Of a DNA stretch of 64,000 nucleotides, positions 1 to 64,000 are shown in pieces (position 1 is the first letter of the stretch; every line of letters starts with the position of its first letter). The DNA is from Halobacteriales archaeon YIM A00013 (GTDB lineage Archaea; Halobacteriota; Halobacteria; Halobacteriales; Haloarculaceae). Position numbers and translations under genes: made by a program. The stretch lies in the NCBI GenBank assembly GCA_025041195.1, contig JAKCFM010000001.1:1240001-1304000 (forward strand), in the 5' to 3' direction. Below the pieces are notes generated by a model, which saw only the letters and a list, made by a program, of their open reading frames with translations, had not been told where the DNA came from and made no database searches.

Positions 1-40
1 CGAGCCGACGCTTGGGTCGCTTTCGGTGGAGCCATTTCAT
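1..40 (-). CDS. 5' end of a gene cut by the window edge
   Basis: An open frame begins at an ATG (40-38) that overlaps the stop of the upstream membrane-protein gene in an ATGA arrangement, which suggests translational coupling. Only 13 codons are visible and the start is strongly basic (MKWLHRKRPKRRL). A second ATG in another frame (35-33, MAPPKATQ...) is also open to the edge, so the true frame is not settled. No function can be assigned. Confidence 0.35.
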   Translation of the reverse strand, partial: MKWLHRKRPKRRL

Positions 41-624
41 TCGGTCACCACCTCACGGAGATGCGCCGTCGACCGCAGTCGCCGGAAATACACCGAAAAG
101 ATGAGCCCGCTAATAACGCCGGCGAGCGCAGAGTAGAGGAATTCGATCATGAGTTCCCGGGGAACGAGCACGAGCTGGACGCCGAGATAGCTGACGGCAA
201 GCCAGCGCGCAACCGCCCAGAGTCCCGAGGCGGCAAGCGTCGTAATGGCGACAAAGCCCACGGCGAAACCGTCTGTCATTTTGACCGGTGTGAACGCGTC
301 GAGTTCGACGGCAATAATCAGCGCCACCGTGGCTACCGCCACGTAGGTGAACAGCGAGTTCGTCGCTTCAAATCCAACCCCCAGCCCAACCAGCGGTAAC
401 GCCGCCAGCAGGACGAGTTCCCACGGTAACATCACCCAGAGTGATCGATTGCCCACTGGTGGGACGACGACGAGCACCACAACGAAAAGACCAAAGCCTG
501 CCCATATCGGATCCACACTACGTAACCCGCCCGAGACGGTGGCGACAAAGAGGATGAGAAACCATCCAATCACAGCGTTCAGTCGCTTGCTTTCGAGCAG
601 CCCAACCAAATCCATCTGGTTCAT
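37..624 (-). CDS. haloarchaeal multi-pass membrane protein, unknown function
   Basis: The protein has 195 residues. The frame stays open further upstream, but those residues are basic and unlike a membrane protein, so I start at the ATG giving MNQMDLVGLL. About five or six hydrophobic segments are visible: roughly residues 18-33, 40-60, 68-85, 92-110, 120-140 and 160-185. There is no catalytic motif. The start of another gene overlaps its stop, so the two are probably co-transcribed. I do not recognise a named family, and a transport or sensor role would be a guess. Confidence 0.75.
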   Translation of the reverse strand: MNQMDLVGLLESKRLNAVIGWFLILFVATVSGGLRSVDPIWAGFGLFVVVLVVVPPVGNRSLWVMLPWELVLLAALPLVGLGVGFEATNSLFTYVAVATVALIIAVELDAFTPVKMTDGFAVGFVAITTLAASGLWAVARWLAVSYLGVQLVLVPRELMIEFLYSALAGVISGLIFSVYFRRLRSTAHLREVVTE

Positions 625-695
625 GGTATAATGTTTTTGGTGGGCTGTGTAAAACAAACTGTGGTGCAATCGAATGGGGCCACCACACCGCTCGC

Positions 696-995
696 TCACC
701 TGCTGGGACGGCGTATTTCGTACCCTCCGCGGTTGTTGAGACGCATAACCACCCACTCTCTGGTCGGTGCTGCGGCTTCAATCCGTTCGACGACCGTCTG
801 CGCCCGATCTGACGCCGTGACGAAACAGCGCAAGTTCCCCCGATCGACGACGGTGCGTGGATCACGATCCGTGATGTACACCACACGCCACTTTCGCTGT
901 GCACGAAGCTCGTCTCCAGCAGCCTCGACGGTGTATCCGAGGTCTGTGAAGATCGAACAGGCCGTATCAAGTATTGGCGTGTTAACTACCCTCAT
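696..995 (-). CDS. DUF7116-like haloarchaeal protein
   Basis: A 99-residue soluble protein starting MRVVNTPILDTACSIF. The pattern of an N-terminal helix with LGYTVEAAGDELRAQRKWRVVYIT and then a conserved RCFVTASDRA stretch resembles the small haloarchaeal family I know as DUF7116. I chose the second ATG because a TATA-like CTATAG lies at 1021-1026, 26 to 31 bases upstream, which fits a leaderless transcript. It follows the permease gene on the same strand but has its own promoter-like element. Function unknown. Confidence 0.7.
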   Translation of the reverse strand: MRVVNTPILDTACSIFTDLGYTVEAAGDELRAQRKWRVVYITDRDPRTVVDRGNLRCFVTASDRAQTVVERIEAAAPTREWVVMRLNNRGGYEIRRPSR

Positions 996-1052
996 CTGGC
1001 AGAGTATACCATACACTCCCCTATAGGTGTACCGGCGATCACGCTGCCGGCG

Positions 1053-1853
1053 CTACGCCACCGTCCGACGGCTCACAACGGTGAGAACGCCCAGTACGAG
1101 CGCGCTAACCGACAGCAACAACAGTGCCAGGGGAAACGTATCATCGAGCCCAAACGTCTGATACGAATGATACATTTCAACCGGAAGCGTGGTTGGGGTG
1201 TAGGCGAGCATCATAGTTGCGCCGAACTCACCAATTGCTCGGGCGAACGTCAGGGCGATACCCGCAACCAGCCCAGGCCAGGCGAGCGGTAGCGTCACGT
1301 ATTGGATGGTTTCTCTATGGGTTTTGCCAAGCGAGCGAGAGGCGAGTTCAAGGCGTCGATCCACACGCTCAAACGCGGTCGTTGCGGTCACGACGAACAG
1401 CGGCGTTGCGACGAACGTCTGGGCGAGCACCACGCCGATGAGCGAGTTTGTGAGCGCAACGCCTGCGTCGGCTGCAAGCGTTCCGAGGAGGGTGTTCGGA
1501 CCGACGACAGTGAGGACGACGAATCCACCAACCGTTGGTGGCAGAACGAGTGGTAGCGTGACGACCCCGAGAACGATTCGTGACCAGGGTGCGTCCGCCC
1601 GCGCAAGCCAGTACGCAAGTGGTAGCCCGCCAGCCACGCCGAGCATCGTCGAAATCGTTGCCGTCACCAGGGAAGTCACCGTCGCTGACCGGATTGCTGG
1701 AGCCCCAATCCTGGAGAGAATCGTCTCTGGACCACCCAGATAGAGCAATGACAGGAGTGGAACGGCGTAAAAACACACTAACAGTCCGCCCAGCGACAGA
1801 GCGCGACTGGATGCGCCCCCAATCGTTCGCGCATGCGAATGCACACTGCCCAT
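1053..1853 (-). CDS. wtpB: tungstate/molybdate-type ABC transporter permease
   Basis: A 266-residue inner-membrane permease of the ModB/WtpB/TupB type. About six membrane helices are visible. The cytoplasmic EAA loop, which contacts the ATPase, is seen as LELASRSLGKTHRETIQYVTLPLAWPG split around residues 170-195, followed by ARAIGEFGATMML, which is typical of molybdate and tungstate permeases. The ATG overlaps the stop of the binding-protein gene (ATGA), so the two are translationally coupled. The frame is open further upstream but that part overlaps the binding protein. No ATP-binding subunit follows; the next gene downstream is the DUF7116-like protein. Substrate choice (tungstate or molybdate) is inferred from the binding protein and the ModE-like neighbour. 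Confidence 0.85.
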   Translation of the reverse strand: MGSVHSHARTIGGASSRALSLGGLLVCFYAVPLLSLLYLGGPETILSRIGAPAIRSATVTSLVTATISTMLGVAGGLPLAYWLARADAPWSRIVLGVVTLPLVLPPTVGGFVVLTVVGPNTLLGTLAADAGVALTNSLIGVVLAQTFVATPLFVVTATTAFERVDRRLELASRSLGKTHRETIQYVTLPLAWPGLVAGIALTFARAIGEFGATMMLAYTPTTLPVEMYHSYQTFGLDDTFPLALLLLSVSALVLGVLTVVSRRTVA

Positions 1854-2776
1854 CAGAGCGCCTCGCTGATGTCGGACGGAACGGCTCCCGTAGCAATCGG
1901 GTGTTCGTCTCGGACGATGAATCCCGAGCGATCGAGATACGATCCCGTAATCTGTTCGGAAAACACCGCCCGGACTGACGGCGCATTTCGGCGGATTGTC
2001 GTGGCGTAGCCGATCGGTGCCCCCGCTATCGTCTCTCCCGAGGGAAGCTCGTAGGTGACGGTCGAATACCACGATTTGGTCGCTGCTGGATTGCTGAGAT
2101 CGATCGCATCAGGGAGTTCGACGAATTCGTAGCCCCGTTCAGTGGCCATGTTTCGATAGGTAAACGCCGCGTCGATCGCCCCGATTTCGAACTGCCCGAG
2201 CAGGCCTGTCTCTGGAACGATTCGGGTCGATTCCAGCACCCGATCGGTGAGCTCTGGCGACTCGTGGTAGCGCGCAGCCAGCTCCAGTGCAAAGAGCGTC
2301 CGATAGCCCAGTGGATCCTGGTCGGGATCCGTCCGGCCAAGCGTGGGGTCGCCATCGAGAAGCGGCTCATACCAGCGATCGACTCCCACCGATGACAGGC
2401 GACGTCCGATCGCCGTCTCCGTGTTGTATGCAAGAACGATCGCATTGCTCGTGAATGTCACATACCACGACGGCGTGAGGAGTTCTTCGAACAGGGAATC
2501 ATCTGCTACCGTCACGATATCTGGATCACGCTGGCCCGACGCAACGAGTCGAGCGACGGTGGCTGAGCCGTGCGCCTCGATTTCGACCGGTACGGAAAGC
2601 GCCGGTGCGAGCTCCTCCTCGAAGGTGTACTGTACGCTCCCTGCGGTCAGCATTGAAACAGGATCGGTGGTGCGTTCGCCCACGAGCTTCGAACAGCCTG
2701 TCAGAGTAGCGAGGCCTGACAGCCCAATCGACTGCAGTAGTTGCCGCCGCCCCCATTTGCTCGTCGTTATTTCCAT
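1853..2776 (-). CDS. wtpA: tungstate/molybdate-type ABC transporter substrate-binding lipoprotein
   Basis: About 307 residues. The N-terminus carries a Tat-like twin arginine (KWGRRQLL) followed by a lipobox (LTGC), so the mature protein should be a lipoprotein on the outer face of the membrane. The body fits the WtpA type of oxyanion-binding protein: LTAGSVQYTFEEEL near the N-terminus, DPDIVTVADDSLFEELL, WYVTFTSNAIVLAYN and the late YEFVELPDAIDLSN segment. ATGs at 2815 and 2809 also exist. I prefer 2776 because it puts the twin arginine at residues 10-11 and leaves room for a promoter before the divergent regulator. It is coupled to the permease downstream. Confidence 0.82.
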   Translation of the reverse strand: MEITTSKWGRRQLLQSIGLSGLATLTGCSKLVGERTTDPVSMLTAGSVQYTFEEELAPALSVPVEIEAHGSATVARLVASGQRDPDIVTVADDSLFEELLTPSWYVTFTSNAIVLAYNTETAIGRRLSSVGVDRWYEPLLDGDPTLGRTDPDQDPLGYRTLFALELAARYHESPELTDRVLESTRIVPETGLLGQFEIGAIDAAFTYRNMATERGYEFVELPDAIDLSNPAATKSWYSTVTYELPSGETIAGAPIGYATTIRRNAPSVRAVFSEQITGSYLDRSGFIVRDEHPIATGAVPSDISEAL

Positions 2777-2842
2777 TCGGACATATCGATCTCGTGCTGT
2801 CTGTGACATAATCATTTTGCCCGAGTGACTGTGTAACAGTGC

Positions 2843-3532
2843 ATGGAACACGAAGTGGCGATCAATACGGCATTGCGGGCTGGCGATGTGCAGTTTACGG
2901 AGCGTGACGCAGCACTGCTCCGAGCAATTGCGGCAAACGGCTCGCTCTCGGGTGGTGCAACCGCCCTTGGGCGATCGTACGCGAGAGCACAACGACGAAT
3001 CGTTGAGCTCGAAACGGCGTTTGGCGCGCTTGTCGAGCGAACGCGTGGTGGAGCCGACGGCGGCCACAGCACACTGACCCACGCTGGGATGCGACTGTGT
3101 GCGACGTACGACCGGCTGGACTCCGAGCTGCACGCCCACACGAACGTCGATGCGACGGTTCTCGACGGCGTCGTTCGTGAGGGCGCCGGCGCGCTCGGCA
3201 CCGTCGATACTGGCGTCGGGATGGTTCGTGCGGTTGTTCCGTCAGGGGAGAAATCCGTTCGGGTCGTCATCCGTGCCGACACCGTCACCCTATTCGAGCC
3301 CGAAAGCGTCCCAGCAACCGCGACCAGTGCTCGAAACCAATTTTTGGGAACCGTCAGTTCCGTCGACGATCGCGCAACCGCCGTCCGGGTTGACCTCGCC
3401 ATCGGTTCTGGCACCGATCTCACTGCGCTGATTACGCCAGAAAGCGCCGACCGACTCGCCGTCGAATCCGGATCCGAACTGGTGAGCGCATTCAAAGCGA
3501 CCGCCACACGGGCGTTTGCCACCTTCGATTGA
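2843..3532 (+). CDS. ModE-like transcriptional regulator (LysR-type HTH plus TOBE domain)
   Basis: 229 residues. Residues about 20-85 form a ModE/LysR-type winged helix (ERDAALLRAIAANGSLSGGA, then ALGRSYARAQRRIVELE). Residues about 160-225 look like a TOBE (molbindin) oxyanion-binding domain, with RNQFLGTVSSVDDRATAVRVDL and a late LTALITPESADRLAV. The gene is divergent from the binding-protein and permease genes, so it probably senses molybdate or tungstate and controls them. About 66 bases separate the two starts, so any operator should lie in 2777-2842, although I see no clear palindrome there. The middle part, around residues 90-155, is less conserved in appearance. Confidence 0.85.
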   Translation: MEHEVAINTALRAGDVQFTERDAALLRAIAANGSLSGGATALGRSYARAQRRIVELETAFGALVERTRGGADGGHSTLTHAGMRLCATYDRLDSELHAHTNVDATVLDGVVREGAGALGTVDTGVGMVRAVVPSGEKSVRVVIRADTVTLFEPESVPATATSARNQFLGTVSSVDDRATAVRVDLAIGSGTDLTALITPESADRLAVESGSELVSAFKATATRAFATFD

Positions 3533-3587
3533 GACGTATCCGTGCGAGTCGAGGGAATCGTCACCACTCTGTCACCAAAAGAGAATG

Positions 3588-3605
3588 AATCGAAAACGAT
3601 TATAC
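3588..3605. promoter_or_regulatory. biotin operon promoter with overlapping short palindrome
   Basis: A TATA-like ATTATAC at 3599-3605 lies about 25 bases before the GTG start of bioB, as expected for a leaderless haloarchaeal transcript. It overlaps an inverted repeat AATCG-AAAA-CGATT (3588-3601). That repeat could be an operator or simply the BRE/TATA context; the arms are only 5 bases. Confidence 0.5.
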
Positions 3606-3627
3606 ACCGTCAACTGATTGTTCTATT

Positions 3628-4737
3628 GTGGTTTACGAGACCGGCAACCGGACGGTAGACGACGCCGTCGCTCGCGTCCTCTCCGGAGAGACGCTGGATC
3701 GAACGGATGGCCTCGCACTGCTGGCGCAGCCAGTCCAGCCGCTCGCCGCAGGAGCGGACCTCGTTCGATCACGATATAGCGACGGAACGGTCGACGCCTG
3801 TTCGATCGTGAACGCGAAGGCGGGCAACTGTGCCGAGGACTGTGGATTTTGTGCACAGTCCGTTCACTTCGATACGGGAATCGATACGTACGGCCTTCTG
3901 GATCCAGAGGAGATCCTGGCTGCCGCACACCGTGCCGAACGCGACGGCGCACAGCGGTTTGGCATCGTCGTGGCGGAGAAAGGAGTGAGCAAACAACGCC
4001 GCCCAGAGGAGTGGGCAGAGGTGCTCCGTGCGATTCGACTCGTGCGCGATGAGACGGCTATTGAAGTCGACGCGAGCCTCGGCATCCTCACGGAAGAAGA
4101 GGCACAGATTCTCGCTGCTGAAGGAATCAATCATTACAACCACAACATCGAAACCTCCCCAGAGTATTTCCCTGAGATCGTCGGCACCCACTCGTTCGAC
4201 GACCGGGTGGAGACGCTGCAGGTCGCAAAAGACGCCGGGATGGATCTCTGTGCGGGGGTGATCCTCGGCATGGGTGAATCGCCTGCCGATCGGGTTTCGG
4301 CGGCAATCGCACTCCAGGAGATCGGGATTTCCTCGCTACCGGTGAACGTGTTGAATCCAGTCGCAGGGACGCCGCTTGGCGACGATGATGGCGCCAGCAT
4401 CGAAACGGAGGAGCTGATCAAGACGATAGCCGTCTATCGGCTGTTGCATCCGCGCGCACGGGTTCGACTCACCGGTGGTCGGGAAGTCAACCTCGATCCC
4501 GACGAGCAGCATTTACCGTTCGAAGCGGGAGCTGACGGCATTCTCACGGGCGATTATCTGACGACGGAGGGACAATCGCCGGGGGAAGACATCCGCATTA
4601 TCGAGCGGGCGGGCTTACAACCGAATCGGTCGGTCAATCCGTTCGATCCCGAAGCCGTCAAATCTGACACTGAACCGAAACCGGCGACCTCGCCCGCCGT
4701 CGGCACCGCAACAAGCAACACAGCGAATCAGGAGTAA
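3628..4737 (+). CDS. bioB: biotin synthase
   Basis: 369-residue radical-SAM enzyme that inserts sulfur into dethiobiotin, the last step of biotin synthesis. The radical-SAM cluster cysteines are C68, C72 and C75 in GNCAEDCGFCAQS. Other family signatures are YNHNIETSPEYFPEI, CAGVILGMGE, and LTGGREV followed by GADGILTGDYLTT. The start is GTG (MVYETGNRT) and is supported by a TATA-like element 25 bases upstream. The C-terminal tail of about 35 residues (PKPATSPAVGTATSN...) looks disordered. It is the first gene of a four-gene operon; the next start is only 6 bases after its stop. Confidence 0.95.
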   Translation: MVYETGNRTVDDAVARVLSGETLDRTDGLALLAQPVQPLAAGADLVRSRYSDGTVDACSIVNAKAGNCAEDCGFCAQSVHFDTGIDTYGLLDPEEILAAAHRAERDGAQRFGIVVAEKGVSKQRRPEEWAEVLRAIRLVRDETAIEVDASLGILTEEEAQILAAEGINHYNHNIETSPEYFPEIVGTHSFDDRVETLQVAKDAGMDLCAGVILGMGESPADRVSAAIALQEIGISSLPVNVLNPVAGTPLGDDDGASIETEELIKTIAVYRLLHPRARVRLTGGREVNLDPDEQHLPFEAGADGILTGDYLTTEGQSPGEDIRIIERAGLQPNRSVNPFDPEAVKSDTEPKPATSPAVGTATSNTANQE

Positions 4738-4743
4738 CTATCA

Positions 4744-5793
4744 ATGGACGAAACGAAGATCGCAGTCCTCGGAACCGGTGGTATCGGCCGACGAACGCTC
4801 GAACTCATGACGCACAAATCATGGGGGACGCCGGTGGCGGCGTGTGATCGTTACGGGATCGCCGTCGATCACGATGGGCTCGACGTAGACGAACTACTCA
4901 GCGCCACGGAGGGAAATCTGGCAAGCGAACGCGACGGCGACCCGTCGACAGATGGCGGTGTCGCCGTCAAACAGAGCGGCCCCGATAAGGGAGTCGTGGC
5001 CTCAGAGCAGGCCGTTCCGACGGAAACTCCAATCGACGACGTGATCGCAGAGAGCGAGGCGATCGATGCGGTTGTGCTTGCGCTTCCGAATCTGGAGCAT
5101 GATTTCATTCCACGGATCGCCGATCGATTCGTGGCGGCGGGCTTCGAGGGAGTCCTCATCGATGTGCTCAAGCGCTCGCGCGTGATTGGGATGCTCGATG
5201 AACGTGCCGCCGACTTCGAATCGAACGGCATCACCTTCGTCTGTGGCGCTGGTGCAACGCCGGGCGTTCTCACCGGCGCGGCGGCACTCGCGGCCCAATC
5301 GTTCGTCACAGTCGAGTCGGTCGACATCTGGTGGGGTGTCGGGCTGAAATCCGGCTACGCCGACAACCGTGGCACCGTTCGTGAAGACATTGCGCATCTC
5401 GATGGGTACGACATCGAGACCGCCCGAGAGCTGTCGGACGAGGAGATCGAGGCGATCATCGACGAGCACGACGGCGTCCTGGAATTTACGGACATGGAAC
5501 ACGCCGACGACGTACTGCTAGAGCGTGCCGGCATCTGTGACGCCGAAGCCGTGACCGTCGGCGGGATCCTCGACGTTCGGAGCGACGAAAAGCCAACGAC
5601 CACGACCGTCACCGTCACCGGAACGACGTTCGACGGCGAGCAGGCAACGAATACGTTCGAACTGGGCGATGCAACGAGTATGGCAGCCAACGTAAACGGT
5701 CCGGCGGTTGGCTACCTCAAAACGGCCGTCCAACGGAACAGAAACGGCATCTACGGCGTATTTGGCCCCACAGAGCTGTTGCCGGGGTTCTAG
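4744..5793 (+). CDS. bioU: BioU-type Rossmann oxidoreductase replacing BioA in the biotin operon
   Basis: 349 residues. A dinucleotide-binding glycine loop (GTGGIGRR, residues 10-17) opens a Rossmann fold, followed by a saccharopine-dehydrogenase-like core (LALPNLEHDFIPRIADRF, IDVLKRSRVIGM, FVCGAGATPGVLTGAAALAA) and a C-terminal catalytic-type domain. It sits between bioB and bioF, and no aminotransferase (BioA) is present. Established knowledge: BioU of Synechocystis converts the BioF product (KAPA) to DAPA without BioA by donating the amino group of one of its own lysines, and homologues occur in haloarchaea. Inference: this gene fills the KAPA-to-DAPA step. Residues about 55-95 (acidic, S/G/D-rich) appear to be an insertion. 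I cannot tell from sequence alone whether the self-sacrificing lysine is conserved; K143 in VLKRS is one candidate to align. Confidence 0.8.
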   Translation: MDETKIAVLGTGGIGRRTLELMTHKSWGTPVAACDRYGIAVDHDGLDVDELLSATEGNLASERDGDPSTDGGVAVKQSGPDKGVVASEQAVPTETPIDDVIAESEAIDAVVLALPNLEHDFIPRIADRFVAAGFEGVLIDVLKRSRVIGMLDERAADFESNGITFVCGAGATPGVLTGAAALAAQSFVTVESVDIWWGVGLKSGYADNRGTVREDIAHLDGYDIETARELSDEEIEAIIDEHDGVLEFTDMEHADDVLLERAGICDAEAVTVGGILDVRSDEKPTTTTVTVTGTTFDGEQATNTFELGDATSMAANVNGPAVGYLKTAVQRNRNGIYGVFGPTELLPGF

Positions 5794-5795
5794 GC

Positions 5796-7010
5796 ATGCA
5801 TTCGGAACCGCCGTTAGAGCACGGCTTCGATCCCGTGTCTCGACTTAATGCGCGCGAGGATGCGGGCCTCCGTCGAGCGCTAGCACCATACGAAACGGTC
5901 AGCGCTCGGACGCGGTGGACGGCTGATCCGCGCGGCGAACAACCAGTGTTCGCCGGTGAGCGTTCGGCGATCGTGATGGCCTCAAACAACTATCTCGGTC
6001 TTGCCGGCGACGATCGCGTCACCGACGCCGCAGGGCAGTGTGCCGAGCTGGTTGGCGCGGGCGCGGGAGCAAGCCGGCTCGTTACCGGTGATACGCCCGT
6101 GCATCGAGCGCTTGAGCGTGATCTCGCTCGCACGAAAGAAACTGACCGCGCACTGACCTTTTCTTCGGGCTACGCTGCGAACGTGGGGACGATCACGGCG
6201 CTCGATCCAGATGTGGTTTTCTCCGACGCGTCAAACCACGCTTCGATCATCGATGGCTGTCGGCTGGCATCCAGTGACGTCGTCGTCTATGACCACTGTG
6301 ATCCCGATGCACTTGAGACGGCAATGGCGGACCGTGCGAGTGAGCGTTCGTCTGCAGGCTCGTGGCTGGTTGTCACCGATTCCGTCTTCAGCATGGACGG
6401 CGATGTGGCGCCACTCCCTGCGCTCTGCGACGTGGCTGAGCGGTTCGGGGCATGGATGATGGTCGATGAAGCCCACGCCACCGGCCTGTACGCAGATGGT
6501 GGCGGCATTGTCCAGCATGAGGATCTCTCTGATCGGATACAGATCCAGCTCGGGACGCTCTCGAAGGCGCTCGGTGCACAGGGGGGCTACGTGGCAGCCA
6601 GCGAACCAGTGGTGGAACTGCTCGCAAACGAGGCTCGGTCGTTTGTGTACTCGACTGGGCTCGCGCCACCGGTGGCGGCGGCGGCACAACGGGCGCTCTC
6701 GATTGCGCGTCACAGCGACCGGAGAGAACAGCTCTGGTCGAACGTTGATCGCCTGCGGACTGGCCTCACAGCGGCGGGCTACGACATTGCCGGCTCGTCA
6801 CAGATTCTTCCCGTCATCGTTGGTGACCGCCAGAATGCGCTTGCGCTCGCGGCGGAACTTGCTGAAGCGGGGATCATTGCCCCGGCCATTCGCCCACCGA
6901 CGGTCCCTGAGGGAACGAGTCGGATCCGACTCGCACCGATGGCGACGCACACGCCCGAAGCAATTGACCGCTGTGTCAGCGCGTTCGAGCGCGCGGAGGG
7001 CACACCGTGA
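5796..7010 (+). CDS. bioF: 8-amino-7-oxononanoate synthase
   Basis: 404-residue PLP enzyme of the alpha-oxoamine synthase family that condenses pimeloyl thioester with alanine. Seen directly: NNYLGLAGD (64-72), GSGAS-like GAGAGASRLVTGD, the cofactor motif DEAHATG (224-230) and the Schiff-base lysine K257 in TLSKALGAQGGY. The start lies 2 bases after the bioU stop, and its own stop overlaps the bioD GTG (GTGA), so all four biotin genes are tightly packed. Length is near the usual 380-400. Confidence 0.94.
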   Translation: MHSEPPLEHGFDPVSRLNAREDAGLRRALAPYETVSARTRWTADPRGEQPVFAGERSAIVMASNNYLGLAGDDRVTDAAGQCAELVGAGAGASRLVTGDTPVHRALERDLARTKETDRALTFSSGYAANVGTITALDPDVVFSDASNHASIIDGCRLASSDVVVYDHCDPDALETAMADRASERSSAGSWLVVTDSVFSMDGDVAPLPALCDVAERFGAWMMVDEAHATGLYADGGGIVQHEDLSDRIQIQLGTLSKALGAQGGYVAASEPVVELLANEARSFVYSTGLAPPVAAAAQRALSIARHSDRREQLWSNVDRLRTGLTAAGYDIAGSSQILPVIVGDRQNALALAAELAEAGIIAPAIRPPTVPEGTSRIRLAPMATHTPEAIDRCVSAFERAEGTP

Positions 7011-7684
7011 ACGTCGCGGTACTTGGCACCGACACTGGTGTCGGCAAAACGATCATCACCGCTGGCCTGGTCGGTGCGCTTCGACGTGCAGGCCACGACG
7101 CACGAGCCGTCAAGCCAGCACAGACCGGCTATCCCCCGGATGATGACGCTGGAACCGTTGTCAGTATTTGTGAAGATTCGGCGGCTGCCCACTGCTGTCG
7201 GTATCTGGATGAGCCGCTTGCACCCGCCATCGCAGCCGAACGATCGGATGCGTCGCTCTCGTTCGATGCGATGTTCGCTGACGTAACTGATGCGCTCGAT
7301 TCGACAGCGATCGGCATCCTAGAGGGTGTTGGTGGCGTTCGTGTTCCGTTGACCGCTGAATCTGAACTCCTTGATCTCGTCTCCGCCGTAGAATGTCCCG
7401 CAATTGTCGTTTCTCGCCCGGCGCTCGGAACGCTCAACCACACTGCGCTGACCGTTGCGGCCCTCCAGAGACGTGCAATCCCGGTGCTTGGCGTCGTCCT
7501 CAATCAGTTCACCGGCGACACGGTCGCCGAACGAACGAACCCCGACGCCCTCAGATCGATGATCGACTGTCCGATCAGTACGTTCCCGCCTGTCGAGCAG
7601 GAGGCGGTGGTTGATACCACGCAAACCCGACTCGCGCCCATTATCGAGCAGATTCTCGACGGAACGCTCAGCGCACGTCGGTGA
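7007..7684 (+). CDS. bioD: dethiobiotin synthetase
   Basis: 225-residue ATP-dependent ligase that closes the ureido ring of dethiobiotin. The P-loop is GTDTGVGKT (residues 7-15). The substrate-binding lysine region is AVKPAQTG, and EGVGGVRVPL corresponds to the conserved acidic-glycine stretch. Start is GTG overlapping the bioF stop, and the length is normal for the family. It is the last gene of the biotin operon. No pimelate-forming gene (bioW, bioC, bioH or bioI type) is in this window. Confidence 0.92.
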   Translation: MNVAVLGTDTGVGKTIITAGLVGALRRAGHDARAVKPAQTGYPPDDDAGTVVSICEDSAAAHCCRYLDEPLAPAIAAERSDASLSFDAMFADVTDALDSTAIGILEGVGGVRVPLTAESELLDLVSAVECPAIVVSRPALGTLNHTALTVAALQRRAIPVLGVVLNQFTGDTVAERTNPDALRSMIDCPISTFPPVEQEAVVDTTQTRLAPIIEQILDGTLSARR

Positions 7685-7780
7685 CGAATTTTCGAACGAA
7701 CGCCCGATCGGTTTCGGATGGCTCCAATGGTTCTCTGTTGGTCCCGCCCCGATTAATACGCACCAGTCCAAACGGAATAT

Positions 7781-8239
7781 ATGAGGCGACGAACGGTGCT
7801 TCGATCGGTCGGAACAGTAGTGGGATGCGCAGTGACCGCGGGATCGGTCTCGGCGGGCGGTGGCCAGCGTGTTGCTGTGGACGCACCCACGCTCATCGGC
7901 TGTTCGTTCTCCGTTGAAGGAGTGGCCCCAGGAACCGGTGCAGACCAGGCCAACGCAACCATTGGTGAGAACACAATCGAACTCACCGGCACGATTACTG
8001 GAGCTACCTCCTGCCATACCGCACAGCTCGCTAGCTGTAGAATAGCCAATGGGAACTTCATTGTTGCCGTCGAAACCGTTGATTCCGACGACGATAGCGT
8101 CTGTCTTCCGAATCTCACCGAGATAACGTACCAGGCAGACTTCCAGTTTGAACCCGCCAGTCCACAGCGTATTACCGTGTTTCATGACGATACTCCGGTG
8201 CTACGCCCGGATTCGAGTGGAGTCACAGAACGCACGTGA
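7781..8239 (+). CDS. exported haloarchaeal protein, unknown function
   Basis: 152 residues with a Tat-like signal peptide (MRRRTVLRSVGTVVGCAV) and probable cleavage near TAGSVSAGG. The rest is a small domain with five cysteines (IGCSFSVEG, TSCHTAQLASCRI, VCLPNL), consistent with an extracellular disulfide-stabilised beta-rich fold. The transcript is probably leaderless: a GATTAATAC element lies around 7751-7759, about 25 bases before ATG. I do not recognise a family. It is separated from bioD by about 95 bases and is unlikely to belong to that operon. Confidence 0.7.
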   Translation: MRRRTVLRSVGTVVGCAVTAGSVSAGGGQRVAVDAPTLIGCSFSVEGVAPGTGADQANATIGENTIELTGTITGATSCHTAQLASCRIANGNFIVAVETVDSDDDSVCLPNLTEITYQADFQFEPASPQRITVFHDDTPVLRPDSSGVTERT

Positions 8240-8312
8240 ACCGCTCTGTATCACAGATCAAAAAGGAAACCTTCGTGTTTTGAACTGTAATACACAAATC
8301 TGAAAACAAGAA

Positions 8313-8328
8313 TTTTGGTTAGCCAAAA
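8313..8328. promoter_or_regulatory. putative iron-repressor (DtxR/Idr-type) operator upstream of dpsA
   Basis: The inverted repeat TTTTGG-TTAG-CCAAAA is perfect in its arms and extends to AATTTTGG...CCAAAAATT. It sits just upstream of a TATA-like CTTAAG (8351-8356) that is 28-33 bases before the dpsA start. The core resembles the DtxR consensus TTAGGTTAGCCTAA, and haloarchaeal Idr proteins of the DtxR family are known to control dps-type genes. Binding is inferred, not shown. Confidence 0.6.
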
Positions 8329-8383
8329 ATTATTTTCAATATTGGGAATGCTTAAGTGGGTGGCGGGAATAGGTGTAACTGAA

Positions 8384-8932
8384 ATGAGTCACCAGGAAGG
8401 TCGGGTTCGCAAGGAGTCGGGCACTGTTCACGGAAACGAGCTTCGTCTCGACAAAGATCGTTCTGAGCAGATCATCGAGGCACTCAATACGGATCTCGCG
8501 AACAGCTACGTACTGTACCACCAGCTGAAAAAGCACCACTGGAACGTCGAGGGTGCAGAGTTCAGGGATATGCATCTGTTCCTTGAGGATGCCTACGAGA
8601 CCGTCGAGGAGGGAGCAGACCTCATCGCTGAACGCGCACAGGCGCTCGGCGGCGTGCCGGTAGCAGGCATGCCAGCACTCACCGATCGCGCAACGGTGTC
8701 GTTCGAAGACGAGGACGTGTACGACATCAGAACGTCGCTGGAGCACGACTTAGAGATCTATGGCGACATCATCGAATCGATCAGGGACCACATCGAGCTC
8801 GCGGACAATCTCGGTGATTACTACACAGGAGAGATGCTCCGAGAGATCCTCATCGGCGTCGAAGAAGATGCTCACCACATTGAACATTACCTCGAAGACG
8901 ACTCGCTCGTTCTCGAAAATGCCCTAAACTAA
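8384..8932 (+). CDS. dpsA: Dps-type ferritin-like DNA/iron protection protein
   Basis: 182 residues, close to the length of Halobacterium DpsA. Dps proteins form a 12-subunit shell that oxidises and stores iron and limits peroxide damage. The ferroxidase-site signature is seen as YHQLKKHHWNVEG (residues 45-57) followed by FRDMHLFLEDAYE (60-72), with late acidic EEDAHHIEHYLED. The frame is open to 8315, but the extra residues (MVSQKLFSIL...) overlap the palindrome and promoter, so I start at MSHQEGRV. The palindrome upstream suggests iron-dependent control. The TnpB element begins about 65 bases after its stop. Confidence 0.93.
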   Translation: MSHQEGRVRKESGTVHGNELRLDKDRSEQIIEALNTDLANSYVLYHQLKKHHWNVEGAEFRDMHLFLEDAYETVEEGADLIAERAQALGGVPVAGMPALTDRATVSFEDEDVYDIRTSLEHDLEIYGDIIESIRDHIELADNLGDYYTGEMLREILIGVEEDAHHIEHYLEDDSLVLENALN

Positions 8933-9006
8933 CTGCTCACGGGGGTAGAACGCGTCGATTCGCACAATCGAATGGTTCGCCGCTTATCGGAAGATAGGAC
9001 CTAAGC

Positions 9007-9049
9007 CCCCTTCCTCAACGAATGAACGGAGTGAATGAGTTGGGAGGGG
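9007..9049 (+). repeat. left-end hairpin of the IS1341-type element
   Basis: CCCCTTCC (9007-9014) can pair with GGGAGGGG (9042-9049), 8 pairs including one G-T. The inner loop holds further short complementary pieces around TCAACGAATG and GTGAATGAGT. Such subterminal hairpins mark the ends of IS200/IS605 elements. Confidence 0.6.
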
Positions 9050-9104
9050 ATACAGTTCCGCATAGTTCCCTGATACGTACGACGCTCGGCCCACATAATC
9101 GAAG

Positions 9105-9114
9105 TATTTAATAC
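9105..9114 (+). promoter_or_regulatory. TATA-like promoter of the 39-residue ORF and tnpB
   Basis: TATTTAATAC lies 26-35 bases before the GTG of the small ORF, the spacing expected for a leaderless haloarchaeal transcript that would continue into tnpB. Confidence 0.5.
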
Positions 9115-9139
9115 ATATTCCATTCGGTACATACATATA

Positions 9140-9259
9140 GTGAAGCGGAAGCCAATCAGCATCCGCGATGACCAGGACGAGTGGATTCAGTGGAATCATC
9201 TGCATCTCTCTTCCTTCAACCGCGATAAACTGGACGAACTCAACGAAGACCGTATATAG
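9140..9259 (+). CDS. 39-residue CopG/RHH-like protein encoded before tnpB
   Basis: A GTG start gives MKRKPISIRDDQDEWI followed by a helical, acidic C-terminus (SSFNRDKLDELNEDRI). The beta-strand-like start and two helices look like a minimal ribbon-helix-helix protein. The TAG stop is immediately followed by the tnpB ATG, so the two are translationally coupled. I recall similar small ORFs in front of tnpB in other haloarchaeal IS1341-type elements, which argues for a real accessory gene, perhaps a repressor of the element. Function is inferred from fold appearance and position only. Confidence 0.6.
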   Translation: MKRKPISIRDDQDEWIQWNHLHLSSFNRDKLDELNEDRI

Positions 9260-10459
9260 ATGAACTATAACTACCGGTACAGGCTTGACCCGTCCGTTGC
9301 TCTCCAAGAGACGTTGGACTACCACCGCGATCTGTATCGGCAAGTGTACAACCACTTTCTCTATCGACTCAACCGAGAAGACGAGACGACAAAATACGGA
9401 GAAATCAATCAGCTTCCGTCGATTAAGCAGTGGTGGGACGACCTCACCGGCCTGTATTCCCGAACGCTACAGAACGTCGTCGAACGGTTGTACACCAACC
9501 TCTCACGACTCAAAGAATCGAAGGATAATGGTCGTGCGGTTGGCCTACTCAAATGGAAAGCGCCGACCGAGTACCGATCATTCACGTATAGACAGTCTGG
9601 GTTTGAGCTCAAGAACACGAGTGGTCAGACCGTCCTACGGCTTTCAAAGATCGGAGAAATACCTGTTCATTTCCACCGAGAGATCCCCGAGAACGCGACT
9701 ATTAAACAAGTCACGGTCAAGAAGGAACCGACGGGCGAGTGGGTCGCCACGTTCGGCGTCGAAATGGACTGTGAACCGCTCGAACCGCCTGAGAATCCCA
9801 AAAAAAGCGTCGGTATCGACGTGGGGATTCTCAAGTACGCTCACGATACCGACGGTACGGCAGTCAGGTCGCTCAATCTCTCGGACGAGCGTGAACGGTT
9901 GGAACGTGAACAACGGAAACTTTCACGCAAGCAACACGGTTCCAACAACTGGGAGAAACAGCGGAAGGTTGTTGCTGAGCGCCATGCCGACCTCAAGCGA
10001 AAGCGCCGGGATTTCCTCCACAAACTGTCGAACTACTACGCACGCGAATACGACCTTGTCGCTGTCGAAGACTTAAACGTCGCGGGGATGATGCAGTTCG
10101 ACTCAAACTCACGAAACCGCGCATCCGCCGCATGGAGTACTTTTCTCAGGATGCTTGAGTATAAATGTGATCGAGAAGGAACGCACTATGTTCCGGTTGA
10201 GCCGAAAGATACCACCAAAGACTGTGCGGCGTGTGGTGTGAAAACCAACAAACAGTTGTGGGTCCGCGAACACTCCTGTCCAGCGTGTGGCTTCACGGCG
10301 GATAGAGACGCAAATGCTGCCTTGAATATTCTCTCTCAAGGCCTCGAAGACATAGGAGTGGGATACTCCGAATCAATGCCTGTGGAGACTGCGCTCCCTA
10401 CGGACACCGTTGTGTCTGCAAAGCGCGTCATTGAAACAGGAAGTCAAGGGAAATCGTAG
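9260..10459 (+). CDS. tnpB: TnpB RNA-guided nuclease (OrfB family), apparently intact
   Basis: 399 residues. RuvC-like catalytic residues are present: D187 in GIDVGILKYA, E270 in VAVEDLNVAGM and the aspartates of DRDANAALNI (348-350). The zinc finger CAACG...CPACG (residues 322-343) lies between the last two motifs, as in TnpB. The N-terminal WED/REC-like part holds YNHFLYRLN and WKAPTEYRSF. Established knowledge: TnpB cuts DNA using an omega RNA made from the element's right end. The N-terminus MNYNYRYRLDPS is typical and directly follows the small ORF stop. There is no frameshift or lost motif, so activity is plausible. Confidence 0.92.
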   Translation: MNYNYRYRLDPSVALQETLDYHRDLYRQVYNHFLYRLNREDETTKYGEINQLPSIKQWWDDLTGLYSRTLQNVVERLYTNLSRLKESKDNGRAVGLLKWKAPTEYRSFTYRQSGFELKNTSGQTVLRLSKIGEIPVHFHREIPENATIKQVTVKKEPTGEWVATFGVEMDCEPLEPPENPKKSVGIDVGILKYAHDTDGTAVRSLNLSDERERLEREQRKLSRKQHGSNNWEKQRKVVAERHADLKRKRRDFLHKLSNYYAREYDLVAVEDLNVAGMMQFDSNSRNRASAAWSTFLRMLEYKCDREGTHYVPVEPKDTTKDCAACGVKTNKQLWVREHSCPACGFTADRDANAALNILSQGLEDIGVGYSESMPVETALPTDTVVSAKRVIETGSQGKS

Positions 10460-10550
10460 ATTTCCCGTACCCAGCAAATCGCTTCGCGATTTGCGAGACC
10501 CCGTCCTCAAGGAACGAGCCGTCTCTGCGGCGAGTGAGTAGGGCGGGGTA
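10448..10550 (+). ncRNA. predicted omega RNA scaffold at the tnpB 3' end
   Basis: Three stem-loops stand in series. GGGAAATC-GTA-GATTTCCC (10448-10466) spans the tnpB stop codon. GCAAATCGC-TTC-GCGATTTGC (10474-10494) is a perfect 9-bp stem. The right-end stem pairs 10499-10507 with 10540-10548. Omega RNAs overlap the end of tnpB and run through the right end into the flank, which supplies the guide. The true 5' end probably lies inside tnpB. Predicted from structure and position only. Confidence 0.5.
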
Positions 10551-10552
10551 GT

Positions 10553-10696
10553 TCACCGTTCGAGTTCGACGACAAGATCCGTCGCAATCCAGCCATCCCG
10601 ATTGTTGGACTCGACAAAAACAGTCTTTTCTGGGGATGCTTCGTGACTCGTGATGGTGGCGTCACCCGATGCGATTGCAATTTCCTGCTCTGCCAT
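10553..10696 (-). CDS. 47-residue haloarchaeal small protein (DUF7331-like)
   Basis: An ATG at 10696 opens a 47-codon frame: MAEQEIAIASGDATITSHEA and, after a short link, TVFVESNNRDGWIATDLVVE. The ending (an aromatic-rich GWIATDLVVEL motif) resembles small haloarchaeal proteins of the DUF7331 group. An operator-like TTAGG...CCTAA palindrome sits 10 bases before the start. The TGA stop abuts the right end of the IS1341-type element, so the last codons may have been altered by the insertion. The function of the family is unknown; the operator suggests iron-dependent expression. Confidence 0.6.
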   Translation of the reverse strand: MAEQEIAIASGDATITSHEASPEKTVFVESNNRDGWIATDLVVELER

Positions 10697-10705
10697 TACT
10701 GTAGA

Positions 10706-10719
10706 TTAGGTCTGCCTAA
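10706..10719. promoter_or_regulatory. putative DtxR/Idr-type operator upstream of the 47-residue gene
   Basis: TTAGG-TCTG-CCTAA has perfect 5-base arms matching the half-sites of the DtxR-family consensus (TTAGG...CCTAA). It lies 10-23 bases upstream of the minus-strand ATG at 10696, where a bound repressor would block initiation. Together with the dpsA palindrome it gives two iron-type sites within 2.4 kb. Confidence 0.6.
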
Positions 10720-10821
10720 AGCAAAAAACGTTTTGGTCTCCCTAGAAGATGCCACCGATCGGGGAGGGCAGTCAGCTGCGACCGGCGATAGCTGTATCAA
10801 CGGTGAGATACGAGTATCGGT

Positions 10822-11403
10822 ATGGACAGACGATCGGACGATCTCGATGAGCTGCTCTCGGACCTGTCCGAGACGCTCTCGGAACTCCAGGAATCGATCG
10901 ACGAAGAATCGTCGTCGTCAGGCCCTCGATCTCGGCCGCCACGGAGATTTCTCGAGTTCACCGAACAGCGAACGATTCCGGCGTTGATCTCGTTGCTTGA
11001 GACGCATATCCACGCGCTGAAGCTGTTACAGGGCGTGCTTCGGACGCTCAACGGTCGATCGCCGATCACTGACAACGATCGCGTGCAGTCAACCGGACGG
11101 CGAACCATCGATGAGCTGAACGGTGTGCTCGACGACATCCAGGGAGCAATCGAGGGACGACCACCACAGGAAGCCTCACGTGAGCTGCTCGATGACGCGC
11201 GCTCGCTCAGCAGTGAGATCGGCGATCGACTCTCCGACGGGGCAGAAAACGGCGCCGATACAACTACTTCCGAGGCGATTAGCATCGATGTGTCATCACC
11301 GGACGAGGATGACGATGATGCTGCGTTGAGCGTTGATGATGAGCTCGACACGATCAAACGCGATCTGGATCAAGACGAGCGCGACAACGACGACGAGGAG
11401 TGA
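10822..11403 (+). CDS. haloarchaeal acidic protein (DUF7547-like), unknown function
   Basis: 193 residues. N-terminal coiled-coil-like helix (LDELLSDLSETLSELQESI), a P/S-rich linker, then a helical core beginning with the conserved-looking PRRFLEFTEQRTIPALISLL and THIHALKLLQGVLRTL. The C-terminal third is very acidic and probably disordered. It resembles a haloarchaeal family I associate with DUF7547, with limited certainty. It precedes aglJ by about 60 bases on the same strand. Confidence 0.65.
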   Translation: MDRRSDDLDELLSDLSETLSELQESIDEESSSSGPRSRPPRRFLEFTEQRTIPALISLLETHIHALKLLQGVLRTLNGRSPITDNDRVQSTGRRTIDELNGVLDDIQGAIEGRPPQEASRELLDDARSLSSEIGDRLSDGAENGADTTTSEAISIDVSSPDEDDDDAALSVDDELDTIKRDLDQDERDNDDEE

Positions 11404-11462
11404 GTCATCCGGGGAGACGATAACACTTTACCACCCAGAGCGGCGAATACAACGTAGAGTCG

Positions 11463-12440
11463 ATGGATTCAGACGACGTCTGTGTGCTCATTCCGACGTA
11501 TAACGAGGCCGCCACGATCGGGTCGGTGATCGATGGGTTCACGGAGCAGGGCTACACGAACGTGCTCGTCATCGATGGGCACTCAAGTGATGAGACGAGA
11601 ACGATTGCCACGGAGCATGGCGCGCGGGTGATCGAACAGCGCCGATCTGGCAAAGGCCAGGCCGTCCGCGAGGCACTCGAATACGTTGACGTGCCGTACG
11701 TCGTGTTGATCGACGGCGATGCAACGTACGATCCGAGCGCTATCGAGGAGCTTCTCGAACCACTCCGTGCGGGCCGTGCAGAACACGTTATCGGTGACCG
11801 ACTGGAATCGATCGATCCCGCCGCGATGAGTCGCATGAATCGAATCGGTAACCGGCTCATCAACACGGCGTTCACGCTCATTCACGGTCGAGATTTTGCC
11901 GATATCCTGAGTGGGTACCGGGCATTCACACGGTCATCGGTCGAGCAAATGACGCTCTCGGCCGACGGCCTGACGATAGAAACCGAGCTGGCAGTGGCGT
12001 GTGTCAAACACCGGATTCCGACGGCGGTCGTTCCGATCGACTACCGACCTCGCCCGAACGGGTCGGAATCGAATCTCGACCCGGTCAGGGATGGTGGGCG
12101 AATCTTTCACACGCTCTACCGGCTCGCCCGAACGAACAATCCAGTGTTCTACTTCGGCAGCCTCGGGCTTTGCAGCGTGTTGTTTGGTGCGATCGTCGGC
12201 GCCTACGTCGGCTATGAGTGGTTCGTGGTCCACGTTTCACACGAGGCACTGGCAGTGCTCTCCGCGTTTGCGATACTGCTTGGCGTGCAGCTGTTCATGT
12301 TCGGCGTGGTTACTGATATGGTCGTTGCCGTCAACCGAGAACACACGCGCCAGATAGAATCGCTCGCAGATCAACTGCGTGAAACGGCCGATACCAAGCC
12401 CCAGGAGCGATCTACACAGGAGTCCGAGCGTCGTCACTAG
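11463..12440 (+). CDS. aglJ: S-layer N-glycosylation glycosyltransferase AglJ
   Basis: 325 residues. An N-terminal GT2 domain (VCVLIPTYNEAATIGSVI; metal-binding DGD at 84-86; IGDRLESID; GYRAF; ETELAVACVKH) is followed by two membrane helices (about 230-250 and 262-287). This architecture fits AglJ, which in Haloferax loads the first hexose onto dolichol phosphate for S-layer N-glycosylation. The polar tail after residue 290 is cytoplasmic. The gene stands alone rather than in an agl cluster in this window. Its stop overlaps the stop of the convergent DUF5789 gene by 4 bases. Confidence 0.85.
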   Translation: MDSDDVCVLIPTYNEAATIGSVIDGFTEQGYTNVLVIDGHSSDETRTIATEHGARVIEQRRSGKGQAVREALEYVDVPYVVLIDGDATYDPSAIEELLEPLRAGRAEHVIGDRLESIDPAAMSRMNRIGNRLINTAFTLIHGRDFADILSGYRAFTRSSVEQMTLSADGLTIETELAVACVKHRIPTAVVPIDYRPRPNGSESNLDPVRDGGRIFHTLYRLARTNNPVFYFGSLGLCSVLFGAIVGAYVGYEWFVVHVSHEALAVLSAFAILLGVQLFMFGVVTDMVVAVNREHTRQIESLADQLRETADTKPQERSTQESERRH

Positions 12441-12769
12441 GAGGGAAACACGGAGCGCAACCGATCGAGCCACGGATTCGAATGCTCTCGACGTGCGGTT
12501 TCGAACACCGGATGGAGATCGTTCAACAGCTGCTGTTTGGTTTCAAACTCGGTGCGTGGCACCTGTTCTAAGGCCTCGGAGAGGGCAATTGTTCTCCCAG
12601 CTGCATTGTACGGCACAGCCACATCGCCCACGGTTTCGAGGAGCGTCAGCCGGTCCGTCGGATACGACACGTCAGCCGCTGTGAGCTCAGAATCAAGGGC
12701 TGCAATGCCGAACGCGACGGTTTGTTCGCCGTCCTCGGGACGGTTCGGTTGGGGGGTTCGACCACTCAT
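12437..12769 (-). CDS. DUF5789 family protein
   Basis: A 110-residue acidic haloarchaeal protein. The central stretch (AALDSELTAADVSYPTDRLTLLETVGDVAVPY, read in pieces) and the C-terminal VFETARREHSN-WLDRLRSVFP match the pattern I associate with DUF5789. Function unknown. It is divergent from the RHH gene at 12871, with about 100 bases between the two starts to hold both promoters. Confidence 0.65.
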   Translation of the reverse strand: MSGRTPQPNRPEDGEQTVAFGIAALDSELTAADVSYPTDRLTLLETVGDVAVPYNAAGRTIALSEALEQVPRTEFETKQQLLNDLHPVFETARREHSNPWLDRLRSVFPS

Positions 12770-12870
12770 TACTATCGGTATGTTCCCGCGAATTGAAAAG
12801 CTACTCCTTCACGTGCTGGTTCCGTCCCAGAGCCCGCAACTATATCCGACTGGATTGATTGTTCACACGT

Positions 12871-13083
12871 ATGACCGACTACACGACGGTGTCGATTCCG
12901 AAGGATCTCGCCGATCGGGTTGAAGAGACGATCGAGGGGACCAGCTTTTCGAGCACCAGCGATCTGGTCAGATTTCTCCTGCGCTCGATTGTCATCCAGC
13001 ACCAGCGATCTGGCGACCTCTCAGAGGCCGAATTCCAGGAAATCGCCAGTCAGCTCAAAGATCTTGGCTACCTTCACGATTGA
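12871..13083 (+). CDS. ribbon-helix-helix (CopG-like) regulator
   Basis: 70 residues. TTVSIPKDLADRVEETI provides the DNA-contacting strand and first helix, and SSTSDLVRFLLRSIV the second helix, followed by an acidic tail. A TTG lies four codons upstream, but the ATG at 12871 is preferred: a TATA-like TATAT at 12841-12845 is 26-30 bases before it. The last 29 bases overlap the 3' end of the convergent gene. Its targets are unknown; control of its own promoter or of the divergent DUF5789 gene is possible. Confidence 0.8.
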   Translation: MTDYTTVSIPKDLADRVEETIEGTSFSSTSDLVRFLLRSIVIQHQRSGDLSEAEFQEIASQLKDLGYLHD

Positions 13084-13498
13084 GTTCGTTCGGACCAACA
13101 GTTTCGACAGGTGGCTCGGCATCGACAATCGTTAGCGCAATTTCGTTCCCTCGTCGATCGAACGCCGTGAGCCGTTCCCATGGCGGAACGGCCAGCACCA
13201 CCACCTGGTGGAGGTCGTCCTCCATCGACAGCGTTCGCCTCCCCGAGGGATGGGAGATGAATCGACCCTGAGACCGTGGGGTTCCGAGGTCCATCCCAAA
13301 GACCGCCGAGATCGACGATCCAGCGGTTGGATGATAAAAGTGCGTGAAAACGTCCGTCTCTGGCTCCAGCTCATCGCCAGTATCGAGCGCTGTGGCCGGC
13401 GAAACGGTGAGCGGGATTGATAATGAGTCCGGTGCCTTCTCACCGGCGAAATCGAGCAACACGGTCGCGAGACCACGGGTGATATAGCACACAACCAC
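13055..13498 (-). CDS. haloarchaeal conserved-type protein, unknown function
   Basis: 147 residues, soluble and acidic, with no signal or membrane segment. Noticeable stretches are CYITRGLATVLLDFAGE, VFTHFYHPTAG, FGMDLGTPRSQGRFISHP and VVVLAVPPWERLTAFDRRG. I do not recognise the family. The gene overlaps the 3' end of the RHH gene by 29 bases tail to tail, and lies downstream of the metallo-beta-lactamase-like gene on the same strand with about 40 bases between. Confidence 0.6.
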   Translation of the reverse strand: MVVCYITRGLATVLLDFAGEKAPDSLSIPLTVSPATALDTGDELEPETDVFTHFYHPTAGSSISAVFGMDLGTPRSQGRFISHPSGRRTLSMEDDLHQVVVLAVPPWERLTAFDRRGNEIALTIVDAEPPVETVGPNELNREGSQDL

Positions 13499-13537
13499 AG
13501 TACGATCGGGATGGAGTTAATTCATATGTCGGCAGCC

Positions 13538-14218
13538 TCACTTCAGCCGGCTCGAAAGCAGCTGTTTGAGCAGCCCAGGGAATCGTTTTCTCGCGGTCTC
13601 GATCGCCGAACCGAGTGGCTCGGTCGCGTCCGTCTCAATGGGGTGACCATGGCCCATGAACAGTCGGTCAACCGGCCGGTCTGTCAGTTCGGTCGGCGGC
13701 GTCAGTCGGAGCATGGGATGAACACCGACGGGTTCATCGCCAACACAGAAGTAAGCGGCTGTCCCAACCGACTCAGGAACGTAGGCGGTCGCATCCGACG
13801 GTCGATAGAGCACTACTTCCTTCCAGAAGCGGTTATCAATTCGTTTCGATAGTTCGAACCCCGTTGCGCCGAGTTCGCCACCGAGCGCCCGCACTGGTCC
13901 GTCGAGGGCATCATCGATCGATTGCATCCACGTTGGTCGATAGATCGGCACGTCGTGACGGCTGGCAATGGCCACAGCATCTCGCTTGTGTCGGTCGAGG
14001 GCGATTACCACGCCGAGCACCGGACCACGAGGGCGAAGCAGTTCGTCGAGTCCGTCGCAATCGACGGGGTCCACGAGCCAGAGGCCATCGCGATCCGGAT
14101 CGGTGAGCGCATAGCTCGCGCGCTTCATTGTCTCCTCGGGAACCGCCATCCAGCCGATGGCATCGTCCTGTCGGTGAATCACATCGAACGACGTCCCTGT
14201 CGTGTCACCTGGTGTCAC
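13538..14218 (-). CDS. metallo-beta-lactamase-fold-like protein lacking the usual metal motif
   Basis: About 226 residues from a GTG start (MTPGDTTGTSFDVIH); an internal ATG (MAVPEETMKRAS) at 14149 is the alternative. The order of strands in GLWLVDPVDCDGLDELL, VLGVVIALDRHKRDAVAIA, DVPIYRPTWMQ and the late LFMGHGHPI resembles a metallo-beta-lactamase fold. The hallmark HxHxDH is replaced by ALDRHKRD, so zinc catalysis by the normal site is doubtful. It may be a degenerate or non-hydrolytic member. The frame is open to 14317 but enters the DUF4013 gene. Confidence 0.6.
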   Translation of the reverse strand: MTPGDTTGTSFDVIHRQDDAIGWMAVPEETMKRASYALTDPDRDGLWLVDPVDCDGLDELLRPRGPVLGVVIALDRHKRDAVAIASRHDVPIYRPTWMQSIDDALDGPVRALGGELGATGFELSKRIDNRFWKEVVLYRPSDATAYVPESVGTAAYFCVGDEPVGVHPMLRLTPPTELTDRPVDRLFMGHGHPIETDATEPLGSAIETARKRFPGLLKQLLSSRLK

Positions 14219-14270
14219 GGCTATGGTTGGGTCGGCGGACAAAAAAAGGATCCGGGCGACGACGAACGGA

Positions 14271-15026
14271 TCACTCCAGTGCGACCGCAATGGCCCGGCC
14301 ATACAGGTAGTAGCCACTCACGTGCACGTAGAATCTGAAGAAAAACCCGACAAAAACCAGCTGGAGCACCAGGGCGACCGGAAGCAGACAAAGTCGGACG
14401 AACGCGCCGCCAATTCGACCAACGGCGTAATCCTCGGTTGTCACACACGGCACCAGCGCTCGCCATGCGAATGCCGCGTTCAGTGTACCCGCTTGCGCGA
14501 ACAGCGCGAGTGCAGCCGGCAACAGATAGATCGCGATCAGCGTCCAGAACAGCCCACAGAGAACGAGCATTGAACCGATTGCGTTCGTGAACGCGCCGAG
14601 ACTTGACGCCGGCTGTTCACTCCGGAGTGTCACAGCAACGACGATGGCGACAGTTCCGGGGAGCAGATAGGCGATCGTGATCAGCGTGGCTTTCGCGCCA
14701 TCGAGAACCATTGCCGGGCTGAAAACTGGTGGCGAGGATTCGCCCGCAAGCAGCCGTCTGAGTACCGCGACGAAATAGCCACGAGTGAGGAGATAGACCA
14801 GTAGCTGGCCGAGAACGAGAACGACAAGCACGGCCAGCTGATCAACGCCCGTCAGCTCCGCCATGCTGTCGATCTCCTGGATCCCGCTCACAGATGATCC
14901 AAGCAGCAGGACGAGCGACAACAACAGATACGAAACACCACCGAGCACCACCGCCCGTGAGCCAGCTGATCGTGACGAGGGATAGTTCAGAGCAGCCCGA
15001 AGCACAGCGAAACGATATGGCGTCAC
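14271..15026 (-). CDS. DUF4013 membrane protein
   Basis: 251 residues with six or more hydrophobic segments. The family cue is the repeated pattern VYLLTRGYFVAVLRRLLAGE and the central glycine/alanine-rich helices (LLPGTVAIVVAVTL; LLPAALALFAQ), ending with VHVSGYYLYGRAIAVAL, which is characteristic of archaeal and bacterial DUF4013 proteins. Function unknown. The nearest gene on the same strand starts 53 bases downstream. Confidence 0.75.
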   Translation of the reverse strand: MTPYRFAVLRAALNYPSSRSAGSRAVVLGGVSYLLLSLVLLLGSSVSGIQEIDSMAELTGVDQLAVLVVLVLGQLLVYLLTRGYFVAVLRRLLAGESSPPVFSPAMVLDGAKATLITIAYLLPGTVAIVVAVTLRSEQPASSLGAFTNAIGSMLVLCGLFWTLIAIYLLPAALALFAQAGTLNAAFAWRALVPCVTTEDYAVGRIGGAFVRLCLLPVALVLQLVFVGFFFRFYVHVSGYYLYGRAIAVALE

Positions 15027-15224
15027 CAGTATAACTGTCCCGGAACTATCCGTTCGAAAATACGATCGTCAGACCAGTGCGAGCGAGCGAGACGGGTCGG
15101 TTTGGGCGAGCGAGCAAAATGACCATCCGATCAACCTATCCGAATCGACGGCGTTTGTGCTACTATGACCGAGTGGACGCCCTCTGGATGGATGGTACCG
15201 CACCAGAGCGACGGGTGAAAGATC

Positions 15225-15983
15225 ATGGCAGGAAAAGATCACTACTACAACAAGGCGAAACAGCAGGGCTACCGTGCCCGGTCGGCGTATAAGCTCCAGC
15301 AGCTGGATGATGCAGCGTCGCTGTTCGATGACGGCATGACCGTCGTCGATCTGGGCGCCGCCCCGGGTGGCTGGCTCCAGGTTGCAACCGAGCGCGTGGG
15401 TGAGACCGGGAGCGTGCTCGGTGTGGATCGCCAACGCATCGATCCGATTGATGGCGTCGAAACGATCCGTGGCGACATGACTGACGAAGAAACACGTTCC
15501 GCGGTGATCGAACGCGTTGGCGACGTCAATGTGGTCGTTTCGGATATGGCCCCGAACATGACCGGCGAGTACTCGCTCGATCACGCACGGTCGGTTCATT
15601 TGGCCACTCAGGCGTTCGAAACGGCGATGGAAGTGCTGGATACCGGCGGTGATTTCGTGGCAAAGGTGTTCGATGGTCCGGATCTCGAAGCGTTCGAAAC
15701 GACTGTCGAAAACGAGTTTCAGTACGTGCGCAGAATTCAGCCCGAAGCCTCGCGAAAGGAGTCCTCCGAGCTGTATCTCGTTGCCAAAGGCCGACTGACT
15801 GCACCAGTTGCGGTTGGCGAGCAGCGTTCAGTCACGATCGAAGACACTGGCACTGAAGGCGATGGCATCGCGAGAGTCGAGGGCTACACGCTGTTCGTTC
15901 CGAACGCGGCCGAGGGCGAGACCGTCACGATCGAGGTAACCGACGTGAAACCGAACTTTGGCTTCGCAGAGCGACTCGAATAG
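15225..15983 (+). CDS. rlmE: 23S rRNA 2'-O-methyltransferase RlmE (FtsJ) with TRAM domain
   Basis: 252 residues. The SAM-binding motif is DLGAAPGGW, with the K-D-K-E catalytic tetrad positions seen in RSAYKL, VVSDMAPN, DFVAKVF and SSELYLV. The last 65 residues (VTIEDTGTEGDGIARVEG, GETVTIEVTDVKPNFGF) form a TRAM RNA-binding domain, the usual archaeal arrangement. The enzyme methylates a ribose in 23S rRNA. A purine-rich GGGTGA lies just before the ATG; that GGGTGA is also the end of a tiny upstream frame (15166-15219). Confidence 0.93.
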   Translation: MAGKDHYYNKAKQQGYRARSAYKLQQLDDAASLFDDGMTVVDLGAAPGGWLQVATERVGETGSVLGVDRQRIDPIDGVETIRGDMTDEETRSAVIERVGDVNVVVSDMAPNMTGEYSLDHARSVHLATQAFETAMEVLDTGGDFVAKVFDGPDLEAFETTVENEFQYVRRIQPEASRKESSELYLVAKGRLTAPVAVGEQRSVTIEDTGTEGDGIARVEGYTLFVPNAAEGETVTIEVTDVKPNFGFAERLE

Positions 15984-16145
15984 TCACCGACCGTGGCGCT
16001 CGTCGATCGCATCGAGAAGATCGAGCGTCTTCCGGATTGATCCCCGCACTGCATCGCTTCGATTGACGAATTTTCCGTCGTCACCAACGTGATCATCGAG
16101 ATCATCGAGCAGTTCCTGTGGAATCTCGACGCTGATTTTGGGCAT
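15984..16145 (-). CDS. 53-residue ribbon-helix-helix regulator
   Basis: MPKISVEIPQELLDDLDDHV followed by FVNRSDAVRGSIRKTLDLL is a complete RHH fold, and near-identical small proteins are common in haloarchaea. The ATG at 16145 gives 53 residues, and the stop directly abuts the rlmE stop in convergent orientation. It is downstream of the reductase gene on the same strand with about 40 bases between. DNA targets are unknown. The frame is open further upstream but runs into the convincingly coded reductase. Confidence 0.8.
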   Translation of the reverse strand: MPKISVEIPQELLDDLDDHVGDDGKFVNRSDAVRGSIRKTLDLLDAIDERHGR

Positions 16146-16185
16146 GATGGTTGCTGTCACTGCATCACTGAATGCACATCGATTG

Positions 16186-17277
16186 TCACTCAGCACCGCC
16201 GGGGAGCAACGCTTTGAGCTGCGTTCCAGAGAACAGCGTCGATGGTCGATCCATGTGGACGCCGATCTCACCCGAAAGCGTGCTGAGGCCCAGTTTCTGT
16301 ACCGGCGTTGGCAGTGAGTACGCCCGACGGAGCCAGTGGCCAAGCCGGATTTCCGTCGCAAGATCTTCACGCCAGGATCTATCGTACGCACCGAGCGTGC
16401 CCGGATCGTTGGGATCGATCGTCTCGGCTGCGTGATCGGCCGCTTGCATGCCATAGAGAATCCCACCACCGGTGAACGGTTTCGTCTGTCCGGCGGCGTC
16501 ACCGAGCAGAAAGCTTCTCGCCCCAATTGTTCGGCTGGGTGGACCGATCGGTATCGCCCCGGAACATCGGTGGGTCACCGACACGTCGTAGGCGTCACAG
16601 AACGCATCGAACCGCGCTGCAACGTCCGCACCTGGAGCGACCGCAAGCCCATACTCGACGCCCGCCTCGCCGCGTGGAATGCGCCAGGCAAAGAACTCCG
16701 GGACCGTCAGATGGACATCAACGTGGTCGTCGAAGTCCGGGGATTCATCGAACGCAAGAACGCCGTGGAGAAACTCATCAGGCGCGGGAATCGAACACTC
16801 GGAACGAACGCGTGAGCGAGGGCCATCACAGCCCGCGACAAGCAAGGCATCGTGTGTTTCGACACCGTCAGGGCCCGAAACCGTCACTTCGACGTGGTCA
16901 GGATGTTCGACGACGCCCGTGACCGTGTGATTTTCGAGCACCGTCGCTCCCGCCCTCTCTGCAGCCTCGGCGAGCCGTTTATCGAGGCCAACTCGATCGA
17001 TCGCGTTCGACACTGGCGACTCCTTATAGAAGCGTTCGGCTGGCGTCTCGGGCCCACCGGTGTGGAATCGAGCGCCATAGATTTCGTTCTGAAAGAGGTC
17101 ACTGCGAGCATCGTCCGGGAGATACTCCCAGATGTCCAGGCTCACGTGCCCGGAGCACGCCAGCGGACGACCGATCTCACCGTGTTCGAACACACAGACG
17201 TCGTAGCCGGCCGCTGCACTCCGACGGGCAAATCGAGCGCCAGCCGGGCCAGCACCAACGACGATGAAATCGTACAT
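16186..17277 (-). CDS. geranylgeranyl reductase family flavoprotein
   Basis: 363 residues. FAD-binding GxGxxG motif at the N-terminus (VVGAGPAGARFARRSA), the family sequence RPLACSGHVS after an acidic loop (VFEHGEIG), the second FAD motif SFLLGDAAGQTKPFTGGGI and a helical C-terminus. Enzymes of this family saturate the isoprenoid chains of archaeal lipids or of quinones and carotenoid precursors. Which substrate is used cannot be read from the sequence. The family usually has 360-450 residues, so this is full length. Confidence 0.85.
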   Translation of the reverse strand: MYDFIVVGAGPAGARFARRSAAAGYDVCVFEHGEIGRPLACSGHVSLDIWEYLPDDARSDLFQNEIYGARFHTGGPETPAERFYKESPVSNAIDRVGLDKRLAEAAERAGATVLENHTVTGVVEHPDHVEVTVSGPDGVETHDALLVAGCDGPRSRVRSECSIPAPDEFLHGVLAFDESPDFDDHVDVHLTVPEFFAWRIPRGEAGVEYGLAVAPGADVAARFDAFCDAYDVSVTHRCSGAIPIGPPSRTIGARSFLLGDAAGQTKPFTGGGILYGMQAADHAAETIDPNDPGTLGAYDRSWREDLATEIRLGHWLRRAYSLPTPVQKLGLSTLSGEIGVHMDRPSTLFSGTQLKALLPGGAE

Positions 17278-17316
17278 TACCGGGCGCAGTAGTTGCCCAC
17301 CAATAACGCTTTGTTC

Positions 17317-20256
17317 TTAGTCGTCGCTTGGAATTGCCGGCGTGCGTTTCGATCGTGGACCCTCTAGCTCGACTGCCGGTAGCAGATCACGAAGATACTG
17401 GCCGGTGTGTGACCGTTCAGTGCGAGCCACCGACTCTGGTGTACCAGTCGCAACGAGCTCGCCACCGTTTTCACCGCCTTCCGGACCGAGATCGATGACG
17501 TTGTCGGCATTTTTCACGAGATCAAGCTCGTGTTCGACGACGGCCACCGTGTTGCCTTCATCAACCAGTCGCTGGAGTACGTCGATGAGCTTGCGCTCAT
17601 CAGCCGGATGGAGACCAGTTGTCGGTTCATCGAGCAGATAGAGCGTCTCACCGGTGTCGCGTTTGCCAAGCTCCTCGGCGAGCTTGATCCGCTGGGCTTC
17701 ACCACCCGACAGGGTTGTCGAGGGCTGGCCGAGCCGCATGTAATCGAGGCCAACGTCTTTGAGCAACTGGAGTCGCTGGGCGATTCGTCGGTCGTGCTCG
17801 AAGAACTCTGCTGCCTCGGCAACGCTCATTTCAAGGATGTCAGCGATCGTTTTAGTGCGGTAGGTTACGTCAAGCGTTTCGTCGTTGTAGCGCGAGCCAC
17901 CACACTCCTCACAGGGGACGTACACGTCCGAGAGGAAGTTCATGTCGATCTTTACCGTTCCCTGTCCACCACAGGCCTCACAGCGACCGCCTTTCACGTT
18001 GAACGAGAACCGACCTTTCGCATAGCCCCGTTGCTTTGCGAGCGACGTTTCGGCGAACAGCTCGCGAACGTAATCGAACACGCCCGTGTACGTTGCAGGG
18101 TTCGACCGCGGCGTCCGACCGATTGGGCTCTGATCGATCAGTCTGACGGTTTCGATTGCCGAGATGTTCTCGATATCGTCGTGGTCACCGGGATAGACGT
18201 CGGTGTCGTTCATTCGCCGGACCAGTCCTTTGTAGAGGATTTCGTGGAGGAGCGTCGATTTTCCGGAGCCCGAAACCCCCGTGATAGCCGTGAACGCACC
18301 GAGTGGGAGTTCGATGTCGAGATCGTCCAGGTTGTGCTGGCGGGCACCACGGATGATGAGCGATTCGTCCGATTCGCGGCGTTCTTCTGGCACCGGTATC
18401 TCTCGCTCACCGGAGAGATACTGGCCAGTGATCGAATTGGGCGTGTCTTTTATGGCCTCGACATCACCCTTTGCGACGACCTCGCCGCCGCGTTTGCCCG
18501 GTCCGGGACCCATATCGATGATCGTATCCGCCCGGTACATCGTCTCGGTGTCGTGTTCGACGACGAGCAGCGTGTTCCCCAGATCTCGAAGCTCTTCGAG
18601 CGTGTTCAACAGTCGGTCGTTGTCCCGCTGGTGGAGCCCGATCGAGGGTTCATCGAGGACGTAGAGCACGCCGACGAGGCCGGAGCCGATCTGCGTGGCC
18701 AGCCGGATGCGCTGGTTTTCCCCGCCCGAAAGCGTCGAGGCTTCCCGGTTGAGTGTGAGATACTCAAGGCCAACCTCGCACATAAATCCAAGCCGGGCGC
18801 GAATCTCCTTGAGGATCTCCTCTGCGATTATGCGATCGCGTTCGGTCAGAGCTCGCTCCCACCCCGCAAGCAGCTCACGGGCATCGCCGATGCTCATCCG
18901 ATTGATTTCCGTGATCGAGACGTCGTTGACGAGCACCGCTCGGCTTGCAGGCTTGAGCCGGGTGCCATCACAGTCCGGACACGTTGTGGTGGCCATATAC
19001 TTCTCGATATGCTCTCTGGTCGAATCTGAGTCGGTCTCGACGTACCGACGCTCCAGATTCGGAATGACGCCCTCGAACGGCTTTTCTTTCCGGCGCGTTC
19101 CGTTTTTCGTCCGGTGTTCGAACACCACATCGTCTGTGGTGCCGTACAAAAACGCGTCCTGGACCGCCCCTGAGAGCTCTTCGAACGGCGTCTCCATTGG
19201 GACATCGAAATGTGCCGCCACGGAGTCCAGTCGGGTTCGATAGTACGACCGGTTGTAGCTCCATGGTTCGAACACCTCACGAAGCGGCTTTTCCGGGTCG
19301 GTAACGACGCGTGACGGGTCGATTTCCTTCGTTTCGCCAATTCCCTCACACTCCGGACATGCACCGTGCGGACTGTTGAATGAGAAGCTCCGAGTTTCGA
19401 TTTCCGGCAGATCGATCCCGCACTCCGTACAGGCAAGCGCTTCGGAGAACTCGACGGTGAGTGCTTCGTCCTCGGTCTCTCCGGCGAGATCACCAGTCCG
19501 TCTCGCGACCGAACCGAGTGCAATGTCGGCGGGCGGATTCGGAATGATGCATTTGAGCACGCCATTCGCTTCTTCGAGTGCGGTTTCGACGCTGTCGGTG
19601 ATCCGAGAGCGGGCATCGGGCTGAATGCGAACGCGATCGACGATCACGTCGATCGTGTGATCGTAGTTCTCATCGAGCTCTGGCGTCTCAGTCGTGAGAT
19701 CGTACTCGGTGCCGTCAACCGAAACGCGGGAGTAGCCGTCACTGATGAGTCGTTCGAACAGCTCCTCGAATGCGCCCTTTTGATCGCGAACGACCGGCGC
19801 AGCGATTTTCGCGCGGGTACCCTCGGGGAGATCGAACAACCGGCGAACCATCGTCTGGGCGCTCTGTTCGCCGACCTCGCGTCCACACTCCGGACAGTGT
19901 GGCGTCCCGATGCGAGCGTACAACAAACGGAGATAGTCGTGGAGTTCCGTTACCGTTCCCACGGTCGACCGAGGGTTGTTGGCGGCGTTTTTCTGATCGA
20001 TTGAAATCGCAGGAGAGAGCCCCTCAACGGTTTCGACCTGTGGCTTGTCCATCTGTCCCAGAAAGTTCCGTGCGTAGGCCGACAAGCTCTCGATGTATCG
20101 TCGCTGGCCTTCGGCGTATACGGTCTCGAAGGCGAGCGATGACTTCCCCGAGCCCGAAAGCCCTGTCACGACCGTCAGCTCGTCGCGGGGGATGGACACA
20201 TCGATGTCCTTGAGATTGTGCTCAGACGCCCCACGGACGTCGATGTTTTCACTCAT
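17317..20256 (-). CDS. uvrA: excinuclease ABC subunit A
   Basis: 979 residues. Two ABC modules with Walker A motifs ([17 protein letters not shown] near residue 35; [15 protein letters not shown] in the second half), two signature motifs (LSGGENQRI and [12 protein letters not shown]) and three CxxC zinc sites ([13 protein letters not shown]...[16 protein letters not shown]...CEECGG). It recognises DNA damage in nucleotide excision repair together with UvrB and UvrC, whose genes are not in this window. A perfect 8-bp-armed palindrome lies 81 bases upstream. The long open frame on the opposite strand is a codon-bias shadow. Confidence 0.97.
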
Positions 20257-20336
20257 TGTGAAATGGAGGGGTCGAATCGCTGAAACGCTGTCGGTCGCGG
20301 TGTGGCTGGCTCTTCATAGGTTTTTCGAGTTTGGGA

Positions 20337-20354
20337 GCGACCGTAAACGGTCGC
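20337..20354. promoter_or_regulatory. perfect palindrome upstream of uvrA
   Basis: GCGACCGT-AA-ACGGTCGC has 8-base arms with no mismatch. It lies between the divergent starts of uvrA (81 bases) and the small membrane protein at 20438 (84 bases). A dimeric regulator site is the simplest reading; a hairpin in a transcript is also possible. Confidence 0.5.
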
Positions 20355-20437
20355 CAAGCACAGTGAAAGTGAACGTGTGAACAACCGGTCCAGTGCAACG
20401 ACTTTACGGTGTTGACAGCCAACCCCCGAACACCGAC

Positions 20438-20683
20438 ATGCCGGAGGGAATTATCGATACGATCACGTTGGCTATCACCGTCGCGTTCGCCCTTCCCGTG
20501 GGGATGCTTGGCGTGCAGTTTCTCCAGGACGGCAACCATCTCCTCGGTGGTGTTTTCGTTGGGCTCGCCATCGCGATGGTTGTCGTCGAGGAAACGATCA
20601 CCTCACCGACCGACCTTCCAGCGATGGCTCTCCAGCGAGTGACGGATCGGATCGCGAAACCCAGCGATGAAGATAAGGACTAG
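20438..20683 (+). CDS. 81-residue haloarchaeal membrane protein (DUF7533-like)
   Basis: MPEGIIDTITLAITVAFALP begins a protein with two membrane helices (about residues 6-27 and 33-50), then a short polar tail (TDLPAMALQRVTDRIAKP). The pattern, in which a GxLGxxFLxxG link joins two helices, resembles a small haloarchaeal family I know as DUF7533. The frame is open to 20393 but the ATG at 20438 starts the conserved-looking part. Its stop overlaps the helicase stop by 4 bases. Function unknown. Confidence 0.7.
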   Translation: MPEGIIDTITLAITVAFALPVGMLGVQFLQDGNHLLGGVFVGLAIAMVVVEETITSPTDLPAMALQRVTDRIAKPSDEDKD

Positions 20684-22515
20684 GACGTCGTCGGTGGCGC
20701 GAGCGGTTCCTGTGCCTGTTCGATGAGCTGCTTCAGTGAGTCATCGGTCGACTCGTTGGTTAGCAACACATCGATCGGGAGTGTTGGTGCGCCGTCGACC
20801 AGATTTTCGAGCAGCACGAGTCGTTTTCTGGCCCGTGACATCCCGACGTAGAACACCCGTCGCTCGTTGTCAGTGAGCACTGGCACGGGATCGGTGTGTT
20901 TGGTGAACCCGTCATCATCCGTCTCGGCTGGCGAATCCTCAACCGTGGCAGCCATCTGCTCGACGACTTTCTCGGTGAGATCCGTGCCAACGAACACGTG
21001 GTCTGCTTCACGACCCTTTGCGCTGTGGATCGTTCCCAGCCGAACACGAGCGCGATCTACGTCCTGATATGGGCCGTTGAAATACGCCTCAATCGACCGG
21101 CTCTGGTAGTTCGTCACCTTATGGACCATATCAGCCGCGCTCGATCGCGTCGGAACGAATGGGGCGTGCTCTTTCACGAACGATGGCTGCAGCTCCATCT
21201 CTGTGAGATCTTCAACGCCCAGTTTCTCCTGGTGGGCTTCGAGCGCCTCAAACAGCTCGTCGCGTGAGCCCGTTCCAAAGGCGGCCGAATCGAGCATTTC
21301 TGCCAGGCGACGGACCTGCAGTCCGGTCAGTAGTTCCTCATCGCTCAGGGCTTCGACCGCCCTGATGTAATCCGTGAGTCGGTCGGTCCACATCCGCTGG
21401 TCGGTCATCGTCTTGAACGGAATGCCCTCATCGATGAACTCGTCCATGAACTGGAACATCTGATACCGCGCACGGAACAGCACCATCACCGAGCCATCTG
21501 TCTCTTCGATCGTCGCGCGAACGTTACACATGAGATCGTACATTGACGGGTCGCGCACCGCCTCAACCCGACCACCCTCGGTACGGGGCTGGAAATCTTT
21601 CTCCTGGCGTTCGTCAACGTGATCGATCTCCCGGTTGACAACGTTCAGAATTCGAGAAGGTAGGCGATACGACGTGTCGAGCACCACGTTCTCACCGCCC
21701 TCTTCGAGGAGCAACATCGGATCGGCACCCTGCCAGGCGTACACAACCTGGTCGTCGTCGCCCGCGATCAACACCGACTCCATCTGGGGCTTCCACTCCT
21801 GATAGACCGAATACTGCAGGGTGGTGATATCCTGAAACTCGTCGATCACGAGATAATCGACGGCGGGAATGAGTGATCGCTGGTGGACCCGCTCTAGCAT
21901 GTCGGCGAATCCCAGGAGATCGTTTTCACCCTTGTACGCCCGCCACGCGCGGATTGTCTGTGGAACGTCGATTCGGTCGTCATCGGTTGACCACGTGGGC
22001 GTGTATTTGTTGCCCGTCTGTGCGTTCGGATCGATGTCCGGTGGCAGTCGAACGGTCTCAACGTCCCACTGGAACGGCACCTCGTGCCAGTCCGCGACCT
22101 CACGCGTCGTCCGCTGGAGCCACTGGCTCGTGGCGATGATCTTGTTGCCAATCGTTGTCGAGCGCGAAGAACGCCGACGCGAGGAGCTGTACTCGTCTTC
22201 GAACTCAAGGCCGTAGTCCTCACAGAACGTCTGTTTGTCCGATTCGCCAACGACATCGTTTCGCGAGCAGTTGAGCAGTTCGTACGCCTTGGCGTGCATC
22301 GTACAGACGTTCGACCTGAGCGAACGCGGACTTCGGTCGAGCCGTTCTGCCAATCGTTCTCGCACCTCTGCGGCAGCGGCACGCGTATACGAAACGATGA
22401 GAATATCCTCGATCCGCACGCCAGAATCGAGCATGTCGTCGACGCGGTCGAGCAGTGCCGTGGTTTTACCACAGCCCGGCCCGCCAAACAACCGGGTCAC
22501 TCGTGGTTGGGTCAT
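20680..22515 (-). CDS. UvrD/Rep/PcrA-type superfamily 1 DNA helicase
   Basis: 611 residues. Walker A is GGPGCGKTT (11-19), then motif Ia (VSYTRAAAAEVRERLA), the Walker B box VIDEFQDIT, the motif III region GDDDQVVYAWQGA, the motif V region GTIHSAKGREADHVFV and motif VI YVGMSRARKRLVLL. SF1A helicases unwind DNA from a 3' tail during repair or recombination. The start at MTQPRVTR is seven codons inside the longest frame, directly before the nucleotide-binding strand. The gene is shorter than bacterial UvrD (about 720), with less 2B domain. Proximity to uvrA suggests a repair role. Confidence 0.88.
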   Translation of the reverse strand: MTQPRVTRLFGGPGCGKTTALLDRVDDMLDSGVRIEDILIVSYTRAAAAEVRERLAERLDRSPRSLRSNVCTMHAKAYELLNCSRNDVVGESDKQTFCEDYGLEFEDEYSSSRRRSSRSTTIGNKIIATSQWLQRTTREVADWHEVPFQWDVETVRLPPDIDPNAQTGNKYTPTWSTDDDRIDVPQTIRAWRAYKGENDLLGFADMLERVHQRSLIPAVDYLVIDEFQDITTLQYSVYQEWKPQMESVLIAGDDDQVVYAWQGADPMLLLEEGGENVVLDTSYRLPSRILNVVNREIDHVDERQEKDFQPRTEGGRVEAVRDPSMYDLMCNVRATIEETDGSVMVLFRARYQMFQFMDEFIDEGIPFKTMTDQRMWTDRLTDYIRAVEALSDEELLTGLQVRRLAEMLDSAAFGTGSRDELFEALEAHQEKLGVEDLTEMELQPSFVKEHAPFVPTRSSAADMVHKVTNYQSRSIEAYFNGPYQDVDRARVRLGTIHSAKGREADHVFVGTDLTEKVVEQMAATVEDSPAETDDDGFTKHTDPVPVLTDNERRVFYVGMSRARKRLVLLENLVDGAPTLPIDVLLTNESTDDSLKQLIEQAQEPLAPPTTS

Positions 22516-22573
22516 TGCGGGGTCCAGGGTATCCAACAGTATAAGCGCCCTGACTCACGAATTCGTGGGACTC

Positions 22574-22762
22574 TCAGCCTGCTTCGTTCTTGGGCATCCA
22601 CCCACAGACCGTACACTCCGTTGCCGCTTTCTCATGTAATCCGCCACAGTCGGGACACTGCTTTTTCTGGCGGTCTCGCTGCCAGTCCGACGCCTCCGAC
22701 GGCACGTCGTAGCCACGCTGTGAAAGGAATTCGTCGAACACGTCATCGTTCCCTAGCGACAT
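22574..22762 (-). CDS. HVO_0416-type zinc-ribbon small protein
   Basis: About 62 residues (MSLGNDDVFDEFLSQRGYD...). Two CxxC knuckles, CPDCGG and CTVCGW, form a zinc ribbon, and the framing DVFDEFL, KKQCPDCGGLHEKAATECTVCGW matches a small haloarchaeal zinc-finger family. I start at the ATG giving MSLGND because CTTATTGG-like bases lie about 29 upstream on the minus strand; an ATG at 22774 (MTQHMSL) is equally readable. A 7-bp inverted repeat (GTGTCAT-GGT-ATGACAC, 22768-22784) covers that alternative start. Confidence 0.75.
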   Translation of the reverse strand: MSLGNDDVFDEFLSQRGYDVPSEASDWQRDRQKKQCPDCGGLHEKAATECTVCGWMPKNEAG

Positions 22763-22874
22763 GTGTTGTGTCATGGTATGACACGCCAATAAGGGTACCG
22801 ACGACTTTAGTTTCATTGACAAAAAAATCCGTGCCAGACAAAGTTGCTTATACTGTGCGCTGGATTACACTGGT

Positions 22875-23903
22875 ATGACGGACCGAGATCCACTGGAGCG
22901 CCGGGCGAGTGAGTCCAGAGATCTGTACGATCTCGCCCACTGGGAGCGCCGAACCGCGCTGGATCGGCTTTCTGCACTGCTCCACCGAATAGTGTTGGCG
23001 ATCGTCCGGTGGGGGACGATTCTCGTTGCGCTGTTGATAACGGCTGGCGTCGTCCAGCTGTCGCTAGATAGAATTCAAGCCGCCTCAATTCCAGTGGTTG
23101 GACTGTTGACGGTGTGTTCTGCAATACCGGCACTGGCGCTCGTCGCGTGGGTGTATCGATCGGATGTGACGGTGTCAGAGCCGATCGACGTGCTCGCGGC
23201 GACGTTTGTGTTGGGTGTGTTGTTTGCTGGCTTTGCTGTGGTGCTTGAATCGCCGTTTACGGCGTTCGGTCAGGGGCTTTTTGGACAGATTCTACTGTTT
23301 TTCCTCGTCGTGGGCCCGATCGAAGAAGGGGTGAAGCTGCTTGCCGTTCGGGTGTATGCGTATCGACAGCCGGCGTTTTCCGCGGTTATAGATGGTGCGG
23401 TGTACGGTGCGGTCGCCGGGCTTGGCTTTGCAACGATTGAAAATGCACTCTACATCGGCGTCGACTTCGTCCAGCTTCCTGCTTCCTCGCCCCTCCGGAC
23501 GGTGAGTGCCGGGACGGATATCGCCGCCACCCGCGCCATCGCAGGGCCGGGCCACGTAATCTACTCGGCGTTTGCCGGGTATTATCTGGGTCTCGCGAAG
23601 TTTAATCCGAAGCACGCCGGGCCGATTATTGTGAAGGGGCTGGTGATCGCATCGGTCATCCACGCGACATACAACACGCTGGTCGGCGTGTTCGTTGGCA
23701 TTGTCCACGGGCTGTATCCGAACGTCCCGCTCCTCATCCCGCAGTTCAGCTTCGTCGTTCTCTATCTGGGCGTTTTCGGACTGTTGTTGTTCCGGAAGCT
23801 CAACCGGTATCGGGAGACGTACAATCAGCTCGAAACGGAAGGCATCGACTCCAGTGAGCTACCGGTCGAACAGACGGAGTTCGACGATCCGGTGAATCAC
23901 TGA
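22875..23903 (+). CDS. PrsW family intramembrane metalloprotease
   Basis: 342 residues with about eight membrane segments. The catalytic signatures of the PrsW/CAAX-protease type are in place: EEGVK (150-154), ENALY (189-193) and histidines H227 (GHVIYSA) and H263 (VIHATYN). In Bacillus, PrsW starts regulated cleavage of an anti-sigma factor; archaea lack sigma factors, so the substrate here is unknown. A TATA-like TTATAC lies about 24 bases before the ATG. Its stop overlaps the stop of convergent ribE by 7 bases. Confidence 0.85.
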   Translation: MTDRDPLERRASESRDLYDLAHWERRTALDRLSALLHRIVLAIVRWGTILVALLITAGVVQLSLDRIQAASIPVVGLLTVCSAIPALALVAWVYRSDVTVSEPIDVLAATFVLGVLFAGFAVVLESPFTAFGQGLFGQILLFFLVVGPIEEGVKLLAVRVYAYRQPAFSAVIDGAVYGAVAGLGFATIENALYIGVDFVQLPASSPLRTVSAGTDIAATRAIAGPGHVIYSAFAGYYLGLAKFNPKHAGPIIVKGLVIASVIHATYNTLVGVFVGIVHGLYPNVPLLIPQFSFVVLYLGVFGLLLFRKLNRYRETYNQLETEGIDSSELPVEQTEFDDPVNH

Positions 23904-24535
23904 CTGAACGGTGCTGGGGCCGTTTTGTTCGGCTCGTTCGCAGCTAGCAGTCGTTCGGTGTATTTTGCAAGAACATCAACTTCGACATGAACGGCGTCGC
24001 CGACGGATTTTTCGCCGAGCGTCGTCGCCTCGTACGTTACCGGGATTATAGCGACCGTGAGTCGGGGGCGCTCGTCAGTCCCGAACGAGTGGCTGGCAAC
24101 GGTGAGCGAGATGCCATCGAGGGCGATCGAGCCCTTCTCGACGACATACTTCGCAAGGGAATCAGGAATGGCAAACTCGAACGTCCAGTCTTCACCGACG
24201 GATTCGATCGCGGTGATTGTCGCGGTGCCATCGACGTGTCCCTGCACGATGTGGCCGTCAAATCGGTCGTTCGTGGCCATGGCGCGTTCGAGATTCACCG
24301 CATCGCCACTCGTCACCGCGCCCAGATACGTCCGATCGATCGTCTCTGCGGCGAGAAACACCGCAAAGGTACTGTCATCGTACTGCTCGACGGTGAGACA
24401 GACGCCATTGACGGCGACTGACTGGCCCTCCGACAGCTCCGTACCGAACGATGATTCGATAGTGAGCCGGCGTCCGTCGTCGTGTGTCGTTGTCTCAACG
24501 ACGGTTCCCGTCTCCTCGACGATCCCGGTAAACAT
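23897..24535 (-). CDS. ribE: riboflavin synthase alpha-subunit type
   Basis: 212 residues starting MFTGIVEETGTV, the invariant opening of the trimeric bacterial-type enzyme. Two repeated lumazine-binding barrels are visible (VNGVCLTVEQYD in the first; ALDGISLTVAS in the second). It dismutates two 6,7-dimethyl-8-ribityllumazine molecules to riboflavin. Many archaea use an unrelated archaeal-type synthase; haloarchaea commonly have this bacterial type. No other rib gene lies beside it. Confidence 0.94.
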   Translation of the reverse strand: MFTGIVEETGTVVETTTHDDGRRLTIESSFGTELSEGQSVAVNGVCLTVEQYDDSTFAVFLAAETIDRTYLGAVTSGDAVNLERAMATNDRFDGHIVQGHVDGTATITAIESVGEDWTFEFAIPDSLAKYVVEKGSIALDGISLTVASHSFGTDERPRLTVAIIPVTYEATTLGEKSVGDAVHVEVDVLAKYTERLLAANEPNKTAPAPFSQ

Positions 24536-24622
24536 ACGTCGGACTATCCTCCAGCGCTACGAAAGCGTTCCGGAGCCGCCGTTGATCGCGGGCTTTTCGG
24601 TCTCGGCCACGTACTGTCAGCC

Positions 24623-24994
24623 ATGCATTTCGATCAGCGAACACAGGCCGCGCTTCGATCGGTTGGTCTTTCACAGGAGCAAATCCAGCAGGCTTCCGAC
24701 CACGCCGTCGCAGCGACCGACGCAACCGCAACTGAGCTCACGTCGTTTTTCGAACGCGAAACGGTGTACTCCACCATGGATCGCGCACATTCGAGCAGCG
24801 ACATTCAAGAACACACCGTCGAGTTCATCGATATTTTCACCCATGCTGCTGACATCCGTGGCTATCTCCGGTTCGATAGCTGGGGCGTCCCGATTGAAGG
24901 GGGCCGAACGCTCGACGATGGATCGGTCGAGCTAACGCTTGGAGGAACCGTAAACGACCGCGTCAGGTTTGCTGAATCGCCAGATATCCTATGA
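24623..24994 (+). CDS. DUF7532-like haloarchaeal protein
   Basis: 123 residues from ATG at 24623 (MHFDQRTQAALRSVGLS). Distinctive stretches are FFERETVYSTMDRAHSSSD, QEHTVEFIDIFTHAADIRG and YLRFDSWGVPIEGGR. It resembles a haloarchaeal family I associate with DUF7532. Its stop overlaps the start of the FAU-1 gene (ATGA), so the two are translationally coupled and may act together. The upstream frame to 24482 is antisense to ribE and unlikely. Confidence 0.7.
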   Translation: MHFDQRTQAALRSVGLSQEQIQQASDHAVAATDATATELTSFFERETVYSTMDRAHSSSDIQEHTVEFIDIFTHAADIRGYLRFDSWGVPIEGGRTLDDGSVELTLGGTVNDRVRFAESPDIL

Positions 24995-26343
24995 CGACGG
25001 CTCGGTTGCGTGGGATCTACGCCACTTCTCTCACCGCGCTCCTCAAGGACGAGTACGAGATCGTCCAGGCCTCTCCACCGATCGAATCGCGGTTCGACCG
25101 CACGTTCAGTGCTGCTCCCGCCGCGGTGACTATTGCGGATGCAGCCGATCGGACGGGAGTAGCCGTCCGTGCGCCCGATGGTGAAACGCTCCAGGCAGTC
25201 GGCTCAGCGCTCACCTCGGTTGGGGTCGACGCGTTCTCCTGGACGCCACCTATCACACCGGAGCTGGTGTGTACGGGGACCGTCGAGTCAGTCGAACGGA
25301 CGGGTGCAGTCGTCGATCTCGGCGCGGGTGCTGGTTTTCTTCCGTTTCGAGAGGCTGATGAGCAGCTACAGCGTGGCGACGAACTCACCGTCCAGGTTGC
25401 TCGCACGACAGCACCCTGGGTCGACGATCGGCCCGAATTGCGGACGACGATTGCCGTTGAAAACAGCTACGGACGCCTCCAGAAGGGGACCACAGCTGCA
25501 GGCGATGGGATTGACGTGACGGATCTCCTGGACGTTTCGCCGCGCGATGGCTGGATGATTCGATGGGCTCAGGGCGCCACAGATCACTCGTTTGACGTAC
25601 TCGCCCAAGCACTCTCACAGCTCAACGAGCGGGCGAAACAGATCGACGCAGGGGATGACGCGTCCGTACGGCCACAGCAACTGCTGTGGGTCTGGTTCGG
25701 CAGGAAGAGCCGGTTTGCGCTGGATGACCACCGACGATCGGTGACGACAACGATGGATGGTCACCACCGCATCAAGGCCGGGACGGACGCCGCCAGCGCA
25801 GCTGTCGATTTCACCGAGGCGGTTGCAGACCCGACGGGTGATTTTCCGTTCGCGGAGACGATTTCTGCGTTCGGGCCAGACGAGGGTGATTCGATCGAGA
25901 TCGCCCACGGGAAGCCGGACGGTCGGTGTTTTTCGCTGGGAACCGCCACCATCACCGATCGAGACGATCGCACGATAACGGTCGAGCGGACGATGTCGCC
26001 GGGGGGATCGTACGATGCGCTCGGCGTCGAGAAAGAAGCCGGCGACGTTGCCACGACGAAGCTCACCGAAGGCAAGTGGTGGTATCCAACCGTCTATCGC
26101 GATCGGAATGGGACCTCGAAAGGGACGTACGTGAACGTCTGCACGCCCGTCGAGCTGTTCCCCGACCAGGCTCGGTACATTGATCTGCACGTTGACGTCG
26201 TAAAACACGCTGATGGGACCGTTGAGCGTGTAGACGACGACGAGCTTGCAGCCGCAGCGGCGGCCGGGCAGCTCTCTGAGCAGGTGGCTGATAAAGCTCG
26301 GACGGTCGCCACCTCACTTGAGCGCGCGCTCAGCGACGACTGA
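24991..26343 (+). CDS. FAU-1 family RNA-binding/ribonuclease protein (S1-like plus DUF402)
   Basis: 450 residues. The N-terminal half contains an S1-like RNA-binding barrel (CTGTVESVERTGAVVDLGAGAG broken around residue 100, then GDELTVQVART). The C-terminal third is a DUF402 domain (TMSPGGSYDALGVEKEAGDV; WWYPTVYRDRNG; KGTYVNVCTPVELFPD; YIDLHVDVV). This layout matches archaeal FAU-1, an AU-rich RNA-binding protein related to RNase E/G and reported to process RNA. It is coupled to the DUF7532-like gene. Substrate RNAs are unknown. Confidence 0.82.
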   Translation: MTTARLRGIYATSLTALLKDEYEIVQASPPIESRFDRTFSAAPAAVTIADAADRTGVAVRAPDGETLQAVGSALTSVGVDAFSWTPPITPELVCTGTVESVERTGAVVDLGAGAGFLPFREADEQLQRGDELTVQVARTTAPWVDDRPELRTTIAVENSYGRLQKGTTAAGDGIDVTDLLDVSPRDGWMIRWAQGATDHSFDVLAQALSQLNERAKQIDAGDDASVRPQQLLWVWFGRKSRFALDDHRRSVTTTMDGHHRIKAGTDAASAAVDFTEAVADPTGDFPFAETISAFGPDEGDSIEIAHGKPDGRCFSLGTATITDRDDRTITVERTMSPGGSYDALGVEKEAGDVATTKLTEGKWWYPTVYRDRNGTSKGTYVNVCTPVELFPDQARYIDLHVDVVKHADGTVERVDDDELAAAAAAGQLSEQVADKARTVATSLERALSDD

Positions 26344-26353
26344 CGGCCCGGAC

Positions 26354-27013
26354 TCAGTTTTCGAGCAGTGCCTGCAGTTCGTACAGATCAGCGAGTTCAT
26401 GCGTTGGCTCGACGGAGAGTTCCGTCTCTGCCCGGTGGTCACGGCGGAGAAATGCCGCATCGATACCAGCACGCTCGGCGGCAATCAGATCCGTTTCGCT
26501 GTCACCGACGTAGAGTGCGTTCTCCGGTGCAAGGTCAGAGAGCGCAGCGTCGATATAGGTCGGCTCTGGCTTTTTCTCTGCTAAGCTCTCGATCGTCCGT
26601 GGTCGGCCATAGCAGACATCGAACGCCGACTGGAGGTTAAAATGCGAGAGCACGAACTCGACGGTCGACTGGTGGTTGTTGCTGACGAGTCCACAGGTCT
26701 GTGTGAGCTCTGGGACGATTGCCACGTCGTCGTAGGTCGATCGGCTCCCGTCCTCGAATTCCAGCACTTGCGAGCGTTCGTCGAAGCGTTCGCGTTTCGC
26801 CCAGAACGTTTCGGGATCCAACTCGTACTCCGCACAGAGCGCGTACAGTTCGTCGGGGTGAATGCCATCAACGATCGCACTGACGTGTTCGTCGGCCACA
26901 GCAGAGACGCCAACTGCTTCGAACGCACGCCTGGTGGCGCGCACCTGGGAGGGCCGCGGTGGCGGGACGACCAACACGCCGTCGTTGTCGAAGACGACTG
27001 TATCGTAAGACAC
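26354..27013 (-). CDS. HAD superfamily phosphatase
   Basis: 219 residues from GTG (MSYDTVVFDNDGVLV). Motif I is DNDGV, motif II is the VSNN region of CGLVSNNHQS, the motif III lysine is in AEKKPEPTYID, and motif IV is GDSETD. This is a soluble Asp-nucleophile phosphatase of the phosphoglycolate-phosphatase-like type; the substrate is unknown. A longer version from an ATG at 27073 adds a low-complexity N-terminus and overlaps the upstream GNAT gene by 11 bases. Confidence 0.82.
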   Translation of the reverse strand: MSYDTVVFDNDGVLVVPPPRPSQVRATRRAFEAVGVSAVADEHVSAIVDGIHPDELYALCAEYELDPETFWAKRERFDERSQVLEFEDGSRSTYDDVAIVPELTQTCGLVSNNHQSTVEFVLSHFNLQSAFDVCYGRPRTIESLAEKKPEPTYIDAALSDLAPENALYVGDSETDLIAAERAGIDAAFLRRDHRAETELSVEPTHELADLYELQALLEN

Positions 27014-27062
27014 GGTTGTCGTTCGATCGCCGGTGCTATCGCCGTTTCGATCAGAACTGTTG

Positions 27063-27584
27063 TCAGAACTCATCGACGAGCAGTCCATAGCGGAGGATAT
27101 CGCCGTACTCGCCGTCGACGAACGCCTCATTGCGAAAGCGCCCTTCCTGGGTGAATCCAACCTTCTCCAGCACATTCGCTGATGCGTCGTTGCTGGCAAA
27201 ACACTCCGCGATGATTTTGTTCAGTCGCAGCGTCTCGAATCCGTACGCACAGATCGTTTCGGCCGCCTCGGTGGCGTAGCCGTTCTCCCAGTGCTCGGGC
27301 ACAATCGAGTACGCGAGTTCTGCAACGCCCCAGCGTTCGTTTGGGGGCTTGAAACCGACCGTTCCGACGCGGGTTTCATCGACCGTAACCACGAACTGTA
27401 TCTTGGTATTCTCACTGAGCGATTCGATCCACTCGCGTTCGTCTTCGAGGGATTTCGGTTCGATCATCCCCGTTCGTGGCCAGACCCGTGGGTCGTTGAA
27501 CAGCTCGGCAAGCCACTCCGCATCCTCGGTTTCGGTCGGTCGCAGTGCAATCCGGTCTCCGGTGGTGAAAATCGGACCTGGCAT
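27063..27584 (-). CDS. GNAT acetyltransferase, RimJ/RimL type (copy 1)
   Basis: 173 residues. RimJ/RimL-like layout: MPGPIFTTGDRIALRPTETED, then VGTVGFKPPNERWGVAELAY, the acetyl-CoA loop EHWENGYATEAAETICAYGF and the late NVLEKVGFTQEGRFRNEAF. These enzymes acetylate N-termini or other amines. It is the most diverged of three tandem paralogues on this strand; the others follow at 27638 and 28245. It is the last of the three in the transcription direction and lies directly before the HAD gene. Confidence 0.88.
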   Translation of the reverse strand: MPGPIFTTGDRIALRPTETEDAEWLAELFNDPRVWPRTGMIEPKSLEDEREWIESLSENTKIQFVVTVDETRVGTVGFKPPNERWGVAELAYSIVPEHWENGYATEAAETICAYGFETLRLNKIIAECFASNDASANVLEKVGFTQEGRFRNEAFVDGEYGDILRYGLLVDEF

Positions 27585-27637
27585 GGGATCGTATTTTGTG
27601 ACGACACTGATGAGTTTGTTTCAGTAGTGTGAACTAT

Positions 27638-28180
27638 TCACACGGAGTGGTTCTCGTCGAACCATTCGGTTGCCAACAGTCCATACTGGAGGACATCGAC
27701 GCGTTCGCCCTCGGTGAACCAGTGCTTACGGAGGCGGCCCTCTTGTGTGAAGCCGGCCGTTTCGAGTGCGCTTGCTGATCCAGGATTCGTATCAAAACAG
27801 ACGGCATACAGTTTTTCCAGCCGCCGCGTTTCGAACGCATAGCCACAAATCGTCCGGATGGCATCCGTCGCATAGCCGTTCCCCCAGTGATCGGGATGAA
27901 TCTTGTACGCGAGTTCTGCAACGCCGAACGCTTCATCGGGTGGCTTCATTCTGATCGTTCCAACTGAGGTTTCATCCACGCTCACGACAAACTCGACGGC
28001 TCCGGAATCGTCGCTCGATTCGAACCACTCGCGTGCGTCAGCCAGTGATGTCGGTTCCGTCACTCCAAGCGGTCCCCAGACGTTGGGATGGTTGACGAGT
28101 TCGTGGCTCCATTCGACGTCTTCCGACTCGAACGTTCGCAGTGAGATCGTTTCGCCCTCCAGGAATACTGGTCCCGGCAT
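27638..28180 (-). CDS. GNAT acetyltransferase, RimJ/RimL type (copy 2)
   Basis: 180 residues starting MPGPVFLEGETISLRTFESE. The acetyl-CoA loop is DHWGNGYATDAIRTICGYAF, and the C-terminal block is LETAGFTQEGRLRKHWFTEG followed by ERVDVLQYGLLATEWF. It is clearly closer to copy 3 (shared RRLEKL...CFDTNP and ERVDVL...YGLLATEWFD) than to copy 1. The frame is open upstream into copy 3 but the ATG at 28180 matches the paralogues' starts. It has 53 bases to copy 1 downstream. Confidence 0.88.
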   Translation of the reverse strand: MPGPVFLEGETISLRTFESEDVEWSHELVNHPNVWGPLGVTEPTSLADAREWFESSDDSGAVEFVVSVDETSVGTIRMKPPDEAFGVAELAYKIHPDHWGNGYATDAIRTICGYAFETRRLEKLYAVCFDTNPGSASALETAGFTQEGRLRKHWFTEGERVDVLQYGLLATEWFDENHSV

Positions 28181-28244
28181 GGCACAGTTTACTGATGGAG
28201 CGCACCTAACAATGTTGGAGCCATGACACCACAGGACGCGGGGC

Positions 28245-28778
28245 TCATTCTCGATCGAACCACTCTGTAGCCAGCAGCCCGTATCGTAGCACGTCAACCC
28301 GTTCGCCCGCAGTGAAGCCGTGATTTTTGAACCGGCCTTCCTGGGAGAAGCCGGCCTTTTCGAGTGCGCGACCCGACGCAGGATTCGTATCGAAGCACTC
28401 AGCAAACAGCTTCTCAAGGCGTCGCGTTTCGAAGGCGTAGGCGCTGATCGTTTTCAGGGCGTCCGTCGCGTAGCCGTTCCCCCAGTGCTCCGGATCGAAT
28501 TTGTACGAGAGCTCCGCGATACCCCACATCTCATACGGTGCTTTCATGTTGACAGTTCCGACTGGCGTTTCGTCGACCGTTACGACGAAACACACTGCAT
28601 CGGAGTCGTTTTTGGAATCGATCCATTCGTGTGTCTCCTCCAGTGACACTGGTGCCTCCATTCCAAGCGATTGCCAGACGCGGGGATCGTTGACCAGTTC
28701 GTGGTTCCATTCGGCGTCGTCTTTTTCGAGCGTGCGCAGCGACACCACGTCACCCTCGCAGAATATTGGACCAGGCAT
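28245..28778 (-). CDS. GNAT acetyltransferase, RimJ/RimL type (copy 3)
   Basis: 177 residues starting MPGPIFCEGDVVSLRTLEKD. Acetyl-CoA loop EHWGNGYATDALKTISAYAF; C-terminal block LEKAGFSQEGRFKNHGFTAG, then ERVDVLRYGLLATEWF. It is the first of three tandem copies by transcription order, each separated by 53-64 bases and each with its own start in the same MPGP context. This indicates repeated local duplication. Substrate unknown. Confidence 0.88.
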   Translation of the reverse strand: MPGPIFCEGDVVSLRTLEKDDAEWNHELVNDPRVWQSLGMEAPVSLEETHEWIDSKNDSDAVCFVVTVDETPVGTVNMKAPYEMWGIAELSYKFDPEHWGNGYATDALKTISAYAFETRRLEKLFAECFDTNPASGRALEKAGFSQEGRFKNHGFTAGERVDVLRYGLLATEWFDRE

Positions 28779-29042
28779 TACCGTCTCATTCGAGAGCGAA
28801 CACTTGAGGCTGTTTCAGGTATGACAGCATGTGTCGGTCGATCGGGTGGAGGCGGAGCCTTCTCCGGCGAGTTAGGGGTATCGGATGGACTGCTATGCGA
28901 TCGCTATCGGCGATTGGTTGCTTTCGCGAGTAGCTCACCTGTCGCCGGCTAAACTGATCCACTCGGAAGTATTGATAATTCTTATGGCGGAGTGCAACGC
29001 CGTCGCCGATGGTATCACAACGCTGGCGACCGGAGGGGTGGT

Positions 29043-29780
29043 ATGGATCGTCCCGATCTCACCGGGCGCACCGCGCTCGTCACCGGCAGCGCGAAGGGTC
29101 TCGGCAGCGACTGTATCGAGGCGCTGGCACGCTGTGGCGCAGACGTCGTTGTTCACTATCACACGAGCGAGGAGGAGGCCACCGCGCTCGCCGACACGCT
29201 TTCTGCACAGTTTGGCGTCAACTCACTGGCAGTCGGCGCGGACGTTACTGAGCCCGACGAAGTCAATGCGCTCTTTTCGACGATCGAAGCCGAACGTGGA
29301 CCGGTCGATCTCCTCGTTAACAACGTCGGCCGGTTCGCCCCAGAAGACTGGGAAACGATGGACTGGGACGTCTGGAAAAATGTGCTGGAGACCAACTTCA
29401 ACGCGACCTGTCTCTGTTCAAAACGCGCACTTCAGACGATGCGCGACGCCGCATACGGTCGCATCGTCAACATTGGCTACGCTGGAGCGGAGAAAGGACT
29501 CGTCAATCCGACGAACTTCCCGTATTTTGTCGCCAAAACCGGCGTGCTGATGTTCACGCGGATGCTCGCGGCCGACACCCAACACGAGGGGATCACCGTC
29601 AACGCCGTCTCACCGTACGTCATCGAAACCTCCGATGCATTTCCCGACTCGCTTCCACGCGGACGAGCGGCCACGACCGACGACGTGATCGATCCGATCC
29701 TCTTCTTTTTGGGCGGCCCGGAGTACATCAGCGGCGAAAACGTCGAAGTGGATGGGGGCTGGCTGCCCGAATCCGTCTGA
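29043..29780 (+). CDS. short-chain dehydrogenase/reductase
   Basis: 245 residues of the classical SDR type. NAD(P)-binding TGSAKGLG near residue 15, NNVG in the centre (LLVNNVGRFAPEDW), the active-site Y-x3-K in YFVAKTG and a C-terminal SGENVEVDGGWLPES. Similar to FabG-like 3-oxoacyl reductases but not assignable to a substrate. GGAGGGGTGGT just before the ATG may act as a ribosome-binding site. The 263 bases upstream hold no gene I can support. It ends one base before the convergent EngB stop. Confidence 0.85.
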   Translation: MDRPDLTGRTALVTGSAKGLGSDCIEALARCGADVVVHYHTSEEEATALADTLSAQFGVNSLAVGADVTEPDEVNALFSTIEAERGPVDLLVNNVGRFAPEDWETMDWDVWKNVLETNFNATCLCSKRALQTMRDAAYGRIVNIGYAGAEKGLVNPTNFPYFVAKTGVLMFTRMLAADTQHEGITVNAVSPYVIETSDAFPDSLPRGRAATTDDVIDPILFFLGGPEYISGENVEVDGGWLPESV

Positions 29781-30398
29781 TCAGAAAAACTGCAACAGAT
29801 CGTCGCGCTTTGCCTCGTGGAGATGCTCACCAACGGCGTCGGTGAGCGAGCTGATCTGCCCGCGTTTGGCACAGATCGGCGCAACCGTCTCGGGCCACTG
29901 CTTCCACGGCGGATAGATGCCGAGCCGGTCGCAGATCGCATCAAGACGCGCATCTCGATCATCAACCTTGTCCATCTTGTTCACCGCGACAACGGTGGGG
30001 ATCGATAGTTCCTGGAGGAAGTGAAACAGCTCCACGTCGTGGGGAACGGCCCCGCGTTCGGCGTGACGATCGATGATATCCACCGCGCTTTTGCCATCAA
30101 GGACGACGATCCCCACGAGAATCCGCTCCGAATAGCCTTCCAGATACTGCACAACGTTCGTCTTGATCGACTCGCGATGGCCCTCCTCGACACCCTCCAT
30201 AAAGCCAAATCCGGGCAGATCTGTCAACACGAAATCCTCCGACGCCCAGTCGTAATGGTTGGGTGAGCGCGTAACGCCTGGCTTCGAGCCCGTAGAGACC
30301 GAATGACCGGTGAGCTCGCGCATAATCGTTGACTTTCCAACGTTCGAGCGACCGACGAGAACGACCTCCGCAGACCGATCGGGACGAGTGTCGAACAT
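29781..30398 (-). CDS. engB: GTP-binding protein EngB
   Basis: 205 residues. G1 is GRSNVGKST, the G2 region is [14 protein letters not shown]3 is DLPGFGF, G4 is NKMD, and the C-terminus reads [15 protein letters not shown]. EngB (YihA/YsxC) GTPases assist large-subunit ribosome assembly. It starts 3 bases after the NOG1 stop, so both GTPases form one operon. Confidence 0.93.
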
Positions 30399-30401
30399 GG
30401 T

Positions 30402-31373
30402 TCAGGCGTTCGTCTCGTACGGCAGTTCGATTTCGTATGCTGTTGCATCGATCGCCGCGTCGAGCAGCTCGGTGACGCCCTCGTTCTCAGTGGCGCTACA
30501 GCGCAATTCGGCATCGATCGCACCGTCGAGATCGGCCTTCGATGCGACCGTTAGAACGGGTTCATCGGCAAACCGATCCTCGATCTCGTCGCGAAGCGCC
30601 AGTTGGACCTCGCGCGGGTAGCCACACGTCTCACTCCCATCGACAAAGACGAGAATACAATCCGCACAGTGAGAGAGCGCACTCACCGCCTGCGACTCGA
30701 TGTCGTTTCGCTCGTCTGCCGGCCGATCGAGCAGCCCTGGCGTGTCGATAAGCTGATACGTGATGTGATTGCGCTCGATGTGGCCGACGTGGATCTGTGT
30801 GGTCGTAAACGGATACGAAGCAATCTCGTTGTTCGCGTTGGTGACGTGGTTGACGAACGTGGATTTGCCGACGTTGGGATAGCCAGCGATCACGATCGTG
30901 GGCTGTTCCGGACGAATATCGGGAAGTTCCTTGAGCTGTTCGCGCGCCGCTCCGAGCGCGAGCAGTTCGTCTTCAACGTCATTGGTGAGATCGGCAAGTC
31001 GAGCAAACGCCTGCTTTCGAATCTTGCGGGCGGTGTCTTTGTCTCCACGGAGGCGCGACTGGTACTCCGAACGGATATCAGCCGCCTTTCGGCCGGTCCA
31101 CATCACGGTCGAAAGCTGTTGTTTGAGCGAATCGACGCCGCCATCAACGAGCGCGTCGGCGAGTTCGTAGTAAAACGGGTCCATCGCATCGAAATCGGGC
31201 CACGAGGTCGTCACGTTCTGAAGATTGTCAGAAACGATATTCGAGGCTGTCACCAGCATCGACTGTTGGGCCTCGATGCCGGATTTCGCCCGTCCCGCAC
31301 GAGCAGCCCGAGAGAACGCTTTATCGATGAGTTCCTCCGACCGGGGAACGGTCGGGATGTCCTCGAACGTCAT
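30402..31373 (-). CDS. NOG1 family ribosome-biogenesis GTPase
   Basis: 323 residues. An N-terminal helical NOG1 domain (FEDIPTVPRSEELIDKAF at the start; later ADIRSEYQSRLRGDKDTARK) precedes a GTPase domain with GYPNVGKST, a DTPGLLDRP switch and VASKADLD. The order (helical NOG1 domain, then G domain) is typical of Nog1/Obg-related archaeal proteins acting in 60S-type subunit maturation. It is directly upstream of engB, which links the pair functionally. Confidence 0.92.
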   Translation of the reverse strand: MTFEDIPTVPRSEELIDKAFSRAARAGRAKSGIEAQQSMLVTASNIVSDNLQNVTTSWPDFDAMDPFYYELADALVDGGVDSLKQQLSTVMWTGRKAADIRSEYQSRLRGDKDTARKIRKQAFARLADLTNDVEDELLALGAAREQLKELPDIRPEQPTIVIAGYPNVGKSTFVNHVTNANNEIASYPFTTTQIHVGHIERNHITYQLIDTPGLLDRPADERNDIESQAVSALSHCADCILVFVDGSETCGYPREVQLALRDEIEDRFADEPVLTVASKADLDGAIDAELRCSATENEGVTELLDAAIDATAYEIELPYETNA

Positions 31374-31474
31374 AGTAAGACTATCAGTCCCGACCCTAAA
31401 AGCACGTTCGTTGCCCGCTCCGACGGCTACATCCCACCAATGGGTATACGGTACCAGGGAACGTATAGGGAGGT

Positions 31475-31831
31475 ATGGATTACAAAGCGATCGTAACCGG
31501 CTTTCTGGTCGCCGTCCTCCTCGGCCTCGTTGGATTCATGCTCCCTGGCATTGGACACGCCGCCGCAGGACTGATCGGTGGGTTCGTCGCGGGATACATG
31601 GCAGGCGGTGGACTCATTCGCGGCGGCGTCCACGGCCTGCTCGCTGGCGCACTCGGTGGAATCATCTTCGCACTCATCGTTGGCATCGCGGCAGTGATCG
31701 GTGGCACGCTGATCGGTGGCCCGGCCGGAGCACTCGGCGGGGTTGGCATCGTCCTGGGAGCCATCATCCTGGCGCTCATGACCGCAATCCCAAGCGGGCT
31801 CGCTGGAGCGCTTGGTGGCGTCCTTGAGTAG
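31475..31831 (+). CDS. DUF5518 membrane protein
   Basis: 118 residues made almost entirely of glycine- and alanine-rich hydrophobic helices (FLVAVLLGLVGFMLPGIGHA, then GGFVAGYMAGGGLIRGGVHG). The GG/GxxxG-dense pattern matches DUF5518 of haloarchaea. Four membrane segments are likely. A purine-rich AGGGAGG lies just before ATG and could serve as a ribosome-binding site. Function unknown. Confidence 0.75.
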   Translation: MDYKAIVTGFLVAVLLGLVGFMLPGIGHAAAGLIGGFVAGYMAGGGLIRGGVHGLLAGALGGIIFALIVGIAAVIGGTLIGGPAGALGGVGIVLGAIILALMTAIPSGLAGALGGVLE

Positions 31832-31832
31832 G

Positions 31833-32117
31833 TCAGCGACGCGCCTCAAGCTCGTCGAGGAGATCGTCGAGCGACAGTTCCTTCATCGATAGCAACACGA
31901 GAAGATGGTAGACGATATCTGCGCCTTCGTGGGCGATTTCCTCGTGTGAATCATCCTTTGCAGCCAGGACGAGTTCCGTGCACTCCTCGCCAAGCTTTTC
32001 GAGCACCTCATTTTCACCTTTCTCTGCGGTGAACAACGCTGTGGTGTAGGAGTCCTCGGGAAGCGTTCGTTTCCGATCCTCGATCACGTCGAACAGCTCT
32101 TCGAGCACCTCACTCAT
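31833..32117 (-). CDS. hisE: phosphoribosyl-ATP pyrophosphatase
   Basis: 94 residues starting MSEVLEELFDVIEDRK. The MazG-like all-alpha fold is marked by SYTTALFTAEKGENEVLEKLGEE broken around residue 40 and by EEIAHEGADIVYHLLVLL. It catalyses the second step of histidine synthesis. The start overlaps the 3' end of the DUF151 gene by 8 bases. No other his gene is in the window. Confidence 0.93.
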   Translation of the reverse strand: MSEVLEELFDVIEDRKRTLPEDSYTTALFTAEKGENEVLEKLGEECTELVLAAKDDSHEEIAHEGADIVYHLLVLLSMKELSLDDLLDELEARR

Positions 32118-32607
32118 CGAATTCACCCTCCGTTGGTGGCCACGTCGTTGGCCCGGATCCATCGAGGACGTCACGAATGTCGTGGAGCTGGTGATACTGG
32201 TCTGGATCGTCACCGCCGCCTTCGAACACCTCGGGATCGATCTCGATCGGCGCGTTAGTCCGCGCGGCAAGCGCAAGTGCATCACTCGGTCTGGCGTCGA
32301 TCACAGCCGATCCTCGTGGCGTGACCAGATGGAGATCAGCAAAATAGGTCCCCTCCTCGACTGATGAGATCGCCACGCGGTCGACGCGGCCGCCGAGCTC
32401 TTCGAAGCCGTCGAGCAAGAGGTCGTGGGTGAGTGGCCGTCCGATATCATCAGCGTCGAGACCGCGAACGATACTGGTCGCCTCCGAAAAGCCGATGAAA
32501 ATCGGGAGTAAATCAGTCTCCTCCTCGTCGTCGGGAGCAAGCGTCACCACGGGAACGGCGCCGCGCTGGGTCCCGGCCACGCGGACGCCCTCGATGGATG
32601 CATCCAT
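32110..32607 (-). CDS. bifunctional-nuclease domain protein (DUF151)
   Basis: 165 residues starting MDASIEGVRVAGTQRG. The DUF151/BFN fold is seen in LLPIFIGFSEATSIVRGLD, the conserved RPLTHDLLLDGFEELGG and the late IDARPSDALALAARTNAPI. Proteins of this family have reported DNase and RNase activity in plants and Mycobacterium. The C-terminus is acidic and extends to the hisE start. Three earlier codons in the frame are less likely. Confidence 0.88.
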   Translation of the reverse strand: MDASIEGVRVAGTQRGAVPVVTLAPDDEEETDLLPIFIGFSEATSIVRGLDADDIGRPLTHDLLLDGFEELGGRVDRVAISSVEEGTYFADLHLVTPRGSAVIDARPSDALALAARTNAPIEIDPEVFEGGGDDPDQYHQLHDIRDVLDGSGPTTWPPTEGEFDE

Positions 32608-32650
32608 ACGCGTACTGTCGGGGGCACGGGGCAAAACCCCTCGGGGTCGA

Positions 32651-33241
32651 TCAGGAAAACTGCTCGAACAACGCCAGTTCGTGCAGCCGGGTATCAGGCG
32701 TCAGTTCCGGGTGGAACGACGTCGCGACGACCGACCCGGATCGAACAGCAACCGGCCGGTCCTCCCACGCTGCGAGCACCTCAACCGACGGGCCGACGTC
32801 GTCGATCAACGGCGCACGAATGAAAACGGCCGGAAACGGCCCTTCGAGGCCACGAATCGATATCGGCGCTTCGAAACTGTCGCGCTGGCGGCCAAACGCA
32901 TTCCGATCGACGGAGATGTCGAGACAATCAAGCGGATGGACTCGCTCGTCCCGTGGATCGGAACTCGCCACGATCAACCCGGCACAGGTTGCCAGTAACG
33001 GATTGCCGTCCTCGACGTGGTCGACGATCTCTGGTGCAATGTTTTCTGTCACCAAAAGGTCTGAAATTGTGGTCGATTCCCCGCCGGGCAGTACGAGCAT
33101 ATCACACGACCGAACCGTCCCAGCCGTCCGTATCCGTTCGACGGTGAGCGCAACTCCAGCGGCCGTTGCACCCCGTTCGAGCGCCGCGACGTGCTCGGAA
33201 ACGTCCCCCTGAACCGCGATTACACCCGCTGTGAGCGTCAT
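32651..33241 (-). CDS. pdxT: pyridoxal 5'-phosphate synthase glutaminase subunit
   Basis: 196 residues. Class I glutaminase with AVQGDVSEH at the start, the oxyanion GGEST motif, the nucleophile cysteine in ATCAGLI and a late FHPEL histidine/glutamate pair. It passes ammonia to PdxS for vitamin B6 synthesis; pdxS is not in this window. The gene stands alone between DUF151 and the Sec61 beta gene. Confidence 0.94.
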   Translation of the reverse strand: MTLTAGVIAVQGDVSEHVAALERGATAAGVALTVERIRTAGTVRSCDMLVLPGGESTTISDLLVTENIAPEIVDHVEDGNPLLATCAGLIVASSDPRDERVHPLDCLDISVDRNAFGRQRDSFEAPISIRGLEGPFPAVFIRAPLIDDVGPSVEVLAAWEDRPVAVRSGSVVATSFHPELTPDTRLHELALFEQFS

Positions 33242-33293
33242 GCGTGTGGAAAAGACCGTCTTGTAGAAAAGAAATCCGTTATGATGATCGTGT

Positions 33294-33452
33294 TCAGAGG
33301 GCGTTCAGCACGAGGATCAACACGCCGAACAGCACACCGAACGCGACGACGGTTCGCGGATCGATTCGTGGGGCGTTCCGGTCTTCGGACTCGAAATACC
33401 GGACCAATCCGGCACTTGACATCAATCCGCCGGAGCTCTGTCCTTTGCTCAT
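33294..33452 (-). CDS. secG: preprotein translocase Sec61 beta subunit
   Basis: A 52-residue frame: [20 protein letters not shown], then [18 protein letters not shown] and a single C-terminal membrane helix ([14 protein letters not shown]). This is the archaeal Sec61 beta signature: a disordered G/S-rich start, the [12 protein letters not shown] motif, DPR before the helix and an end within the membrane. It is the small third subunit of the SecY/SecE translocon. It is easily missed because of its size. It lies 52 bases downstream of pdxT on the opposite side and is divergent from the thioredoxin gene. Confidence 0.92.
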
Positions 33453-33541
33453 GTGATAGCTTTCGAGTCAGTGCTTGTATGGGTTTCGACCTTGGACAGT
33501 GAAAACCCTTATTCCCAGGGCCAGACTAGCTGGTGTGTACG

Positions 33542-33811
33542 ATGACCATCACGCTGAAAGACTTCTACGCCGACTGGTGTGGACCGTGCAAAACGCAGGA
33601 TCCGATTCTCGAAGAACTTGAAGAAGACTGGGAGGACACGCTGCAAGTGGAGAAAGTCAACGTGGATGAGCAACAGGATATCGCCAACGAGTACCAGGTG
33701 CGATCGCTGCCCACCCTCATCATCGAGAACGATGACGGTGTCGTAGACCGGTTCGTGGGTGTGACCCAGCGCGCCGACCTCGAATCTGCGCTCGAAGAGG
33801 CCCGCGCGTAA
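33542..33811 (+). CDS. thioredoxin-family protein
   Basis: 89 residues. Redox motif WCGPCK near residue 13, the cis-proline region VRSLPTLII and a glycine-containing last strand (DRFVGVTQ). It is shorter than standard thioredoxin (about 105) because the first beta strand and helix are trimmed, as in many haloarchaeal members. The ATG at 33542 is used rather than a GTG at 33533. Cytosolic disulfide reductase role expected. Confidence 0.88.
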   Translation: MTITLKDFYADWCGPCKTQDPILEELEEDWEDTLQVEKVNVDEQQDIANEYQVRSLPTLIIENDDGVVDRFVGVTQRADLESALEEARA

Positions 33812-33816
33812 CTGTC

Positions 33817-34071
33817 TCAGTCATCACAGACGGCACAGATTTCGCCCGTTATCTCGTACAAATTCTGTCTGGCGTCTGCGAAATACACGTCCTCGTCAAC
33901 CGCATTGATCTCTTCGAGGCGTTCGAGGGCGTACCGAACCGTGCGCGCGGACAACATCGACTCCTCGACAATTCCTTTCTGCGTCAGCGGACCGTTGTAT
34001 TCAAGCACTTTATACACCAGTTTGGCACTCGGAGGCAGGTCAACGAGATTCTCTGTAGACGAATCACTCAT
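33817..34071 (-). CDS. winged-helix transcriptional regulator
   Basis: 84 residues (MSDSSTENLVDLPPSAKLVY...). The helix-turn-helix is LTQKGIVEESMLSARTVRYA, followed by LERLEEINAVDEDVYFAD as the wing. It ends in GEICAVCDD, a CxxC-like pair that could bind metal or sense redox. A TTTATACG-like TATA (34098-34106, minus strand) lies about 30 bases before the ATG. It sits tail to tail with the thioredoxin gene, which makes a redox link possible but unproven. Confidence 0.8.
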   Translation of the reverse strand: MSDSSTENLVDLPPSAKLVYKVLEYNGPLTQKGIVEESMLSARTVRYALERLEEINAVDEDVYFADARQNLYEITGEICAVCDD

Positions 34072-34238
34072 TTTCTGGAAACTCACACGTCCGTGCCGTA
34101 TAAAGATTGAGGCATGACGTGCCGGCGCCACAATGTCACTCCAGAATCATGAAGTGAGAGTGAGTCTGCACGCACCAGATCAGACACCAGCTCGGGGTAA
34201 TCGAACGGTTTTTGCAGCCGGCGAGCGGATTCGTTCGC

Positions 34239-34556
34239 ATGGCAACCGATGCGTCTTCGTCCCGGAGCGACTACATTCGGAGTGTGACGGTCACGGCACT
34301 GGCCGCCATACTCGGAATTGTTGGCGCGATCGGGGCACTCGTCGTCAACAGCTCGATGGCTCCAGCCGCCATCGCCCAAAGCACGGACTCCGTGCTGTTG
34401 TTGGTCGTGGTCATCGCCGTACAGATCCCATTGTTAAAGGTGAGCGGTGCGGTTGAGGAGCTCTCCGGCAAAGACATACTGTTTATTGTATTCGTTACGT
34501 TCTCATTCTGGTTCGTTACGCTGACGATTCTTCTTACGAGCGGAGTGAGCGTCTAA
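34239..34556 (+). CDS. EMC6-like membrane protein upstream of ABCE1
   Basis: 105 residues with about three membrane helices (residues 15-37, 49-65 and 78-100). The short pattern DYIRSVTVTALAAILGIVGA, VIAVQIPLLKVSGA and FVTFSFWFVTLTILL resembles haloarchaeal proteins annotated as EMC6-like. In eukaryotes EMC6 is part of a membrane-protein insertase. The stop overlaps the ABCE1 start (TAATG), so the two are co-translated. Start ATG 34239 is preferred to the longer frame from 34212. Confidence 0.72.
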   Translation: MATDASSSRSDYIRSVTVTALAAILGIVGAIGALVVNSSMAPAAIAQSTDSVLLLVVVIAVQIPLLKVSGAVEELSGKDILFIVFVTFSFWFVTLTILLTSGVSV

Positions 34557-36379
34557 TGGCCGACGACAGTATTGCCGTCGTGGATCTTGATCGCTGTCAG
34601 CCCGACCGGTGCAACTACGAGTGTGCAAACTACTGCCCGCCGAATCGCACCGGCAAGGAGTGTATCACAAAGCGGGGCGAAGAAACAATGCAGGGCCAGC
34701 CTGATCAGGTCCGGATCTCCGAGGAGATCTGTCTCGGCGAGTCCTGTGGGATCTGCGTCGTGAAATGCCCGTTCGATGCGATCGAGATCATCAATCTCCC
34801 CCAGGAGTTAGACGAATCGCCGGTCCACCGGTACGGCGAGAACGCGTTCTCGCTGTACGGACTGCCGGCACCACAGGAAGGAAGTGTTACGGGGATTCTC
34901 GGGCCGAACGGCATCGGTAAAACCACGGCGGTCCGGATTCTCGCGGATGAAATCACGCCGAATCTCGGCGATTACGGCGCAGAAATCGAGTGGGAGACCG
35001 TAATCGACGCCTATCGCGGCACGGAACTGCAGACCTATCTCGAAGCGCTGCAGGACGAAACAGTGACGGTTGCCAGAAAACCACAGTACGTCGATCGGAT
35101 TCCGGATCAGTTCGATGGCAACACCAGGGAGTTGCTCACAGGAACTGACGAACGCGGCGTCGTCGACGAACTGCTAGAGCGACTGTCGATCGAGCCTATT
35201 GCCGACCAGCCGATCGATACGCTCTCGGGCGGTGAACTCCAGCGGGTGGCGCTCGCCGCAACGCTTGCTCGCGATGCAGACTTTTACTTCCTGGATGAGA
35301 TCACGCCGTATCTCGACATTGGCCAGCGCGTCACGGCTGCCCGACTGATCCGCGATCTCGCCGAAACACAAGACCGATCGATGCTCGTCGTCGAGCACGA
35401 TCTTGCGGTGCTTGACCTGCTTGCCGACAGCCTTCACGTCGCGTACGGTGAGCCCGGAGCGTATGGTGTCATCACGCCGCCGAAATCGACACGCCAGGGC
35501 ATCAATGAGTATCTCTCGGGCTATCTTGAGAACGAGAACATGCGGATTCGCCCAGAAGCGATCGAATTCGAGGCCCATGCACCTCGAACGGCCTCAGCGG
35601 GCGACGTGCTCGTGGAGTACCCCGAACTCGAGAAATCTTACGGCGAGGGCGAGTTCTCCCTTGCGGTCGAGGGGGGTGTCATTCACGAAAACGAGGTGCT
35701 CGGTGCTGTCGGACCGAACGGCATCGGTAAATCCACGTTCGCAAAGCTGCTGACTGGCGGGCTCGAACCGACAAGCGGTTCGCTCGACGAATCGCTTGAT
35801 ATCGCGTACAAACCACAGTACATCGAAATCGATGAGCCAATGCGCGTTGATGCGTTTCTTGCCTCAATCACCGACCAGTTCGGGTCGTCATACTGGCAGA
35901 CGGAGATCGCCCAGCCACTCCAACTCGAACGAATTCTTGAGCAGTCGCTGATGGATCTCTCCGGTGGTGAGCGCCAGCGCGTGGCTATTGCGGCCTGTCT
36001 CTCGAAGGACGCAGATCTCTACCTGCTTGACGAGCCGTCTGCCCATCTCGATGTTGAACAACGCGTGTTGGCCACCCGTGCAATCCGGCGATACGCAGAG
36101 AATCACGACGCGACCGCACTCGTTATCGATCACGACATTTACATGATCGATCTGCTCGCTGACCGGCTGCTCGTCTTCGACGGTGAGCCAGCAAACCACG
36201 GTCAGGTTTCTGCACCGGTTGGAATGCGCCAGGGAATGAACGAATTTCTCTCAAATCTTGACATTACGTTCCGGCGTGACCAGCGAACGACACGTCCGCG
36301 GATCAACAAACCAGGCAGTCAGCTCGACCGCCAGCAGAAAAACGCCGGGGAGTATTATTACGCCCCGAGCGAAGAGTGA
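34556..36379 (+). CDS. abcE1: ABCE1/Rli1 ribosome recycling ATPase
   Basis: 607 residues. The N-terminal iron-sulfur domain has cysteine sets CNYECANYCP and CLGESCGICVVKCPF, followed by two ABC modules, each with GPNGIGK Walker A, an LSGGE signature (LSGGELQRVAL; LSGGERQRVAI) and a DE-containing Walker B. Archaeal ABCE1 splits ribosomes after termination. The last 35 residues are basic and polar. It is coupled to the EMC6-like gene. Confidence 0.97.
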   Translation: MADDSIAVVDLDRCQPDRCNYECANYCPPNRTGKECITKRGEETMQGQPDQVRISEEICLGESCGICVVKCPFDAIEIINLPQELDESPVHRYGENAFSLYGLPAPQEGSVTGILGPNGIGKTTAVRILADEITPNLGDYGAEIEWETVIDAYRGTELQTYLEALQDETVTVARKPQYVDRIPDQFDGNTRELLTGTDERGVVDELLERLSIEPIADQPIDTLSGGELQRVALAATLARDADFYFLDEITPYLDIGQRVTAARLIRDLAETQDRSMLVVEHDLAVLDLLADSLHVAYGEPGAYGVITPPKSTRQGINEYLSGYLENENMRIRPEAIEFEAHAPRTASAGDVLVEYPELEKSYGEGEFSLAVEGGVIHENEVLGAVGPNGIGKSTFAKLLTGGLEPTSGSLDESLDIAYKPQYIEIDEPMRVDAFLASITDQFGSSYWQTEIAQPLQLERILEQSLMDLSGGERQRVAIAACLSKDADLYLLDEPSAHLDVEQRVLATRAIRRYAENHDATALVIDHDIYMIDLLADRLLVFDGEPANHGQVSAPVGMRQGMNEFLSNLDITFRRDQRTTRPRINKPGSQLDRQQKNAGEYYYAPSEE

Positions 36380-36385
36380 GCCCTC

Positions 36386-36589
36386 TCAGGGATTTTTGCT
36401 GTCGAACATGCCACGGTGATAGAGGACTGCCAGTACGGCAATCGCACAGCCTAACACCAGGAAAAGAGCCCACTCGAAGTCCACGTCAACCGGAAGTGGA
36501 TCGTACACCGCAACGGCCAGTACTAAAAACGCGAGCAACACCAGTGCGGCCAGTGCTCGGATCGTGGCATCACCTCGCATACTCACCAT
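36386..36589 (-). CDS. small haloarchaeal membrane protein
   Basis: 67 residues from ATG 36589 (MVSMRGDATIRALAALVLLA); an ATG at 36610 adds seven residues. Two membrane helices (LAALVLLAFLVLAVAVYDPL; ALFLVLGCAIAVLAVLYHRG) flank an acidic loop. GGGAG lies 17-21 bases before the chosen ATG. A strong TTTATATA element is at 36652-36659 on the minus strand. Convergent with ABCE1. No family recognised. Confidence 0.6.
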   Translation of the reverse strand: MVSMRGDATIRALAALVLLAFLVLAVAVYDPLPVDVDFEWALFLVLGCAIAVLAVLYHRGMFDSKNP

Positions 36590-36686
36590 AGCTACTATTT
36601 CTCCCAGCATAGTACAAACCTTTCGTTAAGTCAAGTTATTCATATATAAATCATACAACGAATTCGGTGAGACTCGCCGGCGTCGA

Positions 36687-37208
36687 TCAGTGAACGTGTC
36701 GGCTACAGCTCCCACAGAGATACTGCTCTTTGACATCGACTTCTCGAACGGTTGGTGAAAAGTTCATCACGCAGCGTTTGTTGTCACAGTGTTCGAGCCC
36801 GAGCGTGTGACCGATTTCGTGGATGACTTCCTTTCGAATCCGGTCGGCGAACACCTCACTGTTAGAGTTGGTGGCGAGGCCACCGTCAGTCGTCGTCTGG
36901 AGGCGATACGTCGAAACGACGCTCCCGTTGCCGTCGAGATAGGCGAGTCCGAAGACGTAGTTTCGTCGTCGGTAGAACAGATCTTCAGTCGTGACTGCGA
37001 TGGTTTTGCCGTTGGTACCAACGTGACTGGCGAGTTCAATGAACGCTTCGGCCCGGTACTGGTCGCGATTCGAATCGTAGGCATCGTTCGGAACCGGTCG
37101 ATCGTCGTGCACAGTGACATCACAATCATACACTGAACGGAGGCCAGAAGAGGCCTCACGTTTAACCGCTGCGGGGACATCACCGACCGGCACGATGTCG
37201 ACATGCAT
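36687..37208 (-). CDS. amzA: archaemetzincin zinc metalloprotease
   Basis: 173 residues. The motif HEIGHTLGLEHC gives H130, E131, H134 and H140 for the catalytic zinc; C141, C146, C165 and C168 match the second, structural zinc site of archaemetzincins. The conserved methionine of the Met turn is M148 (CVM). Length is typical for the family. Archaeal members are small cytosolic proteases with an unclear role. The palindromic TATA at 37231-37238 lies 23-30 bases before its ATG, so the transcript is leaderless. Confidence 0.93.
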   Translation of the reverse strand: MHVDIVPVGDVPAAVKREASSGLRSVYDCDVTVHDDRPVPNDAYDSNRDQYRAEAFIELASHVGTNGKTIAVTTEDLFYRRRNYVFGLAYLDGNGSVVSTYRLQTTTDGGLATNSNSEVFADRIRKEVIHEIGHTLGLEHCDNKRCVMNFSPTVREVDVKEQYLCGSCSRHVH

Positions 37209-37230
37209 AGAAAGGGATTAGAACGGGGCG

Positions 37231-37238
37231 GGTATAAA
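37231..37238 (-). promoter_or_regulatory. TATA box of amzA, in the divergent region with UPF0146
   Basis: TTTATACC on the minus strand is 23-30 bases before the amzA ATG at 37208. The same bases lie only 10-17 before the GTG of the plus-strand UPF0146 gene, too close to serve it, so that gene must use another element or a longer frame. Confidence 0.55.
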
Positions 37239-37247
37239 CATCCCGAC

Positions 37248-37661
37248 GTGACGACATCCCGCACGCGTGCGGCGTTGGTCGATCGACTCGCGCCGTATCA
37301 GACGCTCGTGGAAATTGGCATCGGATCTCGGACCGATGTCGCCGCTGCGCTTGCGACGCGCGCGAGCGTGACTGCCGTTGACGCTCGGACTCGTTCGGTG
37401 CCGGCCGCAGTTTCGTTCGTCCAGGACGACGTGACTGACCCACAGCTGTCGGTGTACGACGGGGCGAACGCACTGTACGCGCTTAACTGCCCACCAGAGC
37501 TCCAGCGGCCGTTGCGGTCGCTCGCGACTGAAATCGGCGCTGACGGTCTGTTTACCACGCTCGGCGCAGATCCAACGCTGGTTGACGTCGAACCCGAGAC
37601 GATTCCCGGCGACACGCTCTATCGAATTCCGACCACTGAGGGGGGACATCGTGCCCGTTGA
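37248..37661 (+). CDS. UPF0146 family protein
   Basis: 137 residues from GTG (MTTSRTRAALVDRL). A SAM-binding-like fold is suggested by LVEIGIGSRTDVAAALA, VTAVDARTR and VSFVQDDVTDP, matching archaeal UPF0146. Function unknown; it may be a methyltransferase relative that has lost activity. The frame is open to 37203. Its stop overlaps the start of the next gene by 11 bases, so the two are coupled. Confidence 0.85.
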   Translation: MTTSRTRAALVDRLAPYQTLVEIGIGSRTDVAAALATRASVTAVDARTRSVPAAVSFVQDDVTDPQLSVYDGANALYALNCPPELQRPLRSLATEIGADGLFTTLGADPTLVDVEPETIPGDTLYRIPTTEGGHRAR

Positions 37662-38517
37662 CGCAATTGTGCTTGACATTGATGGTGTACTCGTCAACGT
37701 CCACGATTCGTATCGACGGGCCGTCGTGGAGTCAGTCGAGCAGGTGTACGGAGCGACACTCCCGAAATCTGCGATACAGTCGTTCAAAAATGCGTCAGGC
37801 TTCAACAACGACTGGGAGCTGACACACGCGATCGCACTCTACGTTCTCGCACGGAACGAAGGGCTTGAACTCGACATTTCCTCATTTACGAACGAAGTGG
37901 CTGTGGTTGGTGGCGGTCGACAGGGCGCGAGAACTGTCGTGGCCGACAGCCTCGATCCAGCCGCACGCGAACGCGTGCTCACCACCTGGGATCCAGAGCA
38001 ACTCACAGACGTCTTCCAGCAGCTCTATCTCGGTAGTGAACTGTACGAACAACTCCACGACGAAACCGCAACGCTCGACAGTACAGGATTCATTCATGAC
38101 GAACCTGTGCTGCTCGAAGCGGACACGCTGGAGCGTCTTCGCGACTTGGAGCTGGGCGTGTTTACCGGTCGGCCGAGTGCCGAGGCGACGATCGCACTCG
38201 ACCGGGTTGGCCTCGACATTCCCCAGGAGCGATGCTACACGATGGACAGTCCAACGCCTGGAAAGCCCGCTCCTGACGCGCTATGTGAAATCGCTGCCAC
38301 GATGGCTCGCTGTGAGACCATCGCGTTCGTCGGTGACACCCTTGATGACATCGAGACTGCAAACAACGCCAACGAGACCGACGACGATCACACGTACGTT
38401 CCTGTTGGCGTCGAAACCGGCGGGCTCAGTGGTGCAGAGGGTCGGCAACTGTTCGATGACGCCGGCGCCACGATCGTCATCGATTCGATCAACGAGCTCC
38501 CGGCTGCACTCAGCTGA
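37651..38517 (+). CDS. HAD-superfamily phosphatase (TIGR01548-type)
   Basis: 288 residues from GTG (MPVDAIVLDIDGVLVNVHDS). Motif I DIDGV, motif II in LGVFTGRPSAEATIALDR, the lysine in SPTPGKPAPDALCEIAA and motif IV GDTLDDIETA. The long cap (residues about 20-190) and VGGGRQGARTVVADSLDP resemble the HAD subgroup TIGR01548 of haloarchaea and cyanobacteria. Substrate unknown. It starts 10 bases before the UPF0146 stop; the true start could also be the upstream ATG at 37582. Confidence 0.8.
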   Translation: MPVDAIVLDIDGVLVNVHDSYRRAVVESVEQVYGATLPKSAIQSFKNASGFNNDWELTHAIALYVLARNEGLELDISSFTNEVAVVGGGRQGARTVVADSLDPAARERVLTTWDPEQLTDVFQQLYLGSELYEQLHDETATLDSTGFIHDEPVLLEADTLERLRDLELGVFTGRPSAEATIALDRVGLDIPQERCYTMDSPTPGKPAPDALCEIAATMARCETIAFVGDTLDDIETANNANETDDDHTYVPVGVETGGLSGAEGRQLFDDAGATIVIDSINELPAALS

Positions 38518-38616
38518 TCGGTCGGTGCACACAACGAATCTAAAAAATAACAATCTTTTGAATAGAATCGGAGCTATCGGGAACGTTTACGGTGGCGGAC
38601 AGATTCGGAGGGAGTA

Positions 38617-40476
38617 ATGAATAGCCCTGACGGTCTCGACCATCCGTGGCTTCCGAACAGTCTCGACGATTCGTTCGACCCGCTCGCACACGCCGATGTC
38701 CAGCCTTCTCCAGAGACGCCGCTGATTGTGACGCCACGCGGTGGCGCACGAGAGGTCGGGAGAAGTTGTTTACAAGTTGACACTCAACACGGCCGGTATC
38801 TCGTCGATTGTGGGTTGAATCAGGGTACTGGATCGCAGTTTCCTGCGTTACACGGAATCGAACCGAAATCGATCGACGCGGTGTTTCTCACACACGCCCA
38901 TATCGATCACAGTGGTGGACTGCCGGTGCTCAGCGCACGTGGCCTGCTGGCCGACGACGCACCAGTCATCGCGACGCCACCGACGGTCTCGCTCGCAACC
39001 GTGCTGCTCCGCGATTCGCTAAAAATTCACCGCCAGCAGGTCCACGAATCAGAAGGTACGCAGCAGTACACCGAAGACGACCTTGAAGACGTGTTCGATC
39101 GATTCACGACGATCGATTACGGTGGTGGCCGAGTCGAAGGACTCGCGCCGGTTCCCGACGGCGAGACACTGGTGTTTCAGTACGGGAACGCGGGTCATCT
39201 GCTCGGATCGGCGTGGATCATGCTCCAAACAGGTGGCTATCGAGCAGTGCTCTCCGGAGATCTTGGCGGGCGGATGACACAATTACCCGACATCACACCC
39301 CCGCCGTCTGCCGACCTGCTCGTGCTCGAATCGACCTACGGCGACACCCACAGCCATACAGCGATTGCAGACGCCCGATCGACGCTCTATTCGGCCGTCG
39401 AACGCGCGATTCAAAACCGCGAGCCGGTGTTGCTGCCAACGTTTGCCGTCGGCCGTGCACAGACCTTGCTGTTGTTGTTCGCAGAGCGATTACACATGCT
39501 CTCCGATGAGCTCTATGATCGCGTCAGGCTCGTTGTCGACGGGATGGCACAGGAGGCAACCGAGCTCTACCACGAATACGTGACCGACGACACGTATATG
39601 GACGAATCGATCGTCAACCGGGTGACTGACAGCGGCTGGGAGGAGCCGTTTTTGCCCCCATCGACGACGTTTCCACAATCGGACGAGGATCGGCAGCGAC
39701 TGCTTGCGGAGACAAAACGCGGCGAGATCGTTCCCGTGATTATCGCGCCATCGGGGATGCTCACCGGTGGAAATTCGCCACGGTATCTCGTCGAATTTGG
39801 CGCCCGGTTTGACGCCGCGACGGTTCTGTTGACCGGCTATCAGGCGCTGAACACGACGGGGCGGGCCCTCCAGAACCAGCAAAAAGCAAAGGATGACACG
39901 CTGACAATAACCACGGCGGCCGAACCGTTCGGGACGGACTGGCCCGAGTCCCCAGCCGTCACGTGGACGAGCACTGGGAGCGATGATCCGACCGAGCGCG
40001 TGACCCGGGCGACGATCCCAGCTAACTGGGTTGAAACGGTCAGTGGCCTGAGCGCACACGCTGCCCAGCACGGCCTGCTGGAGTTTGCCCGCACCGTTGG
40101 TCCCGATACGATCGGGCTCGTTCACGGTCCGGAGTATGCGCAGGCGAATTTCGGCACGCATCTGGCTGCGAATGTGACTGGCCTGGAGCAGGCGACCCGC
40201 TGTCGGTTGCTGACGCCCATGGTTGTGGGACAGAGCGAATCGCTACAGACTGCCGCAGTCGCACCGGAGATGCTCGAACGAACCGGCTATCAGGAACTCG
40301 ACGAACAGCTCGATCAGGTTTACGACCAGCTGGTCGCGCTCAACAAGGAAGTCGCTGCCGACCGAAACGATAGTGGTCTCTCTGAAGCAGAAATCAGAGA
40401 AATCGTGCGCGATGAGCTCGAAAATTACGGTTTGCCGACTGAGAATCGGCCGACCGATGACGGCCAACCCCGGTGA
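38617..40476 (+). CDS. beta-CASP metallo-beta-lactamase nuclease
   Basis: 619 residues. The metal motif is HAHIDHSGG, with LGSAWIML-GH (GNAGHLLGSA) and SGDLGG following. The beta-CASP part (VLLPTFAVGRAQTLLLL; SGMLTGGNSPRYLVE; GLSAHAAQHG) places it with RNA-processing nucleases related to RNase J and CPSF73. There are no N-terminal KH domains, so it is not the archaeal aCPSF1 type. A C-terminal helical tail (LDEQLDQVYDQLVALNKEV) may drive dimerisation. A strong ribosome-binding-like GGAGGGAG is just before ATG. Confidence 0.9.
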   Translation: MNSPDGLDHPWLPNSLDDSFDPLAHADVQPSPETPLIVTPRGGAREVGRSCLQVDTQHGRYLVDCGLNQGTGSQFPALHGIEPKSIDAVFLTHAHIDHSGGLPVLSARGLLADDAPVIATPPTVSLATVLLRDSLKIHRQQVHESEGTQQYTEDDLEDVFDRFTTIDYGGGRVEGLAPVPDGETLVFQYGNAGHLLGSAWIMLQTGGYRAVLSGDLGGRMTQLPDITPPPSADLLVLESTYGDTHSHTAIADARSTLYSAVERAIQNREPVLLPTFAVGRAQTLLLLFAERLHMLSDELYDRVRLVVDGMAQEATELYHEYVTDDTYMDESIVNRVTDSGWEEPFLPPSTTFPQSDEDRQRLLAETKRGEIVPVIIAPSGMLTGGNSPRYLVEFGARFDAATVLLTGYQALNTTGRALQNQQKAKDDTLTITTAAEPFGTDWPESPAVTWTSTGSDDPTERVTRATIPANWVETVSGLSAHAAQHGLLEFARTVGPDTIGLVHGPEYAQANFGTHLAANVTGLEQATRCRLLTPMVVGQSESLQTAAVAPEMLERTGYQELDEQLDQVYDQLVALNKEVAADRNDSGLSEAEIREIVRDELENYGLPTENRPTDDGQPR

Positions 40477-40525
40477 TTCAATCCGTTCGATCGACCCTGG
40501 TGGTCATCCGCCGTGACCGACGGTC

Positions 40526-42421
40526 TCAGTTCGATGATGACGCGTCGTCGTCCACGTCATCGAAGTCGGCATCGACGTACTCGGTGTCGTCGCCCATGCC
40601 AGCACCGTCCGGTCCTGCCCCACCCGGGCCAGCTGCTCCGGCACCGGGGCCAGCACCAGCGCCGCCAGCACCGGCGGCCTGCTGTTGATACATCTGCTTG
40701 CCGATCTCCTGGAGCGCTTCGGTGAGCGCTTCGGTGTCGTCTTTCAGCGCCTCGGTCGAAGCGTCCTCGTCTTCGAGCGTCTCCTCGACCGTTTCGATTG
40801 CCGACTCGATATCGGAACGAAGATCGTCTGAGACATCTTCCTCGTTCTCTTCGAGCAGCGTCTCGGCCTGCTGGATCGAGGATTCGGCGTTGTTGCGCGC
40901 CTCGACCCGCTCACGACGCTTCTCGTCTTCTTCGGCGTGTGCCTCTGCGTCAGCTTTCATCTGCTCGATCTCATCATCCGAGAGCCCAGTGCCACCCTCG
41001 ATGGTGATCGATTCTGCGTTGCCGCTGCCTTTGTCTTCGGCCTCAACGTTGACAATACCGTTCTCGTCAATGTTGAACGTCACTTCGATCTGTGGCGTTC
41101 CGGCCGGAGCCGGTGGAATGTCGGTGAGCTGGAACGCGCCGAGCAGCTCGTTCTCCTCGGCAACTTCGCGTTCGCCCTGGAACACCCGCACCTGCACGGC
41201 CTGCTGGTTGTCGGCCGCCGTGGTGAAGATCTTGGACTCTTTGGTCGGAATCGTGGTGTTTTTCTCGATGAGCCGCTCAAACAGCCCGCCTTTCACTTCA
41301 ATGCCGAGCGATAGCGGGGTCACATCGAGCAACACCATGTCGTCAACCTCGCCACCGAGAATGCCACCCTGAATCGCCGCCCCAAGCGCAACTGCTTCGT
41401 CGGGGTTGACGTTTTTCTTTGGCTCCTGCCCGGTGAGCGTCTCGACTTTCTCCTGGATCATCGGCATGCGCGTCGAGCCACCAACGAGGAGGACGCTGTC
41501 GATATCGTTTTTCGAGTAGCCAGCGTCGGCGAGTGCCTGCTCGGTCGGCGGCACCGTCCGGTCGACGAGATCCTGCGTCAGCGACTCGAATTTCGCGCGG
41601 CTGAGCTTCTTCTCAAGCGTCAATGGGCCAGAGTCCGTCGTCGCGATAAACGGCAGGTTGATCGTCGTCTCCTTCCGGCTGGAGAGTTCGACCTTCGCGT
41701 CTTCGGCGGCGTCTTTCAGCCGCTGGAGCGCCTGGCGGTCCTCAGTCAGATCCTTCCCGTGTTCTTGCTCGAACTCGGCGGCGAGCCAGTCGATAATCGC
41801 CTGATCCCAGTCGTCGCCACCGAGATCGTTGTCACCGTTGGTTGCCTCAACGTCGATGACGCCGCCACCGCTTTCGAGGACGGAAACGTCGAACGTGCCG
41901 CCACCAAGGTCGAACACCATCACGGTCTGTTCGGAGTCGTCGTCGAGACCGTAGGCCATCGACGCCGCCGTCGGCTCGTTGACGATTCGCTCTACCTCAA
42001 AGCCCGCAATCTCGCCGGCGTCTTTCGTCGCCTGGCGCTGGCTGTCGTTGAAATAGGCAGGAACAGTGATGACAGCTCGCTCGACGGTGTCACCGAGATA
42101 CTCCTCGGCATCGCGTTTGATCTTCTGGAGAATCATCGCCGAGATCTGCTCTGGCGTGTACTCCTCGCCGTCGATTGGGACCGTGTGATCACCCTCACCA
42201 ATGTGTCGTTTGATCGACTCAATCGTCCGGTCAGGATTCTGGACGGCCTGATTTTTCGCTGGTCCACCAATGAGTCGTTCGTCGTCGGTAAACGCGACCA
42301 CCGACGGCGTGGTGCGGTTACCCTCAGCATTCACGATTAGCTCGGGATCACCGCCTTCCATCACTGCAAAAGCGCTGTTTGTGGTACCGAGATCGATACC
42401 AAGAATCTTGTTGCTCGCCAT
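40526..42421 (-). CDS. dnaK: chaperone DnaK (Hsp70)
   Basis: 631 residues. ATPase domain starts [20 protein letters not shown], with [21 protein letters not shown] and [11 protein letters not shown]; the substrate domain carries [12 protein letters not shown] and VEAEDKGSG; the C-terminus is the alanine-, glycine- and proline-rich tail with an acidic end. Haloarchaea acquired DnaK from bacteria. The upstream GGGAG before ATG is a ribosome-binding site, and GGTTTAAC at about 42448-42456 is the likely TATA. No grpE or dnaJ is adjacent, although a second Hsp70-like gene with a J-domain partner lies at 61.6 kb. Confidence 0.97.
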
Positions 42422-42578
42422 GTTGTCTCCCTCTATTGCTGTCGAACCGTTAAACCTTGCTGAATAGAGCGCTTCACCGGCCGATCCAGTCCCCATGGCC
42501 GCTTGCGATTTCGTCCGGTCAGGACACGAATGCATGAGACGGGAAAGCCTTTACTGTCGGATGAGCTAGGCTGAACCA

Positions 42579-43961
42579 ATGGTACTCGACGATCTTGGAA
42601 GTTCACTCAGGGGGTCATTATCGAAGCTACAGGGCAAGTCCCGGCTGAGTGAAGATGATGTCGCCGATATTGTCAAAGAAATTCAACGATCGCTGTTGCA
42701 GGCCGACGTTGACGTCTCGCTCGTGATGGAGCTCTCCGATTCGATCGAAGCGCGGGCACTACAGGAGGATCCACCGGCGGGAACGAGCGCACGCGATCAT
42801 GTCCTTCGGATTGTGTACGAGGAGATGGTCGCGCTCGTTGGCGATTCGACCCAGCTGCCACTCGAAGAGCAGACAATTTTGCTCGCTGGATTGCAAGGCT
42901 CAGGGAAAACCACCTCTGCTGCGAAGATGGCGTGGTGGTTTTCGAAAAAGGGGCTCCGGCCAGCGATCATCCAGACTGATACCTTCCGTCCAGGTGCGTA
43001 CGATCAGGCAAAGCAGATGGCAGAACGCGCGGAAGTGGAGTTTTACGGCAATCCAGACGGAGAGGATCCGGTCGAGATTGCCCGTGACGGGCTCGAAGAG
43101 ACGAGCGACTGTGACGTCCATATCGTCGACACAGCCGGTCGACACGCCCTTGAAGACGATCTGATCGAGGAGATCGAAGAGATTGACTCGCTGGTCGAGC
43201 CAGACACCAGCCTGCTCGTCCTCGACGCAGCGATCGGCCAGGGTGCAAGCGACCAGGCCCAGGAGTTCGAGCGGGCGATCGGCATCGACGGCGTCGTCAT
43301 TACGAAGCTCGACGGAACAGCAAAAGGTGGCGGTGCGCTGGCAGCAGTCAACGAAACCGACTCGACGATCGCGTTTCTCGGAACCGGTGAGACCGTCCAG
43401 GATATCGAGCGGTTCGAGCCCAGTGGCTTTATCTCGCGACTGCTCGGCATGGGCGATCTCAAACAGCTCTCCGAGCGGGTCGAACGCGCCATGGATGAGA
43501 CCCAGGCCGAGGCCGACGACTGGGATCCTGAAGATCTGATGTCCGGGCAGTTCACCCTCAACGACATGCGAAAGCAGATGCAGGCGATGAATCGTATGGG
43601 GCCGCTCGATCAGGTCATCGATATGATTCCTGGCTTTGGCGGCTCGATCCGTGATCAACTCCCGGACGATGCGATGGACGTCACGCAGGACCGACTCCGA
43701 GATTTCGAGGTGATCATGGATTCGATGACCGACAACGAGCTCGAACAGCCTCGGTCGGTCGGTGCTGACCGCGTCCGGCGGATTGCACGCGGCGCTGGTA
43801 CGTCCGAAGAACGCGTCCGAGAGCTGCTCGAACAGCACAAAATGATGGAACGGATGCTCAAACAGTTCCAGGGCATGGGCGACAGCGACATGCAGCGCAT
43901 GATGAAAAAGATGGATGGCGGCGGTGGTGGCGGCGGTCTGGGTGGGCTGGGTCCCTTCTGA
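42579..43961 (+). CDS. ffh: signal recognition particle protein SRP54
   Basis: 460 residues. The N domain (residues 1-95) is followed by the G domain with GLQGSGKTT (104-112), [11 protein letters not shown] and TKLDGTAKG, then the methionine-rich M domain ([40 protein letters not shown]), ending in a glycine stretch. It binds signal peptides and SRP RNA and delivers ribosomes to the SecY/Sec61 translocon. A TTTACTG element about 26 bases before ATG is the likely TATA, and the tetranucleotide CTAG (42566-42569) lies between them. It is divergent from dnaK. Confidence 0.97.
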
Positions 43962-44021
43962 GCACGACGGTCGAGTACCAAACCCAAATTTGACAACACA
44001 GTCACGCAGCGTGTAACGAAG

Positions 44022-44034
44022 ATTATTAGTCTAG
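44022..44034 (+). promoter_or_regulatory. TATA-like box and CTAG site before the DNA methylase gene
   Basis: ATTATTAG at 44022-44029 is 24-31 bases before the ATG at 44053, in TATA position. A CTAG tetranucleotide follows at 44031-44034, in the expected initiation region. If the encoded enzyme modifies CTAG, as related haloarchaeal methylases do, this site would be in its own promoter. Confidence 0.45.
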
Positions 44035-44052
44035 GCGTCGAAAGCATCCGGC

Positions 44053-45186
44053 ATGAAAACGACCCACTCGGTTCGGATCGAAGATGTTCGTGAACTGTCG
44101 CTTCCAGCCGATTCGGTCGAGCTGGTGGTAACCTCGCCACCATACCCCATGATCGAGATGTGGGACGATCTGTTCTGCTCGCTTGATGGGGATATCGAGG
44201 GGGCACTCGACGATGCGGATGGAGAGACGGCATTCGAGTTGATGCATCAGGCCCTCGATCCGGTCTGGGAGATGCTGTCGACCGTGCTGGTCGATGGCGG
44301 TATCGCCTGTATCAACGTCGGTGATGCGACCCGCAACGTTGGCGATGGCTTTCGGGTGTTTCAGAACCACGTTCGAATCTGTGATGCGCTGACCGACCGT
44401 GGTTTTTCGCCGTTGCCCGACGTACTCTGGCGAAAGCCATCGAACTCCGGCGCGAAGTTCATGGGGAGTGGAATGCTTCCGCCGAACGCGTACGTCACGC
44501 TCGAACACGAGTACATTCTGGTCTTCAGAAACGGCTCAAGCCGGCGGTCGTTTGAGTCCAACGCTGATGGTCGCTACGAGTCGGCCTTTTTCTGGGAGGA
44601 GCGTAACCGGTGGTTCACTGACACCTGGTCAGATATCAACGGAGCTGAGCAGCCACTTGAGGTGCCGGGTGCGGACGGCGACGTTCGGGATCGCTCAGGG
44701 GCGTTTCCGTTTTCGATACCGTATCGGCTGATCAATATGTACTCGGTGTACGGCGACACCGTCTTCGATCCGTTCTGGGGAACGGGAACGACCTCACTCG
44801 CAGCGATGGTCGCGGCGCGCAACTCCATTGGCTGTGAGATCGAGCCAGCAATGGCCGAGCTGTTCGATGCCCGGCTTGCGTCAGTGACGGAGTTCGCCGA
44901 GGAGGTGCTCACTGAGCGCCTCGATGCCCACGAGTCGTTCGTCGACCGGCGGACGACAGACGAGGGACCGCTTTCGTACGAAGCGACGAACTACGACCTT
45001 CCGGTGATGACCAAACAAGAGCGGGCGATCCAGCTGTACGCCATTGACGCCATTGCTTCGAGTGAGAATCCCGACGGGACGGAATACACCGTCGATCACG
45101 CCCCGTTTTCTCGCGACACGCAAAGCGAGCCGTCACTCGCAGAGACGCTCGAACGTGCAAAAATTGATTCACTGTCCGATTTTTGA
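44053..45186 (+). CDS. site-specific DNA N4-cytosine methyltransferase, probably CTAG-specific
   Basis: 377 residues. Catalytic TSPPY (27-31) precedes the SAM-binding DPFWGTGTT (239-247), the order of beta-class amino-methyltransferases; TSPPYP is typical of N4-cytosine types. The overall look (TSPPYPMIEMWDDLF) resembles an orphan haloarchaeal methylase associated with CTAG modification in Haloferax. No restriction endonuclease is adjacent, so it is an orphan. The function and site are inferences. CTAG is present in its own promoter. The following gap has a short T tract at 45207-45211. Confidence 0.85.
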   Translation: MKTTHSVRIEDVRELSLPADSVELVVTSPPYPMIEMWDDLFCSLDGDIEGALDDADGETAFELMHQALDPVWEMLSTVLVDGGIACINVGDATRNVGDGFRVFQNHVRICDALTDRGFSPLPDVLWRKPSNSGAKFMGSGMLPPNAYVTLEHEYILVFRNGSSRRSFESNADGRYESAFFWEERNRWFTDTWSDINGAEQPLEVPGADGDVRDRSGAFPFSIPYRLINMYSVYGDTVFDPFWGTGTTSLAAMVAARNSIGCEIEPAMAELFDARLASVTEFAEEVLTERLDAHESFVDRRTTDEGPLSYEATNYDLPVMTKQERAIQLYAIDAIASSENPDGTEYTVDHAPFSRDTQSEPSLAETLERAKIDSLSDF

Positions 45187-45235
45187 GCTCTCACCGAACG
45201 GTTGTCTTTTTGTGAGCAGGGCTCACCCATAGGAT

Positions 45236-45802
45236 ATGAGTGTCCGTGGGGTGGCATCGACCGTGTATCGCGAGGGTGTTGGCGCACTCGGCGTGAGCGC
45301 AGTTGGGAGTTTGCTCGCGGGGGTCGTCCTTGGCGGACTGGAGACGGAACTGCAGCGCCTCCCCGGCTTGCTCGTCCTCGTCCCAGCATTGTTGGCCACC
45401 CGCGGAAACGTCTACGGCTCACTCGGAGCGCGCCTTGCCACCGCACTCCAGCAGGGGCTGCTAACGCCGACGCTTCGGTCACACGACCGGCGACTCTACA
45501 ATGCGCTGGTGGCTGCCCTGTGTACCGGACTGTTCACCAGCGTGTTCGCGGCGATTGCCACCGTTGTGGTGTTGTGGCTTCTGAACGCTGCGGTCGCGCC
45601 GGCGGCGTTGGTGGCCGTCTCGTTTCTAGCCGGGCTCGCGTCCGGAATCGTGCTCTCAGCAACCGTGACAGGGGTTGTATACGTTGGCTACCGTCGAGGG
45701 CTGAATCCGGATACGCTCGTCGGGCCAGTGGTGACGACGACCGGTGACGTGTTCGGAATGGTGTTTCTGTATCTCGCAGCACGGGTGGTGCTGGCGTGGT
45801 GA
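45236..45802 (+). CDS. half-MgtE membrane transporter, first subunit
   Basis: 188 residues with five membrane helices. The cation-path signature of the MgtE membrane domain is present: LPGLLVLVPALLATRGNVYG and later GPVVTTTGDVFGM. The cytosolic N-terminal and CBS domains of full MgtE are missing. The GTG of the next gene overlaps its stop, and that gene holds the sister half, so the two probably assemble as a divalent-cation channel. Confidence 0.85.
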   Translation: MSVRGVASTVYREGVGALGVSAVGSLLAGVVLGGLETELQRLPGLLVLVPALLATRGNVYGSLGARLATALQQGLLTPTLRSHDRRLYNALVAALCTGLFTSVFAAIATVVVLWLLNAAVAPAALVAVSFLAGLASGIVLSATVTGVVYVGYRRGLNPDTLVGPVVTTTGDVFGMVFLYLAARVVLAW

Positions 45803-46353
45803 GCGGTGATTGGACGGTTGAGGCGATCGTTCGAGCCACGCTTCCAGTGTTGCTCGTGCTGACGCTGATTGAAATCGGCAGCGGGATGGTCCTCCACGGG
45901 TTCGAGGACACACTGGTTCAGTATCCAACGCTGCTCGTGCTCGTTCCGGTGGTGATCGGCACGGCCGGCAATCTCGGGAGTATGCTCGCTTCACGGCTTT
46001 CGACGGCGCTTCATCTGGGAACGCTAACGTTCGGAACGAATGCGCTCCTGGTTGGCCACGTCCTCGGGACGATACTGCTCGCCGGAACGCTCTTTCCAGC
46101 AGTTGGGGCAGGGGCCTGGCTGCTCACGTCAGTGATTGGATCGCCGACGCTCGGTCTCGGCCGCGTGCTGATCATTGCGACGCTCAGCGGCGTTGTGTTG
46201 GCCCTGGTGGTCGTAATTGTCACCGTGAGCGCGACATATGCCGCGTATCGACGACGCGCCGACCCGGACGACGTGGTGATCCCTACCGTCACGAACGTCT
46301 GCGACGTGCTCGGGGTGCTGGTGTTGTTCGCCGTCGCACAGCTCGTAGTGTGA
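45799..46353 (+). CDS. half-MgtE membrane transporter, second subunit
   Basis: About 184 residues starting at GTG within a GTGA overlap; GTG three bases earlier is also possible. Again five helices, with YPTLLVLVPVVIGTAGNLGS and IPTVTNVCDVLGVL corresponding to LLVLVPALLATRGNVYG and VTTTGDVFGM of the first half. The pairing of two MgtE-type half-subunits as neighbouring genes is common in haloarchaea. Magnesium or another divalent ion is the probable substrate. Confidence 0.85.
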   Translation: MSGDWTVEAIVRATLPVLLVLTLIEIGSGMVLHGFEDTLVQYPTLLVLVPVVIGTAGNLGSMLASRLSTALHLGTLTFGTNALLVGHVLGTILLAGTLFPAVGAGAWLLTSVIGSPTLGLGRVLIIATLSGVVLALVVVIVTVSATYAAYRRRADPDDVVIPTVTNVCDVLGVLVLFAVAQLVV

Positions 46354-46370
46354 ACTCCCAGGATTGATCG

Positions 46371-46814
46371 CTACTCGTCGTCGATCGGGACGCCGTCTTC
46401 TGTCGGTGGTGCGAGCTGTCTGACGTACGCCGTCGGATCGCCTTCAGAAACCGTGATCGTTGCCGTGATATCGCCAAGTTCGTCGGGATCGCCGACCGCG
46501 AAGTTGACGACGCCAGCGTAGGCGGCCTGCTTTTTCAGTCGGACCGTCACCGTGTTCGTTTCGGGGTCGAGTCCGTCGAGCAGGCTCGTCCGAGCGGAGT
46601 CGAGAATCGCCTGCTCGTGAAACAGTTCCGAGAGCCGTTCGAGCGAGTGTGTTTTCGCAACGACGGTATCGGGGGCCGTTTCGTTGCCAGCTTGTTGTTC
46701 GATCGTTGCCTCGGGAGCGAGTGTGTCGATTGCCTCGATCACCCGCTCAGTGCGTTCGGTGGCGTAAACGGGAGCCTCGAACGTCGCCGTAATGTGAAAA
46801 ATATGACTACTCAT
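46371..46814 (-). CDS. UPF0201 family RNA-binding-domain protein
   Basis: 147 residues (MSSHIFHITATFEAPVYATE). Conserved-looking parts are AKTHSLERLSELFHEQAILD, VRLKKQAAYAGVVNFAVGDP and the end VRQLAPPTEDGVP. This pattern matches the archaeal UPF0201 family, predicted to bind RNA. Its start overlaps the stop of the upstream UPF0200 gene by 8 bases. Exact function unknown. Confidence 0.85.
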   Translation of the reverse strand: MSSHIFHITATFEAPVYATERTERVIEAIDTLAPEATIEQQAGNETAPDTVVAKTHSLERLSELFHEQAILDSARTSLLDGLDPETNTVTVRLKKQAAYAGVVNFAVGDPDELGDITATITVSEGDPTAYVRQLAPPTEDGVPIDDE

Positions 46815-47346
46815 CGGCTTCGAGCAGGCGTCGAACCTGCTTGTGGTATGCCTCGATGCTTTCAGTGTTCTCGATCGTCTCATCTGCCATCTCGATCGCA
46901 GCCCCCATTCCAAACCCGAGTTCGCGGGTGTCGCGCTCTTCGAGCGTCTCGACGGAGGGATCGTCGCGTTGGCGCTCGGAGAGTCGGTCCTTGCGGAGCT
47001 CGAACGGAGCAGTGATCGCCACCAGCGTGAATTCATCACCAAACGCCGCAACGAACCGTTCGACTTCCGCATCGGATCGAATGCCATCGATCAGCACGGT
47101 ATCGTGCGTTTTGAGCGCTTCCTGGATGGGGTCAAGCGATCGCTCGGCGATTGCCCCCGGGCCATTTTCTTCTCGCAACGCGACCGCAATCTCCCCATGA
47201 TGGTCTGTGGGATCCAGACCGCGAGCACGACACTCCGCTCTGATCACGTCGCCCATCGTGACCACTGGAATATCGAGTTCGCGTGCAACGGCGGCGGCTT
47301 CACCCTTTCCGCTGCCTGGAAGTCCCACGGTCCCAACGACGTTCAT
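46807..47346 (-). CDS. UPF0200 family P-loop kinase-like protein
   Basis: 179 residues starting MNVVGTVGLPGSGKGEAAAV. P-loop GLPGSGKG, then VVTMGDVIRAECRARG, a DGIRSDAEVE box and a lid region RLSERQRDDPS. It resembles archaeal UPF0200 proteins, related to adenylate and dephospho-CoA kinases, but the substrate is not known. Coupled with the UPF0201 gene. The frame runs upstream through the tRNA gene, which supports the ATG at 47346. Confidence 0.87.
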   Translation of the reverse strand: MNVVGTVGLPGSGKGEAAAVARELDIPVVTMGDVIRAECRARGLDPTDHHGEIAVALREENGPGAIAERSLDPIQEALKTHDTVLIDGIRSDAEVERFVAAFGDEFTLVAITAPFELRKDRLSERQRDDPSVETLEERDTRELGFGMGAAIEMADETIENTESIEAYHKQVRRLLEADE

Positions 47347-47447
47347 TACAGGACGGTCGGGACGAGATGGCCTTAATGGCTCCGTTCGATAGCGCCCTCG
47401 GTGCGAATCCAACTGCTTTTGATGGTTCGCGCAGATGATCCGAATGC

Positions 47448-47522
47448 GGGCACGTAGCTCAGCTAGGATAGAGCGTCGGACTTCTAATCCGACGGCCGTG
47501 GGTTCGAATCCCACCGTGCTCG
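47448..47522 (+). tRNA. tRNA-Arg (anticodon TCT)
   Basis: A 75-base cloverleaf with no intron and no encoded CCA. Acceptor GGGCACG pairs with CGTGCTC (one G-T). D-arm GCTC...GAGC, anticodon stem TCGGA/TCCGA around loop CTTCTAA, and T-arm GTGGG-TTCGAAT-CCCAC. The anticodon TCT reads AGA and AGG arginine codons. The D loop contains CTAG. Confidence 0.96.
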
Positions 47523-47564
47523 TGGCCGGTACGCTCTTATTCGATCCGCTGTAATCTCCGTTCG

Positions 47565-47969
47565 ATGAAGTCCTCAGAACACGCCGTCGTCGGCACGGCC
47601 GTCAGTATGATCGGCGTCCGGCTGTTCGGTCAGGAGCTGTCAGTCGCCCAGAAACTCGGGCTCTGGCTCTACGGCGTCGTGCTCAGCGTCGTCATCGATC
47701 TCGATCATTTCGTCCTTGGTCGCTACTATCTCGGCGACTGGTCGATGCTCAATGAGGCGATCAGCGATCCAGCACGGGCGTTCACTGATCCGGCGTGGCT
47801 GTTCACAGACGTTGATATGGAAACCGAACGGCTGTTGAGCCACGCCATCATCGGCGGACTCCTCTCGCTCGGATTGTTCGTGCTGACGCCACTACTTGGG
47901 GCATTCACTGCGCTCGTGCTCTACGCGCACGGCCTCTGTGATCTACTCCGCGATACGAACACGCTGTAA
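47565..47969 (+). CDS. haloarchaeal membrane protein, DUF457-like
   Basis: 134 residues with three or four membrane helices. The N-terminal SEHAVVGTAVSMIG, the acidic VVIDLDHFVLGRYY and the later ETERLLSHAIIGG provide His/Asp patterns like those of DUF457 (YdjM-type) membrane proteins predicted to bind metal. The match is loose. It follows the tRNA gene by 42 bases and ends 3 bases before the convergent aminopeptidase stop. Confidence 0.65.
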   Translation: MKSSEHAVVGTAVSMIGVRLFGQELSVAQKLGLWLYGVVLSVVIDLDHFVLGRYYLGDWSMLNEAISDPARAFTDPAWLFTDVDMETERLLSHAIIGGLLSLGLFVLTPLLGAFTALVLYAHGLCDLLRDTNTL

Positions 47970-47972
47970 GAC

Positions 47973-49067
47973 TCAGGCGTCTTCGAAGCCGTCCTCGAAG
48001 ACGAACGTGCCGTTTTGCTGGACGATCTCGCCGTCAAGCTCGATCCGCGAGTCCTCGCTCATGTCCACGATCATGTCAACGTGAGTTGCGCTCTCGTTTG
48101 GCTCGTGGTCCTCGCCAACAGTTTCGGGGTAGGCGCGACCGACCGCCATGTGGACGGTGTCGCCCATCTTCTCGTCGAACAGCATGTTGTACGTGAACCG
48201 GTCGATATCGCGGTTCATTCCAATGCCGAGTTCGCCGAGCCGGCGAGCGCCAGGATCGGTTTCGAGGACGCTCTGGAGCACCGATTCGTTCTTTTCGGCC
48301 TCGTGTTCGACGACTTCGCCGTTTTCGAAGACGAGTTGCGCGCCAGTCACCTCCTGGCCCTGGTGATAGAGCGGTAGATCAAACAGCACTTCGCCCTCGA
48401 CGGAGTCCGGAACTGGCGCAGTGAACACCTCGCCACCAGGGAGATTTTCGTGGCCATCATCGTTGACGGTCACCATTCCTTCGACGGACATCGTCAGATC
48501 CGTCGTCTCGCCACTGACGATTCGGACCGCACTGGCCGCGTTCAGTCGCTCAACCATTGCCGCCTGGTGGTCGTGCTGGGCCTCCCAGTCCTTATCGATC
48601 GCGTCCCAGACGAAGTTCTGGTAGGCGTCGGTGCTCATCTCGGCGAGCTGGGCGTTGCCGCTTGAGGGATACTGCGTGAGACACCAATCTTTCGACATGA
48701 TCGTCTCGCTCACCGGCTGATTGACACGAGATTGCTCGGCGACAATTTCTGGCGCGACGTCGCTGAGTTCGGTGACGTTCGAATCTCCCCTGATGCGGAT
48801 GATTTTGTCGGTTGCTTCTGCGAGCGCAAGCTGATGGGTGGGCATTTCGAGACCGTCCGCCCCGGCCGCCTTGAGATACGCACGGCTGGCGCGCCCGTTC
48901 GAGAGCGTGTTGACAGGGACGGCGCCGATATCTCCGACCGCCTCATTCAAAGCGACGATGAGATCTTCGGCCGCTGCTGGACCGGTGATGAGGACGGTGT
49001 CACCGTTCTCAACGCCGACGGAATGGTTGACGATAATCGACGCGTGTTGGCGAATTCGTGGATCCAT
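47973..49067 (-). CDS. M29-family aminopeptidase
   Basis: 364 residues. M29 (AmpS/PepS, thermophilic aminopeptidase) features: MDPRIRQHASIIVNHSVGVE, the metal-site glutamate stretch LPGGEVFTAPVPDSVEGEV, then LGELGIGMNRDIDRFTYNML and late HMAVGRAYPETV and HVDMIVDM. It removes N-terminal residues from peptides in the cytosol, using two metal ions. The start MDPRIRQHA is the usual family start and length is normal (about 360-410). Confidence 0.9.
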   Translation of the reverse strand: MDPRIRQHASIIVNHSVGVENGDTVLITGPAAAEDLIVALNEAVGDIGAVPVNTLSNGRASRAYLKAAGADGLEMPTHQLALAEATDKIIRIRGDSNVTELSDVAPEIVAEQSRVNQPVSETIMSKDWCLTQYPSSGNAQLAEMSTDAYQNFVWDAIDKDWEAQHDHQAAMVERLNAASAVRIVSGETTDLTMSVEGMVTVNDDGHENLPGGEVFTAPVPDSVEGEVLFDLPLYHQGQEVTGAQLVFENGEVVEHEAEKNESVLQSVLETDPGARRLGELGIGMNRDIDRFTYNMLFDEKMGDTVHMAVGRAYPETVGEDHEPNESATHVDMIVDMSEDSRIELDGEIVQQNGTFVFEDGFEDA

Positions 49068-49220
49068 ACCAGGTGGCTTTGTCGCACCAGCTGAATATCC
49101 TTTCGAAGGTGCGAACGCAATTGGTGCTGAGACGGAGTCTCAATGGGCGTCCCGTCGCGGTTCTGAGCAGTGAGGCAGCCGATCGTCAGCGGTATATCAG
49201 CGCTGAATACAATGATGACC

Positions 49221-50234
49221 ATGATCGATCTCCGGAGCGACACGGTAACAAAACCGACCGACTCGATGCGCGAGCTGGCCGCCCAGGCGACGGTTGGCGA
49301 CGACGTGTACGGCGAGGATCAGACCGTCAACGAGCTTGAAACGAGCGCTGCAGAGCTGCTTGGGTTCGAGGACGCCCTCTACGTGCCATCCGGAACGATG
49401 GGAAACCAGATCGCTGCCAGAACGCACACTGAATCCGGCCAGGAGATCATCTGTGAACGCGACAGCCACATCTATCGCTGGGAGCTCGGTGGACTCGCCC
49501 AGCACAGTGGCCTCCAGACCAGACCGATCGACGGCACCGAGCGAGGGGTGCTCAAACCATCGGCCATCGCCGACGGAATCGTCGAGGAAGACGCCCACCG
49601 CCCCGGAACCGGCCTGCTTGCGCTTGAAAACACCCACAACGCTGCCGGTGGGACTGCAATCGCCCCGTCGCGGATTGACGAGGGGGCAGCCACTGCTCAC
49701 GAGCACGGCGTGCCGGTGCATCTTGATGGGGCGCGCCTTGCCAACGCCGCTGTGGCACACGACGTGGCGATCGATCGATTCACCGAAGCTGTCGACTCGG
49801 CACTGCTCTGTCTGTCGAAAGGGCTTGGCGCCCCGGTTGGCTCGGTGCTCGCGGGCTCTGCATCGTTTATCGAGCAGGCGCGCCGCGCGCGAAAGCTCCT
49901 CGGTGGGGGGATGCGCCAGGCAGGAATCATAGCTGCACCGGGACTGGCGGCGCTCGAATCGATCGACCGGCTCGAAACCGACCACGAAAACGCCGCGCTC
50001 CTCGCCGAACGCCTCGATTCGGTCGAGGGACTCACCGTTCACCCCCCGGAGACGAATATCCTTCTCGTGACGGTCTCAGAACCAGCTGAAGCGTTTCTTG
50101 ATGCGTGTGCGGATGTCGATGTTCTCGCGACGGCGTTCGATACGCATCTCGTTCGATTTACGACACACCGTGACGTTAGCAGGGCTGCTGTCGAAACCGC
50201 TGCCGACAGAATTGTAGACGTTGTTTCGGATTAG
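49221..50234 (+). CDS. threonine/beta-eliminating PLP aldolase (ltaE-like)
   Basis: 337 residues. The family opening MIDLRSDTVTKPT, then YGEDQTVNELE, the VHLDGARLANAAV aspartate, and the PLP lysine in CLSKGLGAPVG. It cleaves L-allo- or L-threonine to glycine and acetaldehyde. A GTATATC element at 49192-49198 is 23-29 bases before ATG 49221, which favours this start over ATG at 49212. The stop overlaps the convergent small membrane gene by 4 bases. Confidence 0.9.
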   Translation: MIDLRSDTVTKPTDSMRELAAQATVGDDVYGEDQTVNELETSAAELLGFEDALYVPSGTMGNQIAARTHTESGQEIICERDSHIYRWELGGLAQHSGLQTRPIDGTERGVLKPSAIADGIVEEDAHRPGTGLLALENTHNAAGGTAIAPSRIDEGAATAHEHGVPVHLDGARLANAAVAHDVAIDRFTEAVDSALLCLSKGLGAPVGSVLAGSASFIEQARRARKLLGGGMRQAGIIAAPGLAALESIDRLETDHENAALLAERLDSVEGLTVHPPETNILLVTVSEPAEAFLDACADVDVLATAFDTHLVRFTTHRDVSRAAVETAADRIVDVVSD

Positions 50235-50365
50235 CGGCGGTCGTTTTTTGTTCCCTCTCGGAACGCAAGCATTGTTCGTCGGAAGATCAGATAGAGCCCG
50301 AGCAGACAGCCAATGATGAGAACGAGAATAATAACCAACATCGGGTCGTTGAGCAGGGATGCCAT
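50231..50365 (-). CDS. 44-residue membrane protein (DUF7859-like)
   Basis: MASLLNDPMLVIILVLIIGC gives one membrane helix, followed by a basic RRTMLAFREGTKNDRR tail. The ending RRTMxxFREG is typical of a tiny haloarchaeal family I know as DUF7859. I start at ATG 50365, at the beginning of the helix; the frame is open upstream. Overlaps the threonine aldolase stop by 4 bases. Function unknown. Confidence 0.65.
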   Translation of the reverse strand: MASLLNDPMLVIILVLIIGCLLGLYLIFRRTMLAFREGTKNDRR

Positions 50366-50414
50366 ACCCCCGCTCGGCTCCCCGCCACCAAAATGATTTC
50401 GTCCGATCACGCCG

Positions 50415-50930
50415 TCACGGCGACGTCTCAACGGTGATCTGATCGAATGGCGTCCCGTCCATCGAACAGAGCGTTGCTGTTATCGTCCCTGAATCCGCCG
50501 TGAGCCGTCCGTACGCTTGTTTGTTGCCTCGCGGTTCGGCGTGGCTCCCCGGGTTGAAAACGGGTATCGATCCGAGCGAATCAATCGAAGGGACGTGCGT
50601 GTGTCCGACGATTACGAGATCCGCCTCCCGTTCTCGTGCAAACAGAGACAACGCCTGGGCGGTGTGGCGATGGCCGTGGACGAGCAGTATCCGCGCATCA
50701 CCGATTGAAATCGTCCGATGGTCGGGGAGTGCCCTCTGGAGATCAAGGTGGTCTCTGTTTCCGGCGACGGCCAACAGCTCGCTCGCCTCTGCCCTGAACG
50801 CGTCGTATACGGCACGCGTCGTGAAATCACCCGCGTGTATCACCTTCGTCGACGATCGAACCGCTGTCAACAGTGGCCCGGATACGCCATGCTCAGTCCG
50901 ACCATGCGTGTCTGAGAGGATTACAACCAT
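50415..50930 (-). CDS. YfcE/MJ0936-type metallophosphoesterase
   Basis: 171 residues. Phosphoesterase motifs are ILSDTHGR, VIHAGDFTT, VAGNRDH, VHGHRH and VGHTHVP. This is the calcineurin-like fold seen in archaeal MJ0936 and E. coli YfcE, active on phosphodiester model substrates; the biological substrate is unknown. It starts MVVILSDT with no extra domain. Confidence 0.9.
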   Translation of the reverse strand: MVVILSDTHGRTEHGVSGPLLTAVRSSTKVIHAGDFTTRAVYDAFRAEASELLAVAGNRDHLDLQRALPDHRTISIGDARILLVHGHRHTAQALSLFAREREADLVIVGHTHVPSIDSLGSIPVFNPGSHAEPRGNKQAYGRLTADSGTITATLCSMDGTPFDQITVETSP

Positions 50931-51241
50931 GGGTCTATTCCTGCAGCGAAGTAGTTATCTCATCGGATCGAATATTCGTCAAAGTTTAGACACTCGTTCC
51001 AATCGTGTATTTTACAACCAGGATAATGAGTGTGAATAGAGAAACCGAAGCAACACCACCAGAAATCGAACAGGATCGGGTCAACAGTTATTAGTCACCA
51101 CTGAGATGAACACCAATAGATACGTTACTACACGAACGAGACGGCTGGCGATGATTGAACATATCCACTTTGCGCGACGAACAACACCCGAATCACACCA
51201 TCGGGGACGGGCAGGCACCGTCCAGAAACGAATGATGTGAA
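50931..51241. other. 311-base stretch without a supported gene
   Basis: AT-richer than the surroundings. It contains the promoter of the metallophosphoesterase on the minus strand and of the histidine kinase on the plus strand. A 22-codon frame (51026-51094, MSVNRETEATPP...) is open but too short to support by itself. No tRNA, repeat array or clear palindrome is visible. Confidence 0.5.
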
Positions 51242-52768
51242 ATGAGTGATCTGCCCCAGCGGCCGGTGTCGAGACGACTCCAGCGGCGACTCTGTGGACT
51301 CGTCATCGTTGGCTATGGGGCGCTCACCGGGACAATCCATCTCTATCATCTGCTCGGTGATAGCTCGCCAGGACTGATTCCCACCGTCTACGGGGCGTTC
51401 ATTCCGTTCTGTCTGTCGATTGGATTGGTCGCCGGGGGGGTCTGGGCTGGACGACGATCGATCCATCCCCGGTATCTTCAGAAGCTCGTTATCTGGACGA
51501 TAACCGGTGGTGCGGTGTTTCTCGTCTCTGGGATGTTATTCGTGTCGTATCAAACGGCCGTCGGTGGCGCGTTGGTAGCGCAGCTCTACGTTCTCAGCAA
51601 CGTCGCAACCGGTGGTGCAGTGGTGGGGTTCGTCATCGGACAGTATGCGGGGCAGATCCAACGGCAGAACGAACAGCTTGACCGATATCAACAGCGACTG
51701 GAGCGAGAACACGAACGATACGTAGTCCTGTTCGATTCACTGTTGAACCCGGCGATTCAGTACGATCTCCTGGGTGAAACTGCTGTGATCCGTGTGGCGA
51801 ATCCGGCGTTTGAGCGCCTCTTCGATGCCGATTCGGGAACGATGTCGGGCACTCGTGTCGAATCGGCAATCGAACCGTCCAACATTGAAACCTCGGCGTT
51901 CGACATCGAGCGCGCACTGCATGCGGACACTGCCGTCCAGAATGAAGTGCGATTGAAAACAGCCGTCGGTATCAAGGACTTTCTCGTCCACGTGATTCCG
52001 CCCGCGGTTTCATCCGTTGGAACTGGTCATCTCGTTGCGGTAGACATCTCCGACCGCAAGCAGTACGTCCGGCGGCTCGAAGTGCTCAACCGCGTTCTCA
52101 GACACGATCTCCGCAACGATGCCGGTGTGATCATCGGAAACACACAGCTCCTCACAGAGCTCAACGGCCCGTCTGAGTATATCGAGACGATACGAACTAC
52201 CGCGACAGATATGGTCTCGCTGAGTGAAACCGTTCGCGAGATCGAAAACGCCCTTGATAGTGACCAGCGGTCGAACGGGACGCTCAAACTCCAACAGATC
52301 CTGAATGGCTGTATCGACCGGGCCATGACGGACTACCCAAACGCAAAGATTGTGAATCAGTGGGAATGCGATTCGGCCGTTCGCATCCTCGGGAACGATC
52401 AGCTTGCTATCGCGTTCGACAACGTGATCGAAAACGCCATCGAACACAACGACAGGGACGTCCCCGAAGTCATCGTCACCGTTACAAACGAGATCACCGA
52501 TTTCGTGACCGTCGAAATTGCTGATGACGGACCGGGACTACCAGAGCGAGAACGGCGGGTGTTCAATGACGGCACTGAATCCGAGCTCGAACACTCATTT
52601 GGACTCGGGCTCTGGCTCGTCAACTGGGTGGTCGTCGATTCGGGCGGCAACGTCACTGTGGACGAAACCGATGCTGGCGGTGGGCTCATACGAATTCATC
52701 TCCCGAAAGCCACGATTTCAAGCAGTCAGCAAGAAGCGTCGGTTGTAGTCGATAAACCCAAACAATGA
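51242..52768 (+). CDS. membrane-bound sensor histidine kinase (PAS plus HisKA/HATPase)
   Basis: 508 residues. Four hydrophobic segments (about 17-36, 45-66, 82-102 and 110-136) are followed by a coiled region (QIQRQNEQLDRYQQRLERE), a PAS-like domain (about 160-270), the phospho-acceptor histidine in RVLRHDLRNDAGVI and the ATP lid DNVIENAIEH, DDGPGLPERE, FGLGLWLV. A haloarchaeal-type kinase with a membrane input. No response regulator is next to it. The signal is unknown; the following gene is an NhaC-type antiporter, so osmotic or pH sensing is only a guess. Confidence 0.87.
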   Translation: MSDLPQRPVSRRLQRRLCGLVIVGYGALTGTIHLYHLLGDSSPGLIPTVYGAFIPFCLSIGLVAGGVWAGRRSIHPRYLQKLVIWTITGGAVFLVSGMLFVSYQTAVGGALVAQLYVLSNVATGGAVVGFVIGQYAGQIQRQNEQLDRYQQRLEREHERYVVLFDSLLNPAIQYDLLGETAVIRVANPAFERLFDADSGTMSGTRVESAIEPSNIETSAFDIERALHADTAVQNEVRLKTAVGIKDFLVHVIPPAVSSVGTGHLVAVDISDRKQYVRRLEVLNRVLRHDLRNDAGVIIGNTQLLTELNGPSEYIETIRTTATDMVSLSETVREIENALDSDQRSNGTLKLQQILNGCIDRAMTDYPNAKIVNQWECDSAVRILGNDQLAIAFDNVIENAIEHNDRDVPEVIVTVTNEITDFVTVEIADDGPGLPERERRVFNDGTESELEHSFGLGLWLVNWVVVDSGGNVTVDETDAGGGLIRIHLPKATISSSQQEASVVVDKPKQ

Positions 52769-52867
52769 TTGTAATCCCATAATCATCCAGATATGTAGGG
52801 CCATACGATGAGTTATGGCAACTAATACCGAGGTTTTTTATAGAAGTAAACGGAGTTTGTGCCAGTT

Positions 52868-54541
52868 ATGGCGCTCGAATCCATTTCGGCCGGTCCGTGG
52901 GCACTACTGCCTCCACTGCTGGCAATCATTCTCGCATGGCACATTCGTGATGCACTGATTGGGCTGTTCGTCGGTATCATGAGTGCAGCGGTCGTGTACG
53001 GTGCACACAAGCCCGCGGTCGTCGGCGTCCCATCGGGACTCGTGGATGGACCGATCGGAACTGTCGCCGGTGGGGTCATGGGGTTGACCACAATTCCGAC
53101 ACTCATCGCAACTGCACCGCTGTTCAATGACTCGTGGTACGTCGAAAACGTCCTCGTTGCGCTGTTTATGATCGGTGGGATGATCGGCCTGATGATCCGA
53201 TCCGGGGCCATTCAGGGTGTGCTTGAGGCGCTGACTGATCGCGTCAGCAACGAAGCCCAGGCCGAGCAGGCGACCTTTCTCGCAGGTATCATCATCCATA
53301 TTGATGATTACTTCAACTGCCTCGTTGTCGGGTCAATGATGCGCCCACTGACGGATAAATACAACATCTCGCGGGCAAAGCTCGCGTACTACGTCGACAG
53401 CGCCGGCAGTCCGGCCGCTCGACTGGCGTTCTACTCCACCTGGGGAGTGGCGCTTATCGGCTTTATCGGGCAGGGAATCGTTACGGCACAGCAGGATGGG
53501 CAGCTCCCCGCCCATCTGAGCGGGCTCGTTGCCGGCACTGGCGCCGATGCGAGCGCCGCAACCGGACAGATCTGGCCGCTGTTTTTCAACAGCATCCTGT
53601 TCGGATTCTACTCCTGGATTGCGCTCATCATCGCTGCGCTGGTTGCCTGGCAGGTCATTCCGAACTTCGGGCCGATGAAACACGAGGAAGATCGTGCGCG
53701 CGCCGGTGATGGCGTGTACGGACCCGACGATAACCCGATGATCTCCGAGGAGATGGACCAGTACGGCATGGCAGAGTCCGCCACGCCTGACTGGCGCAAC
53801 TTCGCTATTCCGATCGGAACGATGATTGTGCTGGCGTTTGCGGCGATGTTCTGGCGTGCGTCGCCGGTGGTGCAAGCACAGTCGATGCAAACCGTGTTTA
53901 CGATCCCTGGATACACGCTCATACTCCCGGCAGGCGGTGCCTGGTCGTTCAACATCGGTGGTGTGCGCCTTGGGTTGGCAGCCACTGGAGCCATGGTTGT
54001 TGCGTTCGCGTTGTATCGACTGCGTGGTGACATTCCGTCCAACTCCGATGCCAGCGACGCGATGGTGCATGGCTTTAAAGGAATCCTCCTTGCAGCCGCG
54101 ATCCTGACGCTTGCAAGCTCGATCCAGAACAGCGTGACGACGCTTGGAATCTCCTCGTTTGTCACCAACTGGTTCGCTGGTGTCCCACCAGAGATCATCC
54201 CCGTTTCGTTGTTCCTCGTGACCGGCTTCATCAGCTTCTCTGATGGGAGTTCCTGGGCAACGTACGGTGTGATGCTCCCGATTGCGATACCGATCGTCTT
54301 CTCAACCGGTGCGAATCTACCGCTGGTCATCGGTGCGGTGTTCAGTGGTGGTATTTTCGGCGATCACTGTTCGCCGATCAGCGACACGACAGTGCTCTCA
54401 TCGTCGACGAGTGGTAGCGACCACATGGTCCACGTCCGGACCCAGCTGCCGTACGCCCTGGTTACGGCCACGATTGCGGGCGTGTTGTTCACGGTCCTCG
54501 GATTCGTCGTTCCAGCTGGCTTTCGGATCTTCCCGTACTGA
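52868..54541 (+). CDS. NhaC-type Na+/H+ antiporter family transporter
   Basis: 557 residues and about 11 or more membrane helices. Family traits: the N-terminal LLPPLLAIILAWHIRDALIG, the central GIIIHIDDYFNCLVVGSMMRP, and the C-terminal FISFSDGSSWATYGVMLPI with GGIFGDHCSPISDTTVLSS. NhaC-family proteins exchange sodium or other ions for protons, or amino-acid-like substrates in some relatives. A TTTTTATAG element around 52831-52841 is 27-37 bases before ATG 52868, so I prefer it over GTG 52859. Confidence 0.88.
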   Translation: MALESISAGPWALLPPLLAIILAWHIRDALIGLFVGIMSAAVVYGAHKPAVVGVPSGLVDGPIGTVAGGVMGLTTIPTLIATAPLFNDSWYVENVLVALFMIGGMIGLMIRSGAIQGVLEALTDRVSNEAQAEQATFLAGIIIHIDDYFNCLVVGSMMRPLTDKYNISRAKLAYYVDSAGSPAARLAFYSTWGVALIGFIGQGIVTAQQDGQLPAHLSGLVAGTGADASAATGQIWPLFFNSILFGFYSWIALIIAALVAWQVIPNFGPMKHEEDRARAGDGVYGPDDNPMISEEMDQYGMAESATPDWRNFAIPIGTMIVLAFAAMFWRASPVVQAQSMQTVFTIPGYTLILPAGGAWSFNIGGVRLGLAATGAMVVAFALYRLRGDIPSNSDASDAMVHGFKGILLAAAILTLASSIQNSVTTLGISSFVTNWFAGVPPEIIPVSLFLVTGFISFSDGSSWATYGVMLPIAIPIVFSTGANLPLVIGAVFSGGIFGDHCSPISDTTVLSSSTSGSDHMVHVRTQLPYALVTATIAGVLFTVLGFVVPAGFRIFPY

Positions 54542-54599
54542 ACGGCACCCACGACGGGTGACCGCGACCGTTTTACGCGCGAGTCGGATAGACTCGCCA

Positions 54600-55670
54600 A
54601 TGAGTACTCCCGATCCCGACGTCTACGAACAGGGACGCGGCATGGACGCCCACAATCAGGTGATGCGTCGCATCCGCGGACGGAATCAGCAGTCGTACGA
54701 TCCACACGAGCCAACGCGTGTCTGGCTCGATGAGGACAACACGCCCGATGGCGTCCGCCAGTCACTGACGATAATTCTGAACACCGGTGGCTGTCGGTGG
54801 GCACGAGCCGGCGGCTGTACGATGTGTGGCTACGTGGCCGAATCCGTCGATGGGGGGTCGGTGAGCCACGAGGCGCTCATTACGCAGATCGAGGCCTGTC
54901 TCGAACACGAAGCAGATCGGGCTGACTCGCCGGCTGAGCTGGTGAAGATCTACACCTCGGGCTCGTTTCTTGACGAGCGAGAAGTGCCTGCGCGAACCCG
55001 GCGGGAAATCGCCGAAATCTTCGGTGATCGAGAACGGCTCGTAGTCGAGAGCCTTCCGGATTTCGTCGATGACGACGCCCTCGCCGATTGTATGCACAGC
55101 GGGCTGGCAGTCGACGTTGCGATCGGTCTCGAAACCGCAACGGATCGGATTCGCCACGACTGTGTGAACAAATATTTCGATTTCAGTGCGTTCGAAGCCG
55201 CCAGCGAGATTGCTGAGAACAACGGCGCCGGCATCAAGGCGTATCTGCTGATGAAGCCGCCATTTTTGAGCGAAGGCGAAGCAGTTGACGACATGATTCG
55301 GTCAATCGAGCGGTGTAGCGAGTATGCCCACACCGTCTCGATGAATCCGACGAACGTCCAGCGCTACACGATGGTCGAGGAGCTTTACCACGATGGTGGC
55401 TATCGGCCACCGTGGCTCTGGTCGGTCACAACCGTGCTTGAAGCAACTGCTGCGGTGGATGCGATCATCGTCTCCGATCCTGTTGGACACGGGAGTGATC
55501 GAGGTCCACACAACTGTGGTGAGTGTGATGAGCGGGTACAGATCGCCATCAAAGACTTCAACCGCCGCCAGGATCCATCGGTGTTCGATGAAGTATCGTG
55601 TGACTGTGAACGAACCCACGCTGCAGTTTGCAAGCGAGAAACGAGCTACAACCAGCCGCTCATTCGGTAG
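54600..55670 (+). CDS. archaeosine biosynthesis radical-SAM protein RaSEA
   Basis: 356 residues. The radical-SAM cysteines are C65, C73 and C76 in GGCRWARAGGCTMCGY (C-x7-C-x2-C), the unusual spacing seen in the Elp3-like archaeosine enzyme. Other parts: YTSGSFLDEREVPARTR, ESLPDFVDDD, IGLETATDRIR, LMKPPFLSEGEA. RaSEA works with ArcS to turn preQ0-lysine tRNA into archaeosine at tRNA position 15. ArcS is not in the window. The last 11 bases overlap the convergent purQ end. Confidence 0.9.
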   Translation: MSTPDPDVYEQGRGMDAHNQVMRRIRGRNQQSYDPHEPTRVWLDEDNTPDGVRQSLTIILNTGGCRWARAGGCTMCGYVAESVDGGSVSHEALITQIEACLEHEADRADSPAELVKIYTSGSFLDEREVPARTRREIAEIFGDRERLVVESLPDFVDDDALADCMHSGLAVDVAIGLETATDRIRHDCVNKYFDFSAFEAASEIAENNGAGIKAYLLMKPPFLSEGEAVDDMIRSIERCSEYAHTVSMNPTNVQRYTMVEELYHDGGYRPPWLWSVTTVLEATAAVDAIIVSDPVGHGSDRGPHNCGECDERVQIAIKDFNRRQDPSVFDEVSCDCERTHAAVCKRETSYNQPLIR

Positions 55671-56358
55671 CGGGAGTTCGCGCACCGAAGCCGTGTAGGA
55701 TGCCCTGTCCGTCGGTGCCTGCCTGTTGGCGTGAAGGCAGTGTTGCCCGCTCGGGATGGGGCATCAACACCGCCGTCGTGTCTCGGTCGCCGAGCACGCC
55801 CGCAATGTTGTCCGTCGAACCGTTTGGATTTGCCGCAGTGGTCACGTTCCCGTTCGGATCACAGTAGCGAAAGAGAACGCGATCGTTCGCGTTGAGCGTT
55901 GATAGTCGTTCATCGGTGATCTCAAAGCGCCCTTCTCCGTGAGCGATCGGGAGCGAGATCACTGCCCCCTGTTCGAACTGTTGGGTCCATGGCGTCTCTG
56001 CGTTTTCGACCCGTAGATGAACGTGTTCGCACTGGAACCGTGCTCGATCGTTCGTCGTGAACGCGCCTGGGGTCAGCCCACTCTCAGACCCAATCTGTGC
56101 GCCGTTACAGACGCCAAGCACCGGAACCCCCTGCTGTTCGCGCTCGCGAATGGCCGCCATAATTGGAGACTGGGCGGCCATCGCACCCGCACGAAGGTAG
56201 TCCCCGTACGAAAACCCACCAGGTAAGACGATTCCAGCAGTGTCATCCGGCAGTCCGTCTTCGTGCCAGACGCGTTCTGCCGTGTAGCCGAGATGCTCTA
56301 GTGCCTGCACGGCGTCGCGATCACAGTTGCTCCCGCCGAACTGTACGACAGCAATCAT
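55660..56358 (-). CDS. purQ: phosphoribosylformylglycinamidine synthase subunit PurQ
   Basis: 232 residues. The class I glutaminase start is MIAVVQFGGSNCDRDAVQAL, the nucleophile Cys lies in LGVCNGAQIG, and the oxyanion-type GGFSYGDYLRAG follows VLPGG. Final catalytic MPHPER. It supplies ammonia to PurL for purine synthesis; PurL is not in this window. The ATG overlaps the purS stop (ATGA), so the two are coupled. Confidence 0.95.
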   Translation of the reverse strand: MIAVVQFGGSNCDRDAVQALEHLGYTAERVWHEDGLPDDTAGIVLPGGFSYGDYLRAGAMAAQSPIMAAIREREQQGVPVLGVCNGAQIGSESGLTPGAFTTNDRARFQCEHVHLRVENAETPWTQQFEQGAVISLPIAHGEGRFEITDERLSTLNANDRVLFRYCDPNGNVTTAANPNGSTDNIAGVLGDRDTTAVLMPHPERATLPSRQQAGTDGQGILHGFGARTPATE

Positions 56359-56606
56359 CGTTCGGAGATCTGAACCTCGTAGTCGTGGATCGTCGGATTC
56401 GCAAGCAACCGGTCTGCCATCTCTGTCACTTGCTCTCGTGCGTTTTCAGTAGACGGAGCTTCGAGGTCGATTTCGTACTGATCGGCAGATCGAAGCGCAG
56501 AGAGTTCGAATCCCAGGCGATCGAGTGCTCTCTGCGTCGTCTTCGCCTCTGGATCCAGAACACCGTGTTTCAGCCGTACGGTAACCGTCGCCGTGTACGC
56601 GGTCAT
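56355..56606 (-). CDS. purS: phosphoribosylformylglycinamidine synthase subunit PurS
   Basis: 83 residues (MTAYTATVTVRLKHGVLDPE). The small beta-alpha-beta PurS fold bridges PurQ and PurL. Motifs VRLKHGVLDPEAKTTQRAL and ALRSADQYEIDLEAPS match the family. The start at 56606 follows nine alternative upstream codons. In many haloarchaea purC lies directly upstream; here purC is about 3.8 kb away with other genes between. Confidence 0.93.
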   Translation of the reverse strand: MTAYTATVTVRLKHGVLDPEAKTTQRALDRLGFELSALRSADQYEIDLEAPSTENAREQVTEMADRLLANPTIHDYEVQISER

Positions 56607-56976
56607 TGGCGTTCGCTCAGAGACGAGCAGCAAAAGGGGTTGTTATCCTGACGGACGCTTGGAGCTCGGCTGCTCTGTCACAGTTCACCGTCCCGCTACG
56701 CTCGATGAGTCCAAAGAGGCGCCGCAGGCGACGAGCGAAAATGATGCTGATCACCAGTCGCTCCGAAAATCACCAGTGAGGTCGAGAAATCGAAATATTC
56801 TTCATTAATGAAGTATGTATATGGTTATTGATACACTGATAGATAGTACGGTAATAGTAGCTATGTCGGGTATATTTTGATCTTCAAAGGATATATCGGG
56901 AGTATGAACACGTTGTGTAATTTACCAAAAATTATAATTATCTCGCTAATAAAGAATCTTACGAGGTTTGAAAAAC
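56607..56976. other. 370-base AT-rich stretch without a supported gene
   Basis: The first part holds the purS promoter. From about 56790 the sequence is strongly AT-rich, with a perfect 14-base palindrome CTTCATTAATGAAG (56800-56813), several TATATA-like runs and no coding frame that I can support. CTAATAAAG around 56946-56954 is in TATA position for the gene at 56977. It looks like the edge of acquired DNA. Confidence 0.5.
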
Positions 56977-57675
56977 ATGGATAGCGCCAATTCGATAATC
57001 GTCCGCGAGGACGCCCGAGAGCTGGGTGTCACGGCTCCGGTCGGCTGTGTCATCAGCGGCCTTGACGTGCGCTCAGAGGCACCTGAACTGGATTCGGACG
57101 TGGCTGCAGTGGAGTCGCTCGCACAAGAACGCCCAGAGAAGATTCTCGACTCTCAGATCGTCGATGGGTCACGCAAGCTGTACGCCGAAATGGGATATTC
57201 GGACGTCAAGCCCGACGGCGAGATGCGGTTCGATCTGGTTCGACGCCGTGGGTTGAAGCGACACAACAACGTGGTTGACGCCTACAACATCGTGGGGGCT
57301 GAATTCGGGCTTGGCCTCGGAATGCACGACACTGCAAACCTGGGCGGCGACATCGTCATCGAACGGGCATCCGGTGGCGAACGACTGATTCCACTGTTCC
57401 GAGAAAGTTACCGAACGGCAAATCCTGGAGACTTGCTCTATGGAACGCGCCGACATCCGCTGTGGATCTCCGGGCAGATCGGCCGCGACTCCGACGAGTT
57501 CAAAGTGACTGAATCGACAGATGAAGCCCTGTTGATGGTCGTGGGCAACGAGAACACGACTGAATCGCACAACCGAGCCGTCTGTGAGCGGACGGTTGAA
57601 CTGATCCAGAAGACCTGTCCTGAAGCGACCGCCGAATACCTGGACGTTGTTGACGAAGCGCTGATTATCGCGTAG
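56977..57675 (+). CDS. B3/B4-domain protein related to PheRS beta editing domain
   Basis: 232 residues. The fold is that of the B3/B4 domain of phenylalanyl-tRNA synthetase beta: LKRHNNVVDAYNIVGAEFGL and GLGMHDTANLGGDIVIERA, with GDLLYGTRRHPLWISGQIGR after it. Stand-alone B3/B4 proteins are thought to hydrolyse mischarged aminoacyl-tRNA or related compounds; the exact substrate is unknown. It is convergent with the XRE-domain gene 36 bases away and lies in the AT-rich segment between purS and purC. A TTG 9 bases upstream is a less likely start. Confidence 0.82.
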   Translation: MDSANSIIVREDARELGVTAPVGCVISGLDVRSEAPELDSDVAAVESLAQERPEKILDSQIVDGSRKLYAEMGYSDVKPDGEMRFDLVRRRGLKRHNNVVDAYNIVGAEFGLGLGMHDTANLGGDIVIERASGGERLIPLFRESYRTANPGDLLYGTRRHPLWISGQIGRDSDEFKVTESTDEALLMVVGNENTTESHNRAVCERTVELIQKTCPEATAEYLDVVDEALIIA

Positions 57676-57711
57676 GTAGACAGGATCTTTTTTGCGGCCG
57701 TCATACGCAGA

Positions 57712-58638
57712 TCACAGTTTCCTTGCATCCTCCCAGAGCTCGTCAAACACCCGATTTGCGGTCGTGAGATACGAGGAATCCATGAGCGAGTCCGCACGGC
57801 CTTCGATCATTGGGGGGGCAACATACCCCACACTCCCATCCGGATTCATACAGTTGCGCTCGTTCAAAAACTCGTAGAGAATTTCGTTGTCTTCCTCGAA
57901 CGCTGCACGATCCAGATTGTAGATGCCGTATCCCACGATGAGTGGAGCGTCGGTAATTCTGAATTTGCAGTTTCGCGCTACTGTCATCTCACTGCCAGAG
58001 TGGTCGCTGAGCAAGTCGGTGAAATCACCGATGCATGACTCCCAGTCCTCATCAGCATCATCTACAAGGAGATATTTGTACTCTCTATCCTGGTTGATGT
58101 TGGATGAGACCTCCGTGAAAAACTGACCCGGCGTTTCTGAATCCCCGTTCGCAAGGTTGTATTCGAAATTTCGAAGCACAAGCTTCGTTTCGATACTGTG
58201 CTCCTCAAGGCAGATAGTTTCTCGATTTGAGACAATTCCCGCCTTGTACTCAGTGCGTTCAGTTTCCAAAAATTCGTTAATTTGCTCATCGAGCGACTCA
58301 GAGATCGTCCGACCGACACGAGCGAGCAGAGACGTTCGTTCGGCAGTTCGGTCCTGTAAGTTCCCCAATGATTTGTCAACGTGGCGGATAACGGGATCGT
58401 AATCCTGGTCGGTGTGGTCGTCTTTTTCACCGAACACGAGAAAATCAAGCGTCACGTCGAAAACGTCTGCCAGCGCGACAAGATTTTCGAGACTCGGCCG
58501 AGATTGGCCTTTCCGGTACTGAGCGATTGAGGATGATGACACACCGATCTCATTTGCAACTTCATTGTAACTTTTATCAGATACCGCCAGTAATTCTGAT
58601 AGTTTCTCTTCTAGTTTGATCTCAGTTTCTTCTTGCAT
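57712..58638 (-). CDS. XRE-type HTH regulator with a large unassigned C-terminal domain
   Basis: 308 residues. Residues 10-70 are a Cro/CI-type HTH (SYNEVANEIGVSSSSIAQYR, then GQSRPSLENLVALADVFDVT). The remainder (about 75-308) is not a family I recognise: a helical link, then NRETICLEEHSIETKLVL, EYKYLLVDDADEDWESCIGD, ITDAPLIVGYGIYNLDRAAF and VGYVAPPMIEGRADSL. The pattern suggests an alpha/beta effector or sensor domain and recalls HTH proteins with a degraded nuclease- or phospholipase-D-like part, but no HKD motif is visible. A TTTTTATG element is about 27 bases before the ATG. Codon use is AT-richer than its neighbours. Confidence 0.75.
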   Translation of the reverse strand: MQEETEIKLEEKLSELLAVSDKSYNEVANEIGVSSSSIAQYRKGQSRPSLENLVALADVFDVTLDFLVFGEKDDHTDQDYDPVIRHVDKSLGNLQDRTAERTSLLARVGRTISESLDEQINEFLETERTEYKAGIVSNRETICLEEHSIETKLVLRNFEYNLANGDSETPGQFFTEVSSNINQDREYKYLLVDDADEDWESCIGDFTDLLSDHSGSEMTVARNCKFRITDAPLIVGYGIYNLDRAAFEEDNEILYEFLNERNCMNPDGSVGYVAPPMIEGRADSLMDSSYLTTANRVFDELWEDARKL

Positions 58639-58875
58639 AGTTATCCTTCACTGCGTTACAACATAAAAAGTTTTTTGAGTTGATATTCGGAGCCACAGAT
58701 AGATGCGATCAACAAACGCTGGATAAACGCAGGTTTATAAGTTAGTTCGGATCTATCTGATCTAGTATGTAAATTCGCCCATCCAGGAGTTGCATCCGGC
58801 AGATGATACGACTCGAAATGATGTTGTATAGCTATAGGAAAAACGGATAGTTGCCGCTATAGTCAGAATCCAAAT

Positions 58876-59376
58876 ATGAGCAAAACAATGAAACAAACGG
58901 GCCCACGAACGGCTCCCGACAGGGAGTACGTATGCACGAACTGTGATCGTGGGTTCAGTACGCGAATGGCCCAGCAGATAACGACGATCAGCGAAGACAC
59001 TGCAGAGTTGATGTGTTCGTGGTGTCGGCACACGGACTGCTACGATGCACCCGATGAGGGCGATATTGAGCGCCCACCTCCGGTTGTCGATGTGCGCCGC
59101 TCAGGTGATAGTTCGGCACCCCCCACTGTCGAAATCGAATTCGAGGGGGGTGTCATCGTGCAGTTCAGCACGGATGCCGACGGGATGGTACGCCAGAAGA
59201 CGATCGACACGGACGGAACGACGTTGGCGAGTCGGATCGCTCGTCACGATGGATCACCAACAGCGTCGCCCGAAGTTCATGGTGAGCGTTTGCTCGATAC
59301 GTATCGTCGATACACCGTCAGAGGGCTGGGCATACAACGGCCCCATCTCGCTGTAGGGCTGTTAGAGGAGTACTGA
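58876..59376 (+). CDS. zinc-ribbon protein, unknown function
   Basis: 166 residues. Two CxxC knuckles, CTNCDR (near residue 22) and CSWC...C (MCSWCRHTDC), form an N-terminal zinc ribbon, followed by an acidic, proline-rich linker (GDIERPPPVVDVRRSG) and a probable small beta domain (VEIEFEGGVIVQFSTDADG). I do not recognise a named family. It lies in the AT-rich segment between purS and purC, divergent from the XRE gene with 237 bases of AT-rich DNA between their starts. A DNA- or RNA-binding role would be inferred from the ribbon only. Confidence 0.6.
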   Translation: MSKTMKQTGPRTAPDREYVCTNCDRGFSTRMAQQITTISEDTAELMCSWCRHTDCYDAPDEGDIERPPPVVDVRRSGDSSAPPTVEIEFEGGVIVQFSTDADGMVRQKTIDTDGTTLASRIARHDGSPTASPEVHGERLLDTYRRYTVRGLGIQRPHLAVGLLEEY

Positions 59377-59419
59377 AAGATGAAGTAAAATCGTCAGTTG
59401 GGGGACGGCTGTGGCGATC

Positions 59420-60226
59420 TCACTCGAAAATGTCGTAGTAGTCGAGCACGCCTCGCGTGATTGTCTCCTGGAACTGCACGCGTGCACCCATATCGAGATT
59501 TTCGTACGTTTCAACGATAAACGACGGAATATCTGCCTCGTAGGTGGCCTTTTCGCTCAGGAGTCCATTCGGTTCGACTGATGGCCCACTGATCGTGTCC
59601 ATGCCAAATTTCAGTCGCTCGGAGCCGATCTGGGAATTGGCGCGCCGAACGCCCATCGACGCACCATCGTGGGCAGTTTTCGATGGTGAGTGAAACACCG
59701 TCTGTCCGACGCCAGAAGGAGTGCTACCCATGATACCCTTCGATTCCTGGAGGGTGAACAGAACGTCGGGCGATAGCTTCTGCACGGCTGCCCAGATTGA
59801 CCGTGAGAGGTGTGATGTTGGGCTTCCATCGTACGCGAACTTCCGGTTCAGATCACCGCGGTCGTTAATCCGCGTGTTTTGCTCGATTGCCTGCGGGTTT
59901 GCCTCCGGAATGACAACAATCCTCCCGTAATCCGGCTCCCAGTCTGCAATCTGATGGGCGGCAACGATTCCGGCCCGCTCGTCGCCGTGTATCCCGCCGA
60001 CGATGAGTGCAGTCGGACCCTGAATGTGACTGGTTCGCTCTGTCATCTGCGGGATAGAATCGTCGACCGGCCCATCCGAATGGTGCGTGGCCGCCGTCGT
60101 CTCACCATCCGACCTGCGTGCACACACCGAGCTACTCGCCGCTGCCGTCCCAACGGTGGCGTACCCTGTTCCAATCGTTGCTAGTGCTGACAAAAATCCT
60201 CGTCGGTGCTTTTGTTCCCCAGGCAC
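59420..60226 (-). CDS. exported AstE/M14-like zinc hydrolase
   Basis: 268 residues from GTG. A Tat signal peptide (KHRRGFLSALATIGTG) with cleavage near TAAASS. The body fits the succinylglutamate desuccinylase/carboxypeptidase-like fold: VGGIHGDERAGI gives the H-x2-E zinc ligands (H and E in GIHGDE), then DLNRKFAYDG, and a late glutamate in FIVETYENL as probable catalytic base. A secreted peptidase or deacylase is likely, with unknown substrate. A TATA-like AAATAAA at 60251-60257 is about 27 bases before the GTG on the minus strand. Confidence 0.75.
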   Translation of the reverse strand: MPGEQKHRRGFLSALATIGTGYATVGTAAASSSVCARRSDGETTAATHHSDGPVDDSIPQMTERTSHIQGPTALIVGGIHGDERAGIVAAHQIADWEPDYGRIVVIPEANPQAIEQNTRINDRGDLNRKFAYDGSPTSHLSRSIWAAVQKLSPDVLFTLQESKGIMGSTPSGVGQTVFHSPSKTAHDGASMGVRRANSQIGSERLKFGMDTISGPSVEPNGLLSEKATYEADIPSFIVETYENLDMGARVQFQETITRGVLDYYDIFE

Positions 60227-60380
60227 AAATATGTACTTCGTCCAACTTCCAAATAAATCTTTGGAGCACTATATATACATGTGAAATATACTGCATTTGC
60301 TACCGATAGATTGCCGTAAACATACCAATCAGGGCTGTGGCTCTCTGCGACGTGGACCAGCCGTAGACACCGTGAATTCG

Positions 60381-61400
60381 CTACAGTTCTGCGACGGCTT
60401 CGATGGCCGCATCGATAGCGGGCGCATCGAAAAGCTCCCTGGAGACGTACGCGTTTGCGCCGGCCGTGTAGAGATTTGACATCGTTTCGATAACTGCTCT
60501 ATCGAGCGGTTCGGGCTCACCATCACAGAGCGATCGCCAGTCGGCAATATCCTCTTCTTTTGCCGTTTCTTTGGCCGCAGAGACAGCCGAAACCCACTCG
60601 GACTGTGTTCGTTTGTGGTACTGTCTGAGCACCTCTTTGGAGAGCTGCTGGCCATCGTACGCGAATCGGTTCTCATCAAATGTACCGACGACGTCTGCGA
60701 CTCGCAGTTCGCCATCGAAGTACAGGCACTCAATCTTTCCGTCCTGATGGTCGAACCCTGTCGATGCAGCGCGTTCGGTGATGCATTCGTTGACCGACCG
60801 TGCCAGGTTTTCAAGTTCTTCTACCCCAGCCTTTCCGGCAATGCGATCGGCTTCATCACGATCGAGCAGTCGATCGGAGTTTTCGTATTTCGTGGTGAAT
60901 TCGATCACCGGCTCTGGCAGATCGACCGGTTCGTCCGGCCACGACTCGATGTCGAGGCCGACAGCGTCCGGCGAACGACGATCACGCAGGCTTGAGCCTA
61001 CGGGCACGGTGTTTCTGAAAACGATCTCGAGCGGGACGAGATAGTTCTCACCAGCGGCCGCGTGGAACGCGTCGTAATCGTAGGTCCGTCCCTCATGCGG
61101 GAGTTCTGGAACGCGCGTGAGATCAATCACCATCTCCTGGGGGGGCAGCGTAACCTCTTCAAGAGTGGTTGTCTCACCCTTATCGATTACGCCGCCGTAG
61201 TGTGTCGCAATGCCGTTGTCTTCGAGTAATTCGAAGTTTGCAGCGCCCATCGAGCAGAGACTTGCTCCTTTCTCCGGTATCGCATCTGGCATCTTCCCCC
61301 AATCGAACACCGAGTAGTCATCGGTAAAGAGAAAACGACCCTGGCCGAGACGGTCCGGAGTGGGTGCCTTCTCGACCTGGAATTCCTTGACGCTCGTCAT
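60381..61400 (-). CDS. purC: phosphoribosylaminoimidazole-succinocarboxamide synthase
   Basis: 339 residues, the longer archaeal version (bacterial PurC is about 240). SAICAR synthetase signatures: GQGRFLFTDDYSVFDWGK near the N-terminus, VPLEIVFRNTVPVGSSLRDR, FTTKYENSDRLLDRDEADRI and a late KIECLYFDGELRVADVVGTF. It ligates aspartate to CAIR in purine synthesis. The start MTSVKEFQVEKAPTPDRLGQ is the usual one. Expected partners purS and purQ are downstream on the same strand but separated by the accessory segment 56.6-60.3 kb. Confidence 0.92.
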   Translation of the reverse strand: MTSVKEFQVEKAPTPDRLGQGRFLFTDDYSVFDWGKMPDAIPEKGASLCSMGAANFELLEDNGIATHYGGVIDKGETTTLEEVTLPPQEMVIDLTRVPELPHEGRTYDYDAFHAAAGENYLVPLEIVFRNTVPVGSSLRDRRSPDAVGLDIESWPDEPVDLPEPVIEFTTKYENSDRLLDRDEADRIAGKAGVEELENLARSVNECITERAASTGFDHQDGKIECLYFDGELRVADVVGTFDENRFAYDGQQLSKEVLRQYHKRTQSEWVSAVSAAKETAKEEDIADWRSLCDGEPEPLDRAVIETMSNLYTAGANAYVSRELFDAPAIDAAIEAVAEL

Positions 61401-61595
61401 ACAGCATTCTACCCCGGGGCGCACTAATCGATTTCTATCGTGAGTTCTGTCCACGACTGTCGATGGCACACACAACACTCTGTGGCGAACTACATACCGC
61501 TCTGGCACGTATGGTAGCCAAACAATTTATCGCCATGGCGAACCTTCTCGTGATCGTACTGACCTTGTCTGCGTTCAGCAGGGTCACTCAGATCG

Positions 61596-63185
61596 ATGAA
61601 GTCGTTACCCGTTGGCATCGATGTCGGCAGCTCGAGTAGTTCACTCGCCATCCACACTGCTGGGGCCATACAGACGATCACCGTTCCAACGGTCGTCTCC
61701 GTTTATGCGGACGAGGTGGTGGTCGGTTCGAGCGCAATCGATCGAATGACGGATGCACCCGCTCGCACCGTGACGGGATTTAATCGACGGCTCGGGACGA
61801 ACACCCGGATCGATCTTCCTGGCGAGCTGTCACCAGTTTCGCCGGTAGAGCTGACGGCGAGCGTGCTCAGGGCACTCTGCGATGGCGCACCAACAGACCG
61901 TCCTGGCTCAATCGACCGGGCAGTGTTGACAGTACCGGCGACGTACACGGCTACTCAGCGAAGGGCACTGCGGGCCGCCGGAGCCGTGGCAGATATCTCG
62001 GTCGATCGTATTATTGACGATCCAACAGCAACGGCAATCGGCTACTGTGCCCAGACAAATATCGACGGGCGGCTGTTCGTCTACGATCTCGGCGGTGGAA
62101 CGTTTGACGCAGCAGTTATCGATCGGACGGACGACCTGTTCGAGGTTTGCACAACGGGCGGTGATCCACGGATTGGAAGCGATGCATTTGATGCGACGAT
62201 CGTCGAATGGCTTGAAATCCACCTCAAACAACGCCACGACGTAGCGATCGGAGACGATCCGGTGGCGCTCCAGCAACTGTTCGAGACTGCCCAGGCCACA
62301 AAGCATGCACTGGCCACACATCGATCGACCGAGATTTCAACGACAATCACCCACAACGGGACCGACTACGATATTGAGCAGTTGCTCCACCGAACGCAGT
62401 TCGAACGACAGGCGAGGCCGATCGTTGACCGAACGATAGCGGCCTGTGAGTCGCTGTTACAGGCCAGTCACATTCCGAAATCATCGATCGATCATCTGCT
62501 AGTCGTGGGACAGACCGCACAGCTTTCGTTTATCCCTGAACGCATAGAACAGGCGTTTGGCAAGTCAGCAACGATCGTCACGGCCGATGCAATCACAGCG
62601 ACGGGTGCTGCCCATCGAGGAGCCTGGATACGCGATTTCGAGCAGTCCGTGAGTGAGCCAAGTGTCGCCATCGATGTTGTCCCACACTCGATTTGTGTTC
62701 ACTCTGCACCACGTGATCGACGGGAGTGGATACCGAACAACGCGGCCGTTCCAGCACGAACAACCACCATCGTCACAACCCGCACGAACCGACAGGAATC
62801 GATCATCGTTCCGGTGTACTATGATTTTTCCCAGCAGACAACACAGCATCCACCAACGATCGAGACGGACCCCTCCGAAAACCGGCACGAAACGGATGCG
62901 CACCACCGAAGCACAGATGATGATAGCCGTCGAACGTCAGCGACAGAGTCAGCCACCCGCAGTGGGCTCCTCGATGCGTTCAGGATCGGTCCCCTGCCAC
63001 CACAGCCAGCGGGCGAGCCGGCGATCGAACTGACACTCGAGTGTAGCTCCGACGGCATCGTGTCGGCAACGGCGACCAGCAAGCGTGCAGAGCAGCACAC
63101 GCAGATCGACGCTGTCTCGCTCTTTCGACACGACGAATCGACAATTGAACGGATGAAACACGATCGGCCACCCGTCAGACGATGA
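61596..63185 (+). CDS. divergent Hsp70-family protein without recognisable lid
   Basis: 529 residues. The ATPase domain is recognisable ([66 protein letters not shown]). After residue about 365 a partial substrate-binding beta domain is visible, split by a low-complexity S/T/H/D-rich insert (around 425-465), then resumed as PPQPAGEPAIELTLECSSDG. The alpha-helical lid and the GGA-rich tail of DnaK are absent. The first glycine loop has serines where DnaK has TTN. A membrane J-domain gene follows 61 bases downstream, so the pair may act together. Confidence 0.85.
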   Translation: MKSLPVGIDVGSSSSSLAIHTAGAIQTITVPTVVSVYADEVVVGSSAIDRMTDAPARTVTGFNRRLGTNTRIDLPGELSPVSPVELTASVLRALCDGAPTDRPGSIDRAVLTVPATYTATQRRALRAAGAVADISVDRIIDDPTATAIGYCAQTNIDGRLFVYDLGGGTFDAAVIDRTDDLFEVCTTGGDPRIGSDAFDATIVEWLEIHLKQRHDVAIGDDPVALQQLFETAQATKHALATHRSTEISTTITHNGTDYDIEQLLHRTQFERQARPIVDRTIAACESLLQASHIPKSSIDHLLVVGQTAQLSFIPERIEQAFGKSATIVTADAITATGAAHRGAWIRDFEQSVSEPSVAIDVVPHSICVHSAPRDRREWIPNNAAVPARTTTIVTTRTNRQESIIVPVYYDFSQQTTQHPPTIETDPSENRHETDAHHRSTDDDSRRTSATESATRSGLLDAFRIGPLPPQPAGEPAIELTLECSSDGIVSATATSKRAEQHTQIDAVSLFRHDESTIERMKHDRPPVRR

Positions 63186-63246
63186 CCGTAGGTGATGTGA
63201 GGACCCTGATGCAACGCCAGCCAACCACACTGCTCGAATCGGGACC

Positions 63247-64000
63247 ATGAGCCAGGAGTACTACGACGAGCTCGGGGTTGCTCCCGACGCGACCGAAGCT
63301 GAGATCGAAGCAGCGTATCGCGAGCGCGTGAAAGACGTGCACCCTGATCGTAACGACTCGCCAACCGCAGAAGACGAGTTCATCCGCGTCCAGACCGCTC
63401 GGGACATTCTAACTGATCCACAGCAACGGGCGCAGTACGACTGCGACGCCGGTGGATTTTCATCGACTGATAAACGTGCCTATGATGGCACAACCCCCTC
63501 TGAAGGGACACGCACCGGTCACGAGCGAACGTATCGGACGCGGTGGACGGACCGAACGGAACGGGCAGAGCCGACTGGGTCGCAGCCCCCACCACAGCGT
63601 GCCTGGATGCCAACGACCACTGGGATCGCAGACGAAATTGCCACAGGCGTTACGACCACATCTCGCGGTGTGGGCCAGTTACTGGCGGCAATGCGCTGTC
63701 CACAACGTCTCACGCCGAGTAAGCGCCATATTGGCGCTGCGCTGGTGACACCAACTGGCGTTCGGTTGCTCGCCACGGCGTTGCTCATCCTAGGCGGCAC
63801 CATCACGGCGAACTATCTGGGCACAGATCCCCACCAACAGCCGTGGATTGGGTTTGTGATCGTTGTTGGTGGCCTGCTCGTCAGCTACGCCAGCTATGAC
63901 CTGCTGTTTCCGACGCCCTACTACGAGCCGTCGAATCGGCGGTCGTTCGATCCGTCCGGAACGCCGCGTCTCTGGCCGATTCCGGCCATTAATGGGCTTG
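63247..64000 (+). CDS. membrane-anchored J-domain protein, cut by the window edge
   Basis: At least 251 residues; the 3' end lies beyond the window. MSQEYYDELGVAPDATEAEI starts a J domain whose HPD motif is at residues 32-34 (VHPDRND), so Hsp70 stimulation is possible. There is no G/F-rich or zinc region. A polar linker is followed by two membrane helices (about 176-193 and 204-222: LLATALLILGGTITANYLG; WIGFVIVVGGLLVSYASYDL). The gene lies 61 bases after the divergent Hsp70, suggesting a membrane-associated chaperone pair. Confidence 0.85.
   Translation, partial: MSQEYYDELGVAPDATEAEIEAAYRERVKDVHPDRNDSPTAEDEFIRVQTARDILTDPQQRAQYDCDAGGFSSTDKRAYDGTTPSEGTRTGHERTYRTRWTDRTERAEPTGSQPPPQRAWMPTTTGIADEIATGVTTTSRGVGQLLAAMRCPQRLTPSKRHIGAALVTPTGVRLLATALLILGGTITANYLGTDPHQQPWIGFVIVVGGLLVSYASYDLLFPTPYYEPSNRRSFDPSGTPRLWPIPAINGL

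Follow-up and report, generated by a model that had tools for sequence, protein, structure and literature searches.

A haloarchaeal bioB-bioU-bioF-bioD operon that probably relies on a suicide-type BioU in place of BioA and on repression by BirA

The biotin enzyme BioU was reportedly studied by Sakaki et al. 2020 as Slr0355 of Synechocystis, and haloarchaea are already named in its EC entry. In the Synechocystis protein, Lys124 forms a conjugate with 8-amino-7-oxononanoate (AON) with the aid of NAD(P)H, the conjugate is carboxylated, and an NAD(P)+-dependent step releases DAN-carbamate, leaving the lysine without its amine (PMC12915131, PMC9302846, PMC7133116). A survey detected no bioA in Halobacteria, although about half of them had bioF, bioD, and bioB (PMC6138646). 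As for the regulation of biotin genes, the binding consensus of BirA is quoted in PMC545781 as TTGTAAACC-N14/15-GGTTTACAA.

The DNA analysed here, a window of 64,000 nucleotides from a haloarchaeon of the Halocatena/Actinarchaeum group, carries at 3628-7684 on the plus strand what is read, with a probability of roughly 0.9, as a biotin ring-assembly operon, bioB-bioU-bioF-bioD, in which a suicide BioU takes the place of BioA and which is repressed by BirA. The four genes are as follows.

3628..4737, plus strand: bioB, biotin synthase; GTG start; TIGR00433 at 340 bits against a cut-off of 225; Radical_SAM and BATS domains
4744..5793, plus strand: bioU, 8-amino-7-oxononanoate carboxylating dehydrogenase, probably replacing BioA; matches by phmmer, NF047886, and Foldseek
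5796..7010, plus strand: bioF; TIGR00858 at E 1e-123 and 413 bits, slightly below the cut-off of 426
7007..7684, plus strand: bioD, dethiobiotin synthase; GTG start overlapping the bioF stop; TIGR00347 at 115 bits against a cut-off of 83

The initial annotation had described a tightly packed four-gene operon, and this description holds: every gene lies where it was placed, the TIGR/NCBIfam family scans agree, and bioB and bioU are separated by 6 bases and bioU and bioF by 2, while bioF and bioD share a GTGA overlap. Of 110 haloarchaeal loci, 97 retain this gene order, some of the exceptions being truncated where the retrieved sequence stops; the order is also present outside the haloarchaea, in Methanoperedens and Omnitrophota; in Vampirovibrio, bioU adjoins bioD. 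A search for bioW, a candidate source of pimeloyl-CoA, did not find it.

Directly upstream of the operon, at 1053-3532, lie minus-strand genes of a molybdate/tungstate-type ABC transporter (permease and binding protein), which face a ModE-like regulator gene with a TOBE domain (2843-3532, plus strand). Elsewhere in the window are further putative loci, all named from their translations alone: a Dps-like ferritin gene (8315-8932), a stand-alone TnpB/IS605-type reading frame downstream of it (9260-10459), and, at 61596-63185 and 40526-42535, genes for the usual DnaK and for a second, divergent Hsp70/DnaK-like protein, the second one on the plus strand.

The product of the second gene matches Slr0355 from the PDB at E 1e-81 (phmmer) and is 45% identical to it over the full-length alignment, a figure for which the Synechocystis sequence was taken from the phmmer alignments and misses a few residues. 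The BioU model NF047886 recognizes it at E 6e-98 and 328 bits, below the curated cut-off of 600 bits; the same model gives 350 bits for Haloglomus, 365-464 bits for copies from Caenarcanales, Armatimonadota, Methanoperedens, and Woesearchaeota, and 640 bits for a copy from Arthrospira. Because all the non-cyanobacterial relatives scored fall short and the cyanobacterial copy does not, the cut-off appears to be tuned to cyanobacteria. An AlphaFold model of the protein, built from 30 relatives and with a pLDDT of 88, was compared by Foldseek with the five BioU crystal structures, giving TM scores of 0.88-0.89 by query and 0.94-0.95 by target, with 6itd at 0.89/0.95, whereas the next relatives in fold, DAP and D-amino-acid dehydrogenases, score about 0.53. 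The protein also contains the NAD(P)-binding motif GTGGIG, and glycines 10, 12, 13, and 15 are invariant in 110 of 110 loci. The catalytic region aligns with that of Synechocystis BioU, and the proposal that a BioU-type enzyme replaces BioA draws strong support from homology, fold, the operon context shared among loci, and the lack of BioA. The protein looks like an ordinary member of the known BioU family, not a new catalytic variant.

The two catalytic columns of the alignment are fixed by the titles of the K124A and H233A entries in the PDB together with the columns altered in them, so that the catalytic residues here are K143, in the context DVLKRSR, and H253, in the context DMEHADD.

5170..5172, plus strand: codon of K143, which corresponds to Lys124, the residue that Synechocystis BioU sacrifices; placed by alignments and by the column of the PDB K124A entries
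5500..5502, plus strand: codon of H253, equivalent of His233; column changed in PDB 6k38 (H233A)

BioU was found in 152 of the 391 haloarchaeal genomes searched, and both residues are present in all 150 genomes whose bioU covers the sites, a count that leaves out two genomes with only a remnant of bioU short of both; the haloarchaeal residue count runs to 159 rows, in which a single genome may appear as several pieces. A pattern scan of genome contigs yielded 80 further BioU loci, including ones from cyanobacteria, Poribacteria, Armatimonadota, Sumerlaeota, Vampirovibrio, Caenarcanales, Omnitrophota, Methanoperedens, and Woesearchaeota. The donor lysine and the histidine are invariant in an 89-row alignment of cyanobacteria, other bacteria, and archaea, where the histidine is biased by the use of the DMEHADD stretch as one of the two scan patterns and the lysine is unbiased. 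Homologues had been expected in cyanobacteria and haloarchaea, which both hold them, but the range is wider and takes in several other phyla.

It had also been suggested that, if the donor lysine were missing, the enzyme would be catalytic and would use a free amine instead. Alignment of the donor column places a lysine there, K143 opposite Lys124, and since K143 and H253 or their equivalents are present in all copies checked, a lysine-less, free-amine BioU is unsupported; loss of the donor lysine is rejected, as the residue stands in every copy covering the site. The earlier view of the locus thus keeps BioU in place of BioA and loses the missing lysine and the free-amine catalysis tied to it.

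Several observations on bioU copies in other genomes may be added. Homologues with the donor lysine occur in Poribacteria, Caenarcanales, Armatimonadota, Sumerlaeota, Omnitrophota, an unclassified bacterium, and Woesearchaeota, none of them with BioA over the cut-off, and one haloarchaeal genome carries bioU twice, on separate contigs and each time with the lysine. In three genomes, bioU is matched in separate pieces only, which are pseudogenes or assembly errors. The weak matches in two further genomes were considered as lysine-less paralogues and rejected: they are bioU remnants beside an intact bioB (in one genome beside bioF as well), and represent natural decay of bioU. Neither of the two strains should be capable of the BioA/BioU step, and both could serve as natural controls.

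The segment around residues 55-95, previously taken for an extra acidic stretch, turned out not to be notably acidic (19.5% Asp plus Glu, against 18.1% in the whole protein). Its variable core is the following.

4918..4980, plus strand: core of the variable linker, about residues 59-79; disordered in the AlphaFold model, with pLDDT below 50 for residues 60-79

The linker measures 48 residues here, 26-102 residues among haloarchaeal copies, and 25 in the same columns of Synechocystis. An acidic insertion as a functional feature is rejected on its ordinary acidity, variable length, and disorder; the segment is a disordered linker typical of haloarchaeal copies.

Because both catalytic residues are kept, the best inference for the haloarchaeal enzyme is the Lys124-type chemistry of Synechocystis BioU, including its single turnover. 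BioF would make AON, which BioU, in the place of BioA, would turn into the carbamate of the diamine: K143 would condense with AON through its side-chain amine, NAD(P)H would reduce the adduct, and, after carboxylation, oxidation by NAD(P)+ would free the product and leave K143 without its amino group, so that each BioU molecule would work only once. BioD and then BioB would complete biotin. A literature search found no paper on haloarchaeal BioU and no report of haloarchaeal BioU activity. Stronger translation signals on bioU, looked for as a mark of stoichiometric use, were not seen; its signals are no stronger than those of bioF and bioD, the strongest Shine-Dalgarno matches in the operon belong to bioD, and codon use hardly differs between the genes. 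The high cost of single turnover, set beside a bioU gene that bears no sign of extra expression, would suit an enzyme that keeps K143 yet turns over repeatedly, either with a free amine (lysine or glutamate, for instance) as the amino donor or through re-amination of the spent side chain, and its fold neighbours DAP dehydrogenase and lysine dehydrogenase are indeed catalytic amino-acid dehydrogenases. Such an enzyme is nevertheless very unlikely, as K143 and H253 are invariant in every copy checked and an unused lysine would be expected to drift somewhere among 150 genomes.

BirA sites in archaea are said to have been proposed already by Rodionov et al. 2002; regulation is the new part of the present analysis, and that proposal may already have covered the way the operator overlaps the start codon. 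Besides the suicide BioU, the preferred reading of the locus involves the following elements.

3594..3606, plus strand: TATA-box region of the bio promoter, with upstream AA, BRE-like; A+T-conserved columns
3609..3636, plus strand: BirA-type operator GTCAACT-N14-GGTTTAC, lying across the bioB start codon and codons 2-3
Contig C2:453735-453762 of the host genome: second BirA-type operator, 17 nt before bioY, with an ABC ATPase gene behind bioY

Among 106 haloarchaeal loci, the columns conserved as A+T upstream of bioB are -34/-33 and -30 to -26, the latter being about where the TATA box lies, and the distance of the TATA box from the bioB GTG suggests that the transcript is leaderless. The shared palindrome, GTNAAC-N16-GTTNAC, runs from -19 into codon 3 of bioB, and it matches the BirA consensus quoted in PMC545781 in core and spacing. 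The core lies at exactly -19, with the same spacing, at 102 of 103 haloarchaeal bioB starts (0 in shuffles), and codon 2 is GTT in 102 of 102, a codon that makes up 6% of the other valine codons of bioB, all of these counts coming from related loci and hence being non-independent. Codon 3 is TAC, AAC, or GAC, and this position is one where BirA sites also vary (PMC545781). With codon 2 always GTT and codon 3 limited to these three, the DNA, and not the protein alone, appears to be constrained at the bioB start. In the host genome, the operator pattern occurs at two sites only, the bioB start and the site before bioY, and across 57 genomes of the family it is about 10 times commoner than its backward control. 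The host BirA, of 312 amino acids, has HTH_11, BPL_LplA_LipB, and BPL_C domains.

By analogy with bacterial BirA, this protein would use its DNA-binding domain to repress the operon through the palindrome over the bioB start when biotin is plentiful, and would also control the bioY uptake operon. Codons 1-3 of a conserved protein contain the right half of the palindrome, as they would if the palindrome were conserved coding sequence or promoter and did not bind BirA, but that explanation is highly improbable given the uniform choice of GTT at codon 2, the variation of codon 3 where BirA sites vary as well (PMC545781), the non-coding left half, the fixed spacing, and the second copy that precedes bioY. 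An operator over the bioB start would give haloarchaea a simple BirA regulon, which in the host takes in two operons, led by bioB and bioY.

The absence of BioA, which had been noted for the operon, extends to the genome: there is no BioA-type PLP aminotransferase in the operon, and none over the curated cut-off in any of the 391 haloarchaeal genomes, that of the host included, in a search whose six control genomes, Methanocaldococcus among them, were detected as positive. The best host score with TIGR00508 is 240 bits against a cut-off of 405. The host has four class III aminotransferase-like genes, of which the three named ones score best as ArgD, as Dat/EctB-like, and as another family; the top BioA-scoring gene is itself best matched by ArgD. 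A BioA elsewhere in the host genome is rejected on these scores and on the better matches to the ArgD or Dat/EctB models. None of 17 non-haloarchaeal BioU genomes has BioA over the cut-off, the highest score being 359 bits for a Leptolyngbya gene. That an unrecognized class III aminotransferase does the BioA step and the middle gene encodes some other saccharopine/DAP-dehydrogenase-like enzyme is extremely unlikely, for although the genome has four such aminotransferase-like genes and bioU shares that broad dehydrogenase fold, the BioA model fits the aminotransferases far less well than the ArgD or Dat/EctB models do, the TM score is 0.89 to BioU structures against 0.53 to the next family, and bioU is retained in the operon in nearly all loci.

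In a quick tree, which is unrooted and whose long branches make the deeper order unsafe, the haloarchaeal BioU copies cluster together on a long stem, separate from the rest, and the Methanoperedens copy falls outside this cluster. BioU fills the gap at the BioA step in haloarchaea, and the strict retention of the lysine in the aligned copies indicates that self-sacrificing chemistry is no peculiarity of cyanobacteria and probably extends through haloarchaea and several other phyla. The operon and the BioU assignment are right, the proposed departure from suicide chemistry lacks support, and the well-conserved operator is a useful extra.

Among the described systems, the closest is BioU of Synechocystis sp. 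PCC 6803 (Slr0355; PDB 6ir4, 6itd, 6k36, 6k37, and 6k38), which the haloarchaeal protein resembles in whole-length homology and fold, in the presence of the donor lysine and the His233 equivalent, and in a genome from which BioA is absent. The haloarchaeal protein differs in its sequence, at 45% identity, in its longer, variable linker, and in that its gene lies inside a bioBUFD operon, whereas bioU had no neighbouring bio gene in the cyanobacterial loci examined. BioA, the S-adenosylmethionine:AON aminotransferase, serves the same pathway step, but is a PLP enzyme unrelated to BioU. The fold of meso-diaminopimelate dehydrogenase, lysine dehydrogenase, and saccharopine reductase shares the Rossmann dehydrogenase architecture of BioU, yet these are multi-turnover enzymes with TM scores of about 0.5 and 12-17% identity to the protein described here. 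The regulon resembles that of BirA in its half-sites, N14 spacing, HTH-bearing BirA, and bioB and bioY targets; it differs from the operator TTGTAAACC-N14/15-GGTTTACAA in that the outer TTG/CAA bases are weak or absent, and in that the site spans -19 to +9, covering the start codon just behind an archaeal TATA box.
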